A DNA stretch of 64,000 nt, from NCBI RefSeq assembly GCF_014189855.1, contig NZ_BJFN01000007.1, forward strand, positions 124,001-188,000. Reading direction: 5' to 3'. Below the pieces are notes generated by a model that saw nothing but the letters and a program-made list of their open reading frames with translations, had not been told where the DNA came from and searched no databases. Positions within the stretch are counted from its first letter, which is position 1. Every line of letters begins with the position of its first letter. A program made the position numbers and the translations under genes. Positions 1 through 64,000 of the stretch are shown here, piece by piece. Origin of the DNA: Buttiauxella sp. A111 (GTDB lineage Bacteria > Pseudomonadota > Gammaproteobacteria > Enterobacterales > Enterobacteriaceae).

Positions 1-210
1 CAAATCCCACTGGTTTTGTTGTGCAAAAAACACCAGTGCGCGACGAATTTGTCCGTTAGGCAGATTTTGGTAGCCGCAATCATTTTTCAGGAACACAAAA
101 ACCGCAGTAAGATCGGCCATATCTTCTGCTTCAGACTCGCTAAGTGCCTGACTGCTGGTAGAAAAAGCCAGCAACAATCCCAGCATTAATGCCCTAACAC
201 CCATCTTCAT
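1..210 (-). CDS. yacC: YacC, PulS/OutS-type lipoprotein-like small exported protein (partial, N-terminal 70 residues)
   Basis: The reverse strand from 210 reads MKMGVRALMLGLLLAFSTS and then SQALSESEAEDMADLTAV, running off the left edge of the window. The first 22 or so residues form a Sec-type signal peptide ending at SQA. The remainder (LKNDCGYQNLPNGQIRRAL) matches the E. coli YacC family, which resembles the PulS/OutS pilotins of type II secretion. No secretion locus is visible here and the function of YacC is not established. The gene is divergent from cueO, with a 156-bp gap that carries the cueO promoter. An ATG two codons inside (204) is an alternative start. Confidence 0.85.
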   Translation of the reverse strand, partial: MKMGVRALMLGLLLAFSTSSQALSESEAEDMADLTAVFVFLKNDCGYQNLPNGQIRRALVFFAQQNQWDL

Positions 211-302
211 CACATCTACCACTTTTTATCAGATACGAAACGTTAGCACAGTTGAGCAAGACGCGACGAGAATTATTCACAGCTCTATTCTCTGGGTAAA
301 AC

Positions 303-333
303 TTGACCTTCCCCTTGGGTAAAGGTTTATGCT
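303..333 (+). promoter_or_regulatory. CueR-type copper-responsive promoter of cueO
   Basis: A -35 hexamer TTGACC (303-308) and a -10 hexamer TATGCT (328-333) are separated by 19 bp, the lengthened spacer typical of MerR-family activated promoters. The spacer holds a dyad, ACCTT (306-310) and AAGGT (322-326), as in known CueR sites. In E. coli CueR activates cueO when Cu(I) rises, so the same control is inferred here. cueR itself is not in the window. Confidence 0.8.
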
Positions 334-366
334 CAACAGCACGCCTGCTAAAGAAAGGAATTGAAT

Positions 367-1950
367 ATGCATCGCCGTGATTTTCTAAAATATTCTGCTG
401 CTATTGGTGCGTTTAGCGCTCTGCCGCTCTGGAGTAAAGCGGCACTGGCGGCCGACAGACCCGCATTGCCGATCCCCGGAATTCTCTCCCCTGATGCAAA
501 GAATAGCATCCGTTTAACCGTACAAGGCGGCAAAAGCACATTCAATGGAAAAACGGCCACCACTTGGGGTTATAACGGCAATTTGCTTGGGCCTGCGTTA
601 CAGCTTAGTCAGGGTGAAGAAGTCACCGTTGAGATAAATAACACCCTCGCGGAAGAGACGACGCTTCACTGGCATGGTTTAGAAATCCCCGGCGATGTCG
701 ACGGCGGTCCACAAGGTGTCATTGCCGCAGGTGGCAAACGCACCGTGAAATTTACACCGCAGCAACGCGCGGCAACGTGCTGGTTCCACCCGCATCAGCA
801 TGGAAAAACGGGTCATCAGGTCGCGATGGGCCTTGCGGGGCTGGTATTGATTGAGGATAGCGAAAGCCGTGCGCTGCGCTTACCGAAGCAGTGGGGCATC
901 GATGATGTGCCGCTGATTATTCAGGACAAGCGTTTCAGTGCCGATGGGCAAATTGATTATCAACTGGATCTGATGAGTGCGGCTGTTGGTTGGTTTGGCG
1001 ACACGCTGTTGTGTAACGGAGCGGTGTACCCACAGCATGCTAACCCGCGTGGCTGGCTGCGTTTACGTTTGCTCAATGGCTGTAACGCTCGTTCATTAAA
1101 TATTGCTGCCAGCGATAACCGACCGTTGTACGTGATTGCCAGCGATGGTGGCCTGCTCGCGGAACCGGTTAAAGTCACCGAACTCTCCATGTTAATGGGG
1201 GAGCGCTTCGAAGTGCTGGTGGATACTCGTGACGGCAAAGCGTTTGATATCGTCACGCTGCCGGTTAAACAAATGGGTATGACGGTCGCGCCTTTTGACC
1301 AGCCAGTGCCTGTCGTGCGCATCCAACCGTTGATTATCGCCGCTTCTGCCGAACTGCCCGATAAGCTGGCTACTGTCCCGGCGATACCCAATCATGAAGG
1401 GGTTACCGAACGCTGGTTGCAACTGATGATGGATCCGATGCTGGATATGATGGGAATGCAGGCGCTGATGGATAAATACGGCCCTCAGGCGATGGGCGGC
1501 ATGGGCATGTCCGGGCATGGCAATATGGGCGGCATGGGGAATATGGACCATGGCAAGATGAATCATGGCGGCATGAATCACGGCAAACAGGGCGCTGGTT
1601 TCGATTTCCATAATGCGAATAAGATTAACGGCAAAGCGTTTGATATGAATACGCCAGCTTTCGCCGCCGAAAAGGGCAAATACGAGAAATGGACGATTTC
1701 CGGCGAAGGCGACATGATGCTGCATCCTTTCCATATTCATGGAACGCAATTCCGTATCCTCAGTGAGAATGGTCAACCGGTAGCGGCCCATCGTCAGGGC
1801 TGGAAAGATACCGTGCGTGTGGAAGGCGCGCGTAGCGAAGTGTTAGTGCGTTTTGATCATGTCGCTTCAAAGGAGCATGCGTATATGGCGCACTGCCATC
1901 TGCTCGAACATGAAGATACCGGCATGATGCTCGGATTTACGGTGGCGTAA
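367..1950 (+). CDS. cueO: Multicopper oxidase CueO (periplasmic cuprous oxidase)
   Basis: This 527-residue protein oxidises toxic Cu(I) to Cu(II) in the periplasm. It opens with a twin-arginine signal ([11 protein letters not shown] ... AALA), fitting Tat export of a folded copper enzyme. Copper-ligand motifs are visible: LHWHGLE and CWFHPHQHG in the first cupredoxin domain, then HPFHIHG and [15 protein letters not shown] in the third. A Met/His-rich insert (about residues 375-412, [20 protein letters not shown]) matches the substrate-copper segment of CueO. The ATG at 367 is preferred because AGGA at 356-359 gives normal spacing; the TTG at 361 is too close. It is monocistronic, under a CueR-type promoter, and converges on gcd. 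Confidence 0.97.
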
Positions 1951-1955
1951 AATGG

Positions 1956-2038
1956 CCCTCACCCCGGCCCTCTCCCACGGGGAGAGGGGGAATACCGAAC
2001 GGTTCCCTCTCCCCGTGGGAGAGGGTTAGGGTGAGGGG
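1956..2038. repeat. REP-like palindromic repeat between convergent cueO and gcd
   Basis: Two 33-bp arms (1956-1988 and 2005-2037) are inverted copies of each other with three mismatches, and each arm is itself a hairpin built on CCCTCTCC/GGAGAGGG. The same CCCTCACC...CCCTCTCCC word recurs at 20030, 28957 and 39196, always in gaps next to gene 3' ends. The position between two converging genes suggests a role in 3'-end stability or termination. No transposase of the REP-associated type lies in this window. Confidence 0.85.
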
Positions 2039-2042
2039 AAAA

Positions 2043-4421
2043 CTACTTAGCGTCGTCCGGCAAAGCATAAGCAACAATATAGTCGCCCATCTTGGTTCCG
2101 AAGGAGCCGTGGCCACCCGCAGAAATCACGACGTACTGCTTGCCATTCACTTCATAGGTCATCGGCGTCGCTTGTCCACCGGCTGGCAGACGCGCTTCCC
2201 ACAGTTTGTCACCGTTGCTCATGTTATAAGCGCGCAAATAGTTATCTGCGGTTGCGCCAATAAACAGCACGTTCCCTGCGGTCGAAATTGGGCCGCCCAG
2301 CATTGGCATCCCCATTTTAAACGGCAGTGGAAGAGGTGAACTGTCACGCACCGTACCGATACGTTTCTTCCACACCACTTCATTGGTTTTCAAATCGATC
2401 GCAGAGATGTAGCCCCACGCCGGTTGCTTACACGGTAAGCCGAACGGAGAGAGGAACGGGTTCAGCGTCACGCCATATGGCACGCCGTACTGTGGCTGAA
2501 TGCCAGATTCAGAACCGCTACCTTTAGCATCTTTCGGTGGTTCCATTGGGTTGCCTGGACCGCGTGGCATCAGCTTAGAAACAAACGGCAGGGCCATTGG
2601 GTTGGCGATCGCCACCTGACGGTTCGGGTCAACTGAAATTCCACCCCACTCGAACATCCCCAGGTTGCCCGGGAATACCAGCGTGCCTTGCTCAGACGGC
2701 GGTGTGAAAATGCCTTCATAACGCAAGTTGTGGAAGATAATACGGCAGACCATCTGGTCATAGAGCGTCGCCCCCCACATATCCGCGCCGCTGAGATCTT
2801 TCTTCGGACGGAAGCTGAGGTCGGAGAACGGTTGGGTTGGCGTAACGTAATCACCTTTCGCTGCACCCTGCGGAACGGGTTTTTCCGGAGCCGGAACGAC
2901 CAGTTTGCCGTCACGACGGTCCAGCACAAAGATGTTGCCGGTTTTCGCAGGTGCGTAGATAACCGGGATCAGGTTGCCGTTCTTGTCGCTAATATCGGCA
3001 AGTGTTGGCTGCGATGGCATGTCCATATCCCACAGGTCGTGGTGAACCGTTTGATAAGACCATGCCAGTTTCCCGGTCGTTGCGTTCAAAGCGACAATGC
3101 TGCTGGCATAGCGCTCCTGTTCCGGTGTGCGATTACCGCCCCAAATATCTGGCGTGGTGACCCCCATCGGCAGGTAGACCAAATCAAGCTTTGCATCATA
3201 GGCGGCTGGCGCCCAGGAGTTCGGCGAGTTAAGGGTGAAATGATGTTCGTCGCCTGGAATGGTATTCGGATCTTTTGCACCCGGGTCGAATGCCCACAGC
3301 AGCTTTCCGCTGTTCACATCAAAGCCACGGATAACACCAGACGGCTCGCGAGTAGAGAAGTTATCTGTTACTGCACCCGCAATCACAATCACTTTATCGG
3401 TGATAACTGGCGGTGAAGTGGGTTCATACATGCCTGGTGTTGTCACCGGCATATTGGTTTGCAGATTCAGAATGCCTTTGTTAGCAAAGCTTTCGCACAG
3501 CTGGCCGTTATCGGCATTGATGGCAAACAGACGCCCGTCATTCACCGGAAGGATGATACGACGTGGGCAGTCTGAAACGACATCCGGACTTGCGTTATCC
3601 GCAGTCGCTTCGTGATAAGAAACCCCACGGCAAGTCACGTGCTGGAACGAAGGGTTGGTATCCAGTCGCGGATCGAATTTCCACTTCTGCTTACCGGTTG
3701 CCGCATCCAGCGCAAACAGTTGCTGGTGAGCGGTACACAGGTAAAGCGTGTCGCGGATTTTAATCGGAGTGACTTCGTTGGTGATTTCACCCGGATCGGT
3801 TGGGCGCTTCACGTCACCCGTCTGGAAGGTCCACGCCTCTTTAAGCTGACCGACGTTTTTATCGTTGATCTGTTTTAAAGGAGAGTAGCGCTGTCCTTCC
3901 TGATTGCGACCATATGCAGGCCAATCGGCATCAGGAATGGTGGAGCTTGCTGTCTTTGTCAGTTCATCGCTTTTCAGCGTGCCGTTAATTTCTTGCGGAT
4001 CGTTAAATACCGCCCAGGCCAGCCCAATCACGGTAACAACCAGTACTGCCCCTAGCGCGGGAGCGGCACCTGTAGCCGGTTGAATCAGATGACGATAAAC
4101 AAACGGTAGCAGTAACCAAACGCCGAAGAAGAAAAGTACGTCTAAACGCGGTGTTAATGCCCAGAAATCGAAACCGACTTCCCAGACTGACCACACTGCG
4201 GTGCAAAGCAGTAATGCGGCATAGAGCCACAGCGCCAATGCTTTACGTTGCCAAAGTAAACCTGCGGTGACTAGCATCACCACCCCTGCAATTGGGTAGT
4301 ACCAGGAACCCCCAATTGCCACTAACCATATCCCGCCAATAAGTAAATACAGCCCGGTCAGTACTGCAAACAGGGCTGTTAAGGTTGCGATGACTCGCGA
4401 ACCAGAGTTATTTGTTTTCAC
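2043..4421 (-). CDS. gcd: Quinoprotein glucose dehydrogenase (PQQ-dependent, membrane-bound)
   Basis: The 792-residue enzyme oxidises glucose to gluconolactone at the periplasmic face and passes electrons to ubiquinone. The first 140 residues or so contain five hydrophobic membrane segments. The rest is the PQQ beta-propeller with family signatures such as DWPAYGRNQEGQRYSPL near its start, WGGNRTPEQERYASSIVAL, and the C-terminal GGHGSFGTKMGDYIVAYALP. The GTG at 4421 (VKTNNSGSR) is chosen because it matches the E. coli N-terminus and has an AAGAG element upstream; an in-frame ATG further upstream would add 17 residues. PQQ synthesis genes are not in this window, so holoenzyme formation may depend on external PQQ. 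A CRP-type site lies upstream. Confidence 0.95.
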   Translation of the reverse strand: MKTNNSGSRVIATLTALFAVLTGLYLLIGGIWLVAIGGSWYYPIAGVVMLVTAGLLWQRKALALWLYAALLLCTAVWSVWEVGFDFWALTPRLDVLFFFGVWLLLPFVYRHLIQPATGAAPALGAVLVVTVIGLAWAVFNDPQEINGTLKSDELTKTASSTIPDADWPAYGRNQEGQRYSPLKQINDKNVGQLKEAWTFQTGDVKRPTDPGEITNEVTPIKIRDTLYLCTAHQQLFALDAATGKQKWKFDPRLDTNPSFQHVTCRGVSYHEATADNASPDVVSDCPRRIILPVNDGRLFAINADNGQLCESFANKGILNLQTNMPVTTPGMYEPTSPPVITDKVIVIAGAVTDNFSTREPSGVIRGFDVNSGKLLWAFDPGAKDPNTIPGDEHHFTLNSPNSWAPAAYDAKLDLVYLPMGVTTPDIWGGNRTPEQERYASSIVALNATTGKLAWSYQTVHHDLWDMDMPSQPTLADISDKNGNLIPVIYAPAKTGNIFVLDRRDGKLVVPAPEKPVPQGAAKGDYVTPTQPFSDLSFRPKKDLSGADMWGATLYDQMVCRIIFHNLRYEGIFTPPSEQGTLVFPGNLGMFEWGGISVDPNRQVAIANPMALPFVSKLMPRGPGNPMEPPKDAKGSGSESGIQPQYGVPYGVTLNPFLSPFGLPCKQPAWGYISAIDLKTNEVVWKKRIGTVRDSSPLPLPFKMGMPMLGGPISTAGNVLFIGATADNYLRAYNMSNGDKLWEARLPAGGQATPMTYEVNGKQYVVISAGGHGSFGTKMGDYIVAYALPDDAK

Positions 4422-4473
4422 AATTATCACGCTCTTAAAAATTTGATAGCAATTCATTATAGTTATTAACAAG

Positions 4474-4489
4474 TGTGATATTCATCACA
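4474..4489. promoter_or_regulatory. CRP-type binding site between gcd and hpt
   Basis: TGTGA-N6-TCACA is present with both half-sites exact, 52 bp upstream of the gcd start codon and 128 bp upstream of hpt. E. coli gcd is reported to be negatively affected by cAMP-CRP, so gcd is the more likely target. Whether the site represses gcd or serves hpt is inference. Confidence 0.7.
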
Positions 4490-4617
4490 TAAATGGCCTT
4501 TTTACGGATAGCGGATGAGAATGTGTTTTGCTGTTATACTGCTGGCCTGAATATTTTGTATTGGTTTACAATCAACCAATATCGAATGATTTATTTTTAA
4601 ATCATATGGTTATAACT

Positions 4618-5154
4618 ATGAAACATACTGTTGAAGTGATGATCCCCGAAGCGGAGATCAAAGCCCGTATCGCTGAGTTGGGTCGTGAGATCACTGAACA
4701 TTATCGTGATAGCGGTAGTGATATGGTGCTGGTTGGTCTGCTGCGTGGCTCATTTATGTTCATGGCGGACCTGTGCCGTGAAGTCCACGTGCCACACGAA
4801 GTCGATTTTATGACGGCATCGAGTTATGGCAGCGGCATGTCCACCACCCGCGATGTGAAAATCCTGAAAGATCTCGATGAAGATATTCGCGGTAAAGACG
4901 TGCTGATCGTCGAAGATATTATCGATTCCGGTAATACGCTGAGCAAAGTGCGCGAAATTCTGAGCCTGCGTGAGCCAAAGTCACTGGCAATTTGTACGCT
5001 GCTGGATAAACCGGAGCGTCGTGAAGTGGACGTGAACGTTGAGTGGGTGGGTTTCGCCATTCCTGACGAATTCGTGGTGGGTTATGGTATTGACTACGCT
5101 CAGCGTTATCGCCATCTGCCATACGTCGGTAAAGTGGTTCTGCTGGACGAGTAA
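4618..5154 (+). CDS. hpt: Hypoxanthine phosphoribosyltransferase
   Basis: The 178-residue salvage enzyme converts hypoxanthine (and less efficiently guanine) plus PRPP into IMP or GMP. It shows the phosphoribosyltransferase PRPP loop [15 protein letters not shown] (about residues 99-113), the flexible-loop segment [11 protein letters not shown], and the purine-contacting [15 protein letters not shown]. The ATG at 4618 reproduces the E. coli start [14 protein letters not shown]. The Shine-Dalgarno match is poor, and an alternative in-frame ATG at 4606 would add four residues. It is divergent from gcd and convergent with can, with a shared terminator. Confidence 0.97.
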
Positions 5155-5183
5155 CGTGTCGAAAAGCGCGAAGTTTTGACGTT

Positions 5184-5209
5184 AAAAAAGGGCCTTTAAG
5201 GCCCTTTTT
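5184..5209. terminator. Bidirectional rho-independent terminator between hpt and can
   Basis: The GGGCC/GGCCC hairpin is flanked by six A on the left and five T on the right, so it can end transcripts arriving from hpt (+) and from can (-). Confidence 0.85.
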
Positions 5210-5219
5210 GCTATCTGTG

Positions 5220-5900
5220 TTACTGAGAAGGTGTTCTATTCTTGTGGCTGATATGAGAATTCTGAAGATTTGAAATCCCGCTACGGTAGCCCTGTTCCAG
5301 CGATTCGCGGCTGGTGGCAGTCACTTCCAAATCGCGCAGGCGACCATCGTGAATACCGTAAGCCCAACCGTGTACGGTGACTTTTTGTCCACGTTTCCAC
5401 GCGGACTGCATAATGGTGGAATGGCCGAGGTTATAAACCTGCTCCATTACGTTCAGTTCGCAAAGCGTATCCAGACGCTGCTCCGGTGGGAGTTCTCCCA
5501 GTAGGGAGCTATGCTTGAACCAGATATCGCGGATGTGCAACAGCCAGTTGTTAATCAGCCCTAAATCTGGGTTCTCAACCGCCGCTTGTACACCACCGCA
5601 TCCGTAGTGACCGCAGATGATAATGTGTTCAACTTCAAGAACATCTACTGCGTACTGAACAACAGAAAGGCAATTCAAATCCGTATGAATGACCAGGTTT
5701 GCCACATTACGGTGAACAAACAACTCGCCAGGCTCAAGGCCCGTCAGACGCTCGGCAGGTACGCGGCTATCGGAACAGCCAATCCACAAGAAGCGAGGTT
5801 TTTGGGCTTGAGACAAACGTTCAAAAAAACCCGGATCTTCGTCCTCCATCAGTTTTGACCAGACCTGGTTATTGCTGATGAGGGTATCAATGTCTTTCAT
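5220..5900 (-). CDS. can: Beta-class carbonic anhydrase
   Basis: The 226-residue cytoplasmic zinc enzyme interconverts CO2 and bicarbonate, supplying bicarbonate for carboxylases. Zinc ligands are visible in CSDSR (about residues 42-46) and in [12 protein letters not shown] (His and Cys, about 98-105). The ATG at 5900 reproduces the E. coli start [11 protein letters not shown]. The C-terminus ([12 protein letters not shown]) is a few residues longer than in E. coli and ends at the hpt terminator. An ERIC element occupies the divergent gap towards yadG. Confidence 0.97.
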
Positions 5901-5972
5901 GGAAGTTAACAACCTGTAACAGGAGAAGTGCGTTGAGGTAATATAGGGCAACTGAATAAATTTTAAAACAGC

Positions 5973-6096
5973 TATCCCCTTCATACTTCAAGCTGCATGT
6001 GCGTTGGCTGCGCTCAATCACCCGAATCACTTACCTGAGTAAGCTCATCGGGATTCTTGTTCTTGCCGCCTTCATGCAACTCGAATTATTTGGGGC
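5973..6096. repeat. ERIC (IRU) element in the can-yadG divergent gap
   Basis: This is an approximately 124-bp ERIC palindrome: outer arm CATACTTCAAGCTGCATG, core CACTTACCTGAGTAAG and closing arm TGCAACTCGAATTATTTGGG. It fills most of the 233 bp between two divergent start codons and ends 37 bp before yadG, so it lies within or next to both 5' untranslated regions. Confidence 0.93.
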
Positions 6097-6133
6097 GCAA
6101 CTTTTTTTGTACCGGACAAGGCAACCGTAAATA

Positions 6134-7060
6134 ATGACAATTGCATTAGAACTGGAACAGTTAACGAAAACCTATGCAGGCGGTGTACAGGCACTGCGCG
6201 GCATAGATCTTCGTGTTGAAGCAGGGGACTTTTACGCCCTGCTGGGGCCAAACGGCGCAGGAAAATCCACCACTATCGGTATTATCAGCTCGTTGGTAAA
6301 TAAAACCTCAGGTCGGGTTCGCGTGTTTGGTTACGATCTGCAAAAAGACATTGTTAACGCCAAACGCCAGCTTGGGCTGGTGCCGCAGGAATTTAACTTC
6401 AACCCATTTGAGACGGTGCAACAGATTGTTGTACATCAGGCGGGTTATTACGGCGTTGAACGTAGCGAAGCCATCGCACGTAGCGAAAAATACCTGAAAC
6501 AGCTCGATCTGTGGGAAAAACGCAACGAACGTGCGCGCATGTTGTCCGGTGGCATGAAGCGCCGTTTGATGATTGCCCGTGCCTTGATGCATGAGCCTAA
6601 ATTGTTAATTCTTGATGAACCAACAGCGGGCGTCGACATCGAACTGCGCCGTTCAATGTGGGGCTTCCTGAAGGATCTGAACGACAAAGGCACCACCATT
6701 ATTTTGACCACCCACTATCTTGAAGAAGCAGAGATGCTGTGCCGCAACATCGGTATTATTCAAAATGGCGAGTTAGTCGAAAATACGTCAATGAAATCAT
6801 TACTCTCCAAACTGAAGTCAGAAACTTTTATCCTCGATTTAGCGCCGAAAAGCCCGCTGCCACAGCTTGATGGCTACCAGTATCGCCTGGTGGATACGTC
6901 GACTCTGGAAGTTGAAGTGCTGCGCGAGCAGGGGATAAATAGTGTTTTCAGTCAGTTAAGTTCGCAAGGTGTTCAGGTATTAAGTATGCGTAACAAAGCA
7001 AACCGTCTTGAAGAGCTGTTCGTCACGCTGGTAAACGGGTCAAAAGGAGACCAGGCATGA
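6134..7060 (+). CDS. yadG: ABC-type exporter ATP-binding protein YadG
   Basis: The 308-residue ATPase has Walker A GPNGAGKST (residues 38-46), signature LSGGM (137-141) and Walker B LLILDEP (157-163), followed by the switch region THYLEEAEML. The last 100 residues form the C-terminal extension seen in the ABC-2 exporter group (DrrA-like). Its stop overlaps the yadH start by 4 bp (ATGA), so the two are translationally coupled and form one transporter. The substrate of YadGH is not known. Confidence 0.95.
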   Translation: MTIALELEQLTKTYAGGVQALRGIDLRVEAGDFYALLGPNGAGKSTTIGIISSLVNKTSGRVRVFGYDLQKDIVNAKRQLGLVPQEFNFNPFETVQQIVVHQAGYYGVERSEAIARSEKYLKQLDLWEKRNERARMLSGGMKRRLMIARALMHEPKLLILDEPTAGVDIELRRSMWGFLKDLNDKGTTIILTTHYLEEAEMLCRNIGIIQNGELVENTSMKSLLSKLKSETFILDLAPKSPLPQLDGYQYRLVDTSTLEVEVLREQGINSVFSQLSSQGVQVLSMRNKANRLEELFVTLVNGSKGDQA

Positions 7061-7827
7061 TGCATCTCTATTGGGTGGCGTTAAAAAGTATCTGGACCAA
7101 AGAAATCCATCGTTTCACGCGTATCTGGATTCAAACGCTAGTACCGCCGGTCATCACTATGACCCTGTATTTTATTATTTTCGGTAACTTGATCGGCTCG
7201 CAAATCGGCTCAATGCATGGTTTTACTTACATGCAGTTCATCGTGCCGGGTTTGATCATGATGGCGGTGATCACTAATTCTTATGCCAACGTAGCGTCTT
7301 CATTCTTTAGCGCAAAATTCCAGCGCAACATTGAGGAGTTGCTGGTGGCACCGGTGCCGACCCATATCATTATTGCGGGTTACGTTGGTGGCGGTGTTGC
7401 ACGTGGCTTGTGCGTTGGGGTTATGGTAACTGCCGTTTCGTTGTTCTTCGTGCCATTCCAGGTTCATTCATGGCTCTTTGTCGCATTGACGCTGTTGCTG
7501 ACGGCAATTCTGTTTTCGCTGGCGGGTCTGCTGAACGCGGTGTTTGCCAAAACCTTTGACGACATCAGCCTGATCCCCACTTTTGTGCTGACTCCGCTGA
7601 CCTATTTGGGGGGGGTGTTCTACTCTCTGACGCTGCTGCCGCCGTTCTGGCAGGCGCTGTCCCACTTGAACCCAGTGGTGTATATGATCAGTGGTTTCCG
7701 TTACGGCTTCCTGGGCATCAATGACGTACCGCTGCTGTTCACCATCACGGTACTGGTCGGCTTTATCACCGCATTCTATATTCTGTGCTGGTATTTGATT
7801 CAACGTGGGCGTGGTCTGCGTAGCTAA
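7057..7827 (+). CDS. yadH: ABC-2 type exporter permease YadH
   Basis: The 256-residue inner-membrane protein has about six hydrophobic segments and the ABC-2 permease signature in the segment NPVVYMISGFRYGFLG near the C-terminus. It pairs with YadG, whose reading frame it overlaps by 4 bp. Position 7608-7615 is a run of eight G inside the LGGVF codons. The frame stays open through it, but such a tract could slip. The transported substrate is unknown. Confidence 0.95.
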   Translation: MMHLYWVALKSIWTKEIHRFTRIWIQTLVPPVITMTLYFIIFGNLIGSQIGSMHGFTYMQFIVPGLIMMAVITNSYANVASSFFSAKFQRNIEELLVAPVPTHIIIAGYVGGGVARGLCVGVMVTAVSLFFVPFQVHSWLFVALTLLLTAILFSLAGLLNAVFAKTFDDISLIPTFVLTPLTYLGGVFYSLTLLPPFWQALSHLNPVVYMISGFRYGFLGINDVPLLFTITVLVGFITAFYILCWYLIQRGRGLRS

Positions 7828-8089
7828 TTTTCATAGCCTCCCTGAGAGGCTGTCTCTTAGTCACATCTTTGAGATTAGGATTGGCTGTTTATGTCGGAAG
7901 TGGTGAAAGTTCCGTTCACTCGAAGTCTTCCGCTACATGCAGCCACCGAACCGGTGAACGTCCGAAGGGTGTTCACCGTCACACCCCTCGCTTTCACTCC
8001 ACAATACGATGTTTACATTGCATCGCTTTAGATTTTTCAGCAAAACAAGGTCTGCGTTATCTACCTGAACTTGCCGCGACCCCCTTGTT

Positions 8090-8241
8090 CCCGGCTTAAA
8101 TCGCCACAGTTTTTCCCCTTCAGTCAGGGTTGAGCCGCTGGGAGCGGCGAAAGAGAGCGATCGTCGGGAACGAATCGCGAACGACCCTGAATGTTGGGGG
8201 AAAACTGGGGTTTACCGCTTTAGCGGCGATTTATTGGCCGG
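8090..8241. other. Nested stem-loop domain, possible structured RNA
   Basis: An outer stem pairs 8090-8105 with 8225-8241, including TAAATCGCC (8097-8105) with GGCGATTTA (8225-8233). Inside, 8107-8130 pairs with 8184-8207. Within that, GCCGCT/AGCGGC (8134-8148) and GCGAT/ATCGC make two terminal hairpins. The mismatches leave a long near-continuous stem. This organisation resembles a folded RNA domain more than a protein gene. No known RNA family was recognised. Confidence 0.5.
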
Positions 8242-8252
8242 GCGCCGAGGTC

Positions 8253-8279
8253 GCCAGGAGGATGCGTAATCCTCCTGGC
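8253..8279. repeat. Perfect 11-bp hairpin
   Basis: GCCAGGAGGAT (8253-8263) and ATCCTCCTGGC (8269-8279) are exact inverted copies around the loop GCGTA. It sits just inside the second nested inverted repeat of the 7850-8397 element. No T tract follows, so it is not a standard terminator. Confidence 0.8.
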
Positions 8280-8348
8280 ACGTTCACCGTTCGCAATAGT
8301 GACAGGGATAATCAGCCGCACGGGTGAACGGAAAACCCACGAAGCCAA

Positions 8349-8385
8349 CAGATCTCACCTTGGCAGACGGCCTCAGTGAGATCTG
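8349..8385. repeat. Perfect 10-bp inverted repeat with a shared upstream motif of yadI
   Basis: CAGATCTCAC (8349-8358) and GTGAGATCTG (8376-8385) are exact inverted copies around a 17-nt loop. The 14-mer ATCTCACCTTGGCA within it (8352-8365) recurs exactly at 8460-8473, 30 bp upstream of the yadI start codon. This may be a duplicated protein-binding site or a trace of element movement. Confidence 0.7.
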
Positions 8386-8502
8386 CATAAGCAATAGCCG
8401 AAAGGGGACATAAATTAAGAATTTTCTTACCTGCTATTGATTCGTATCACAGCGCAAAAATCTCACCTTGGCACACTGTCGCCCTGCAAAAAGGAGAATG
8501 CC

Positions 8503-8934
8503 ATGTTAGGTTGGGTGATTGCGGGTCATGACTACTACGCTCAGGATATGCTGGATGCAATTGAGCGTCGTTTTGGGCCTCAGGCTCAATGTTGTTCGGT
8601 GAATTACTGGAAGGGACTGAGCACCAACATGCTGAGTCGTATGATGTGTGATGCGTTGTACAATTGTGATTCGGGTGACGGAGTGGTCTTTTTGACCGAC
8701 CAGGCCGGGGCTGCCCCTTATCGTACTGCGGCATTAATCAGCCACCAACATACCCATTGTGAAGTGATTTCCGGCGTTACGTTACCCGTGTTGTTTGCGA
8801 TGCGTGCGTATCGAACCACGTTGACCAGTGAAGCGTTCCGCGACCATATTGTTGAGCATGGCGGGGGCGACATCACCAGTCTTTGGCATCAGCAACAAAA
8901 AAATCCCCCCTTCGTGTTACTACACCATTATTGA
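8503..8934 (+). CDS. yadI: YadI, PTS EIIA-like protein (mannose/AgaF type)
   Basis: The 143-residue protein begins MLGWVIAGHDYYAQ, with an AAGGAG ribosome site at 8491-8496. It has the EIIA fold signature of the mannose family: an N-terminal strand ending in GH (His9, equivalent to the phosphorylated His), then DGVVFLTDQAGAAPYRTAALI and a conserved tail HQQQKNPPFVLLHHY. Family members carry phosphate from HPr to EIIB. No EIIB, C or D partner genes are nearby, so it is an orphan EIIA domain whose sugar or regulatory role is unknown. Confidence 0.88.
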   Translation: MLGWVIAGHDYYAQDMLDAIERRFGPQAQCCSVNYWKGLSTNMLSRMMCDALYNCDSGDGVVFLTDQAGAAPYRTAALISHQHTHCEVISGVTLPVLFAMRAYRTTLTSEAFRDHIVEHGGGDITSLWHQQQKNPPFVLLHHY

Positions 8935-8943
8935 TTTGATCGG

Positions 8944-8971
8944 TTGGTATTGGGCGGGCTTTTGTTAGAAT
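8944..8971 (+). promoter_or_regulatory. Probable sigma-70 promoter of yadE
   Basis: TTGGTA (8944-8949) and TAGAAT (8966-8971) are separated by 16 bp. The start codon of yadE is 47 bp downstream. Identified by eye only. Confidence 0.45.
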
Positions 8972-9018
8972 GACCGCTTCTTCTCGTCATTGAGACACTC
9001 AGTGCAATCAAACCCGTT

Positions 9019-10269
9019 ATGCTAACTCGTCTTATCTTTGCAGCCCTGATGCTGATTTGTGGTAGTAGCGCTAATGCTAGCCTGCTCAGCAGCCACCATA
9101 CTCCCGCGCAATATATGCAAACCACTGAAGATGCCGATATTTGGGCGCAAGTGGGGGATAAAGTCATCTCTGTCGGCACCATTCAGGAAGGGCAAATACT
9201 GGCAGTCGTCCCGACGGCGGCAGATTATTACGAGTTCAGTTTTGGCTTTGGTACGGGCTTTATTGATAAATCGCATCTGGAGCCAGTGCAGGGAAAACAA
9301 CGTGTTGAAGATCGTCTGGGCGATTTGCATAAGCCATTGAGCAACCAAAACCTGGTGACCTTCCGTGATGTGGCCGTGTATAACGCACCAGACAGTGGCA
9401 GTGCCCCGTTTGGTACGCTGGCGAATAACTTACGTTATCCCATTATTGCCAGTCTGAAAGACCGGCTTAACCAATCCTGGTATCAGATTCGAATTGGCAA
9501 CCGCCTTGGGTATATCAGCAGCCTTGATGCCCAGCCGGATAACGGCATTCCGGTGCTTACCTATCACCATATTCTGCGTGACGAAGAGAACACGCGTTTT
9601 CGTCATACATCAACCACGACGTCGGTTGTGGCATTCAACAACCAAATGACCTGGCTGCGGGATATGGGTTACACCACGCTGACTCTGTATCAGCTCGAAG
9701 GTTACGTGCGCAATCGAATGAACATGCCTGCGCGCGCGGTGGTGATTACTTTTGATGATGGGTTAAAGTCGGTGTATCGCTACGCATACCCGATCCTCAA
9801 AGAATACGGTTTTAAGGCAACGTCATTTATTATTTCGTCACGTATTAAAGCGCACCCACAAACCTGGAACCCGAAAACGCTGCAATTTATGAGCATATCG
9901 GAATTACAGGCCAGCCAGGATGTGTTTGATATCCAGTCGCACACGCACTTTTTGCATCGCGTTGATGCAAACCGCCAGCCGACACTTTTACGCCGTACCT
10001 ACCGCAATATCTTGCTCGATTTTGAACATTCCAGACGCGCGCTGGCACAGTTTAATCCGCATGTTTTATACCTTTCGTACCCCTTTGGTGGCTATAACGA
10101 TAAAGCCGTGAAAGCAGCCAACGATGCGGGGTTCCATATGGCGGTGACGACTGTACGTGGGAAAGTGAAGCCAGGAGATAACCCGTTTTTACTGAAACGG
10201 CTTTATGTATTACGCACCGACTCGTTAGAAACGATGTCGCGACTGATTTCCAACCAACCGAAATCATGA
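9019..10269 (+). CDS. yadE: YadE, exported polysaccharide deacetylase-family protein
   Basis: The 416-residue protein starts with a signal peptide ([20 protein letters not shown]). About 150 residues without an identified family follow, then a NodB-type carbohydrate esterase domain beginning near [10 protein letters not shown]. The metal/catalytic motif TFDDG is at residues 244-248, and the His-containing motif SHTHFLH at about 307-313. This architecture resembles the deacetylase region of PgaB-like proteins, which remove acetyl groups from extracellular polysaccharide. The substrate of YadE is not established. The start has a weak ribosome site. It ends at a bidirectional terminator shared with panD. 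Confidence 0.9.
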
Positions 10270-10272
10270 GAC

Positions 10273-10306
10273 AAAAAAAGGCCTGCTTAACAAAGCAGGC
10301 CTTTTT
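10273..10306. terminator. Bidirectional terminator between yadE and panD
   Basis: GGCCTGCTT and its complement AGCAGGCC form a hairpin flanked by seven A and five T. It can stop transcripts from yadE (+) and from panD (-). Confidence 0.9.
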
Positions 10307-10322
10307 AATTCAACGATCGGGG

Positions 10323-10703
10323 TCAGGCAACCTGAACCGGTACAGCCTTCGCCAGGCGTTTCATTTCGTTGTCGCCATCGAAATAAGCCACTTTCGGCTG
10401 CCAGCTACGCGCTTGCTCATCCGGCATCGTCACGTAAGTTGCGATAATCAGAATGTCGCCCACATCGGCACAATGTGCCGCAGCGCCGTTAACCGAAATA
10501 ATTTTAGAACCGCGTTCACCAGCGATTGCGTAAGTAGAGAAGCGCTTACCGTTGGTGACGTTATAAATATCAATGGCTTCATATTCCAGAATGCCAGCCG
10601 CTTCAAGGAAATCCTGATCAATGGCGCAGGAACCTTCATAGTGCAAATCCGCCTGCGTCACTTTGACACGGTGAAGTTTGCCTTGCAGCATGGTGCGTAT
10701 CAT
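10323..10703 (-). CDS. panD: Aspartate 1-decarboxylase proenzyme
   Basis: The 126-residue pyruvoyl enzyme makes beta-alanine from aspartate for pantothenate synthesis. The self-cleavage site is visible as HYEGSCAID, where cleavage between Gly24 and Ser25 creates the pyruvoyl group. Its length equals that of E. coli PanD and the sequence is nearly identical. It lies downstream of panB and panC on the same strand, separated from panC by 98 bp that hold a perfect hairpin. Unlike my recollection of E. coli K-12, no transposase-like gene intervenes. Confidence 0.98.
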
Positions 10704-10736
10704 AGCTTAAACCTTCGTCACTATTGGGTTACATAA

Positions 10737-10759
10737 GCGGCAAGCTCAGTGCTTGCCGC
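10737..10759. other. Perfect hairpin between panC and panD
   Basis: GCGGCAAGC (10737-10745) pairs exactly with GCTTGCCGC (10751-10759) around a 5-nt loop. There is no T tract on the minus strand, so it may be an RNA-stability or weak attenuation element within the pan transcript. Confidence 0.7.
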
Positions 10760-10801
10760 CGGAATTTAGTTGGGCAGTATTGCCCGATTTTGCCAGGCTG
10801 T

Positions 10802-11656
10802 CTACTGCGCGAGCTCGACCTGAACATTATCAATTAAACGCGCTTGTCCGAGCCATGCCGCCATCAGCACCACCGCTCGCTTGCTCTCTGCACCCAGCTC
10901 CAGCAATGTATCCGCATCGCGGATTTGCAAGTCGTCTGAACGGAAGCCTTTTTCATTTAGCTCAGTTGCCGCGATCGCTAACAGCTCTTCGGTATCGCGC
11001 TCACCGGCAAGCAGCTTGTCCGCCAGAGACTGCATCACCTTATGCAGGCCCGGTGCGATTTTGCGTTGTTCAGCGTTCAGATAGCCATTGCGTGAGCTTA
11101 ATGCCAGGCCATCTTTTGCGCGCACCGTTGGTACACCTATGATTTCGATGTCGTAGCCCATGTCTGCAACCATCTTGCGAATTAACGCGAGCTGCTGGAA
11201 ATCTTTCTCACCGAAGCACGCGATGTCAGGCTGCACCATGTTAAACAGCTTACTGACGATAGTAGAAACGCCACGGAAATGCCCCGGACGGCTTGCACCT
11301 TCGAGCATGGTCGAAAGCCCTGGAACTTCGACGAAGGTCTGCGAATCCAGGCCTTTAGGGAAAATGTCGCCAGGAGCAGGTGCAAACACCAAATCCACTT
11401 TGCGGCGATTTAACTTTTCGCAATCTTCCTGCAAGGTGCGTGGATAGCGCGTTAAGTCATCCGGGCGGTCAAACTGCATCGGATTAACAAAAATGGTGGT
11501 TACTACCACATCGGCGCGGCTTTTTGCCTCATCGACCAGCTTCATATGCCCGTCGTGCAGGTTCCCCATTGTTGGGACCACCGCAATGCGCTTACCTTCC
11601 TGGCGCCAACGGCGGATTTGCTGACGCAGCAGCGGTATCGTTTCGATAATCAACAC
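10802..11656 (-). CDS. panC: Pantothenate synthetase (pantoate-beta-alanine ligase)
   Basis: The 284-residue enzyme joins pantoate and beta-alanine using ATP. Nucleotidyl-transferase motifs are visible: [14 protein letters not shown] with the HxGH-like element, [39 protein letters not shown] and the KMSKS-like region [11 protein letters not shown]. The start is the GTG at 11656, with AGGAG at 11664-11668, which reproduces the E. coli N-terminus MLIIET. Upstream in-frame ATGs lie inside panB and are rejected. It follows panB after 13 bp, as one operon. Confidence 0.97.
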
Positions 11657-11669
11657 AACCCTTCTCCTG

Positions 11670-12464
11670 TCAGTGGAAACTGTGTTCTTCACCTGGATAG
11701 GTGCCGGACTCAACTTCGTTGATGTACTGGCGCACCGCAGCACGCATGTCGCCGGTTCCTGTAAGGAAGTTCTTCGCAAATTTTGGAATATGACCACCGG
11801 TAATGCCGAACGCATCGTGCATCACCAAAATCTGTCCGTCAGTGACATTGCCAGCCCCAATACCAATAACCGGGATAACCAGCGCGTCAGTGATGCGTTT
11901 TGCCAGTGCAACCGGCACACATTCCAGCACTAACAGCTGCGCACCTGCGGCTTCGAGCGCCAGGGCATCATCAAGCAGCGTTTGCGCCGTGGTTTCATCG
12001 CGCCCCTGGATTTTATAACCCCCGAAAATATTCACAGACTGCGGCGTTAAGCCCAAATGCCCACAGACGGGAACCGCACGTTCGGTGAGCATTTTGACGG
12101 TATCAACCAGCCAGCGACCCCCTTCGACTTTGACCATGTTCGCACCGGCGCGCATTACTTCTGCGGCGTTGGCAAAAGCTTGCTCCGGGGTGGCGTATGC
12201 CATAAACGGCAGGTCAGCCAGCAACAGGCAATTCGGCGCGCCACGGCGTACCGCGCGAGTGTGGTAGGCAATATCTGCTACGGTTACCGGCAGCGTGGAG
12301 TCGTGGCCTTGAACGGTCATCCCTAATGAATCGCCAACCAGCATGACGCCAATGCCTTCCTCGGCAAACAGTTTTGCGAAGCTGAAATCATAAGCAGTGA
12401 TGGTGGCGAACTTGCGTTGTGCCTGTTTCCATTGGCGCAACTGAGACATGGTGATTGGTTTCAT
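11670..12464 (-). CDS. panB: 3-methyl-2-oxobutanoate hydroxymethyltransferase (ketopantoate hydroxymethyltransferase)
   Basis: The 264-residue enzyme catalyses the first committed step of pantothenate synthesis, transferring a hydroxymethyl group from methylene-tetrahydrofolate to 2-ketoisovalerate. Recognisable family segments include the metal-binding [31 protein letters not shown] and [12 protein letters not shown], and the GIGAG loop. The length equals that of E. coli. It is the first gene of panB-panC-(panD) on the minus strand. An internally deleted ERIC lies upstream, and folK follows where E. coli K-12 carries a fimbrial operon. Confidence 0.98.
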
Positions 12465-12502
12465 GGCAGTCCCTGAAAATTAAGGGTGGGGAGTGAATCT
12501 AA

Positions 12503-12562
12503 ATACTCTTCAACTTTCAAGCTGCAGTTGTGTTGGCGGCATCTTGAAGTAGCCTGGGTATA
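12503..12562. repeat. Internally deleted ERIC element between folK and panB
   Basis: Both ERIC ends remain: ATACTCTTCAACTTTCAAGC at the left, and CATCTTGAAGTAGCCTGGGT then AT at the right. The central CACTTACnnnGTAAG block is missing, leaving about 60 of 127 bp. The copy lies exactly at the panB-folK junction. Confidence 0.75.
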
Positions 12563-12583
12563 AGAAGTAAAACACGTCCGTGG

Positions 12584-13063
12584 TTACCAAAAAGTAATCC
12601 CGTCCTGGGAGAGATTTTCTAAAACTTTAGCGACCAGTTGGCCGTCAGGGAAGGCGCAATCAGGCGCGATCTCCAGTAATGGAACTAACATGAACGCACG
12701 GTTTTTCATATCGTAGTGCGGCACGGTAAGTGCTGGCGTGACAATCGTCAGATTACCGAACAGCATAATGTCGAGATCCAGCGTTCGTGGTCCCCAGCGC
12801 TCGGCTTTTCGTACTCGTCCGTGCTCCAGCTCAATACGTTGAGTATGAGCCAGTAATGCCTCGGGAGACAGCTCAGTTTCAAGGGCGACAGCGGCATTCA
12901 GGTAATCAGGTTGGTCTTGCGGGCCGAGCGGTGGGGTGCGGTAGTACGAAGATGTTGCAACCACCCGGCTTTGCGGGATGGTTGCAATGGCGTCCAGTGC
13001 ATGAGTCACTTGCTCAAGCGGCGACACAAGGTTGCTGCCAAGGGCGATATACGCCAGTGTCAT
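12584..13063 (-). CDS. folK: 2-amino-4-hydroxy-6-hydroxymethyldihydropteridine pyrophosphokinase
   Basis: The 159-residue kinase pyrophosphorylates the pterin precursor in folate synthesis. The HPPK signatures are present: YIALGSNL at the N-terminus, [17 protein letters not shown], and [15 protein letters not shown] with the two metal-binding Asp residues. The start overlaps the pcnB stop by 4 bp (ATGA), so translation is probably coupled to pcnB as in E. coli. Confidence 0.97.
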
Positions 13064-14457
13064 GCACTTCCTCCGCTACGCGGTGCACGTTTGCGCGGAC
13101 GGCGATGACGGCGGCGTAGCGCAGGTTCATCACCTAAAACATCGAGCATATCTTTTTGTGCTGGTGGAGCAGCCACCTGGAACTCACCCCACCATTTGGT
13201 CAGGCGCAGTAATTCCTGGTTATTTTCCACTTCAGCACGCAGTGCCAGCAAATCATACGCAGCGCGGAATTTAGGATGCTCCATTAACTTCCATGCGCGT
13301 TTGCCCTGACGACGAGACAGACGAAGCTGAAGGCCCCAGATGTCACGAACCAGAGTGGTGATACGTTTTGGAATAGCCAGCGCACGGCAGGCTTCGTCCA
13401 GCACTTCGTTCATCGCTAAAGCGAAGGCGTCCATATAGGCAAGCCCGCTTTCCTGGGTCAGCTTTTGAGCCATCTCCAGTTGCGGATACCAGAAAATGGC
13501 AGAGAACAAGAAGGCTGGGTTAACGCGCATATCGTTCTGAATGCGGTTATCGGTATTCTTCAGCACCTGAACGATCATGCGTTCCATTGGGCTGTCACCC
13601 TGCTCGGTGAAGTAGCGGGTGATGGTCGGGAATAACGGCTGGAAGAGCTGATATTCACGCAGCAATTCATACGTCTCGTAACCGTGGCCGGCTTGCAGAA
13701 GTTTCAGTGACTCTTCAAACAAACGAGCTGGAGGGACGTCATTGATCAAGGTGGCTAAACGCGGAATGGGCTCGCCTGTTTCCGGGCTGATCGTCATATT
13801 CAGCTTCGCGGCAAAGCGCACGGCACGCAGCATGCGAACCGGATCTTCACGATAGCGTGTTTCAGGATCGCCAATCAGACGGATGACACCATTGCGTAAA
13901 TCACGCAGGCCACCGACATAATCGCGAACTGAGAAATCAGCCACGCTGTAATACAGGCTGTTGATAGTGAAATCGCGGCGCTGAGCATCTTCTTCGATAG
14001 AACCAAAGATGTTATCGCGAAGCAGCATGCCGTTCTGACCGGTCTGCGATGTCTGTTTATCAGACTTTTGCTCTTCGTGGTGACCACGGAAAGTGGCAAC
14101 TTCGATGATTTCCGGCCCAAACATGACATGCGCCAGGCGGAAGCGACGGCCAACCAGACGGCAGTTGCGGAACAGTTTACGCACTTGATCCGGCGTGGCG
14201 CTGGTGGTGACATCAAAGTCTTTCGGCTGTTTACCGAGCAACAGGTCACGGACACCGCCGCCCACGAGGTAAGCCTCGTAGCCTGCTTTGTTCAGACGAT
14301 AGAGCACCTTGAGGGCATTTTCACTGATATCTTTGCGGGACAGAGCGTGCTGGTCACGCGGAATTACCGTGATTTGCGGGAGATCTTCACTCTCCTCGAC
14401 CACGACGTCATCGCGGTTAAGCACCTTGCGGCAAAAATTAGCGACTCGGGTAAAAAT
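13060..14457 (-). CDS. pcnB: Poly(A) polymerase I, initiated at an AUU codon
   Basis: The 465-residue enzyme adds poly(A) tails that mark RNA for decay and sets ColE1-type plasmid copy number. The nucleotidyltransferase motif [20 protein letters not shown] with its catalytic Asp pair, [11 protein letters not shown] and [15 protein letters not shown] are present, with a basic C-terminal tail ([13 protein letters not shown]). There is no ATG, GTG or TTG at the right place. The best start is ATT at 14457-14455 (ATT-TTT-ACC-CGA), 6-7 nt after GAGGTG. It gives exactly the E. coli length and N-terminus ([11 protein letters not shown]). AUU initiation is documented for E. coli pcnB, where it limits expression. 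An in-frame ATG at 14478 would add seven residues but bypass this ribosome site. Confidence 0.95.
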
Positions 14458-14542
14458 AGTACACCTCGGCAGTGTCAATCATAGGGACAAAAAAAACAGC
14501 GGCTAATCATAGCTCAGTGCGTGGCATTTGAGAATGACGTAT

Positions 14543-15519
<977 letters not shown>

Positions 15520-15561
15520 GTGGAAAGTGGTCATCAGTATTGTGACAGGCTACAAATGAAT

Positions 15562-15584
15562 AAGGCGGGAGAGTCTCCCGCCTT
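15562..15584 (-). terminator. Hairpin terminator downstream of dksA
   Basis: AAGGCGGGA and TCCCGCCTT pair perfectly around a 5-nt loop, just after the dksA stop and before gluQ. The following tract on the minus strand is T-rich (ATTCATTT) rather than a pure T run, so some readthrough into gluQ is plausible. Confidence 0.75.
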
Positions 15585-15608
15585 TGAAAGTGGTGAAATT
15601 GCGGGCCG

Positions 15609-16064
15609 TTAGCCAGCCATTTGTTTTTCGCGAATTTCTGCCAACGTTTTACAGTCAATGCACAAATCAGCTGTCGGGCGAGCTTCGAGACGGCGGATGC
15701 CGATTTCAACACCACAGGATTCGCAGAAACCGAAATCTTCGTCTTCTACTTTCTTGAGGGTCTTCTCGATTTTCTTGATCAGTTTACGTTCCCTGTCACG
15801 GTTACGCAGTTCGAGGCTGAACTCTTCTTCCTGGGCTGCACGGTCAACCGGGTCCGGGAAGTTTGCTGCTTCATCCTGCATATGCGTTACCGTGCGATCA
15901 ACTTCATCCATAAGTTGGCTACGCCAGGCTTCAAGAATACGCTTGAAGTGCGACAGCTGGGCTTCGTTCATATATTCTTCGCCCGTTTTCTCCTGATATG
16001 GCTCCACCCCAGCGATGGCGAGGATACTCAGGGACGATGTTTTACGCTTTTGCCCTTCTTGCAT
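15609..16064 (-). CDS. dksA: RNA polymerase-binding transcription factor DksA
   Basis: The 151-residue ppGpp cofactor enters the RNA polymerase secondary channel and controls stable-RNA and amino-acid promoters. The coiled-coil arm carries the acidic tip in [13 protein letters not shown], and the four-Cys zinc finger is present as CESCG and CIDC. The protein is nearly identical to E. coli DksA. The ATG at 16064 ([10 protein letters not shown]) follows an AAGGAG site; an upstream in-frame ATG adds six residues and is rejected. It sits upstream of gluQ, separated by a terminator and an ERIC. Confidence 0.99.
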
Positions 16065-16122
16065 GTTGTTTCTCCTTAACACGCACTATCGGTCCCCTGG
16101 TCGGGGGAAAATCAGGCCGCTA

Positions 16123-16151
16123 TAAATAGCAGATGCTTTTCAGGATGGCAA
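16123..16151 (-). promoter_or_regulatory. Probable sigma-70 promoter of dksA
   Basis: On the minus strand, TTGCCA (16151-16146) and TATTTA (16128-16123) are separated by 17 bp, about 60 bp upstream of the start codon. The leader then contains a short CCCC/GGGG hairpin near 16092-16107. Confidence 0.55.
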
Positions 16152-16255
16152 TTATATAAATTCCTCTCTTGACAAGCCTGTGAAGAAAAGCGTATTTACG
16201 CGAGCCGCCAGCACACAAAACAGACAAACGTTAACTGCTCTTTATTAAGTAAAAA

Positions 16256-16960
16256 TTATAAATGGACAGGCAACGGCGAAATTAGAGTTAACCCACTTGC
16301 AGAAAGTTCAGCCTTATAAGCAAGAAGTTCGACTCCACACTGTTGCGCCTCTGATAACAATTGCGCATATTTTGCATCGATGTGGCGTGCCGGGGAGACC
16401 TGGGTAATAGCCGAATGCAACACTGTAAACAGCAGCACCGCGCGTTCGCCCTGCAAAACCACGTTCATCAATTCCCGCAAATGCTTTTGCCCTCGGAGGC
16501 TTACGGCATCTGGGAAATAGCCACAACCTTGTTGTGATAACGTGACTGATTTCACTTCAATATAGCAGTTAACCTTACAATCTGCTTGCAACATAAAATC
16601 AATACGGCTGCGCTCCGCGCCGTACTTTACTTCGCTTTTAATTGTGTTGTAACCCGATAGTTCTGAAATGGTTTCTGCCGCTAATGCTTCTTTAACCACT
16701 CCATTCGCGCGCAATGTATTTACACAGATAAATTCGCCACGTTGCGTCTGGGTTATTTCCCATGTGTGAGGATATTTACGCGTCGGATTGTCTGAGGTGG
16801 AATACCAGACAGTATCCCCAGGTGTTGCGCAACCGGTCATTGCTCCGGTATTCGGGCAATGAAGTGTTAATTCTTCGCCGGAAAGCGTGACGACATCGGC
16901 CAAAAAGCGTTTATAACGTTTAATCAGAGTGGCTTGCTGTAATGGCGGGCTAAATTCCAT
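16256..16960 (-). CDS. sfsA: Sugar fermentation stimulation protein SfsA
   Basis: The 234-residue protein belongs to the SfsA family, named for improving maltose fermentation in E. coli. A DNA-binding N-terminal OB-like domain and a nuclease-like fold are described for the family. Visible conserved blocks are [40 protein letters not shown] and [19 protein letters not shown] and D are the nuclease-like residues. Its ATG directly follows the thpR stop (TAA-ATG), so the two are co-translated. The molecular role remains uncertain. Confidence 0.95.
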
Positions 16961-17500
16961 TTATTCTTCCTTATTACTGAGCGACCAGCGCTGCAATGGC
17001 TGGTAACGCGTTCGCCCTTGTTTGAAAACAGATTCATACAACACAAATTCATCTACCTGATATTGCCAGCGGAAATTGGGGGGCGGAATAGCGACTGCGC
17101 GCGGCGTATTGCGATAAATCGTGATATGCGGATGAAACGGCTGCGGGCTTTGATAACAACCGCTGCGAGCCGCCTGTGAGCGTAACATGTTTGCCAGTTG
17201 AATGAGTCCTAAAGGCGCATGGCGCGGGCCAATCCATACGACATTCGAACGCAGCCATTGCCCGGCATCATCAATGGTCAGGGTAAAACCGCGCTGGCGA
17301 ATTCGCCCAGCTAACTGGCTGAGCGCCTTTTGCTTTTCCACGCTGATGTCACCTAAAAAGGCGAGCGTCAGATGCAGGTTAGCGGCGGCAATCGGCCGCC
17401 CGGTATCTTCAGGAAACTGTGCGGCGCGCCACTGGATAATCTGTTTTTGCACCTCTGCTGGGAGTTCGAGTGCAAAGAACAGACGGCGAGTTTCAGCCAT
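16961..17500 (-). CDS. thpR: RNA 2',3'-cyclic phosphodiesterase (2H family)
   Basis: The 179-residue protein carries the two HxTx motifs of 2H phosphoesterases, HLTL (about residues 43-46) and HITI in FHPHITIYRN (about 125-128). Members hydrolyse 2',3'-cyclic phosphate RNA ends and can ligate 2'-5' half-tRNAs in vitro (formerly LigT). It starts the thpR-sfsA pair, divergent from hrpB across 79 bp. Confidence 0.95.
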   Translation of the reverse strand: MAETRRLFFALELPAEVQKQIIQWRAAQFPEDTGRPIAAANLHLTLAFLGDISVEKQKALSQLAGRIRQRGFTLTIDDAGQWLRSNVVWIGPRHAPLGLIQLANMLRSQAARSGCYQSPQPFHPHITIYRNTPRAVAIPPPNFRWQYQVDEFVLYESVFKQGRTRYQPLQRWSLSNKEE

Positions 17501-17579
17501 TGTTGGGTCTCTCGGTTATGTATGATTTGGCGTGATGCTACAATAGCGAACTTTCAATAATACCTTTTTGGAGCCGTTT

Positions 17580-20012
17580 GTGCCGTCATTACCGGTCGCC
17601 GCAGTGCTACCCGATATTCTTCACGCTTTGCAAAATGCACCGCAAATTTTACTGAGCGCGCCAACAGGTGCCGGTAAATCGACCTGGCTGCCATTGCAGA
17701 TTTTGCAACAGGCAAACTTAGGCGGGCGCATTCTGCTACTTGAGCCGCGACGGCTGGCGGCACGCAATGTTGCACAGCGTCTGGCTGAACTTTTGGGTGA
17801 AAAGCCGGGTGAAACTGTGGGATATCGCATGCGTGCTGAAACCTGCGTGGGGCCAAATACACAGCTCGAAGTCGTCACCGAAGGTATTCTGACGCGCATG
17901 ATCCAGCACGATCCGGAACTCGACGGTGTGGCGCTGGTGATTCTGGATGAATTTCATGAACGTAGCCTGCAAGCCGATCTTGCGTTAGCGCTGTTGCTCG
18001 ATGTGCAGCAGGGATTACGCGACGATCTCAAACTTTTGATTATGTCGGCAACGCTTGATAACCCGCGCCTGCAACAGTGTTTGCCGAATGCGCCAGTGAT
18101 CGCCTCTGAAGGGCGGGCATTTCCTGTTGAGCGCCGCTACAGTCCGCTTCCCACTCAACCCCGTTTTGATGAAGCGGTGGCTATCGTCGTGGCGAATTTA
18201 CTGCGGGAAGAGTCGGGGTCGGTGTTGCTGTTTTTACCCGGCGTTGCTGAAATCCAGCGCGTTCAGCAGCAGTTACAAGAGCGGGTAGCAAGTGACGTGC
18301 AGCTTTGCCCGTTATACGGTGCGCTGCCTTTAAACGAACAACGTAAAGCGATTTTGCCTGCGACAAATGGCATGCGCAAAGTGGTGCTGGCGACCAATAT
18401 TGCTGAAACCAGTCTCACCATCGAAGGCATCCGCCTGGTGGTGGATACCGCGCTTGAACGCGTGGCGCGTTTTGATGTTCGCACCGGTTTGACGCGACTG
18501 GTTACGCAACGTATTAGTCAGGCGTCGATGGTTCAACGTGCAGGGCGAGCAGGGCGACTGGAATCGGGTATTTGCCTGCACTTAACCAGTGCCGAGCAAG
18601 CAGAACGCGCCTCCTCGCAAAGCGAGCCGGAAATTCTGCAAAGCGATCTGTCCGGTCTGCTACTCGATTTGCTGCAATGGGGTTGTCAGGATCCGCATCA
18701 ACTCACCTGGCTTGACACTCCTCCCGGTGCCAATCTTGCCGCTGCTCAGACATTACTACGCCAGCTCAATGCGCTGGATGAGCAAAACCGGCTCACGTCA
18801 GTCGGCCAGCAGATGGCTAATTTGGGTAATGAACCTCGCCTCGCCGCAGTCCTGATCAATGCCAAAACCGCCGATGAACAAGTCACAGCCGCTCGGCTGG
18901 TCGCGATTCTGGAAGAACCGCCCCGTGGTCAGGACAGTGATTTGCGAAACGCATTTAGCCGTCGGCAGGAAAACTGGCAGCAGCGGAGTTCTCAGTTGTT
19001 AAAGCGGTTGAATAATCGTGGCGGTGCTGCTGATGCCTCTCTTATCGCCCCGTTACTGGCTCACGCTTTTCCCGATCGTATCGCCCGGCGCCGTGGCCTG
19101 GATGGTCGTTATCAATTAGCTAACGGTATGGGGGCGATGCTCAATCAGGACGATCCTCTCACGCGTTATGAATGGTTGTTAGCACCTTTATTATTGCAGG
19201 GAAGCCAAACTCCAGACGCACGTATCTTGCAGGCGATACCTCTGGATATTGATGTGCTGACGGCGAAATGTCCGTCGTTATTAAACCAAAGTGACTCCAT
19301 TGAATGGGATGAAACCCAGGGTACGTTGAAAGCTTATCGTCGCACGCAGATTGGCAAACTCGTGGTGAAAGTCCAGCCGCTGGCGAAACCTTCCGAAGGG
19401 GAGTTGCATCAAGCAATGCTCAACGGCATTCGTGAAAAAGGCCTGGCGATACTGAACTGGTCACCCCATGCGCAACAGTTTCGTTTGCGTCTGGCATGTG
19501 CAGCCAAATGGTTGCCGGAAGTTGCGTGGCCTGATGTTTCGGATGATGCTTTGCTACGAAATTTAGACAGCTGGTTATTACCTGAACTGCATGGTGTACA
19601 CTCGTGGCGCGCGCTTAAAAACATTGATGTCACACGCGCGTTACAGAATCTGCTCGACTGGAACACACGCGTTCGTCTGGATAGTGCGTTGCCAACTCAT
19701 TACACTGTGCCGACTGGAAGCCAGATAGCGATTCGCTATGATGATGAAAATCCGCCAGTTCTTGCTGTTCGTATGCAAGAAATGTTTGGTGAAGCGCGAA
19801 CGCCAGTGATTGCTGAAGGCCGTGTGCCACTGGTTCTGGAACTGCTCTCCCCGGCTCAGCGCCCTTTGCAGATAACGCGTGATTTAACCGCTTTCTGGAA
19901 CGGAGCCTATCGGGAAGTGCAAAAAGAGATGAAGGGACGTTATCCAAAACATGTCTGGCCGGATTCGCCAGCAGACGCGCAGCCCACGCGGCGCACTAAA
20001 AAATATTCGTAG
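17580..20012 (+). CDS. hrpB: ATP-dependent RNA helicase HrpB
   Basis: The 810-residue DExH-box helicase-like protein has motif I APTGAGKSTWLP, motif II DEFH in VILDEFHERS, motif III MSATL and motif VI QRAGRAGR. The HrpB-specific C-terminal region ends in RRTKKYS. The GTG at 17580 (VPSLPVAAVLP) is chosen because GGAG at 17570-17573 is well placed and E. coli HrpB starts SSLPVAAVLP; a TTG at 17568 overlaps the ribosome site. A role in RNA metabolism is inferred from the family, and the E. coli protein has no firmly assigned substrate. Confidence 0.95.
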   Translation: MPSLPVAAVLPDILHALQNAPQILLSAPTGAGKSTWLPLQILQQANLGGRILLLEPRRLAARNVAQRLAELLGEKPGETVGYRMRAETCVGPNTQLEVVTEGILTRMIQHDPELDGVALVILDEFHERSLQADLALALLLDVQQGLRDDLKLLIMSATLDNPRLQQCLPNAPVIASEGRAFPVERRYSPLPTQPRFDEAVAIVVANLLREESGSVLLFLPGVAEIQRVQQQLQERVASDVQLCPLYGALPLNEQRKAILPATNGMRKVVLATNIAETSLTIEGIRLVVDTALERVARFDVRTGLTRLVTQRISQASMVQRAGRAGRLESGICLHLTSAEQAERASSQSEPEILQSDLSGLLLDLLQWGCQDPHQLTWLDTPPGANLAAAQTLLRQLNALDEQNRLTSVGQQMANLGNEPRLAAVLINAKTADEQVTAARLVAILEEPPRGQDSDLRNAFSRRQENWQQRSSQLLKRLNNRGGAADASLIAPLLAHAFPDRIARRRGLDGRYQLANGMGAMLNQDDPLTRYEWLLAPLLLQGSQTPDARILQAIPLDIDVLTAKCPSLLNQSDSIEWDETQGTLKAYRRTQIGKLVVKVQPLAKPSEGELHQAMLNGIREKGLAILNWSPHAQQFRLRLACAAKWLPEVAWPDVSDDALLRNLDSWLLPELHGVHSWRALKNIDVTRALQNLLDWNTRVRLDSALPTHYTVPTGSQIAIRYDDENPPVLAVRMQEMFGEARTPVIAEGRVPLVLELLSPAQRPLQITRDLTAFWNGAYREVQKEMKGRYPKHVWPDSPADAQPTRRTKKYS

Positions 20013-20029
20013 GTGTGAGCTGTCTGACG

Positions 20030-20062
20030 CCCTCACCGCGGCCCTCTCACATTGGGAGAGGG
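20030..20062. repeat. REP-like repeat between hrpB and mrcB
   Basis: CCCTCACCGCGGCCCTCTCA followed by a short loop and GGGAGAGG is a single-arm copy of the repeat seen at 1956-2038. It lies between a gene end and the next gene on the same strand. Confidence 0.75.
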
Positions 20063-20156
20063 AGGAAACACTGTTTATTTTGAGAGATTTCCTCTTTCGC
20101 CTTTGGTGGAAGAAAGGAGAATCAGGCCGTGCGCCTTATTTTTGGTGGAGAAAGCA

Positions 20157-22700
20157 ATGGCGGGGAATGACCGCGAACCGATTGGACGTAAAGGTAAACC
20201 TTCACGTCCTGTAAAAGAGAAAGTAAGCCGCCGTGTCCGCGAAGAGGAATACGATGCGGATTACGACGATGATTATGACGACGAGGAACCGATGCCACCG
20301 CGTAAAGGAAAAGGCAGCGGCAATGGCCGTCCGCCACGTAAAAAGCGCCGCTGGTTGTGGTTCTTACTAAAACTGTTTGTCGTTTTTGTTGTGCTGTTCG
20401 TGATTTACGGCGTCTATCTGGACCAGAAGATCCGCGCGCGTATTGATGGCAAAGTCTGGCAACTCCCGGCGGCGGTATATGGCCGCATGGTGAACCTTGA
20501 ACCAGACATGCCGTACAGCAAAAAAGAGATGATCAACCTGCTGGAAGCCACGCAATATCGCCAGGTGACGAAGATGACTCGCCCTGGTGAATTTACGGTG
20601 CAGGGCAACAGTATTGAGATGATCCGTCGCCCGTTTGATTTCCCTGACAGTAAAGAAGGGCAGATCCGCGCACGTCTTGTTTTTGATGGCGACCATCTTG
20701 AATCGATCCAGAACATGGATAACAACCGCAGCTTCGGTTTCTTCCGTCTGGATCCGCGTTTAATCACTATGTTGTCTTCACCCAATGGTGAACAGCGTCT
20801 ATTCGTGCCACGCACCGGATTCCCGGAACTGCTGGTTGATACGTTGATCGCTACGGAAGATAAGCACTTCTACGAACATGATGGGATCAGCTTCTACTCC
20901 ATCGGTCGTGCGGTGCTGGCGAACCTGACTGCCGGTCGTACGGTGCAAGGTGCGAGTACGCTGACGCAACAGCTGGTTAAAAACCTGTTCCTGTCGAGCG
21001 AACGTTCTTACGTGCGTAAAGCTAACGAAGCGTACATGGCGCTGATCATGGACGCCCGTTACGGTAAAGATCGCATCCTTGAGCTGTATCTGAACGAAGT
21101 GTACCTCGGCCAGAGCGGCGATAACGAAATTCGCGGTTTCCCGTTGGCGAGCTTGTACTACTTTGGTCGTCCGGTTGAAGAGCTGAGCCTTGACCAGCAA
21201 GCGTTGCTGGTCGGCATGGTGAAAGGGGCGTCGATCTACAACCCATGGCGTAACCCGAAACTGGCGCTGGAACGTCGCAACCTTGTGCTGCGCTTGTTAC
21301 AAGAGCAGAAGGTGATCGACCAGGAACTTTACGAGATGCTGAGCGCTCGTCCTCTGGGTGTGCAGCCGCGTGGCGGGGTGATTTCGCCGCAGCCTGCATT
21401 TATGCAGATGGTGCGTAACGAACTCCAGGCCAAGCTTGGTGATAAAGTTAAAGACCTGTCCGGCGTGAAGATCTTCACCACTTTTGACTCCGTTTCCCAG
21501 GACGCGGCAGAGAAAGCAGTGAGCGAAGGCGTACCGGTTCTCCGCGCTTCTCGTAAGCTGAAAGATCTTGAAGCAGCAATGGTGATTGTTGACCGTTCAA
21601 CCGGCGAAGTTCGTGCCATGGTTGGGGGGGCGGAAACACAATATGCAGGCTTTAACCGCGCAATGCAGGCACGCCGTTCTATCGGTTCTCTAGCCAAACC
21701 TGCAACGTATCTGACAGCGTTAAGCCAGCCCGATGCCTATCGCCTGAATACCTGGATTGCCGATGCACCGATTGCGCTGAAGCAGCCAAATGGTCAGGTT
21801 TGGTCGCCGCAAAACGATGATCGTCGCTATAGCGGTCAGGTGATGCTGGTTGATGCGCTGACACGTTCGATGAACGTACCAACGGTGAATCTGGGTATGG
21901 CGCTTGGCCTGCCAGCCGTCACCGACACCTGGATTAAACTGGGTGTGCCGAAAGACCAGTTGCATCCGGTTCCGGCAATGTTGCTGGGCGCATTGAACCT
22001 GACGCCAATTGAAGTGGCTCAGGCGTTCCAGACCATTGCCAGTGGTGGTAACCGCGCAACGCTGTCTGCATTGCGTTCGGTGATTGCTGAAGATGGTACC
22101 GTGCTGTATCAAAGCTTCCCGCAGGCGGAACAGGCAGTTCCTCCACAGGCGGCTTACATGACGCTGTACACGATGCAGCAGGTTATGGCTCGTGGTACTG
22201 GGCGTGCGTTGGGTGGCAAGTATCCGAACTTGCATCTGGCAGGGAAAACGGGGACCACCAACGATAACGTTGATACGTGGTTTGCCGGGATTGATGGTAA
22301 AGAAGTCGCCATCACCTGGGTTGGGCGTGATAACAACCAGCCGACCAAACTGTACGGTGCGAGCGGGGCGATGTCGCTTTACCAACGCTACCTGGCGAAC
22401 CAAACGCCAATTCCGTTGGTGCTGAACCCACCGGAAGATATCGTCGATATGGGCGTTGATAGCGCAGGTTACTTCCAGTGCGGTGGCGGTGGTGATCGTG
22501 TGCTGCCAGTGTGGACGACGAATCCGGATGGATTGTGCCAGCAAAGCCAGCAGGTTGAGCAGAACAATAATCCGTTTAGCCAGTCGCAGCAGCAGCCTCA
22601 ACAGCAGCCGCAACAACAACAGCAGCAACCGCAGCAGCAACAACAAGAGTCAGGTGATGGTGTTGCCGGTTGGATAAAAGACATGTTCGGCAGTAAGTAA
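20157..22700 (+). CDS. mrcB: Penicillin-binding protein 1B (bifunctional transglycosylase/transpeptidase)
   Basis: The 847-residue inner-membrane enzyme polymerises and cross-links peptidoglycan. It has a charged cytoplasmic N-terminus ([18 protein letters not shown]), one transmembrane segment near residues 62-85, a UB2H-type domain, and a GT51 glycosyltransferase with [12 protein letters not shown] and [12 protein letters not shown]. The transpeptidase domain has the active Ser511 in SLAKP, SMN and KTGTT. The C-terminus contains a glutamine-rich stretch encoded by CAG/CAA repeats at about 22586-22648. The ATG at 20157 ([14 protein letters not shown]) has GGAG upstream. A run of seven G at 21624-21630 stays in frame. 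Confidence 0.98.
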
Positions 22701-22716
22701 TCGTTACTGCTTTCCA

Positions 22717-22754
22717 AAAAAGCCTTCGTTTATACCGGGGGCTTTTCTTTTTTC
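22717..22754 (+). terminator. Terminator of mrcB
   Basis: AAAAGCC (22717-22723) pairs with GGGCTTTT (22739-22746), followed by a T-rich run. Confidence 0.75.
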
Positions 22755-22863
22755 ATACTCCATGTAATTACTCTGGTTAATTATTATTCCCTCGCACTTA
22801 CAAGGGGTGTGATCCGCTTGCTATGCGCTTTCCGTTTCGTCTATTATTCTGCGGCATAATAAT

Positions 22864-22882
22864 AATTCTCGTTTTCGTTATC
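22864..22882. promoter_or_regulatory. Probable Fur box upstream of fhuA
   Basis: On the minus strand the 19-mer GATAACGAAAACGAGAATT matches 12 of 19 positions of the Fur consensus, ending 30 bp before the fhuA start codon. Additional AATAAT hexamers flank it. Fur repression of fhuA under iron sufficiency is established in E. coli, and the site here is inferred by eye. Confidence 0.55.
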
Positions 22883-22911
22883 ATTCGTCACTTCATCAGA
22901 GATAAAGCACA

Positions 22912-25083
22912 ATGGCACGTTTAAGAACTGGACAACCAGTCAACACCTCTATTCGCAAGCTCGCTTTTTTTGTTGCTGCCGCTGTAAGCGGTGTCAGCGC
23001 ACCGAGTTTTGCCGCTGATAGCACAGCAACCAAAGAAGATACCATCACCGTTTCTGCAAGCGCGGCTGATGAAAGTGCATGGGGCCCGTCTCCGACGATT
23101 GCGGCTAAACGCACGGCAACCGCCACCAAGACCGATACGCCAATTGAAAAGACTCCGCAGTCTATTTCTGTTGTGACGCGTGAAGAGATGGATACTCACC
23201 AGCCAGCTTCCGTTAAAGAAGCGCTGGGCTATACGCCGGGCATTACCGTTTCAACTCGTGGCTCTTCAGACACGTATGACGCGGTGAAAATTCGTGGTTT
23301 CGGTTCTGTTAACCAGAACAACTATTTAGATGGTCTGAAGCTTCAGGGTGATTTCTACAACGAAGTCATCATCGACCCGTATATGCTTGAGCGCGTGGAA
23401 TTAATGCGTGGCCCAACGTCCGTACTGTACGGAAAAAGCAGCCCAGGTGGCATCATCACTATGGTGAGCAAACGCCCAACCACTGAACCGCTGAAAGAAG
23501 TGCAGTTCAAAATGGGTACCAACAACCTGTGGCAAACTGGTTTTGATTTCAGTGATTCACTGGATGATGCAGGTGAGTACTCTTATCGTCTGACCGGCGT
23601 GGCGCGTTCTAACGACGACCAGCAGCAGTTCTCCAAACAGAAACGATATGCGATTGCACCGTCGTTCTCCTGGCGTCCTGACGATAAAACCAATTTCACG
23701 TTCTTAGCTAATCTGCAAGACACCCCAGAAACCGGTTATTACGGTTGGTTGCCTAAAGAAGGCACCGTTGAGCCGTTGCCAGATGGTTCGCGCTTGCCGA
23801 CTAACTTCAACGAAGGTGTACCAAATAACACCTACTCGTTGTCCCATAAAATGGTCGGTTACAGCTTTGACCATGAGTTCAACGACACTTTCACCGTGCG
23901 TCAGAACCTGCGTTATGTTGACTCCAAAACCAATCAGAAAAGCGTTTACGGTACAGGTGTAGATTCAACGGGTCATATGTTGACTCGCGGTACCGTTGTG
24001 GATAACGAAAAACTGCACAACTTTGCGGTTGATACCCAGTTGCAGAGCAACTTTGCAACTGGCGAAATTGCACATACCTTGCTGACAGGTGTGGATTTCC
24101 AGCAAATGCGTAACGATGTGAACGCGACCTTTGGCAGCGCGCCTCCGCTGGATTTGTATAACCCAGTCTATGAAAACTACGATTTTGGCGATGCGGATCC
24201 GTATCAGCAAAACAAACAGAAACAGACCGGTATCTACATTCAGGATCAGGCGGAGTGGAACAAGTTTGTTCTGACTGTAGGGGGCCGTTACGATTGGCTC
24301 AAACAGTCTACTCTCGCGTACCAGGCGAATAACTTCACCGAGCGTGACGACAGCGAATTCACTGGCCGTGCAGGTCTGAACTATCTGTTCGATAACGGTG
24401 TATCGCCATACATTAGCTACAGTGAATCTTTCGAACCCAACTCAGGTGCGGATTTTTACGGCAACACCTTCAAACCTTCTAAAGGCCGTCAGTACGAAGC
24501 GGGCGTGAAGTATGTGCCGAAGGATATGGCGGTGGTCATTACCGGTGCGGTTTATCAGCTGACCAAGTCTGATAACCTGATGTCCGATCCTGATACTTCC
24601 CACGGTTTTTCCTCCATTCAGGGCGGCGAAATTCGTTCTCGTGGCGTAGAACTTGAGGCAAAAGCGGCGGTTAATGCCAACATTAACGTCACTGCGTCCT
24701 ACACCTACACCGATGCGGAATACACCACCGACACCACTTTCAAAGGCAATACGCCTGAGCAGGTGCCAGAGCATATGGCTTCACTGTGGGGTGATTACAC
24801 CTTCAATGAAGGTGCGCTGACCGGTCTGACTATCGGTACTGGCGGCCGCTTCATCGGTTCCAGCTACGGCGACCCGGCGAACAGCTTCAAAGTGGGTAGT
24901 GCTGCGGTGCTGGATGCAGTGGTTAAATATGACCTTGGCCGCTTCGGTATGAATGGTTCAAGTGTTGCGGTAAACGTGAACAACCTGCTTGATCGTGAAT
25001 ACGTTGCCAGCTGCTTCGCCACTTACGGTTGCTTCTGGGGCGCAGAGCGTCAGGTTGTTGCGACGGCAACATTCCGCTTCTAA
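22912..25083 (+). CDS. fhuA: Ferrichrome outer-membrane receptor FhuA (TonB-dependent)
   Basis: The 723-residue receptor imports ferrichrome and is a known phage and colicin M receptor in E. coli. It has a signal peptide (to about residue 35), a TonB box (EDTITVSA), a plug with TPQSISVVTREEM and RGPTSVLYGKSSPGG, and a 22-strand barrel ending in TATFRF. The Cys pair in ASCFATYGCFWG near the C-terminus is kept. The fourth extracellular loop is about 20 residues shorter than in E. coli and lacks its two cysteines (here YGTGVDSTGHMLTRGT), which explains most of the length difference (747 in E. coli). It is the first gene of fhuACDB. Confidence 0.96.
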   Translation: MARLRTGQPVNTSIRKLAFFVAAAVSGVSAPSFAADSTATKEDTITVSASAADESAWGPSPTIAAKRTATATKTDTPIEKTPQSISVVTREEMDTHQPASVKEALGYTPGITVSTRGSSDTYDAVKIRGFGSVNQNNYLDGLKLQGDFYNEVIIDPYMLERVELMRGPTSVLYGKSSPGGIITMVSKRPTTEPLKEVQFKMGTNNLWQTGFDFSDSLDDAGEYSYRLTGVARSNDDQQQFSKQKRYAIAPSFSWRPDDKTNFTFLANLQDTPETGYYGWLPKEGTVEPLPDGSRLPTNFNEGVPNNTYSLSHKMVGYSFDHEFNDTFTVRQNLRYVDSKTNQKSVYGTGVDSTGHMLTRGTVVDNEKLHNFAVDTQLQSNFATGEIAHTLLTGVDFQQMRNDVNATFGSAPPLDLYNPVYENYDFGDADPYQQNKQKQTGIYIQDQAEWNKFVLTVGGRYDWLKQSTLAYQANNFTERDDSEFTGRAGLNYLFDNGVSPYISYSESFEPNSGADFYGNTFKPSKGRQYEAGVKYVPKDMAVVITGAVYQLTKSDNLMSDPDTSHGFSSIQGGEIRSRGVELEAKAAVNANINVTASYTYTDAEYTTDTTFKGNTPEQVPEHMASLWGDYTFNEGALTGLTIGTGGRFIGSSYGDPANSFKVGSAAVLDAVVKYDLGRFGMNGSSVAVNVNNLLDREYVASCFATYGCFWGAERQVVATATFRF

Positions 25084-25145
25084 GTTGGTTTAGAATCAGC
25101 AATTTAGGGCACGGTTCGCCGTGCCCATCAACAAAGTTGGCTACC

Positions 25146-25943
25146 ATGCAGGACAAACACCTTCATCCCGATACCACGTTTAGCCTCACTGACGTTACCT
25201 TCCGCGTACCCGGTCGCACGCTCCTCCACCCCCTGTCGATGACCTTTCCTGTGGGAAAAGTCACCGGTCTGATTGGGCACAATGGGTCGGGCAAATCGAC
25301 ATTGCTGAAAATGCTTGGCCGTCATCAGAAGCCCTCTGAAGGGGAGATTCACCTCAACGATCATCCTCTGGATAGTTGGAGCAGCAAGGAATTTGCGCGC
25401 AAAGTCGCGTATTTACCGCAGCAACTTCCTGCAGCAGAAGGGATGACGGTGCGTGAACTGGTGGCGATTGGGCGTTATCCGTGGCACGGCGCGCTGGGTC
25501 GTTTCGGTGCGGCCGACAGAGAGTTGGTTGAAGAAGCGATTACGCTGGTTGGGCTAAAGCCTTTTGCGCATCGCCTTGTGGACAGTCTTTCCGGTGGTGA
25601 GCGCCAACGTGCGTGGATTGCCATGCTGGTGGCACAAGATAGCCGTTGCCTGCTGTTGGATGAGCCGACATCGGCGCTGGACATTGCCCATCAAGTTGAT
25701 GTGCTGGCACTTATCCATCGTCTTAGCCAGGAGCGTGGTCTGACCGTGATTGCTGTGCTGCATGATATTAATATGGCTGCGCGCTACTGCGATAACCTCG
25801 TGGCGTTGCGCGGTGGCGAAATGATTGCCCAGGGTAGCCCGGCTGACCTGATGCAAAGCGCTACGCTTGAGCAGATTTACGGTATTCCAATGGGCATTCT
25901 GCCCCATCCTGCGGGTGCAGCCCCGGTAAGCTTTGTTTACTGA
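25146..25943 (+). CDS. fhuC: Ferric hydroxamate ABC transporter ATPase FhuC
   Basis: The 265-residue ATPase powers FhuB. Walker A GHNGSGKST, signature LSGGERQRA and Walker B CLLLDEP are all present, followed by the H-loop VLHDINMAA. The ATG at 25146 gives the E. coli length; a longer in-frame reading starting inside fhuA is rejected. The last base of its stop is the first base of the fhuD ATG. Confidence 0.98.
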   Translation: MQDKHLHPDTTFSLTDVTFRVPGRTLLHPLSMTFPVGKVTGLIGHNGSGKSTLLKMLGRHQKPSEGEIHLNDHPLDSWSSKEFARKVAYLPQQLPAAEGMTVRELVAIGRYPWHGALGRFGAADRELVEEAITLVGLKPFAHRLVDSLSGGERQRAWIAMLVAQDSRCLLLDEPTSALDIAHQVDVLALIHRLSQERGLTVIAVLHDINMAARYCDNLVALRGGEMIAQGSPADLMQSATLEQIYGIPMGILPHPAGAAPVSFVY

Positions 25944-26842
25944 TGAGTGAGCTGATTAATCCTTTTTTGAGTCGTCGGCAGTTGCTAACCGCGCTGGCGC
26001 TCTCACCGTTACTGCTCAAAATGGGCAATGCACAGGCTGCAACAATAGATCCTCGCCGCATTGTGGCGCTGGAATGGTTGCCCGTCGAACTGATGCTGGC
26101 GCTGGGCATCACGCCTTATGCGATGGCAGATATCAAGAATTATCAAGCCTGGGTCGGTGAGCCAAAATTGCCAGAAGGCATTATCGAAGTTGGCTTACGT
26201 ACTGAACCTAATCTCGAACTTCTCACCCAATTAAAACCGTCGCTGATTCTCTATTCCGCAGGCTATGGCCCGTCACCGGAAAAGATGTCGCGTATCGCGC
26301 CGGGTTTAGGTTTTAGCTTTAACGATGGTTCCGGCAAACCGCTGACCGTTGCCCGCCAGTCACTGACGCAACTGGGTGAGAAACTCGGTATGCAGCAAGC
26401 GGCAAGCGATCACCTACTGAAGTTCGACCAATTTATCGAGCAGATGAAACCTCGCTTCGCTTTGCGCGGTGACAAACCGGTATTGCTGATGACACTGTTA
26501 GATTCCCGCCATGCGCTGATTATTGGGAAAAACAGTTTGTTCCAACAGGTAATGGATTTGCTGGGTGTGAAAAACGCATGGTCGGGTGAAACCAATTTCT
26601 GGGGGAGTGCGGTGGTTGGCCTTGAGCGTTTAGCCGAGGTCAAAGACGCCGATGTTATCTGCTTTGATCATAATAACGATGCTGAAATGGCTCGCGTAAC
26701 CGCGACGCCTCTGTGGAATGCCATGCCTTTCGTTCGTCAGAATCGTTTCCAGCGTGTACCTCCGGTGTGGCTTTATGGCGCGACGCTTTCCGCGATGAGC
26801 TTCACAACCACGCTGGCTAAAGCCATAGGGAGCCAGGCGTGA
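25943..26842 (+). CDS. fhuD: Periplasmic ferric hydroxamate-binding protein FhuD
   Basis: The 299-residue binding protein delivers ferrichrome-type siderophores to FhuBC. The N-terminus (LSRRQLLTALALSPLL ... AQA) has a twin-arginine export motif, as in E. coli FhuD. The mature part has the class III binding-protein pattern, with RIVALEWLPVELMLALG at the start and RVPPVWLYGATLSAM near the end. It overlaps fhuC by 1 bp and fhuB by 4 bp. Confidence 0.96.
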   Translation: MSELINPFLSRRQLLTALALSPLLLKMGNAQAATIDPRRIVALEWLPVELMLALGITPYAMADIKNYQAWVGEPKLPEGIIEVGLRTEPNLELLTQLKPSLILYSAGYGPSPEKMSRIAPGLGFSFNDGSGKPLTVARQSLTQLGEKLGMQQAASDHLLKFDQFIEQMKPRFALRGDKPVLLMTLLDSRHALIIGKNSLFQQVMDLLGVKNAWSGETNFWGSAVVGLERLAEVKDADVICFDHNNDAEMARVTATPLWNAMPFVRQNRFQRVPPVWLYGATLSAMSFTTTLAKAIGSQA

Positions 26843-28824
26843 AACATCGTTATGCGCTGTTCCCTGCGTTGCTTTTATCACTGCTGTTTATTCTTGCCTG
26901 TGCGCTGACTCTGCATAACCTGAATGCACAACTGCCTTTCGCGCAGTGGACTGCGGCCTTACGACAACCGAGTATTGATGACATCAATCAGATGTTGTTC
27001 CACTACAGCTTACTCCCGCGTCTGGCTATCTCGTTATTGGTGGGAGCCGGACTTGGGCTGGTAGGTGTGCTATTCCAGCAAGTGCTGCGTAACCCGCTTG
27101 CCGAGCCGACCACGCTTGGCGTGGCGAGTGGCGCGCAGTTGGGCGTCACGGTTGCCACGTTGTGGGCGCTGCCCGGCGGATTTGCGACACAACAGTTCGC
27201 GGCATTAGTCGGGGCGGGCGTTGTCGGCTTATTGGTGTTTGGTGTCGCCTGGGGCAAGCGTTTATCGCCAGTCACACTGATTCTTGCCGGTCTGGTGCTT
27301 AGCCTGTATTGCGGTGCGGTAAACCAGTTGCTCGCTATTTTCCATCACGACCAATTACAGAACATGTTCCTGTGGAGCACCGGTTCGCTGAACCAGCAAG
27401 ACTGGGACATCGTTAACGGCTTGTGGCCGCGTCTGGTGGGCGGTTTGCTGCTAACGCTTTTGCTGCTGCGCCCGTTAACGCTAATGGGTCTCGACGATGG
27501 CGTCGCACGTAATCTGGGCCTGGCACTTTCGATGGTGCGCCTGGCAACGCTGGTGCTGGCGATTGCCATCAGCGCGTTACTGGTTAATGCGGTTGGGATT
27601 ATCGGTTTTATCGGCCTGTTCGCCCCGTTGTTGGCGAAAATGCTCGGTGCGCGCCGCCTGGTTGCACGCTTGTTGCTGGCACCGGTTATTGGTGCGTTGA
27701 TTCTGTGGCTATCGGATCAATCGGTTGTCTGGCTTACCAGCGTATGGCGTGAAATTTCTACCGGTACGGTAACGGCGTTGATTGGTGCTCCTTTACTGCT
27801 TTGGCTTTTGCCACGCCTGCGCACCGTTGGCCAGCCAGCCATGAATCAGGGCGATACCGTTCCTGATGAGCGCCAGCATTTAGCATGGTGGGCGTTAATC
27901 GGTAGCGGCGTGTTGGCGCTGATTATCGTGACTGCGCTGACGCTTGGGCGCGACGCGTATGGCTGGAATTGGGCGAGTGGTTCGTTATTCCACGACTTGT
28001 TGCAGTGGCGCTGGCCTCGGGTATTAGCGGCACTGACGGCTGGCATGATGCTGGCGGTTGCGGGCAGCGTGATACAACGTCTGACCGGCAATGCCATGGC
28101 GAGCCCTGAAGTTCTGGGTATCAGTTCCGGCGCGGCATTTGGCGTGGTCGTGATGCTGTTTATTGTACCAGGAAATGCATTTGTCTGGTTGTTCCCAGCG
28201 GGCAGTCTGGGGGCGGCAGTCACATTGCTGGTGATTATGGTCACGGCAAGTCGTGGTGGTTTTTCACCCCAACGCATGCTGCTGGCGGGGATGGCGCTGA
28301 GTACGGCGTTTACCATGCTGCTGATGTTACTGATGGCCAGTGGCGATCCGCGCATGGCAGGCATACTGACCTGGATTTCAGGATCGACTTATAACGTCAC
28401 CGGCGATCAGGCCGTCAGAACGCTTATCCTGATGGTGATTTTATTTGCTCTGACGCCTCTGTGTCGCCGTTGGTTAATGATTCTGCCGCTGGGTGGAGCC
28501 ACCGCGCGGGCGATTGGTATGGCGCTGACGCCATCACGCTTTGCACTGCTTTTACTGGCCGCGACGTTAACGGCTGCGGCCACGATGACCGTCGGCCCGC
28601 TGAGTTTTGTTGGTTTAATGGCACCGCATATCGCGCGTATGCTCGGTTTTAGACGCGCAATGCCACAGTTGATGATATCGGCGTTGTTGGGTGGGATGTT
28701 GATGGTAGCGGCGGACTGGTGTGGCAGGATGATTCTGTTCCCGGATCAAGTTCCGGCGGGGTTATTGGCAACGTTTATTGGTGCGCCGTACTTCATCTAT
28801 TTGCTGCGTAAGCAGACTCGCTAA
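26839..28824 (+). CDS. fhuB: Ferric hydroxamate ABC permease FhuB
   Basis: The 661-residue protein is an internal duplication of two FecCD-type permease units joined head to tail, each with about ten membrane segments. The coupling signatures recur: NPLAEPTTLGVASGAQLG in the first half and NAMASPEVLGISSGAAFG in the second, with GFIGLFAPLLAKMLG and SFVGLMAPHIARMLG later in each half. The start is a GTG overlapping the fhuD stop by 4 bp (GTGA). It ends the operon and is followed by a repeat cluster. Confidence 0.97.
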   Translation: MKHRYALFPALLLSLLFILACALTLHNLNAQLPFAQWTAALRQPSIDDINQMLFHYSLLPRLAISLLVGAGLGLVGVLFQQVLRNPLAEPTTLGVASGAQLGVTVATLWALPGGFATQQFAALVGAGVVGLLVFGVAWGKRLSPVTLILAGLVLSLYCGAVNQLLAIFHHDQLQNMFLWSTGSLNQQDWDIVNGLWPRLVGGLLLTLLLLRPLTLMGLDDGVARNLGLALSMVRLATLVLAIAISALLVNAVGIIGFIGLFAPLLAKMLGARRLVARLLLAPVIGALILWLSDQSVVWLTSVWREISTGTVTALIGAPLLLWLLPRLRTVGQPAMNQGDTVPDERQHLAWWALIGSGVLALIIVTALTLGRDAYGWNWASGSLFHDLLQWRWPRVLAALTAGMMLAVAGSVIQRLTGNAMASPEVLGISSGAAFGVVVMLFIVPGNAFVWLFPAGSLGAAVTLLVIMVTASRGGFSPQRMLLAGMALSTAFTMLLMLLMASGDPRMAGILTWISGSTYNVTGDQAVRTLILMVILFALTPLCRRWLMILPLGGATARAIGMALTPSRFALLLLAATLTAAATMTVGPLSFVGLMAPHIARMLGFRRAMPQLMISALLGGMLMVAADWCGRMILFPDQVPAGLLATFIGAPYFIYLLRKQTR

Positions 28825-28826
28825 TC

Positions 28827-28968
28827 TTTCTCCTTCTCCTGGGGGGAAGGGCTGGGATGAGGGGGCTATTGACTAAAACCACCCTCACCCTGGCTATTGT
28901 TTTCTCCTTCTCCTGGGGGAGAAGGCTGGGATGAGGGGGCTATTGACTAAAACCATCCTCACCCTGGC
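28827..28968. repeat. Tandem duplication of a 68-bp intergenic unit
   Basis: Positions 28827-28894 and 28901-28968 are 68-bp copies differing at three positions, with a 6-bp spacer. Each unit contains CTCCTTCTCCTGGGGG, GGGATGAGGGGGCTATTGAC and CCTCACCCTGGC. It lies immediately after the fhuB stop. Confidence 0.9.
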
Positions 28969-29025
28969 CCTCTCCCAAAGGGAGAGGGGAATTGCCGGGT
29001 TTCCTCCTCTCCCGGAGGGAGAGGG
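28957..29025. repeat. REP-like palindrome cluster between fhuB and hemL
   Basis: CTCACCCTGGCCCTCTCCCA with GGGAGAGGGG makes one hairpin, and CCTCTCCCGGAGGGAGAGG makes a second. Both belong to the repeat family at 1956-2038. They sit between two convergent gene ends. Confidence 0.8.
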
Positions 29026-29034
29026 AACGACAGA

Positions 29035-30315
29035 TTAAAGCTTCGCGAACACCCGACGCGCGGCGTCGATGGTTTTCTGAATATCTTCTTTCGAATGCGC
29101 AACCGACATAAAGCCTGCTTCAAACGCAGACGGTGCAAGGTAAACGCCTTCTTCCAGCATTAAGTGGAAGAACTTCTTAAAGCGCTCAACGTCACACGCC
29201 ATCACATCCTGATAGCAGGTCACAGATTCTGCATCGGTAAAGAACAGACCGAACATCCCGCCGACATTATTGACCACCAGGGGAATATTTTCGGCTTCAG
29301 CCGCGTTCAACAAGCCATCAGCCAGCATTTCCGTCAACTCGGTCAACGTCTGGTGAATACCCGGTTGTGCGACTTCAGTCAGGCAAGCGTAACCGGCTGC
29401 CATCGCGATTGGGTTACCGGAAAGCGTACCCGCCTGATAAACCGGCCCAGTGGGTGCCAGCGCGTCCATGATTTCGCGACGACCACCGAAGGCGCCGACT
29501 GGCATACCGCCACCAATAATCTTGCCCAAACAGGTTAAGTCTGGCTCAACACCGTAGTAAGACTGTGCGCCAGCCAGTGCGACACGGAAACCGGTCATCA
29601 CTTCGTCGATAATAAACAGTGCGCCAAACTCGTCACACAGTGCACGCAGGCCTGGCAGGAAATCATCGTTTGGTGGAATGCAGTTCATGTTGCCCGCAAC
29701 CGGCTCAACAATAATGCAGGCGATCTCTTGCGGATATTGCTCAAACGCTGCGCGTACTGAGGCAAGATCGTTATAGGTGCAGGTGAGGGTGTGTTTGGCA
29801 AAATCAGCCGGAACGCCCGGAGAGTTTGGCTGGCCGAGGGTCAGTGCGCCAGAACCGGCTTTCACCAGCAGGCAGTCGGCGTGGCCGTGGTAGCAGCCTT
29901 CGAATTTGATGATTTTATCGCGGCCGGTGAAACCACGTGCCAGGCGAATGGCACTCATGGTGGCTTCAGTACCGGAGTTCACCATACGAACCATATCCAT
30001 CGTTGGAACCAGTTCAGTTACCAGTTCCGCCATTTTCACTTCCATCTCGGTTGGCGCACCAAAGCTCAGGCCGCGTTCAACCGCTTCAATAACGGCATTG
30101 CGGATCGCCGGATGGTTGTGGCCGAGCACCATTGGCCCCCATGAACCGACGTAATCGATATAGGCTTTGCCGTCAGCGTCATACAGGTAAGCCCCGTCAG
30201 CACGTTCGATAAACAGCGGCACACCGCCGACACCGGTAAAAGCACGAACAGGTGAGTTAACCCCACCAGGAATGACTTTACGTGCGGCAGCGTACAGGTT
30301 TTCAGACTTACTCAT
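29035..30315 (-). CDS. hemL: Glutamate-1-semialdehyde 2,1-aminomutase
   Basis: The 426-residue PLP enzyme makes 5-aminolevulinate, the heme precursor, by the C5 pathway. The PLP Lys lies in [18 protein letters not shown], with [13 protein letters not shown] upstream of it and [17 protein letters not shown] for cofactor binding. The ATG at 30315 ([18 protein letters not shown]) is preceded by AGGAG; an upstream ATG adds 12 residues and is rejected. It is transcribed away from clcA and towards the fhu operon. Confidence 0.98.
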
Positions 30316-30441
30316 GAATCGGCTCCTGATTCGTGGAAATAGTGGCAACACGCTATTCTAAGGGAAACGGTGGACGTTATGAAGGTATTGCCCAAACGCA
30401 TCGAGGGAGTAGAATGCCCCTTCGATTTGTATTACCAATAA

Positions 30442-31875
30442 ATGATTAGCCAAATGAATCACTCCCACCCCTCTTTTGAAGCACAGCAGGTTGTGCGCTT
30501 ACGTAGGGGCGACATGGTGCGTCGCCTTATTAGACAGGATAAAACTCCAGTCGCAATTCTATTTATGGCCGCGATAGTAGGGACGTTAGCCGGTTTGATG
30601 GGTGTCGCCTTTGAGAAGTCGGTGACGTGGATGCAGCAAAACCGCCTGGCAATGCTGGCGCATGTGGCTGATTACAGTCTCATTGTCTGGCCGTTGGCGT
30701 TCATCAGTTCAATGCTTTTGGCGATGGTCGGTTACTATCTGGTGCGTCGTTTTGCTCCGGAAGCGGGGGGATCGGGTATCCCTGAAATTGAAGGGGCTCT
30801 CGAAGAATTACGCCCGGTCCGCTGGTGGCGCGTCATCCCGGTTAAGTTTATCGGTGGTATGGGAACGCTCGGTGCGGGGATGGTTCTCGGGCGCGAAGGC
30901 CCGACAGTGCAGATGGGTGGCAATATCGGGCGCATGGTGCTGGATATTTTCCGCCTGCGGGGTGCTGAAGCCCGCCATTCTCTGTTGGCAACCGGTGCGG
31001 CTGCGGGTTTGTCCGCAGCGTTTAACGCGCCGCTGGCGGGGATACTGTTCATCATTGAAGAGATGCGTCCGCAGTTTCGCTATAACCTGATTTCGATAAA
31101 AGCCGTGTTTATTGGCGTGATCATGTCGAGCGTGGTTTTCCGTATTTTTAACGGTGAAAACGCGGTGATTGAAGTCGGGAAGCTTTCGAATGCACCTGTT
31201 AATACGCTGTGGTTGTATCTGGTGTTAGGCATGGTCTTCGGTATCGTTGGCGTGTTTTTCAACGCGATGGTGTTCCGCACTCAGGATATGTTCCAGCGTA
31301 TGCACGGTGGAAACCTCAAAAAATGGGTGATCATCGGCGGCTTGTTGGGTGGCATTTGTGGCGTGTTAGGGCTTATCCAACCCGCAGCGTCTGGCGGTGG
31401 TTTTAACCTGATTCCCATCGCGGCTGCCGGAAATTACACGTTAGGGATGCTGCTGTTTATCTTTATTGCGCGTGTGATTACTACGCTACTGTGTTTTTCT
31501 TCCGGTGCACCAGGCGGGATTTTTGCGCCTATGTTGGCTTTAGGCACATTGCTTGGGACCGCGTTTGGTATGGCGAGTGCTGCCTGGTTCCCTGTCTATC
31601 ACCTTGATGTTGGGACATTTGCGATTGCCGGAATGGGCGCGTTGTTTGCCGCATCGGTGCGTGCGCCGTTGACGGGGATCGTGCTGGTTCTGGAAATGAC
31701 TGACAATTATCAGCTCATTCTGCCAATGATTATTACCTGCCTTGGCGCGACACTATTGGCACAATTTCTTGGCGGAAAGCCGCTATACTCCTCGATCCTT
31801 GCGCGAACGCTTGCCAAACAAGAAGCCGAGAAGCAGGCTAAAGAACAGCAAACCCCGAGCGGGGAGAATACTTGA
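30442..31875 (+). CDS. clcA: H+/Cl- exchange transporter ClcA
   Basis: The 477-residue inner-membrane antiporter exchanges two chloride for one proton and helps acid resistance. Selectivity motifs are seen as GSGIPE (residues 110-115), GREGP with the gating Glu152, and [11 protein letters not shown]. The proton Glu is in [10 protein letters not shown], and the Cl-binding Tyr is in [10 protein letters not shown]. The N-terminus is a few residues longer than in E. coli; another ATG at 30454 is possible and neither has a strong ribosome site. erpA follows after 82 bp. Confidence 0.96.
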
Positions 31876-31957
31876 ACGATTTACTCGGGTATTAGATAAT
31901 GACCTTAAAGTCTGGGTATCTTTTTTGTCCGACTACCTATTTCGTTGGGAGCAAATA

Positions 31958-32305
31958 ATGAGTGATGACGTAGCAGCGCTGCCGTTGCAGTTTACAGAAG
32001 CAGCAGCCAATAAAGTAAAAACCCTGATCGCAGATGAAGAGAACCCAAATCTGAAACTGCGTGTTTACATCACCGGTGGTGGTTGCAGCGGCTTCCAGTA
32101 TGGTTTTACTTTCGACGATCAGATCAACGACGGTGATATGACTATTGAGAAGCAAGGTGTTTCGCTGGTTGTTGACCCGATGAGCCTGCAATATCTGGTA
32201 GGTGGCGCGGTGGATTACACCGAAGGTCTGGAAGGTTCCCGTTTTGTGGTGACTAACCCGAACGCGAAAAGTACTTGCGGGTGTGGTTCTTCCTTCAGCG
32301 TCTAA
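31958..32305 (+). CDS. erpA: Iron-sulfur cluster insertion protein ErpA (A-type carrier)
   Basis: The 115-residue carrier delivers Fe-S clusters to targets such as the isoprenoid enzymes IspG and IspH. The three cluster Cys residues are at 43 (GGGCSG), 107 and 109 ([10 protein letters not shown]). The ATG at 31958 follows GGGAG; longer in-frame readings back into clcA are rejected. An ERIC starts immediately at its stop codon, so the transcript carries an ERIC 3' end. Confidence 0.98.
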
Positions 32306-32425
32306 ACCCGTCATACTTCAAGTTGCTGGTGCGTTGACTGCACCCGTGCGCCCCAGTCACATAGTTATCTATGCTCCTGGGGACTTACGGCTTTGTCGCC
32401 TTCCTGCAACTCGAATTATTTAGGG
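32304..32425. repeat. ERIC element abutting the erpA stop codon
   Basis: A copy of about 122 bp, with arms GTCATACTTCAAGTTGC and TGCAACTCGAATTATTTAGG. The core is diverged (CCCAGTCACATAGTTATCTA) compared with the other copies. The left end overlaps the last bases of the erpA stop. Confidence 0.9.
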
Positions 32426-32457
32426 TTAGATTTGGTACAAATTAAGATTTTAATAGG

Positions 32458-32488
32458 GCGGGTAAGCGAAAGCGTTACCCGCTTTTTT
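32458..32488. terminator. Terminator between erpA and yadS
   Basis: GCGGGTAA (32458-32465) and TTACCCGC (32475-32482) pair around a GC-GAAA-GC core, followed by a run of T. It serves erpA on the plus strand and may act for the convergent yadS. Confidence 0.85.
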
Positions 32489-32493
32489 ATCTC

Positions 32494-33114
32494 TTATGCT
32501 CGGTCATCCAACGCAAACGTCGGCAGTTTAAGGTGCCAACGAATGGCGGCCAGTCGAATAGCCAGGGTGACGACCATGCCAATCATACTGGCTTGTTCTA
32601 ACGGGACGTGGAACGTGTCATATGCTGTCGCGTGCACAATACCGCCTGCGATACAGGCCGTGGCGTAGATCTCGGTACGCAAGATCATCGGGATTTCACG
32701 CGCTAATACGTCGCGAATAATCCCGCCGCCAACACCGGTCAGCACGCCCATGCAAATAGCAATCAGCGGACTGGTGCCAGCCAAAAATGCTTTGTTAACC
32801 CCAATCCCAACGAACACCGCAAGGCCGACAGCATCCAGCACCGGCAAAATCCATTTTGGCAGGCGACGCGGCTGGCGCACGAGCAAGATAGTCAGCAAAC
32901 AGGTGACCATCGCGACCACTAAGTCTGTGGGATCTTTAACCCAAAATACCGGGCCGTTATCCAGCGCCATATCGCGAATGGTCCCGCCGCCGACGGCTGT
33001 TACTACGCCCAGCACCAGCACGCCGAAAGGGTCCATACGAAGTTTTCCAGCCAACAGCACGCCGGAGATGGCAAAGACGGCTGTGCCAATGATGTCCAGC
33101 CAATAGACGAGCAT
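32494..33114 (-). CDS. yadS: YadS, TRIC-type (UPF0126) membrane channel protein
   Basis: The 206-residue protein is built of two repeated three-helix units, with GVVTAVGGGTIRD in the first and GVLTGVGGGIIRD in the second. This is the glycine-rich signature of the prokaryotic TRIC (trimeric intracellular cation) channel family. Prokaryotic members act as K+-permeable channels in structural work; the cellular role of YadS is not settled. It is the third gene of mtn-btuF-yadS, 21 bp after btuF. Confidence 0.93.
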   Translation of the reverse strand: MLVYWLDIIGTAVFAISGVLLAGKLRMDPFGVLVLGVVTAVGGGTIRDMALDNGPVFWVKDPTDLVVAMVTCLLTILLVRQPRRLPKWILPVLDAVGLAVFVGIGVNKAFLAGTSPLIAICMGVLTGVGGGIIRDVLAREIPMILRTEIYATACIAGGIVHATAYDTFHVPLEQASMIGMVVTLAIRLAAIRWHLKLPTFALDDRA

Positions 33115-33135
33115 GGGAGATTACCCTCAGTAAGT

Positions 33136-33936
33136 TTATTTTTCTGCCAGCTCCTTACAGAGCTGTTTTGCGGCGAGGATAATACGTGGGCTCGAGCGAC
33201 TAAACCAGTCATCATTCACTGCAATAACCGGAATTTTTAACTGGGTATTCCAAAAATGTTCAACGGGTGGAATCTGGGTCTCATCGCCGGTAATAATAAT
33301 AGCCTGCGGACGCCGACTAATCACTTGTTCGCGGCTCACTTGCGGCCAGGGAACCCGACTATCAGCAAAGATATTTTGCCCGCCACAGACTTCCAGAATT
33401 TCGTTTTGAATCGAACCGCGCCCAGAAGTAAACAGCGGCTGCTGGCCGAATTGTAAAAACACTTTTTTCTTCGGATGCTGGGAGTAGTGCGCTTTCAAAT
33501 CTGCAAATTCTTTTGCCAGTTGATCAGCGGCGTCTTGAGCGGTTTGTGGTGTTGGACTGTATTGGCTCAGTTGACGCAGTGCGGCAACAACACCTTCGAC
33601 GGTCGTCGGATCAAGCCAAATAACGTTAATCCCCAGCGCCTGCATCTGATTGACTTGCCGTTCTGCATTTCCACCACGCCACGCCAGCACCACATCGGGT
33701 TTTAGCGCCACGATGCGCTCGAGGTTCATCCCTTGCCAGTTTGAGACTTGCTCAAGCTTTTTGGCCGCCTCCGGATAGTTTGACCAGGCGCTAACCGCAA
33801 CCGGTGTGATCCCCGCAGCGAATGCCAGTTCAGTATTACTCGGCGACAATGAGATAACCCGCGGCGCTGCAATCAGCAACGCCGGGAGACAACATAGCAG
33901 CGCGACTAGCCCGCGCCAGAGGTTCTTATTACGCAC
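33136..33936 (-). CDS. btuF: Vitamin B12-binding periplasmic protein BtuF
   Basis: The 266-residue protein captures cobalamin in the periplasm for the BtuCD importer. A signal peptide ([19 protein letters not shown]) is followed by [17 protein letters not shown] and [20 protein letters not shown], typical of class III binding proteins. The start is a GTG at 33936 that overlaps the mtn stop by 8 bp, so translation is probably coupled. btuCD are not in this window. Confidence 0.95.
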
Positions 33937-34627
33937 GCGCCAGTTTCTGTATCAGGTTTTCAACCATCAGCGTGGACTGCTTCGCTGCTACGGCGAGGAA
34001 CTCGTCAAAGCTCAGGTGAGATTGCTGATCGGCAACGTCAGAAATAGCGCGAACCACGACAAACGGCGTACCAAAATTGTGGCAAACATGCGCAACGGCA
34101 GTGGCTTCCATTTCAACCGCGATAGCCTCAGGGAAGTTATGGCGGATTTTTGCCAATGCCACAGAACCATTAATAAAGGCATCACCACTGACAACCAGGC
34201 CGCGTACCGCGTTCAGGTTCAACTCGGCAATGCACTCTTCAGCTGCTGCAATCAGTTTGGCATCGGCGGCGAAACCTGCCGGGCAACCTGGCAGTTGGCC
34301 GTATTCATAGCCAAAAGCGGTCACGTCTGCGTCGTGATAACGCACTTCATCAGAAACCACGATATCACCGACGTTAAGCGTAGGGGCAAGACCACCCGCA
34401 GAACCGGTGTTAATGACAACATCCGGTTTGCAATGCTCAAGTAGCAGCGTTGCACCCATTGCAGCGGCAACTTTACCGATACCTGATTTCAACAATGCCA
34501 CTTCAACACCGTTAAGCTGACCGGTGTAGATTTCACACCCTGCCAGCGTCAGAGTTTGACGGTTTTCAATTTTGTCACGCAGTAGCGTAACTTCTTCTTC
34601 CATTGCACCAATAATGCCTGCTTTCAT
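33929..34627 (-). CDS. mtn: 5'-methylthioadenosine/S-adenosylhomocysteine nucleosidase
   Basis: The 232-residue nucleosidase removes adenine from MTA, SAH and 5'-deoxyadenosine, relieving product inhibition of SAM enzymes and feeding autoinducer-2 synthesis. Catalytic Glu12 is in IGAMEEEV and the catalytic Asp is in [20 protein letters not shown] binds ribose. The ATG at 34627 gives the same length as in E. coli. It heads the mtn-btuF-yadS operon and is divergent from dgt. Confidence 0.98.
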
Positions 34628-34721
34628 AGTGATACTCGCTAATGTGGTGGAATTTGAACCAAATTTCAGCGCATAGTCTATCATGGCTGGCAGCGAGGCT
34701 TTAAATGGAACAGAGGTGGGC

Positions 34722-36236
34722 ATGAGCGAAATAGATTTCCGCAAGAAAATTAACTGGCACCGTCGTTTCCGTTCGCCCGAAGGACAAAAGAACGAGCATG
34801 AGATCCTGCGTATTTTTGAAAGCGATCGCGGGCGAATCGTTAACTCTCCGGCAATCCGCCGTTTGCAGCAAAAAACCCAAGTCTTTCCGCTGGAGCGTAA
34901 TGCTTCTGTTCGCACCCGTTTGACCCACTCGATGGAAGTTCAGCAAGTCGGGCGCTATATCGCCAAAGAGATATTGAGTCGCCTGAAAGAACAGCAAGAT
35001 CTTGAACGCTATGGATTGCATGAACTGACTGGCCCATTTGAAAGCATCGTGGAAATGGCGTGCTTGATGCACGACATCGGCAATCCGCCGTTTGGTCATT
35101 TTGGCGAGTCGGCAATAAATGACTGGTTCCGTCAGCGCCTGTTTCCGGGAGATGCGGGAAGCCAACCGCGGAGCGACGATCGTTGCCGGGTCGCAACATT
35201 ACGTCTGCATGAAGGCGAAGATCAGTTGAATGGTTTGCGCCGTAAAGTCCGCCAGGATCTTTGCCAGTTTGAGGGGAATGCGCAAGGTATTCGCCTGGTG
35301 CACAACCTTTTACGCATGAATCTGACCTGGGCGCAGGTTGGCTGCATTCTCAAATATACCCGTCCCGCCTGGTTTGTGGGTGAACCGCCAAAAAGCCATG
35401 CGTATTTGATGAAGAAACCAGGCTTTTATCTGTCTGAAGAGTCGTACATTGTGCGTCTGCGTGCAGAGCTTGGGCTCGGTGAGTACAGCCGGTTTCCACT
35501 GACGTGGATAATGGAAGCGGCTGACGATATCTCTTATTGCGTGGCGGATCTCGAAGATGCCGTTGAGAAGCGCATCTTTAGTGTTGAGCAGCTTTATCAG
35601 CACTTATGTGATGCCTGGGGCGAGCGCTGCGAGGGCGATCTTTTTGAGCGAGTGGTGAATGAAGCCTGGGAGAAATCCCGTTCAAATCAGATGCGTCGCA
35701 GTACCGAAGACCAGTTCTTTATGTACCTGCGCGTCAATACGCTAAATCAACTGGTGCCTTACGCCGCGCAACGTTTTATCGATAATCTGGATGAGATATT
35801 TAGTGGGGAGTTTAATCACGCGCTTCTTGAAGATGACAGCTCATTTGCTCGCTTGTTGGAACTCTATAAACAAGTGGCATTTAAACATGTGTTTAGCCAT
35901 CCGGAGGTAGAGCAGCTCGAATTACAGGGTTATCGTGTCATTAGTGGTTTACTTGAAATTTACAGTCCGCTACTCAATATATCCTGCGAGGATTTTGCTG
36001 AACTGGTGGAAAAAGAAAGTTTACGTCGTCTACCGATTGAGACACGGTTATTCCACAAATTATCGACAAAACACCGGCTTGCTTATATCGAAGCCGTCAA
36101 TGACTTAGCACCGTCAGCCAGTCATTTCCCAATATGGGAATATTACTACCGCTGTCGTCTGATTCAGGATTATATCAGTGGAATGACGGACTTATTCGCC
36201 TGGGATGAATATCGCCGTTTAATGGCCGTGGAATAA
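34722..36236 (+). CDS. dgt: Deoxyguanosinetriphosphate triphosphohydrolase
   Basis: The 504-residue HD-domain enzyme hydrolyses dGTP to deoxyguanosine and triphosphate. HD metal ligands are visible: [15 protein letters not shown] for the first His, [15 protein letters not shown] for the His-Asp pair, and [17 protein letters not shown] for the last Asp. The ATG at 34722 ([15 protein letters not shown]) matches the E. coli start; a 13-residue longer reading is less likely. Its promoter region is shared with mtn. Confidence 0.97.
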
Positions 36237-36253
36237 GTGAGTTATTGAGTTTT

Positions 36254-36329
36254 GTAAAGACGGACAATAAATTTTTACTTTTTCCAGTGACTTATCGGCG
36301 GAACTTAGCGCCTCAATTGTCACTCTATA
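36254..36329 (+). promoter_or_regulatory. Envelope-stress promoter of degP (sigma-E, with possible CpxR box)
   Basis: GGAACTT (36300-36306) and TCTATA (36324-36329) are spaced 17 bp, fitting a sigma-E promoter. Upstream, GTAAA (36254-36258) followed 7 bp later by ATAAA resembles a CpxR half-site pair. Both elements are known for E. coli degP, and the sequence here is conserved in arrangement. Confidence 0.65.
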
Positions 36330-36379
36330 TTGGCCTACACAGCAATTTTGCGTGACTTATTAACTTGAGACTTATACAG

Positions 36380-37828
36380 ATGAAAAAAACAACTTTAGCA
36401 ATGAGCGCGCTGGCTCTTAGTCTGGGTTTGGCGCTGGGTCCTGTATCCGCTATCGCCGCAGAAACGGCTTCTTCTTCCACCGCAACGGCTGCGCAACCGT
36501 TGCCAAGCCTTGCGCCAATGTTGGAAAAAGTAATGCCATCAGTGGTGAGCATTAATGTTGAAGGAAGCACCACCGTTAACACGCCACGCATGGGGCGTAA
36601 CTTCCAGCAGTTCTTTGGTGACAACTCACCGTTCTGCCAGGAAGGTTCACCGTTCCAGAGTTCACCTTTCTGCCAGGAGGGTGCGGCTGAAGGGGGTTCC
36701 CAGGGTGGTGCACAACAGCAGAAATTCGCAGCCCTTGGTTCTGGTGTCATTATTGATGCAGCGAAAGGCTATGTCGTAACTAACAACCACGTTGTTGATA
36801 ATGCAACAAAAATTCAGGTTTCACTGAGTGATGGCCGTAAGTTTGAGGCAAAAGTCGTGGGTAAAGATCCACGTTCTGATATTGCGCTGCTGCAGTTGCA
36901 AGATCCGAAAAACCTGACCGCGATTAAGATGGCTGATTCCGATGCACTGCGCGTTGGTGATTACACCGTCGCAATCGGTAACCCATATGGCCTGGGTGAA
37001 ACGGTGACTTCCGGTATTGTTTCAGCGTTGGGTCGTAGCGGCCTTAACATTGAAAACTATGAAAACTTTATCCAGACCGATGCGGCAATCAACCGTGGTA
37101 ACTCCGGTGGTGCACTGGTTAATTTGAACGGTGAACTGATCGGGATTAACACCGCGATTCTGGCGCCAGATGGCGGCAACATCGGGATCGGCTTTGCTAT
37201 CCCAAGCAATATGGTGAAAAACCTCACCGCGCAAATGGTTGAGTTCGGCCAGGTTCGTCGTGGCGAGCTGGGTATTTTGGGTACCGAACTGAACTCTGAA
37301 CTGGCGAAAGCCATGAAGGTTGACGCACAACGCGGCGCATTTGTAAGCCAGGTTATGCCGAACTCTTCGGCTGCAAAAGCAGGTATTAAAGCCGGTGATG
37401 TGGTGGTTTCATTGAACGGTAAGCCGATTAGCAGCTTTGCTGCACTGCGTGCGGAAGTCGGTTCTATGCCAGTTGGCAGCAAACTGACGCTTGGCTTGCT
37501 GCGCGATGGCAAACCCGTCTCCGTGGATCTGGAACTGCAACAAAGCAGCCAGACTCAGGTTGACTCAGCAACCATCTTTACCGGTATTGAAGGTGCTGAA
37601 ATGAGCAACCGCAGTGGTAAAGGTGAGAAAGGGGTTATCGTTAATAACGTGAAAGCGAATACCCCGGCTGCGCGTATTGGCCTGAAAAAAGGTGACGTCA
37701 TCATTGGTGTGAACCAGCAGGTGGTCAATAACATTGCTGAGCTGCGTAAAATTCTCGACACCAAACCGTCAGTCATGGCACTCAACATTCAGCGTGGTGA
37801 TACCACTATCTACCTGCTGATGCAGTAA
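36380..37828 (+). CDS. degP: Periplasmic serine protease/chaperone DegP
   Basis: The 482-residue HtrA protein degrades misfolded envelope proteins and chaperones outer-membrane proteins. A signal peptide (to about residue 27) precedes the protease domain, with the triad His137 (TNNHVVD), Asp167 (RSDIAL) and Ser242 (GNSGGAL). Two PDZ domains follow, each with its own GDVV/GDVI segment. The LA loop shows the CQEG-SPFQSS-PFCQEG pair of cysteines and is slightly longer than in E. coli (474 residues). The ATG at 36380 begins MKKTTLAMSALALSLG. Confidence 0.98.
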   Translation: MKKTTLAMSALALSLGLALGPVSAIAAETASSSTATAAQPLPSLAPMLEKVMPSVVSINVEGSTTVNTPRMGRNFQQFFGDNSPFCQEGSPFQSSPFCQEGAAEGGSQGGAQQQKFAALGSGVIIDAAKGYVVTNNHVVDNATKIQVSLSDGRKFEAKVVGKDPRSDIALLQLQDPKNLTAIKMADSDALRVGDYTVAIGNPYGLGETVTSGIVSALGRSGLNIENYENFIQTDAAINRGNSGGALVNLNGELIGINTAILAPDGGNIGIGFAIPSNMVKNLTAQMVEFGQVRRGELGILGTELNSELAKAMKVDAQRGAFVSQVMPNSSAAKAGIKAGDVVVSLNGKPISSFAALRAEVGSMPVGSKLTLGLLRDGKPVSVDLELQQSSQTQVDSATIFTGIEGAEMSNRSGKGEKGVIVNNVKANTPAARIGLKKGDVIIGVNQQVVNNIAELRKILDTKPSVMALNIQRGDTTIYLLMQ

Positions 37829-37856
37829 TCGTCACTGAGTCACACTCAAAACTATC

Positions 37857-37882
37857 AGGGCCGCGCTATGCGGCCCTTTTTT
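37857..37882 (+). terminator. Terminator of degP
   Basis: GGGCCGC and GCGGCCC pair around a short loop (GCTAT region), followed by six T. Confidence 0.92.
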
Positions 37883-37992
37883 GTGAGCCTTTCCACAACT
37901 CCATATTCTTCATTCGCGCTTTGTGCATTTGCACAATGCCGAGGCAATTCATCTCGCCTATGCTAGTCCATTAGCACGACTCAGGAGGAAGC

Positions 37993-39150
37993 ATGGCTGG
38001 CTGGCATCTTGATACCAAAATGGCGCAGGACATCGTGGCGCGCACCATGACCATCATTGATACCAATATTAATGTGATGGATGCGCGTGGGCGGATTATT
38101 GGTAGCGGCGATAAAGAACGTATTGGTGAATTGCACGAAGGTGCGTTGCTGGTGCTCTCTCAGGGACGAGTTGTCGATATTGATGATGCGGTTGCCCGGC
38201 ATCTGCATGGCGTGCGTCAGGGTATCAACCTGCCATTGCGCATCGACGGTGAAATTGTTGGTGTGATTGGTTTGACGGGCGAGCCAAAGTCGCTGCGCAA
38301 GTACGGTGAGCTGGTGTGTATGACCGCTGAGATGATGCTTGAACAATCTCGCTTGATGCACCTGCTGGCGCAAGACAGTCGCTTACGCGAAGAACTGGTG
38401 ATGAATTTAATCCAGGCTGAAGAACATACGCCCGCGCTGAGTGAATGGGCGCAGCGTTTGGGGATCGACCTGAATCAGCCTAGAGTGGTTGCGGTGGTGG
38501 AAGTCGACAGCGGCCAGCTTGGTGTGGACAGCGCGATGGAGGAGTTGCAACAGTTGCAAACCGCACTGACAACACCTGAGCGGAATAACCTGATTGCGAT
38601 TGTATCGTTAACGGAAATGGTGGTGCTGAAACCCGCGCTAAACCAGTTTGGCCGTTGGGATGCAGAAGATCACCGTAAACGCGTTGAACAGTTGATTAGC
38701 CGCATGAAAGAAAACGGTCAGCTGCGTTTTCGCGTTGCGCTGGGAAATTATTTTACTGGCCCTGGTAGCATCGCACGTTCATACCGTACTGCCCGCACGA
38801 CCATGATGGTCGGCAAGCAGCGTATGCCGGAAAATCGCGCTTATTTTTATCAGGATTTAATGTTGCCGGTGCTGTTGGATAGTTTACGCGGTGGCTGGCA
38901 GGCAAACGAACTGGCACGTCCTTTAGCGCGACTGAAATCAATGGATAACAACGGGCTACTACGGCGTACCCTCAGCGCATGGTTTCGTCATAACGTACAG
39001 CCACTGGCTACGTCCAAAGCCTTGTTTATTCATCGCAATACGCTTGAGTATCGGTTGAACCGTATCTCTGAATTAACCGGTTTAGATTTAGGGAATTTTG
39101 ACGACAGATTGTTGCTCTATGTGGCATTGCAGTTGGACGAGCAGAGGTAA
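37993..39150 (+). CDS. cdaR: Carbohydrate diacid regulator CdaR
   Basis: The 385-residue activator responds to glucarate, galactarate or glycerate and turns on their uptake and breakdown genes in E. coli. An N-terminal sugar-diacid recognition domain (MAQDIVARTMTIIDTNINVMD) is followed by a GGDEF-like middle and a C-terminal PucR-type helix-turn-helix (SKALFIHRNTLEYRLNRISE). Its AGGAGG ribosome site is strong. The target operons are not in this window. Confidence 0.95.
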   Translation: MAGWHLDTKMAQDIVARTMTIIDTNINVMDARGRIIGSGDKERIGELHEGALLVLSQGRVVDIDDAVARHLHGVRQGINLPLRIDGEIVGVIGLTGEPKSLRKYGELVCMTAEMMLEQSRLMHLLAQDSRLREELVMNLIQAEEHTPALSEWAQRLGIDLNQPRVVAVVEVDSGQLGVDSAMEELQQLQTALTTPERNNLIAIVSLTEMVVLKPALNQFGRWDAEDHRKRVEQLISRMKENGQLRFRVALGNYFTGPGSIARSYRTARTTMMVGKQRMPENRAYFYQDLMLPVLLDSLRGGWQANELARPLARLKSMDNNGLLRRTLSAWFRHNVQPLATSKALFIHRNTLEYRLNRISELTGLDLGNFDDRLLLYVALQLDEQR

Positions 39151-39157
39151 TAAATAC

Positions 39158-39186
39158 AAAACGGTAACCCAAAGGTTACCGTTTTT
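39158..39186 (+). terminator. Terminator of cdaR
   Basis: ACGGTAACC and GGTTACCGT pair, flanked by A and five T, so it may work on both strands between the convergent cdaR and yaeH. Confidence 0.88.
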
Positions 39187-39195
39187 AGTGAATGC

Positions 39196-39223
39196 ACCCT
39201 CTCCACGTGAGAGAGGGTGAGGG
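39196..39223. repeat. REP-like repeat between cdaR and yaeH
   Basis: ACCCTCTCCACGTGAGAGAG followed by GGTGAGGG is a short copy of the repeat family at 1956-2038, again between convergent genes. Confidence 0.7.
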
Positions 39224-39234
39224 CATCAGGCTGC

Positions 39235-39624
39235 TTATTTACCGCGGGTTAGCTTATCCAGATCGGATTCAATTTCACTGATCTTATGAGCAACCACAGA
39301 TTCCAGATGGCGAAGATCATCGAGAATTTTGCGTTTCAGATCGACTTCAGTGCGATCGCGTTGGCAAAGTTGATCCAGTTCATCAATCACATAACGCAGG
39401 TTCGGGCTGATTTCCTGCACTTCTTTGTAGCCCTGGCCCACGCCATCGGCAACGACAGTTTTACGCTGGCGTGGGTATTTGAATTTCACGCTTTTAGCAA
39501 AAAACTCGCCTTTATCCTTCTGGAAATAGATTTTCAGGATATCGTTGTTGGCTTCCTGCCGGAGGCTGTAACGATCGATTTCATCAGGATTGGTAATACC
39601 CAAACTTTTCAAGTTATCGTACAT
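39235..39624 (-). CDS. yaeH: YaeH, conserved UPF0325 protein
   Basis: The 129-residue protein is nearly identical to E. coli YaeH throughout ([40 protein letters not shown]). No signal peptide or membrane segment is seen, and the charged C-terminal half could form coiled coil. Its function is unknown. The ATG at 39624 is chosen over one six codons upstream because it matches the family start. The neighbour yaeI of E. coli is absent here. Confidence 0.93.
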
Positions 39625-39730
39625 AGCGTTACCTTTTTCCATACTATTAATCGACAGATAATCAGCGGGAAACTCTTTTTCCGCCAGTCCCGGATGCTAA
39701 AAAGGTGGGTTACCCCACCTTTTACACATT

Positions 39731-39856
39731 TATACCCTTCATACTTCAAGTTGTGGGGGTGTTGGCTGCACTGTCTCACCCCAGTCACTTACTTTAGTAA
39801 GCTCCTGGGGATTCGTAAGTTTGCCGCCTACCCACAACTCGAATTATTTTGGGTAT
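39731..39856. repeat. ERIC element between yaeH and dapD
   Basis: A full-length copy of 126 bp, with terminal TATACCCTTC and GGGTAT, arms ATACTTCAAGTTGTGGG and CCCACAACTCGAATTATTTT, and core GTCACTTACTTTAGTAAG. It starts 107 bp upstream of yaeH and ends 4 bp after the dapD stop. Confidence 0.95.
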
Positions 39857-39860
39857 GTAT

Positions 39861-40685
39861 TTAGTCGATGGTGCGAAGTAGCTCGTTGATACCCACTTTA
39901 CCACGGGTTTTGGCATCTACTTTTTTCACGATAACAGCGCAGTACAGGCTGTACTTACCATCTTTTGATGGCAGGTTACCGGAAACGACAACAGAGCCCG
40001 CAGGCACGCGGCCGTAATGTACTTCGCCGGTTTCACGGTCATAAATACGTGTGCTTTGACCGATGTAAACGCCCATGGAAATGACAGAACCTTCTTCAAC
40101 GATAACGCCTTCCACAACTTCTGAACGCGCACCGATAAAGCAGTTATCTTCGATGATGGTAGGGTTAGCCTGCAGCGGCTCCAGAACACCACCGATGCCC
40201 ACACCACCAGACAGGTGAACGTTTTTACCAATCTGCGCGCAAGAACCCACGGTTGCCCAGGTATCAACCATCGAACCTTCATCAACGTATGCACCGATGT
40301 TGACGTAAGAAGGCATCAGTACGGTATTGCGTGCAATGTATGCGCCCTGACGTACTGCTGCTGGTGGTACAACGCGGAAACCTTCTTTCTGGAAGCGAGC
40401 TTCGTCATAGTTGGCGAATTTCATCGGCACTTTATCGAAGTAGCGGCTTTCTGCGCCATCAATAACCTGGTTGTCATTGATACGGAAAGAGAGCAGAACG
40501 GCTTTTTTCAGCCATTGGTGGGTTACCCACTGGCCATCAATTTTTTCGGCAACGCGCAGCGCACCGCTGTCGAGCAGGGAGATGACCTGGTTTACCGCTT
40601 CACGAGTAACGGTATCAGCATTTGCCGGAGTGATTTCGGCGCGGCGCTCGAAAGCGGTTTCAATTACGTTTTGTAGCTGCTGCAT
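39861..40685 (-). CDS. dapD: 2,3,4,5-tetrahydropyridine-2,6-dicarboxylate N-succinyltransferase
   Basis: The 274-residue enzyme transfers succinyl from succinyl-CoA in the lysine/diaminopimelate pathway. The middle is a left-handed beta-helix of hexapeptide repeats ([52 protein letters not shown]). The length is the same as in E. coli. It follows glnD by 37 bp on the minus strand, as in E. coli, and ends at an ERIC. Confidence 0.98.
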
Positions 40686-40722
40686 TGACTTGTTCCTGAT
40701 TGTGACAAAATTAAAAAGACTG

Positions 40723-43395
40723 TTATTTATCGTTTGGATTAAGGGCCGCTGTCAACCGTTGCTGTACTTCCTGTTGTAACTCATCATTAAGAGCACGCCG
40801 GTCGGCAGTGGCGATTATAAATAAATCTTCTACTCGCTCACCAATTGTCGTGATTCTTGCACCATAAAGCGAGATCCCGAGATCGGCAAACACTTCTCCC
40901 ACACGCGCCAGCAAACCAGGCTGATCTAAAGCAATCAGTTCCAGGAAGGTGCGCCTGTCGGTATGTGTCGGTAGGAAATTCACCTCGGTATCGACAGTAA
41001 AGTGACGCAGTTTTGCTGACTGGCGGCGTGGTTGAGGCGGCTGCCAACTGGTCTGGGTGATAGCCTGTTCCAGGCTGTGGCAAATAAGTGCGTGACGATC
41101 GGCGGAAAGCGGGCTGCCATCTGGCTCCAGAACGATAAAGGTGTCCATTGCCATGCCGTCACGCGTGGTAAAGATTTGCGCGTCATGAACGCTGAGATTG
41201 CGCCTGTCCAGCTCTGCACAAACCGCAGCAAACAGGTAAGGGCGGTCAGGGCTCCAGATGAAAATCTCTGTGCCACCGCGAGTTGCTTGTGGGCTGAGCA
41301 AAATCATCGGTTTGCTTAGATCGTGTTTCAGCAAATGACGGGCGTGCCAGGCAATTTGATTAGGTGTATGGCGGACGAAGTAGTTGGCCCGACAACGACG
41401 CCAGATGTTATGCAATGCTTCTTCGTCAATGTTATCCATACGCAGCAATGCCAGCGCCTGCAATTGATGGTGACGGACACGCTCGCGCATATCCGGGCTG
41501 TTTTGCATCCCACGACGGAGTTGTTTTTCGGTAGCGAAATACAACTCGCGTAACAAACTCTGTTTCCAGCTATTCCACAAGGTTTCGTTCGTCGCGCAGA
41601 TATCAGCAACGGTCAGGCAAACCAGGTAGCGCAGACGGTTTTCAGTCTGGACTTCTTCGGCAAACTGCTTGATGACTTCTGGATCCTGAATATCGCGGCG
41701 TTGTGCCGTAACGGACATTAACAAATGCTGGCGTACCAGCCAGGAGACGAGCTGTGTTTCACGAGAATTCAGCCCATGAAGCTCCGCAAATTTTACGATG
41801 TCCTGAGCGCCGAGTACCGAGTGATCCCCACCACGGCCTTTGGCGATGTCGTGGAATAGCGCGGCGATCAGAATCAGCTCCGGGTGTGCCAGGCGTGGCC
41901 ACAAATCTACGCATAAAGGGTGTTTAGGGCGCGTTTCTTCTTTGGCGAAACTTTCCAGTTTTAGCAGCACACGTATGGTGTGTTCATCAACGGTATACGC
42001 GTGAAACAGGTCAAACTGCATCTGGCCGACGATATGTGACCATTGTGGCATATATGCCCACAGCACGCTGTGACGGTGCATGGGCAGTAATGCGCGGCTC
42101 ACGGCACCCGGATGGCGCAGGATGACGAGGAACAGTTCACGTGCTTCGGGAATGTAGCAAAGGGGTTGCTTGAGATGGCGACGCGCATGGCGCAAATGGC
42201 GCAGCGTGGTTGAATATATGCCGGTGATGTCCCGGTTGCGCACCATCAAGTAAAACATGCGCAAAATGGCCTGCGGCTCGCGTATAAACAGCGTTTCGTC
42301 GCGTAGATCAATAAGTGATCCACGCAGTTGGAAGTCATCATCCAGAGGTCGCGGCTTTTCGCTGGCATCGAGTGCGAGAATCGCTTCATCAAAAAGCTGC
42401 AATAGCATCTGGTTAAGTTCACCCACACGTCGCGTCACACGATAAAAGTCTTTCATCATATGCTCGATCGGCTGATTCCCTTCGCCGTGGTAATTCAGGC
42501 GTTGGGCGACGCTGAGCTGTCGGTCGAACAATAACCGATTATCGTAGCGATTCACTTCAAGGTGCAGGGCAAAACGGATGCGCCACAACAGATGCTGGCA
42601 CTCATCGAGTTCATTTCGTTCCGCTTCAGTTAAAAAGCCAAAGCCGACCATTTCGCTTAATGACGTTGCGCCAAAGTGGCGACGTGCGACCCATTGCAGG
42701 GTATGGATATCGCGCAGGCCACCAGGGCTACTTTTGATATCCGGTTCGAGGTTGTAACTCGTGCCGTGATAACGTTGATGACGTTCGTTTTGCTCATCAA
42801 TTTTGGCGGCGAAGAATTTCGCCGAAGGCCAAAAGCCATCACTAAAAATGTGTTTGTGTAGTTCGAGGAAGAGGGCGACATCGCCAATCAGCAAACGTGA
42901 TTCAATCAGGTTAGTGGCGACCGTTAAATCTGACAGACCTTCGAGTAAACACTCTTCAAGCGTACGCACGCTGTGGCCGACTTCCAGTTTCACATCCCAA
43001 AGTAGCGTCAGCAGCTCGCCGATTTTCTGGGCTTGTGATTCGGTCAGACGTTTACGGCTGAGAATCAGCAAATCAATGTCGGAAAGAGGATGCAGTTCCC
43101 CGCGTCCGTAGCCGCCTACTGCAACCAGGGCCGTTTCAGTCACATCGCCAAAGCCGTATTTCAGCCACAATCGTTGTAGTAGTTGGTCGATAAATTCGGT
43201 GCGGGCATCCATCAACTTTTCGGCAGAAATACCGTCGTCGAAAGCGCTCCCCAGCCATTGTTGGAAGAGGTCGATACGGGCTTTTATCTGGCTGCAATGG
43301 AACTCTGAATCTGGCCAGTTGACGGGGTATTCAGGTTGCCCGGAAATCTCAGGAAGCACAGTGGTCGCGTACTGCTCGGGTAAGCTCTGGGTCAT
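40723..43395 (-). CDS. glnD: Bifunctional uridylyltransferase/uridylyl-removing enzyme GlnD
   Basis: The 890-residue nitrogen sensor adds UMP to PII when glutamine is low and removes it when glutamine is high. The N-terminal nucleotidyltransferase has [19 protein letters not shown] (residues 94-112), the HD hydrolase has [11 protein letters not shown], and two C-terminal ACT domains begin near [16 protein letters not shown] and [18 protein letters not shown]. The ATG at 43395 ([10 protein letters not shown]) gives the E. coli length; two upstream ATGs run into the map terminator. It lies between map and dapD. Confidence 0.97.
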
Positions 43396-43407
43396 ATCGC
43401 CATCCAT

Positions 43408-43432
43408 AAAAAAAGCCGGCATAAGCCGGCTT
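43408..43432 (-). terminator. Terminator of map, just upstream of glnD
   Basis: On the minus strand AAGCCGGC and GCCGGCTT pair around a short loop and are followed by seven T. The glnD start codon is only 13 bp further on, so readthrough or a promoter inside map must feed glnD. Confidence 0.88.
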
Positions 43433-43457
43433 CAATTGCTGACTTTTGTCAGGCGAA

Positions 43458-44252
43458 TCACTCGTTATGCGAAATTACACTTGGGATAGTGTCATCTTTA
43501 CGCAAAGTGAGAATTTCGCAGCCGTTATCTGTCACCACAATAGTATGCTCGTATTGTGCAGACAAGCTGCGATCTTTGGTTTTCACCGTCCAACCGTCTT
43601 TCATGGTGCGAATGCGGTAATCACCGGAGTTGACCATTGGCTCGATGGTGAAAGTCATGCCCGGTTGCAGCACCACGCCACCGTCATCAGCATCATAATG
43701 CAGAACTTGTGGTTCTTCGTGGAATACACGGCCAATACCGTGTCCGCAGTACTCACGCACCACAGAAAAACCTTCCGCTTCAACGAACTTCTGAATTGCT
43801 GCACCGAGGGTACGCAGGCGAATGCCTGGTTTTACCATGCGCAGCGACAAATACAGGCTTTCTTGCGTGACTCGGCACAGGCGCTCGCCCAGAATTGTTG
43901 GCTTGCCAACGATGAACATTTTTGAAGTGTCACCGTGGTATTCGTCTTTGATGACGGTAACGTCGATGTTGACGATATCGCCATCTTTCAAGATTTTAGT
44001 TTCGTCAGGTATGCCGTGGCAGACGACTTCATTGATAGAAATGCACACTGATTTTGGGAAACCGTGGTAGCCCAGGCAGGCTGAAATCGCCTGTTGATTG
44101 TTAACGATGTAATCGTTGCAAATACGATCCAACTCGCCAGTGCTGACGCCGGGTTGTACGTGAGGTTCAATCATTTCCAGCACTTCAGCGGCAAGTCTGC
44201 CCGCAACGCGCATTTTTTCAATTTCTTCTGGGGTTTTAATTGAGATAGCCAT
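43458..44252 (-). CDS. map: Methionine aminopeptidase type I
   Basis: The 264-residue dinuclear metalloprotease removes N-terminal Met from nascent proteins. Metal and catalytic residues appear in CHGIP (His79), NIDVT (Asp97), HGDTS (Asp108), GHGIG (His171), FTIEPM (Glu204) and YEHTIVV (Glu235), at the E. coli numbering. It is divergent from rpsB, as in E. coli, and is followed by a strong terminator. Confidence 0.98.
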   Translation of the reverse strand: MAISIKTPEEIEKMRVAGRLAAEVLEMIEPHVQPGVSTGELDRICNDYIVNNQQAISACLGYHGFPKSVCISINEVVCHGIPDETKILKDGDIVNIDVTVIKDEYHGDTSKMFIVGKPTILGERLCRVTQESLYLSLRMVKPGIRLRTLGAAIQKFVEAEGFSVVREYCGHGIGRVFHEEPQVLHYDADDGGVVLQPGMTFTIEPMVNSGDYRIRTMKDGWTVKTKDRSLSAQYEHTIVVTDNGCEILTLRKDDTIPSVISHNE

Positions 44253-44373
44253 TCATTCGATCCGCAGGTGTCGTCAATATCGACAATAATTAAGCAAGTG
44301 TATGGCAATGTTATCAGGGCGTGCGATCGGTGCCAAATCGAGAATAGGTGAACACGCTTTCTGCTAACAACTA

Positions 44374-44400
44374 TTGGTGTCTGGGTCTGTTTTATGGTAT

Positions 44401-44403
<3 letters not shown>
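44374..44403 (+). promoter_or_regulatory. Probable rpsB promoter with GC-rich discriminator
   Basis: TTGGTG (44374-44379) and TATAAA (44398-44403) are separated by 18 bp. GCGCGCC follows the -10 element; such GC-rich discriminators are typical of promoters inhibited by ppGpp and DksA. It lies about 160 bp upstream of rpsB, giving a long leader. Confidence 0.6.
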
Positions 44404-45289
<886 letters not shown>

Positions 45290-45343
45290 TAAGGTTCGCT
45301 CTTATTTGAGCCCTTATTAACCAGGTATTGAATAGTTTGGTTA

Positions 45344-45374
45344 GGGGGCCTGTCTCAGGCCCCCTTTTTATTTT
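45344..45374 (+). terminator. Intercistronic attenuator/terminator between rpsB and tsf
   Basis: GGGGGCCTG (45344-45352) and CAGGCCCCC (45356-45364) form a perfect stem with a 3-nt loop, followed by TTTTTATTTT. Because tsf is expressed from the same operon in E. coli, this is likely a leaky terminator. Confidence 0.85.
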
Positions 45375-45442
45375 GAGCCAGGGTTCGTCTGTTCCGTGGA
45401 CCAGGGCTTATCTCTCTCTACGAGATAACCGAGGATTTTAGA

Positions 45443-46294
45443 ATGGCTGATATTACTGCTGCTCTGGTAAAAGAACTGCGTGAGCGTACTGGCGCAGGCA
45501 TGATGGATTGCAAAAAAGCACTGACTGAAGCTAATGGCGACATCGAGCTGGCAATCGAAAACATGCGTAAGTCTGGTGCGATCAAAGCAGCTAAAAAAGC
45601 AGGCAACGTAGCTGCTGACGGCGTGATCAAAACTAAAATTGCAGACGGCTATGCTGTGATTCTGGAAGTTAACTGCCAGACTGACTTCGTTGCTAAAGAT
45701 GGTGGTTTCCAGGCATTTGCTGACAAAGTACTGGACGCTGCTGCTGCAGGCAAAGTTACTGACATCGAAGTGCTGAAAGCACAGTTCGAAGAAGAGCGTG
45801 TTGCACTGGTTGCTAAAATCGGTGAGAACATCAACATTCGTCGTGTTGCTGTTCTGGAAGGCGATGTTCTGGGTAGCTACCTGCACGGTGCTCGCATCGG
45901 TGTTGTTGTTGCTGCTAAAGGCGCTGACGAAGAACTGGTTAAGCAAATCGCTATGCATGTTGCTGCAAGCAAACCAGAATTCGTTAAGCCAGAAGACGTG
46001 TCTGCTGAAGTTGTTGAGAAAGAGTACCAGGTTCAGCTGGACATCGCTATGCAGTCTGGTAAGCCGAAAGAAATCGCAGAGAAAATGGTTGAAGGCCGCA
46101 TGAAGAAATTCACCGGTGAAGTTTCTCTGACTGGTCAACCTTTCGTAATCGACCCAAGCAAAACTGTTGCGCAGCTGCTGAAAGAGCACAATGCTGACGT
46201 TACTGGCTTCATCCGCTTTGAAGTGGGCGAAGGCATCCAGAAAGTTGAGACTGACTTCGCAGCAGAAGTTGCTGCAATGTCCAAGCAGTCTTAA
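45443..46294 (+). CDS. tsf: Translation elongation factor Ts
   Basis: The 283-residue nucleotide exchange factor regenerates EF-Tu-GTP. It carries the family signatures [16 protein letters not shown] (residues 12-27) and [20 protein letters not shown], the TDFV segment that contacts EF-Tu. It is the second gene of the operon after rpsB and ends at a terminator. Confidence 0.99.
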
Positions 46295-46303
46295 TTTTTA
46301 AAG

Positions 46304-46330
46304 GGAGCCGCCAATTGGCGGTTCCTTTTT
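46304..46330 (+). terminator. Terminator of tsf
   Basis: GGAGCCGCC and GGCGGTTCC pair around AATT, followed by a run of T. Confidence 0.92.
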
Positions 46331-46437
46331 ATCTGGCTTTAAAAATCAGTCTGCTCTGATACAGAACTTGCTGATATGCGACACAATGTCGCCTGAATTA
46401 ACCATCCCCATTCGTTGACTGTTCCCAGGAAAGAATC

Positions 46438-47163
46438 ATGGCTACCAATGCAAAACCTGTCTACAAACGCATTCTGCTCAAGCTAAGCGGCGAAGCTCTG
46501 CAAGGTACCGAAGGCTTCGGTATTGATGCTAGCATCCTTGATCGTATGGCTCAGGAAATTAAAGAGCTGGTTGAATTGGGCATTCAGGTCGGGGTGGTGA
46601 TTGGTGGTGGCAACTTATTCCGTGGTGCAGGCCTTGCGAAAGCAGGCATGAACCGTGTTGTGGGCGACCACATGGGCATGCTGGCTACTGTCATGAACGG
46701 TCTGGCAATGCGTGATGCTCTCCATCGCGCCTATGTGAACGCTCGCCTGATGTCCGCTATTCCATTGAATGGCGTGTGTGATAACTACAGCTGGGCAGAA
46801 GCAATCAGCTTGCTGCGAAATAACCGCGTAGTTATCCTGGCTGCTGGTACGGGTAACCCGTTCTTCACCACAGATTCCGCAGCGTGCCTGCGCGGGATTG
46901 AAATCGAAGCCGACGTCGTATTAAAAGCCACTAAAGTTGATGGCGTATTTACTGCCGATCCGGTGAAAGATCCTACCGCAACGCTTTATGAGCAACTGAC
47001 TTACACTGAAGTGCTGGATAAAGAGCTGAAAGTAATGGATCTGGCAGCGTTTACCCTGGCTCGTGACCACAAATTGCCAATTCGTGTTTTCAATATGAAC
47101 AAGCCTGGCGCATTACGTCGTGTGGTTATGGGTGAAAAAGAAGGCACATTAATCACTGATTAA
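46438..47163 (+). CDS. pyrH: Uridylate kinase (UMP kinase)
   Basis: The 241-residue amino-acid-kinase-fold enzyme phosphorylates UMP to UDP and is regulated by GTP and UTP. Motifs [20 protein letters not shown] and [17 protein letters not shown] match bacterial PyrH. It lies between the tsf terminator and frr with its own leader. That leader contains the hairpin GCGACA-CAA-TGTCGC at 46378-46392. Confidence 0.98.
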
Positions 47164-47335
47164 TTTCAGTCGATGCTTAATCAGGGTAATATTCAGTTTC
47201 AAATACTCTGAACAGTTTGAGTAACAGGCAACCCCAACGGGCGCCATGAATAAACAGGGCTATACTTAGCTCGCAGCGTCTGCATCGCGGCGTGAAGTGT
47301 GGTCTGCCCTAAACCAGTTTTCAAGGATTCGTAAC

Positions 47336-47893
47336 GTGATTAGCGATATCAGAAAAGATGCCGAAGTGCGTATGGAAAAATGCGTAGAAGCATTCAAAAC
47401 CCAAATCAGTAAAATCCGTACTGGCCGCGCCTCTCCGTCCCTGCTGGACGGGATCATTGTGGAATATTACGGAACGCCAACCCCACTGCGCCAGCTGGCA
47501 AGTGTCACGGTTGAAGATTCACGCACTCTGAAAATCAACGTGTTTGACCGTTCTTTGAGCCAGGCCGTTGAGAAAGCGATTATGACTTCTGACCTGGGTC
47601 TGAACCCAAGCTCTGCAGGTACTGACATTCGTGTTCCACTGCCTGCGCTGACTGAAGAACGTCGTAAAGACTTGATCAAAATTGTACGTGGCGAAGCTGA
47701 AGGCGCACGTGTTGCGGTTCGTAACGTTCGTCGTGATGCTAACGACAAAGTTAAAAACCTGCTGAAAGATAAAGAAATCAGTGAAGATGACGATCGTCGC
47801 TCCCAGGATGACGTTCAGAAAATGACTGATGCTGCTATCAAGAAAGTAGATGCTGCCCTGGCTGAGAAAGAAGCTGAGTTGATGCAGTTCTAA
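47336..47893 (+). CDS. frr: Ribosome recycling factor
   Basis: The 185-residue tRNA-shaped factor splits post-termination ribosomes together with EF-G. It is nearly identical to E. coli RRF, with [15 protein letters not shown] and the second helix bundle [20 protein letters not shown]. The GTG at 47336 ([13 protein letters not shown]) has AAGGA 9 nt upstream and gives the E. coli length, so the upstream ATG at 47297 is rejected. Confidence 0.98.
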
Positions 47894-47912
47894 TCCGTTA
47901 ATATGACGGATC

Positions 47913-47971
47913 AAACGCCGTACGCAGGCTGTGGCTAACGTCGCAGTTATTGTTTACGGCGTTTTGTTTTT
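47913..47971 (+). terminator. Terminator of frr
   Basis: AAACGCCGTA (47913-47922) and TACGGCGTTT (47955-47964) are exact inverted copies with an internal smaller hairpin, followed by a T-rich tract. Confidence 0.75.
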
Positions 47972-48024
47972 ATGCGCGTTAAACTTTTTATCTGATTATT
48001 CATACTAAAATTCCAGAGCGTCTT

Positions 48025-49224
48025 ATGAAGCAACTGACCATTCTTGGCTCTACCGGATCTATCGGTACCAGTACCCTTAGCGTTGTTCGTCATAATCCTG
48101 ATACGTTTTCCGTCACGGCATTGGTTGCCGGGAAAAATGTCGCACGAATGGCTGAGCAATGCCTGGAGTTCAAGCCTCGTTGGGCAGTGATGGATGACGA
48201 AGTGTCTGCCGGGGAATTGCGTCGTCTGCTGAAAGAGCAGGGGAGTCGCACCGAAGTCCTGGCAGGGCAGCAAGCAGCTTGTGAAATGGCGGCGCTGGAT
48301 GAAGTTAATCAGGTTATGGCGGCGATTGTGGGGGCTGCAGGGCTGTTGCCTACACTTGCGGCTATTGCTGCAGGTAAACAGGTTCTACTGGCAAACAAAG
48401 AGTCATTAGTCACCTGTGGGCGTCTTTTTATGGATGCGGTCCAGCGAAGTCACGCTCAGTTGCTGCCTATCGACAGTGAACACAACGCGATTTTTCAGAG
48501 TTTACCAGAACCCATCCAACAGAATCTTGGGTACGCTGAACTTGAGAGTAATGGCGTTTCGTCCATTATCCTTACTGGGTCAGGTGGCCCTTTTCGTGAG
48601 ACCGCATTAGGTGATTTGGCGGCGATGACGCCAGACCAGGCATGTAGTCATCCGAACTGGTCGATGGGGCGTAAAATCTCTGTCGATTCAGCCACTATGA
48701 TGAATAAAGGTCTCGAATATATTGAAGCTCGCTGGCTATTTAATGCTTCAGCGAAGCAAATGGAAGTCCTGATACATCCGCAATCGGTTATCCATTCGAT
48801 GGTTCGCTACCGTGATGGCAGCGTGCTGGCACAGTTAGGCGCCCCAGATATGCGGACGCCAATCGCACATGCAATGGCGTTTCCAGAGCGAGTCGTATCA
48901 GGTGTTGAGCCGCTCGATTTTTGTAAAATTGGCACTTTCACGTTTATGGAACCAGACTATGATCGCTATCCGTGTCTGAAATTAGCGATGGATGCATTTG
49001 AGCAGGGGCAGGCCGCAACCACCGTGCTGAATGCGGCGAATGAAGTGGTTGTTGAAGCCTTCTTACGCGAACAACTGCGATTCACAGAGATTGCCTCCCT
49101 GAACAGAGCCGTATTGGATAGTGTTGATTTGACGGAGCCAAAGAGTGTTGACGATGTGATTGCTGTGGATGCGAAAGCGCGCGAGGTTGCCCGAAATCTG
49201 GTGACACGTATCGCGTCCCGATGA
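48025..49224 (+). CDS. dxr: 1-deoxy-D-xylulose 5-phosphate reductoisomerase
   Basis: The 399-residue NADPH enzyme makes MEP, committing carbon to isoprenoid synthesis. It is the target of fosmidomycin. NADPH binding is at [11 protein letters not shown] (residues 7-17). Active-site segments [17 protein letters not shown] and [13 protein letters not shown] carry the metal ligands. One other isoprenoid gene (uppS) follows, separated by a terminator-like hairpin. Confidence 0.98.
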
Positions 49225-49323
49225 TTATTTATTCAGCCGATGTACCTCCATTTGTTAGCTTTGTGCTTCAGTGATATAGTCTGCGCCATCTTTTGGTCGA
49301 AAATTTCTGACTGAACGATAGGT

Positions 49324-49349
49324 AAGCCGTGTTATAGCACGGCTTTTTT
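49324..49349 (+). terminator. Terminator between dxr and uppS
   Basis: AAGCCGTG and CACGGCTT pair around a short loop, followed by six T. uppS therefore likely has its own promoter in the 60 bp after it or receives readthrough. Confidence 0.85.
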
Positions 49350-49410
49350 ATGTAGAAGCTGAAATCATTCTGAGTACCGCTTAGTCCTTATCTGGGAATA
49401 ATTACGTCTT

Positions 49411-50163
49411 ATGTTGTCTGCAAACCAACAATTAAGCGAATCACAATCTGACCATGGCGCTCGTCATGTTGCCATCATTATGGACGGTAACGGACGCTGG
49501 GCTAAACGACAGGGGAAGATGAGGATTTCTGGTCATAAAGCGGGTGCGAAATCTGTACGCCGAGCTGTAAGTTTTGCAGCAAATAACGGTATTGATGCGC
49601 TTACACTTTATGCCTTCAGTAGTGAAAACTGGAATCGCCCGGCTCAAGAAGTCAGCGCGTTGATGGAGTTATTTGTGTGGGCTTTAGACAGTGAAGTCAA
49701 AAGTTTACATCGTCACAATGTCCGTCTACGAATTATTGGTGATACCAGTCGATTCAATGCTCGCCTGCAAGAACGTATTAACAAAGCCGAAGCTCTCACC
49801 AGTACCAATACCGGTTTGACTCTCAATATCGCCGCGAATTATGGTGGACGTTGGGATATTATTCAGGGAGTGCGGCATCTTGCCGAACAGGTACAGGAAG
49901 GCTTATTGCGTCCAGACCAGATTGATGAAGAGATGCTAAGTCAGCAAATCTGCATGAATGAACTGGCTCCCGTAGATTTAGTAATTAGGACAGGGGGAGA
50001 GCATCGTATCAGTAACTTTCTGATTTGGCAGATTGCCTATGCAGAACTTTATTTCACAGATGTTCTTTGGCCTGATTTCGATGAACAAGACTTTGAAGGT
50101 GCACTACATGCTTTTGCAAATCGAGAGCGTCGTTTTGGCGGCACGGCACCTGGTGGTGAGTAA
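49411..50163 (+). CDS. uppS: Undecaprenyl diphosphate synthase (cis-prenyltransferase)
   Basis: The 250-residue enzyme extends farnesyl diphosphate to the C55 lipid carrier used for peptidoglycan and O-antigen. The cis-prenyltransferase motif HVAIIMDGNGRWAK has catalytic Asp25, and SSENWNRP, NIAANYGGRWD and RTGGEHRISNFL are present. E. coli calls the gene ispU or uppS. It precedes cdsA by 18 bp. Confidence 0.98.
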   Translation: MLSANQQLSESQSDHGARHVAIIMDGNGRWAKRQGKMRISGHKAGAKSVRRAVSFAANNGIDALTLYAFSSENWNRPAQEVSALMELFVWALDSEVKSLHRHNVRLRIIGDTSRFNARLQERINKAEALTSTNTGLTLNIAANYGGRWDIIQGVRHLAEQVQEGLLRPDQIDEEMLSQQICMNELAPVDLVIRTGGEHRISNFLIWQIAYAELYFTDVLWPDFDEQDFEGALHAFANRERRFGGTAPGGE

Positions 50164-50181
50164 GCCTGTTGGGGGTCACCT

Positions 50182-51039
50182 TTGCTGAAGTATCGTCTGC
50201 TTTCTGCGTTTATTTTAATCCCGGTGGTTATTGCCGCGTTATTTTGGCTCCCACCTGTAGGATTTGCTATTACCACCCTGGTGGTCTGTATGCTCGCCGC
50301 TTGGGAATGGGGGCAACTGGCAGGCTTTAAAGCGCGTTCACAACGTGTATGGCTTGCAGTGCTGTGCGGTCTGTTATTGGCTCTGATGTTGTTTGCATTG
50401 CCTGAATACCAGCGTACGGTTCACATACCGCTGATTGAGGCCTCACTCTGGGCATCACTTGCCTGGTGGTTTGCTGCATTGCTACTGGTGTTGTTCTATC
50501 CAGGCTCTGCATCAATCTGGCGCAATTCAAAAACACTGCGTCTGGTATTTGGTGTGTTGACGATCGTGCCGTTTTTCTGGGGCATGATTGTACTGCGTAA
50601 CTGGCATTACGATAGCAACCATTACACCGGCTCAATTTGGTTGTTGTATGTGATGGTTCTGGTCTGGGGTGCGGATTCCGGCGCGTATATGTTTGGCAAA
50701 ATGTTTGGTAAACATAAACTGGCTCCGAAAGTCTCACCGGGCAAAACATGGCAGGGTTTCTTTGGTGGATTGTTCACTTCTGCGATTATCTCCTTGCTGT
50801 TTGGCATGTGGGCGAATCTGGACGTGGCTCCGGCTATCCTGTTGACCTGTTCGGTCGTCGCTGCGCTGGCTTCAGTGCTGGGCGATTTAACTGAAAGTAT
50901 GTTCAAGCGTGAAGCAGGGATTAAAGATAGCGGTCACTTGATCCCCGGTCATGGTGGTATCCTTGACCGCATTGATAGCCTCACAGCAGCAGTACCGGTC
51001 TTTGCCTGTCTGTTATTGCTGGTATTCAGGACGATTTAA
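50182..51039 (+). CDS. cdsA: Phosphatidate cytidylyltransferase
   Basis: The 285-residue inner-membrane enzyme makes CDP-diacylglycerol, the common phospholipid precursor. About eight hydrophobic segments are seen, and the CDS signature [20 protein letters not shown] with GILDRIDS is near the C-terminus. The start is TTG at 50182 (LKYRLLSAF), with GGGGGT upstream, matching the E. coli N-terminus. rseP follows after 11 bp. Confidence 0.97.
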
Positions 51040-51050
51040 CGGAAGGTTAT

Positions 51051-52403
51051 ATGCTGAGCTTACTCTGGAATTTGGCTGCATTTATCGTTGCACTGGGTGT
51101 GTTAATTACCGTGCATGAGTTCGGCCATTTTTGGGTTGCTCGCCGCTGTGGTGTCAAAGTTGAGCGCTTTTCCATTGGTTTTGGTAAAGCGCTCTGGCGT
51201 CGTACCGATCGTCACGGCACCGAATTCGTCATTGCCCTGATTCCTCTGGGCGGCTACGTTAAAATGCTGGATGAACGTGTTGAGCCGGTGAGTCCGGAAC
51301 TACGTCATTATGCTTTTAATAACAAAACCGTTTCTCAACGAGCCGCAATTATTGCGGCCGGTCCGATTGCCAACTTTATCTTCGCTGTGTTTGCCTATTG
51401 GCTGGTATTTATTATCGGTGTCCCTGGTGTTCGGCCGGTTGTTGGTGAAGTAATGCCCAACTCGATAGCGGCAGAAGCACAAATTGCACCAGGAATGGAA
51501 CTTAAAGCGATTGACGGCATCGAAACGCCTGATTGGGAATCAGTTCAACTCGAGCTGATGGCGAAAATTGGCAATGACAGCACGAAGGTAACACTGGCTC
51601 CTCTGGGGTCAAATTTACGTACTGAGAAAACGCTGAATTTGCGCCACTGGCAGTTTGAACCAGAAAAGCAGGATCCGATTTCGTCCTTGGGCATCGGGCC
51701 TCGCCGTCCACAAATTGAAACGGTATTACAAGAAGTGCAGCCAGATTCCGCAGCAAACAAAGCGGGTTTGCAAGCTGGAGACAGGATCGTTAAAGTCAGC
51801 GGTGCGGCACTCACTCAGTGGACAGAATTTGTTAGTCAGGTGCGTGACAATCCAGGTCACCCACTGGAGCTAGAAATAGAAAGACAAGGGGCGCTCTTGT
51901 CTTTAACGCTGATACCGGATACAAAACCGGGTAAAGCAAAGGCTGAAGGGTTTGCGGGTGTGGTACCAAAGGTTATCCCGCTACCGGATGAGTATAAAAC
52001 AGTACGCCAGTATGGGCCGTTTGCTGCTGTTGCGGAAGCCACGGATAAAACCTGGCAACTGATGAAGCTTACAGTCAACATGCTGGGGAAATTAATAACC
52101 GGTGACATCAAGCTGAATAACCTCAGTGGGCCAATTTCCATAGCTCAAGGGGCAGGTATGTCAGCGGAATCTGGGTTGATTTACTATCTGATGTTCCTGG
52201 CGTTAATTAGCGTCAATCTGGGGATTATCAACCTGTTTCCGTTACCCGTCTTGGACGGGGGGCATCTGCTCTTTTTGGCGATTGAAAAGCTGAAGGGTGG
52301 GCCGGTTTCCGAGCGAGTTCAAGACTTTAGTTACCGCATTGGCTCTATATTGCTGGTGCTGTTGATGGGGCTTGCACTTTTCAATGATTTCTCTCGGTTT
52401 TAG
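51051..52403 (+). CDS. rseP: Site-2 protease RseP (intramembrane zinc metalloprotease)
   Basis: The 450-residue protease cuts RseA after DegS, releasing sigma-E, and clears signal-peptide remnants. The zinc motif HEFGH is at residues 22-26 in the first membrane segment, and the third ligand motif [11 protein letters not shown] is near residue 395. Two periplasmic PDZ domains lie between them. Four membrane segments are predicted by eye. It stands directly before bamA, so the sigma-E switch and its main client pathway share the operon. Confidence 0.97.
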
Positions 52404-52433
52404 AGAGTAGGTTAGGAAGAACGCATAACAACG

Positions 52434-54842
52434 ATGGCGATGAAAAAGTTGCTCATAGCGTCGCTGCTGTTTAGCAGCGCCACCGTATACGGTGCAGACG
52501 GGTTCGTGGTGAAGGACATTCATTTCGAAGGCCTGCAGCGAGTCGCCGTCGGTGCGGCCCTCCTCAGCATGCCGGTTCGTGTAGGCGACACCGTCTCTGA
52601 CGAGGATATCAGTAATACTATCCGTTCACTTTTCGCTACCGGGAACTTCGAAGATGTTCGGGTACTGCGTGATGGTGAAACGTTGGTTGTTCAGGTGAAA
52701 GAACGCCCGACAATCGCAAGTATTACTTTCTCTGGTAACAAGTCCGTGAAGGACGACATGCTTAAACAGAACCTCGAGGCTTCTGGCGTGCGTGTTGGCG
52801 AATCACTGGACAGAACCACTCTGGCTGATATCGAAAAAGGGCTGGAAGATTTCTATTACAGCGTTGGTAAGTACAGTGCCAGCGTGAAAGCCGTTGTTAC
52901 GCCACTGCCGCGTAACCGTGTTGACCTGAAACTGGTATTCCAGGAAGGCGTTTCGGCCAAAATTCAGCAAATCAACATCGTAGGCAACCATGCGTTTACG
53001 ACTGACGAACTTATTTCGCATTTCCAACTGCGTGATGAAGTGCCGTGGTGGAACGTGGTGGGCGATCGTAAATATCAGAAGCAGAAGCTTGCCGGTGACC
53101 TCGAAACTTTGCGCAGTTACTACCTTGATCGTGGTTACGCGCGCTTTAATATCGATTCCACACAGGTCAGCCTGACGCCTGATAAGAAAAGCATTTACGT
53201 TACCATCAACGTGACCGAAGGCGAGCAGTACAAGATCGCTGGTGTGACGGTAAGCGGTAACCTGGCTGGGCACTCTGCGGAAATTGAGACGCTGACTAAA
53301 CTCAAGCCGGGCGAGCTGTATAACGGTACTAAAGTGACCAAAATGGAAGACGACATCAAGAAATTGTTGGGTCGTTATGGTTACGCCTATCCGCGTGTGC
53401 AAACGCAGCCAGAAATCAATGATGCAGATAAGACAGTTAAACTGCATGTAAACGTTGATTCCGGAAACCGTTACTACGTACGTAAAATTCGCTTTGAAGG
53501 CAACGACACCAGTAAAGATTCTGTCCTGCGTCGCGAAATGCGCCAAATGGAAGGAACCTGGCTGGGCAGCGACCTTGTCGACTCAGGCAAAGATCGTCTG
53601 AACCGTCTTGGATACTTCGAAACCGTCGATGTCGACACGCAGCGTGTTTCAGGTAGCCCTGATCAGGTTGATGTGGTGTACAAAGTTAAAGAGCGTAATA
53701 CCGGTAGCTTCAACTTCGGTATTGGTTACGGTACTGAAAGTGGTATCAGCTTCCAGGTCGGTGTCCAGCAGGATAACTGGTTAGGGACGGGTTACTCTGT
53801 TGGTATCAACGGTACCAAAAACGATTATCAGACATATGCTGAATTGTCGTTAACCGATCCATACTTTACAGTTGACGGTGTGAGTCTTGGCGGTCGTGTC
53901 TTCTATAACGACTTTAAAGCAGATGACGCGGATCTTTCCGACTACACCAACAAAAGTTACGGTGTAGACGGTACCCTTGGCTTCCCGGTTAATGAAAACA
54001 ACACGTTGCGTTTGGGTATGGGTTATGTGCATAACGACCTGTCCAACATGCAACCGCAGGTTGCGATGTGGCGTTATCTGGACTCCATGGGTCAAACAAC
54101 GGGTACAACGTCGACTGACAATGGCTTCGCGGCAGATGACTTCACGGTAAACTACGGTTGGACATATAACAAACTTGACCGTGGTTACTTCCCAACCGAA
54201 GGCTCGCGTGTAAACCTTAACGGTAAAGTGACCGTACCGGGCTCTGACAACGAGTTCTACAAAGTGACGCTGGATACGGCAAGCTACTTCCCAATTGATG
54301 ATGATCATACCTGGGTTATGTTAGGTCGTACTCGTATTGGTTACGGTGATGGTTTGAGCGGCAAAGAAATGCCGTTCTATGAAAACTTCTATGCCGGTGG
54401 TTCCAGTACGGTGCGTGGCTTCCAGTCCAACAACATTGGTCCGAAAGCGGTCTATATTGGTGGCCCAGGAAATGATAACTGTGACCAGGCTGGTGGGGTT
54501 TGCTCATCCGACGATGCAGTCGGTGGTAACGCAATGGCCGTGGCAAGTTTAGAACTTATCACGCCAACGCCATTCCTGAGCGAGAAGTACGCGAACTCAG
54601 TTCGTACATCACTGTTCATGGATATGGGTACCGTTTGGGATACAAATTGGGACAATGAGAAATATGGTGCGGATGGGATTCCGGATTATAGTGACCCAAG
54701 CAACATTCGTATGTCAGCAGGTATTGCATTGCAATGGATGTCACCGTTAGGGCCGTTGGTCTTCTCTTATGCCCAACCGTTCAAGAAATATGAAGGTGAC
54801 AAAGCGGAACAGTTCCAGTTTAACATTGGTAAAACCTGGTAA
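52434..54842 (+). CDS. bamA: Outer-membrane protein assembly factor BamA
   Basis: The 802-residue Omp85 protein is the core of the BAM complex that folds beta-barrel proteins into the outer membrane. After a signal peptide (to about residue 20, VYG-AD) come five POTRA domains ([15 protein letters not shown] onwards) and the 16-strand barrel. The VRGF motif of loop 6 is present (STVRGFQSN), and the C-terminus ends FNIGKTW. Loop 6 is shorter than in E. coli (810 residues), losing part of the segment before [10 protein letters not shown]. Confidence 0.99.
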
Positions 54843-54962
54843 TTGTTTTGCGCAAAGGAATGCGGATAAGCAGTGTCGCGTTGATGCCAGTTCGCTAAAT
54901 GCAGAACTGGCACGCGCAAAAAGAGTGTCTCAGGACACATACGGGATGGTAAGGAGTTAATT

Positions 54963-55463
54963 GTGAAAAAGTGGTTATTTGCCGCAGGTCTTGGCATCGC
55001 TATGGCTGCATCAGCCAGTGTTCAGGCTGCAGACAGCATTGCTGTAGTAAACATGGGTAATCTGTTCCAACAGGTTGCGCAGAGCACCGGTGTGTCCAAA
55101 ACTTTGGAAAACGAGTTTAAAGGCCGCGCGAGCGAATTGCAGAATATGGAAGGCGATCTGCAATCCAAAATGCAAAAGCTGCAACGTGATGGTTCTACCA
55201 TGAAAGCTGCTGACCGTAGCAAAATGGAAAAAGACCTGATGGCTCAACGCCAGCAGTTCCAGACCAAAGCTCAGGCTTTTGAACAAGACCGTAACCGTCG
55301 TTCTAACGAAGAACGTGGCAAACTGGTTACTCGTATTCAGAGCGCAGTGAAGAAAGTTGCTGACGACAAAGGTTACGATGTCGTGCTGGATACTAACACC
55401 GTTGCTTATGCAGGCAGCAGTGTAAAAGATATCACTTCAGATGTTCTGAAACAGGTTAAATAA
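54963..55463 (+). CDS. skp: Periplasmic chaperone Skp
   Basis: The 166-residue trimeric chaperone holds unfolded outer-membrane proteins on their way to BamA. The signal peptide is [22 protein letters not shown], and the mature part has the long charged coiled-coil arms (about residues 45-130) and an alanine- and lysine-rich tail. The start is GTG at 54963, after AAGGAG. It sits between bamA and lpxD with 3 bp to lpxD. Confidence 0.97.
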
Positions 55464-55466
55464 GTA

Positions 55467-56492
55467 ATGTCTTCAATTCGACTGGCTGATTTAGCCCAGC
55501 AGTTGGATGCAGAATTGCACGGTGATGGCGAACTCGTCATCACCGGCGTTGCATCTATGCAAACGGCCCAGGCTGGCCAAATTACGTTCATGGTTAACCC
55601 TCGTTATCGTGAGCAATTGGCTGTTTGCCAGGCTTCTGCCGTCGTTATGACTGAAGCCGATCTTCCTTTCGCACATAGCGCAGCCCTGGTAGTGAAGAAT
55701 CCCTACCTGACTTATGCTCGCATGGCGCAAATTCTTGATTCAACGCCGCAACCTGCACAAAACATCGCGCCAAGCGCGGTTGTTGATGCTACTGCGACGT
55801 TGGGTAATAACGTCGCTATAGGCGCTAACGCGGTTATCGAATCTGGCGTAGTGCTGGGTGATAACGTCGTGATTGGCCCTGGCTGCTTCGTGGGTAAAAA
55901 CACCAGCATTGGTGCGGGCACTCGCCTGTGGGCAAATGTGTCGATTTACCACGAAATTCAGATGGGTGAACAGTGCCTGGTTCAGTCCGGTACCGTCATT
56001 GGTTCTGATGGTTTTGGCTACGCTAACGATCGCGGAAACTGGGTGAAGATCCCTCAGCTTGGCCGAGTGATCATTGGCGATCGTGTTGAAATTGGTGCAT
56101 GTACAACAATTGACCGTGGTGCACTGGACGACACGATTATTGGCAATGGTGTTATCATTGATAATCAATGCCAGATTGCACATAACGTTGTGATTGGCGA
56201 CAATACTGCTGTTGCTGGCGGTGTGATCATGGCAGGCAGCCTGAAAATTGGCCGTTACTGCATGATTGGCGGTGCCAGTGTTATCAATGGTCATATGGAA
56301 ATCTGCGATAAAGTCACCGTGACTGGAATGGGCATGGTTATGCGCCCTATCACAGAACCAGGGGTTTATTCCTCGGGTATTCCATTACAGCCGAACAAAG
56401 TGTGGCGCAAAACAGCCGCGTTGGTGATGAATATTGACGAGTTCAGCAAACGCTTGAAATCCGTTGAGAAAAAAATCAATCAACAAGACTAA
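55467..56492 (+). CDS. lpxD: UDP-3-O-(3-hydroxymyristoyl)glucosamine N-acyltransferase
   Basis: The 341-residue acyltransferase adds the second acyl chain in lipid A synthesis. A small N-terminal uridine-binding domain is followed by a left-handed beta-helix of hexapeptide repeats and a C-terminal helix. The catalytic His lies in [17 protein letters not shown]. Its ATG is 3 bp after the skp stop. The gap to fabZ is 116 bp and carries a long hairpin. Confidence 0.98.
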
Positions 56493-56531
56493 AAGTCACC
56501 CGCCCAAGACGCGTTAGTGCTTACTGATTTG

Positions 56532-56566
56532 CGGCCTGCTAGCTATCCTGAGATAGTCGCAGGCCG
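56532..56566. other. Hairpin between lpxD and fabZ
   Basis: CGGCCTGC (56532-56539) pairs with GCAGGCCG (56559-56566), and inside it CTATC (56543-56547) pairs with GATAG (56552-56556). No long T run follows. It may be an RNA processing or attenuation site controlling fabZ-lpxA-lpxB expression within the operon. Confidence 0.65.
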
Positions 56567-56608
56567 TGTTATTATTGTCATTTGGTACATTTAGACAGGA
56601 AGAGTATC

Positions 56609-57064
56609 TTGACTACCGACACTCATACTCTGCACATCGAAGAGATTTTAGAACTTCTGCCGCACCGTTACCCGTTCTTACTGGTAGACCGCGTGCTGGA
56701 TTTTGAAGAAGGCCGTTTTTTACGTGCAGTAAAAAATGTCTCAGTAAACGAGCCGTTTTTCCAGGGCCACTTCCCTGGTAAACCGATTTTCCCAGGTGTT
56801 TTGATTCTTGAAGCGATGGCGCAAGCCACCGGTATTCTTGCGTTTAAAAGCGTAGGCAAACTGGAACCTGGTGAGCTTTATTACTTTGCTGGTATCGATG
56901 AAGCGCGCTTCAAACGCCCAGTTGTGCCTGGTGACCAGATGGTCATGGAAGTTACTTTCGAGAAAACCCGCCGTGGTCTGACGCGCTTCAAAGGCGTGGC
57001 AACTGTTGACGGTAAAATTGTCTGCGAAGCAACGATGATGTGTGCCCGCAGCCGGGAGAGTTAA
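56609..57064 (+). CDS. fabZ: 3-hydroxyacyl-ACP dehydratase FabZ
   Basis: The 151-residue hot-dog-fold enzyme dehydrates beta-hydroxyacyl-ACP in fatty acid elongation and competes with LpxA for 3-hydroxymyristoyl-ACP. Catalytic His54 is in [14 protein letters not shown] and Glu68 is in LILEAMAQ. The start is TTG at 56609, with AGGAAGAG upstream, as in E. coli; an upstream reading adds nine residues without a ribosome site. It is followed by lpxA after 3 bp. Confidence 0.98.
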
Positions 57065-57067
57065 TAC

Positions 57068-57856
57068 GTGATTGATAAATCCGCCTTTATTCATCCATCC
57101 GCCATTGTGGAAGACGGTGCCGTCATTGGTGCTAACGTCCATATTGGTCCGTTTTGTATTGTTGGTCCGCATGTTGAGATAGGTGACGGTACCGTTCTGA
57201 AATCTCATGTTGTGGTAAATGGTCATACGACTATTGGCCGTGATAACGAGATTTATCAGTTCGCATCCATTGGTGAAGTTAACCAGGATCTTAAATATGC
57301 TGGTGAACCGACTCGTGTGGAGATTGGCGACCGCAACCGCATTCGCGAAAGCGTCACCATCCATCGTGGAACAGAACAGGGCGGTGGTTTGACGAAGGTG
57401 GGCAGTGATAACTTACTGATGATTAACGCCCATGTGGCGCATGATTGCACGGTTGGTAATCGCTGTATCCTCGCAAATAACGCAACACTTGCTGGCCATG
57501 TTTCCGTTGATGATTTCGCAATTATCGGCGGCATGACCGCGGTTCACCAGTTCTGTATTATTGGTGCGCACGTGATGGTGGGTGGTTGTTCCGGTGTGGC
57601 ACAAGATGTTCCGCCATATGTTATTGCGCAGGGCAACCACGCGACGCCGTTTGGCGTTAATATCGAAGGGCTCAAACGCCGTGGCTTCAGCAGAGAAGCA
57701 ATCCATGCGGTTCGTAACGCGTATAAAATTCTCTACCGCAGCGGGAAAACCTTCGAAGAAGCTAAGCCTGAAATTGCTCAAATTGCCGAGCAACATCCAG
57801 AAGTGAACGCATTTGTTGAATTCTTTGCTCGTTCAACGCGTGGTCTGATTCGCTAA
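57068..57856 (+). CDS. lpxA: UDP-N-acetylglucosamine acyltransferase LpxA
   Basis: The 262-residue enzyme performs the first step of lipid A synthesis. It is a left-handed beta-helix of hexapeptide repeats with catalytic His125 in [14 protein letters not shown]. The start is GTG at 57068. The stop is immediately followed by the lpxB ATG (TAA-ATG), indicating tight coupling. Confidence 0.99.
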
Positions 57857-59005
57857 ATGAAACCTGGTCGTCCGCTTACGATTGCCCTGGTCGCCGGAGA
57901 AACTTCCGGCGATATTCTTGGTGCGGGTCTGATTCGAGCGTTGAAAGCTCGGGTTCCTGATGCCCGCTTTGTGGGTGTCGCTGGGCCATTGATGCAAGCC
58001 GAAGGCTGCGAAGCCTGGTATGAGATGGAAGAACTGGCTGTGATGGGTATTGTTGAAGTACTCGGGCGCCTGCGTCGATTACTCCATATTCGTGCCGATC
58101 TGACGCGCCGTTTTACTGAATTGCAGCCTGATGTTTTTGTCGGTATCGATGCGCCGGACTTTAACATCACTCTGGAAGGCAATCTTAAAAAACAAGGTAT
58201 TCGCACCATTCATTACGTCAGTCCCTCCGTTTGGGCGTGGCGCCAAAAACGTGTTTTCAAAATAGGCAGAGCAACGGATTTAGTGCTCGCATTTCTGCCT
58301 TTCGAAAAAGCGTTTTACGATAAGTTTAACGTCCCGTGCCGCTTTATCGGTCATACCATGGCTGATGCCATGCCACTCGATCCCGATAAAAATGCCGCAC
58401 GCGCGACTTTAGGTATTTCCCCTGATGCTAAATGCCTGGCGTTACTTCCAGGTAGTCGTGGGGCAGAAGTTGAAATGCTCAGTGCTGATTTCCTCAAAAC
58501 TGCACTTTTGCTGCGTGAACGTTTTCCAGGTCTGGAAATTGTTGTACCGCTGGTGAACGCTAAGCGCCGCGAACAATTTGAGCGTATCAAAGCAGAAGTT
58601 GCTCCAGATCTGACTATGCATTTGCTCAATGGGCAAGGGCGTGAGGCCATGGTTGCAAGTGACGCCGCGTTACTGGCCTCAGGCACTGCGGCACTTGAGT
58701 GCATGTTGGCCAAATGCCCAATGGTCGTCGGTTATCGAATGAAGCCATTTACTTTCTGGCTGGCGAAGCGTCTGGTAAAAACTGATTATGTTTCACTGCC
58801 GAATTTGCTGGCGGGCCGTGAACTCGTAAAAGAATTGTTGCAGGAAGAGTGTGAGCCACACGCACTTGCGCAGGTACTTGCTCCGTTGCTTGAAGACGGC
58901 GCTCAAAGCCACCAAATGCACGACGCCTTCCGTGAATTACATCAGCAGATTCGTTGTAATGCCGATGAACAGGCAGCAGATGCTGTGCTGGAGCTTGCAC
59001 AATGA
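57857..59005 (+). CDS. lpxB: Lipid-A-disaccharide synthase LpxB
   Basis: The 382-residue GT19 glycosyltransferase joins UDP-diacylglucosamine and lipid X. It has the N-terminal [11 protein letters not shown] motif, [25 protein letters not shown] and [10 protein letters not shown], and a C-terminal domain with [21 protein letters not shown]. It overlaps rnhB by 4 bp (ATGA). Confidence 0.98.
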
Positions 59006-59598
59006 TTGAATTTATTTACCCTCATACGCATCTGGTTGCGGGTGTTGATGAAGTGGGTCGTGGCCCGTTAGTTGGCGCGGTTGTCACTGCTGCGGTGATT
59101 CTTGATCCTCTCAATCCCATTGTCGGCCTGGCTGATTCTAAAAAATTATCAGAAAAACGCCGTCTGGCTCTGTATGACGAAATTACAGAAAAAGCGCTGG
59201 CCTGGAGTCTTGGCCGTGCTGAGCCGGAAGAGATTGATCAATTAAACATACTGCATGCCACCATGTTAGCGATGCAACGTGCCGTTGCGGGTCTTACGGT
59301 GGTGCCTGAATATGTGCTGATTGATGGCAACCGCTGCCCGGCGCTACCGATGCCTTCACTGGCGGTAGTTAAAGGTGACAGCCGGGTTGCAGAAATTAGC
59401 GCGGCGTCAATAATTGCCAAAGTGACGCGCGATCGTGAAATGACAGAGCTCGATCTCTGTTATCCGCAATACGGTTTTGCCCAACACAAGGGTTACCCTA
59501 CCGCTTTTCATCTGGAAAAGTTGGCAGAGCATGGTGCTACTGAACATCATCGCCGTAGTTTTGCTCCGGTCAAACGCGCTCTCGGACTGGCGTCCTGA
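59002..59598 (+). CDS. rnhB: Ribonuclease HII
   Basis: The 198-residue nuclease cuts RNA embedded in DNA, including single ribonucleotides. Active-site residues are visible as DEVGRGPL (Asp16 and Glu17 region), LIDG and a later Asp in the TRDREM segment. It overlaps lpxB by 4 bp and precedes dnaE by 38 bp. Confidence 0.98.
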
Positions 59599-59636
59599 TT
59601 TGCGGACGTACGTTACACATCTAAACGGAATGAGAA

Positions 59637-62600
59637 ATGGCTGAACCACGTTTCGTACACCTTCGGGTGCACAGCGACTACTCTATGGTTGATGGCCTGG
59701 CAAAAACCGCTCCGCTGGTGAAGAAAGCCGCGGCGATGGGGATGCCAGCAATCGCAATCACTGATTTTACGAACCTTTGCGGGTTGGTGAAATTCTATGG
59801 TGCTGCCCATGGCGCAGGGCTCAAGCCGATCATCGGGGCTGATTTTAACGTAGCCAATGAGTTGTTAGGTGATGAGCTCAGCCATCTAACCGTTCTCGCC
59901 AGCGATAATGCCGGTTATCAAAACCTTACTCTGCTAATTTCAAAAGCCTACCAGCGTGGGTATGGCGCTGCGGGCCCGATTGTTGACCGAAGCTGGCTTG
60001 CCGAACTCAACGAAGGGCTGATCCTGCTCTCTGGTGGGCGCATGGGGGATATTGGCAAAAACTTGTTGCGTGGAAATACGGCACAGCTTGATCAGTGCCT
60101 GGAATTTTACCAGCAGTATTTTGCCGATCGCTTCTATCTGGAGCTGATTCGTACCGGTCGTCCCGATGAAGAAAGCTATTTGCATGCTGCAGTAGCTCTT
60201 GCTGATGAACGGGGTTTGCCGGTGGTGGCGACCAACGATGTCAGGTTTATCGAAACCACAGACTTTGATGCCCACGAAATCCGTGTCGCGATTCATGATG
60301 GCTTTACACTTGATGACCCGAAACGCCCACGCAACTACTCTTCGCAGCAATATTTGCGCACTGAAGAAGAGATGTGTGAGCTGTTTTCCGATATCCCGGA
60401 AGCGCTGGAAAACAGTGTAGAAATCGCCAAGCGTTGTAATGTCACGGTACGCCTCGGCGAGTACTTCCTGCCACAATTCCCAACCGGCGAAATGTCGACA
60501 GAAGATTTCCTGGTGATGAAATCCAGGGAAGGGCTAGAAGATCGTCTTGAATTCTTATTCAAGGATCCTGAAGAACGCGCAGCAAAAAGACCGCCTTATG
60601 ACGAACGTCTGGAAATCGAACTTAAAGTTATCAACCAGATGGGGTTCCCTGGTTACTTCCTGATCGTAATGGAATTTATCCAATGGTCGAAAGATAACGG
60701 CGTGCCGGTTGGGCCGGGTCGTGGTTCTGGTGCGGGTTCACTGGTCGCTTACGCACTGAAAATTACCGATCTCGATCCTCTGGAGTTTGATCTGCTTTTC
60801 GAACGTTTCCTTAACCCGGAACGTGTTTCGATGCCTGACTTCGATATCGACTTCTGTATGGAAAAACGTGACCGGGTTATCGATCACGTGGCAGAAATGT
60901 ACGGACGCGAAGCGGTATCACAGATCATCACCTTCGGTACAATGGCGGCAAAAGCGGTTATCCGCGATGTGGGTCGTGTACTGGGGCATCCTTACGGTTT
61001 TGTCGATCGTATTTCCAAGCTTATCCCGCCAGATCCAGGGATGACGCTTGCGAAAGCCTTCGAGGCCGAGCCGCAGCTTCCTGAAATTTATGAGGCTGAC
61101 GAAGAAGTTAAAGCGCTGATCGACATGGCGCGCAAACTTGAAGGTGTGACGCGTAACGCCGGCAAACACGCCGGTGGTGTGGTCATTGCACCCACAAAAA
61201 TTACCGATTTTGCACCACTTTATTGTGACGATCAGGGACAAAACCCGGTCACCCAGTTTGATAAAAACGATGTGGAATATGCAGGCCTGGTGAAGTTCGA
61301 CTTCCTCGGTTTGCGTACACTGACGATCATCGACTGGGCGTTGAAGATGATTAACCCGCGTCGGGAAAAGCAGGGTTTAGAGCCGATTGATATCGCCGCT
61401 ATTCCGCTCGACGACAAGAAAAGCTTCGACATGCTGCAACGCTCGGAAACCACTGCGGTCTTCCAGCTTGAATCCCGCGGCATGAAAGATCTGATTAAGC
61501 GTCTGCAACCGGACTGCTTCGAAGATATGATCGCGTTGGTAGCACTTTTCCGTCCAGGCCCGTTGCAATCAGGCATGGTAGATAACTTTATCGACCGTAA
61601 GCATGGGCGAGAAGCGATCTCTTATCCGGATATACAATGGCAGCATGAAAGCCTGAAACCTGTGCTGGAGCCGACTTACGGCATCATCCTGTACCAGGAA
61701 CAGGTTATGCAGATTGCGCAGGTGCTGGCGGGTTATTCGCTAGGCGGCGCGGATATGTTGCGTCGTGCGATGGGTAAAAAGAACCCGGTCGAAATGGCGA
61801 AGCAACGTGGTGGTTTTGAAGATGGCGCGAAGTCTCGTGGCGTTGATGGCGAACTGGCCATTAAAATCTTTGACCTGGTAGAGAAATTTGCCGGTTATGG
61901 ATTTAACAAATCTCACTCCGCAGCTTATGCGCTGGTTTCATACCAGACTCTGTGGTTAAAAGCGCACTATCCTGCAGAATTTATGGCCGCAGTAATGACT
62001 GCGGATATGGATAACACAGAGAAAATTGTTGGCCTTGTGGATGAATGCTGGCGCATGGGCCTGAAAATACTGCCACCGGATATTAACTCCGGGCTGTACC
62101 ATTTCCACGTGAATGACGACGGAGAAATTGTGTATGGCATTGGCGCGATTAAAGGTGTTGGTGAAGGTCCAATCGAAGCGATAATTGAGGCGCGTAACGA
62201 AGGCGGATATTTCCGCGAATTGTTCGACCTCTGTGCGCGTGCTGACGTTAAAAAACTCAATAAACGCATCCTTGAAAAATTAGTGATGTCCGGGGCGTTT
62301 GACCGCCTTGGGCCACACCGGGCAGCACTTATGAATGCGCTGCCCGATGCGTTGAAAGCTGCTGATCAACACGCGAAAGCCGAGGCTATCGGCCAGGTGG
62401 ATATGTTCGGTGTGCTGGCAGATGAGCCGGAGCAGGTCGAACAGTCCTATGCCAGCGTAATTCCGTGGCCTGAGCAAGTGGTACTGGACGGTGAACGTGA
62501 AACGTTGGGCTTGTATCTTACTGGCCACCCGATTACCCAGTACCTGAAAGAAATTGAGCGTTATGTCGGTGGCATGCGCCTGAAAGAGATGCACCCGACA

Positions 62601-63119
62601 GAACGTGGTAAAATGACCACGGCTGCGGGTCTGGTGATTGCTTCGCGGGTGATGGTTACCAAGCGCGGCAATCGCATTGGCATCTGTACTCTGGATGACC
62701 GTTCTGGTCGTCTGGAAGTGATGCTATTCACAGATGCGTTAGAAAAGTACCAACATCTGTTGGAAAAAGACCGTATCCTGATCGTCAGCGGACAGGTCAG
62801 CTTTGATGACTTCAGCGGTGGCCTTAAAATGACCGCTCGCGAAGTAATGGACATTGACGAGGCCCGCGAAAAGTATGCGCGTGGGCTTGCTATCTCGCTG
62901 ACGGACAGGCAAATTGATGACCAGCTTTTGAACCGTCTCCGTCAGTCTCTGGAACCCCATCGTTCGGGGACCATTCCAGTACATCTCTACTATCAGAGAG
63001 CGGATGCACGAGCGCGTTTGCGTTTTGGCGCAGCATGGCGTGTATCCCCAAGCGATCGTTTGCTTAATGAGCTTCGCACGCTGATAGGCCCGGAGCAGGT
63101 GGAACTGGAGTTTGACTAA
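59637..63119 (+). CDS. dnaE: DNA polymerase III alpha subunit
   Basis: The 1160-residue replicative polymerase is the same length as in E. coli. The PHP domain opens the protein ([15 protein letters not shown]). The palm domain has the catalytic Asp pair in [14 protein letters not shown] and [15 protein letters not shown], and the third Asp in [11 protein letters not shown]. The beta-clamp binding motif is GQVDMFGV; the E. coli form is QADMF. An OB domain ([15 protein letters not shown]) and the tau-binding tail follow. It is flanked by rnhB and accA. Confidence 0.99.
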
Positions 63120-63131
63120 TACAGGAATATT

Positions 63132-64000
63132 ATGAGTCTGAATTTCCTCGATTTTGAACAGCCGATTGCAGAGCTGGAAGCGAAAATTGATTCCCTGACT
63201 GCAGTTAGCCGTCAGGACGAAAAGTTAGATATTAATCTCGACGAAGAAGTGCAGCGTCTACGTGAAAAAAGCGTAGAACTCACACGTAAAATTTTCGCCG
63301 ATTTAGGAGCATGGCAGATTGCTCAACTGGCGCGTCATCCGCAGCGCCCGTATACGCTCGATTACCTGCGTCTGGCTTTCGATGAGTTTGATGAGCTGGC
63401 GGGTGACCGTGCGTATGCTGACGATAAAGCTATTGTTGGCGGGATTGCGCGTTTAGAGGGGCGTCCGGTGATGGTCATTGGCCATCAGAAAGGCCGTGAA
63501 ACCAAAGAGAAGATTCGCCGTAACTTCGGTATGCCAGCACCAGAAGGCTATCGTAAAGCACTGCGTTTGATGGAAATGGCTGAGCGTTTCAATATGCCAA
63601 TCATTACTTTCATCGACACCCCAGGGGCATATCCTGGCGTGGGTGCTGAAGAACGTGGCCAATCGGAAGCTATCGCTCGCAACTTACGCGAAATGTCTGG
63701 CCTGAAAGTGCCGGTCATTTGTACCGTAATTGGTGAAGGTGGTTCTGGTGGTGCGTTGGCGATTGGTGTGGGCGATAAAGTGAATATGCTGCAGTACAGC
63801 ACCTATTCCGTTATCTCTCCGGAAGGCTGTGCGTCAATTCTGTGGAAAAGCGCTGATAAAGCACCTATTGCCGCAGAAGCGATGGGCATCATTGCTCCAC
63901 GCCTGAAAGAACTGAAGCTTATCGATTCTGTGATCCCTGAACCACTGGGCGGTGCGCACCGTAATGTGGAAGCGATGGCTGCATCGCTGAAAGCACAACT
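63132..64000 (+). CDS. accA: Acetyl-CoA carboxylase carboxyltransferase alpha subunit (partial, cut by window end)
   Basis: The first 289 codons of a protein usually 319 residues long are present. The subunit pairs with AccD to transfer CO2 from biotin to acetyl-CoA, making malonyl-CoA. It starts [20 protein letters not shown] with an AGGA site, and contains [43 protein letters not shown], and [15 protein letters not shown], the crotonase-like core. It follows dnaE after 12 bp. Confidence 0.98.

Follow-up and report, generated by a model that had tools for sequence, protein, structure and literature searches.

A gene-less element with Tn5-type ends in the yadH terminator of Buttiauxella sp. 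A111, probably carrying a TRIP1-type structured RNA domain

In Escherichia coli, the TRIP1 repeats (TRIP1a-e) were reported in 1999 (Rudd, cited in PMC10888264) and are called less well studied in the accessible part of PMC10888264, where they are described as repeats of 146-273 bp for which a double-Y RNA is predicted and which occur in 6454/6725 E. coli genomes. The same part of that source places TRIP1a and TRIP1c exactly at the lysO-aqpZ and dusC/yohI-yohP loci, both of which hold repeats in both directions, and assigns TRIP1b to the putP locus; it treats E. coli only, with no mention of CsrA, a transposase, a MITE or covariation. Transposons of the IS50/Tn5 group (IS4 family) have ends of the form CTGTCTCTTA..CACA and duplications of around 9 bp. 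Bacterial MITEs such as ERIC are short and gene-less, with terminal repeats and a target duplication (PMC10969869, accessible part), and the regulatory RNAs CsrB and CsrC display GGA in hairpin loops. Here we describe an element of Buttiauxella sp. A111 that shares features with each of these systems and that we hold to be probably a MITE moved in trans by a Tn5/IS50-type transposase, with a TRIP1-type structured RNA domain as its cargo.

We analysed a stretch of 64,000 nucleotides (the window), in which the gap between yadH (7057-7827, +) and yadI (8503-8934, +, an open reading frame listed from an earlier TTG) measures 675 bp (7828-8502). When the yadI product was searched by tblastn against 80 loci, the same gap was 117-120 bp long in 4/4 loci with Buttiauxella in their title, including one uncultured bin. 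The yadH proteins are 94-97% identical in four Buttiauxella loci, and YadH shares 97% identity with that of three named Buttiauxella species. Two genomes of the genus (L142, L143) have an empty site, in which the gap holds the intact terminator hairpin of yadH, CCTCCCCGAAAGGGGAGG. This hairpin is the insertion target, and within it the window element occupies positions 7850 to about 8396. Window 7850-8396 is an insertion; its bounds are practically the interval in which the sequence-only reading had reported a structured element, and the element and the long gap are both real. The insertion is flanked on the left by the remnant cctgagagg (7841-7849), which falls in the loop region of the yadH terminator hairpin as it stood before the insertion, and on the right by gccgaaagg (8397-8405), as judged by comparison with the two empty sites and, on the right, with a same-species locus (L219). 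The two copies agree at 6/9 positions, so the target duplication of the window has decayed.

In that same-species locus (G060:C1:4329501-4329999), the yadH-yadI position is taken by a family member facing the other way. Its flank is 98% identical to that of the window copy (105 bp) whereas the element is only ~80-85% identical, and the flipped copy may reflect an inversion, a replacement or a second insertion. A 26-nt direct repeat returned by the repeat search (8343-8368/8451-8476) looks like a chance similarity with the yadI leader.

Searched by blastn, the element matched its own genome 34 times, spread over about 14 places. The other genomes of the genus matched in 10/10 cases, and in 9/10 the element itself was among the matches listed, the sole listed match of G006 being the yadI flank. 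This was the search that the sequence-only reading had proposed, with multiple copies and empty sites as the signs of mobility, and both were found. There was no match in the plasmid and phage collections or in an E. coli collection (at 1e-5), searches from which records near the own genome were possibly excluded.

The copies end in sequences of the types CTGTCTCTTAGTCACATCT and AGTTGTGTATAAGAGACAG. From 93 loci given to a survey of ends and duplications, we obtained 34 distinct elements with both ends recognised plus flanks, 29 of the window family (26 in the genus, 3 in g89) and 5 of a 157-bp element. The two-ended family members span 257-731 bp, plus one 170-bp case (L197). A target duplication of 8-11 bp with at most one mismatch was found for 13/29 family members (16/34 overall), compared with 41/1122 (3.7%) among randomly mismatched flank pairs; it was exact in 9/29 (12/34 overall), and no recognisable duplication was present in 16/29. 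At 23/34 junctions the element lies between the C/T-rich and the G/A-rich arm of a hairpin (shuffles: mean 0.07, maximum 1), and the rejoined sites had a mean inverted-repeat score of 3.0 versus 0.5. The loop of a terminator-type hairpin is a preferred kind of target for this element family.

The longest open frames inside the 29 elements range from 23 to 163 aa and differ from copy to copy, with a chance-like frame above 140 aa in 3/29. Only two open frames in the window element reach 60 aa (76 and 65 aa); they have TTG starts and nothing supports them as genes, as the first reading of the gap had also concluded. The family has terminal inverted repeats, target duplications and empty sites, is present in many copies and contains no transposase gene, that is, it has the features by which MITEs are recognised. 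The suggestion of a non-autonomous transposon is therefore borne out by the roughly 14 places in the genome, the Tn5-type ends, the empty sites and the duplications around sister copies. A 155-157-bp MITE with the same Tn5-type ends and an unlike interior was observed in g102 (L252, L253, L271) and g13 (L261, L269, L260), and its 157-bp copies in g102 sit in the same C/T-rich hairpin targets. The window element is short and gene-less like this element and like ERIC, with terminal repeats and a target duplication, but its interior is unlike theirs, the cargo here being a large conserved multi-branched domain.

Full-length copies of the family are inverted twins, in the order outer left arm, minus-strand domain, spacer, plus-strand domain and outer right arm. 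The window copy opens with the left terminal inverted repeat CTGTCTCTTAGTCACATCT (7850-7868, +; G000:C7:131850-131868), which is exact to the end pattern CTGTCTCTTANWCACAWCT and had been recognised in the sequence-only reading as a transposon-like left end. The repeat belongs to an outer left arm with GTTCACC/GGTGAAC hairpins (7850-7988) that matches other copies, e.g. L009, L012, L016 and L020. Directly 3' of this arm stands the central spacer (7985-8085), whereas in L009 the outer left arm is followed by an inverted domain and only then by the spacer and right arm as in the window; by this comparison the window copy is without its left inner domain. The remaining right domain (8087-8245, +) is in sense with yadH. 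It comprises a three-way junction, two GGGA-loop hairpins and a side hairpin CCGC/GCGG, as defined by the covariance model (CM R1) and covariation, and scores 172.2 bits against that model, to whose training set the copy belongs.

Downstream of the domain lies a perfect 11-bp hairpin, GCCAGGAGGAT/ATCCTCCTGGC (8253-8279, +), and a hairpin stands at the equivalent place after the domain in K-12 TRIP1a, L315 and L333-L335. It is followed by a module GTTCACCG ... CGGGTGAACGGAA (8282-8333, +) whose 3' part pairs with the left arm; a GTTCACC...GGTGAACGGAA module is also found 3' of the domain in L333 and L335 (g3), and in L334 (g98) it reads GTGAACGGAA. A subterminal hairpin CAGATCTCAC...GTGAGATCTG (8349-8385, +) has arms of 10 bp (8349-8358 and 8376-8385) and similar stretches in sister copies. 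The copy closes with a decayed right terminal inverted repeat, CTGCATAAGCAATA (8383-8396, -), where intact copies end in ...TATAAGAGACAG. The sequence-only reading had described two perfect hairpins, and had also claimed at least four nested inverted-repeat pairs and largely complementary arms. At default settings the repeat search returned a single inverted pair (7910-7922/8321-8333, 12/13 complementary), and the wider claim is supported by folding: 7840-8420 folds at -239.1 kcal/mol on the plus strand (z -8.8) and at -237.4 kcal/mol on the minus strand (z -7.5), and 0/100 dinucleotide shuffles fold as well on either strand.

Each arm of the twin carries the ~158-nt fold (window 8087-8245, +). 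For its analysis, 145 profile hits were reduced to 108 of at least 140 nt and then to 104 distinct copies, all of which were aligned. Over these 104 copies, 93.4% of the cells of 53 pairs are paired. Changes on both sides were found in 26/53 pairs compared with 22.6 in shuffles (3/500 as high), and the covariation score was 0.325 versus 0.140 in shuffles (0/500 as high) and at most 0.080 with slid partners; the number of further pair types was not above shuffles (476/500 as high; 104 copies). These counts are to be read with the structure having been drawn from the same alignment and with related copies inflating them. RNAalifold gave -60.0 kcal/mol on the domain strand versus -33.6 on the opposite strand. 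In 94 distinct rows, mostly remote and including g89 and g95, 87.9% of the cells were paired and 49/53 pairs had changes on both sides, in an alignment that was fitted to the model and whose counts lean to it by construction. De novo folding of 80 remote copies (99 matches minus three g89 loci, N-containing, shorter than 140 nt and duplicate copies = 86, minus g95) returned the three-way junction and the side hairpin, with the outer stem incomplete. The large structured RNA offered by the sequence-only reading thus has its counterpart in an RNA-like domain inside the element. Dispersed copies, empty sites and double-sided changes are at odds with ordinary intergenic DNA, for which that reading had expected presence at this junction only and no compensatory change.

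The covariance model, run with a short calibration and with at most 7 candidates scored per genome, found the domain, with an E limit of 0.001, in 88/392 genomes of the family, covering 38/154 genera. As negative controls, 80 named yadH loci had no match better than E 0.7, and a sample of the order had matches at 1e-4 in 13/394 genomes, all 13 within the element's own family; the share of other families among the remaining genomes is not listed. Scores fell from 180-172 bits (best of g1 and g89) through 140-106 (most g95 arms) and 75-73 (g98 and g3) to ~48 in K-12. Among 66 loci, 25 have two outward-facing domains, 4 have domains facing the same way only, 37 have a single domain and 0 are inward-only, some of them being cut by contig ends. 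In one of the g95 genomes (G105), two twin-armed elements stand in tandem about 840 bp apart (L306:1501-2740).

For the two K-12 matches, the model, whose training set was of the window's type, gave 47.8 and 47.3 bits. One stands in the lysO (ybjE)-aqpZ gap and the other in the dusC (yohI)-yohP gap, both in sequence unannotated in RefSeq; these are the loci of TRIP1a and TRIP1c. Intermediates bridge the distance at 73-140 bits. By blastn, a TRIP1-type locus from another genus (L315) matched in 5375/5426 E. coli genomes at a median of 4 places, the best listed match covering 57% of the query. The window element itself was without a match when the E. coli collection was searched by blastn, and its link to TRIP1 is through the structure model and the intermediates; judged by these, the window domain is kin to TRIP1, with a homologous branched fold. 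Besides the fold, the two share an intergenic position downstream of genes, a G+C-rich hairpin after the domain and the occurrence of both orientations at one locus (here, window versus G060). They differ in that no Tn5-like end was found within 450 bp of the two K-12 copies, whereas complete Buttiauxella-type members are twin-armed, with Tn5-type ends and target duplications. RSA repeats, our first suspicion for an E. coli homologue, were dropped, as TRIP1 fits by locus.

At gathering score, neither the element nor five loci holding relatives of it matched Rfam 15, and at a relaxed threshold only three chance-level matches appeared. The window's only Rfam family at gathering score is t44 RNA (RF00127; 44448-44535, +; 89.9 bits). 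The description of the element as undescribed was half right, the fold being kin to the published TRIP1.

Outside the genus, both Tn5-type ends were found in g89 (L254, L351, L352), and a single end in g95 (L305 and L307, 2 of three loci) and in g98 (L308), so that packaging between Tn5-type ends comprises both ends in two genera and single ends in two more. Among 56 loci outside the window's type, an end-like 12-mer (at most 2 mismatches) was near the domain in 3, and it was exact only in L308. The ends being this rare around the domain, the fold is not bound up with this transposase and extends beyond its transposon packaging. The simplest history would be that a TRIP1-like unit was captured between Tn5-type ends.

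An end-pattern search over 392 genomes of the family gave matches in 14. One of these genomes (G392, g162) holds an autonomous 1494-bp IS (L257 ~1501-2994) whose 19-bp left end is identical to that of the window element; its right end, CTGTCTTTCCTACACAAAT, is less alike. The IS encodes a Tn5-type transposase (NF033590, 3.5e-157; PF14706; PDB 1mus, 6.5e-88). A repeat of ~9 bp borders it on either side, each end having an N next to it, and the open frame in which it lies looks primase-like. The end-pattern matches of G033 (120) and G176 (42) were set aside, those listed being mostly at contig ends or in tandem; exact CTGTCTCTTATACACATCT stands at contig ends of these two genomes, in some cases in tandem, and presumably represents unremoved Nextera library adapter.

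The transposase of this IS (P0001) had 6 matches in G392, the positive control, 6 in G194 and 2 weak ones in G112, and none in 12/12 genomes of the window's genus. The same 12 genomes had no match to the NF033590 profile, whose control matched below the cut-off in 3/14, and none to an IS50 protein query run without a positive control; a PF02281 scan of the genus was empty, but its control was likewise without any match and the scan is not counted as evidence. PF01609 gave 17 matches in 7/12 genomes of the genus, and every 16-mer at these 17 loci differed from the end pattern at 4 or more positions. With no match to P0001 in 12/12 genomes of the genus, the putative mover is recognised by way of another genus, and the Buttiauxella elements look like orphans of a Tn5-type transposase. 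An autonomous partner is not required by most definitions of a MITE, and partners are often lost. The likeness to the IS50/Tn5 group lies in the ends, in the duplications around 9 bp and in the Tn5-type transposase encoded by the IS with the identical left end; the window element differs in containing no transposase, and what is common to both is the end sequence only.

One alternative is that the element is a foldback MITE and nothing more, in which the hairpins serve transposition at the DNA level, as cruciforms or as binding sites for transposase or a host factor, and have no function as RNA. Palindrome-correcting mutation in DNA, acting during replication, could give paired changes similar to those described above. 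The whole element is an inverted repeat of which both strands fold well, the domain is on the minus strand in one arm and on the plus strand in the other, and both orientations occur at one site, all of which would suit such an element. Against this, the fold occurs across 38 of the 154 genera, mostly without these ends where they were looked for, and two features of the pairing lean towards RNA. In helices predicted on both strands, G.T cells outnumber A.C cells by 12:2 in the window's type and by 29:11 in the remote set, and a preference for G.U over A.C mismatches favours RNA, although this strand test is only suggestive because helices predicted on one strand each lean to their own strand. 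A tandem G.A/A.G replaces two Watson-Crick pairs of hairpin P3 in 37/104 copies (A1 columns 50-51/67-68), an RNA-like exchange that also favours RNA. Palindrome correction would, moreover, leave near-invariant GGA loops unexplained. We regard the pure foldback reading as possible and rather unlikely.

In copies of the window's type, GGA is present in the loop of P2 in 104/104 and in that of P3 in 102/104. The terminal loops could be GNRA-like tetraloops, lending stability to the fold or forming tertiary contacts, with the domain acting as a stabiliser of transcript ends like other extragenic palindromes. GGGA is formally a GNRA loop, and the insertions sit in terminator-type hairpins, as would suit this role; TGGA and AGGA loop variants, which are not GNRA, also occur, however, and the constant part is GGA itself. 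This role, too, appears improbable, if conceivable.

The domain could instead be a dispersed CsrA-binding RNA, its GGA hairpins titrating CsrA or recruiting it to the host transcript. The preferred binding site of CsrA reads RUACARGGAUGU and presents its GGA in the loop of a hairpin (PMC7652899 and PMC5694010, accessible parts). The motif CANGGANG is an ANGGAN hexaloop closed by C-G, of the CsrA/RsmE type; among the TRIP1-type remote copies, 70/80 have at least one and 38/80 have two, compared with 6.5 expected from mononucleotide shuffles, which keep neither dinucleotides nor pairing, and on the opposite strand it occurs in 0/80. K-12 TRIP1a reads TTACAGGGATGT, which by our own count agrees with the CsrA consensus at 11/12 positions. 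On the other side, the loops of the window's type are mostly CNGGA, with CANGGANG in only 11/104, hairpins of very high stability may bind CsrA poorly according to the accessible part of PMC7652899, and aqpZ and putP are absent from the accessible main text of an E. coli CsrA CLIP-seq paper (PMC5694010). The resemblance to CsrB and CsrC is in the GGA-bearing hairpin loops; here each domain has two of them, their context in the window's type differs from ANGGA, and the transcript is a predicted one. We consider it unlikely that the element is a dispersed CsrA-binding RNA, and regard CsrA as a lead, a candidate partner suggested by the loop motif.

An omega-RNA or HEARO guide left without its nuclease, as the sequence-only reading had proposed, would fit a structured RNA-like domain inside a transposon, but Rfam returned no match at gathering score, the Tn5 (IS4) type is seen in the ends and duplications as well as in the related transposase, and the copies contain no long open frame, their longest frames differing from one another, which makes such a guide extremely improbable.

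Taking the element as a MITE with a TRIP1-type RNA domain as cargo, which we hold to be the probable reading, a Tn5/IS50-type (IS4 family) transposase acting in trans would move the gene-less element and would have pasted it, with a duplication of ~9 bp, into the terminator of yadH, within the loop of the hairpin. In full-length copies the two domains point away from the centre; the window copy has kept only the right one. As this domain is in sense with yadH, a read-through yadH transcript would carry the branched RNA with its two GGA-loop hairpins. The folded RNA may be kept by selection, most likely through binding of a protein, for which CsrA is the leading candidate, and the bound protein would protect or regulate the transcript.

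Titles and abstracts of the literature on Buttiauxella MITEs include none about this element, a search for MITEs with the IS4 family in enterobacteria found nothing, and the matches listed for repeats, palindromes and CsrA hold nothing on it. Each component is of a known kind; what appears new, within the literature searched, is the way they are combined, together with the family-wide fold and the GGA loops. TRIP1 and the window element might further form one Enterobacteriaceae-wide class of GGA-loop RNA, Tn5-packaged in at least two genera, that seeds terminator hairpins and spreads CsrA-type protein-binding modules onto host 3' ends, a view that we put forward as speculative and, taken whole, quite unlikely.

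For TRIP1, the present findings add a family across 38 sampled genera and a covariation-supported fold that is absent from Rfam 15, in which the near-invariant GGA loops point to a testable protein partner. In Buttiauxella the domain also has a transposon as its vehicle, whose ends, targets and empty sites are all clear. If the wider view is true, a transposon would be seeding CsrA-type RNA modules at the 3' ends of host transcripts.
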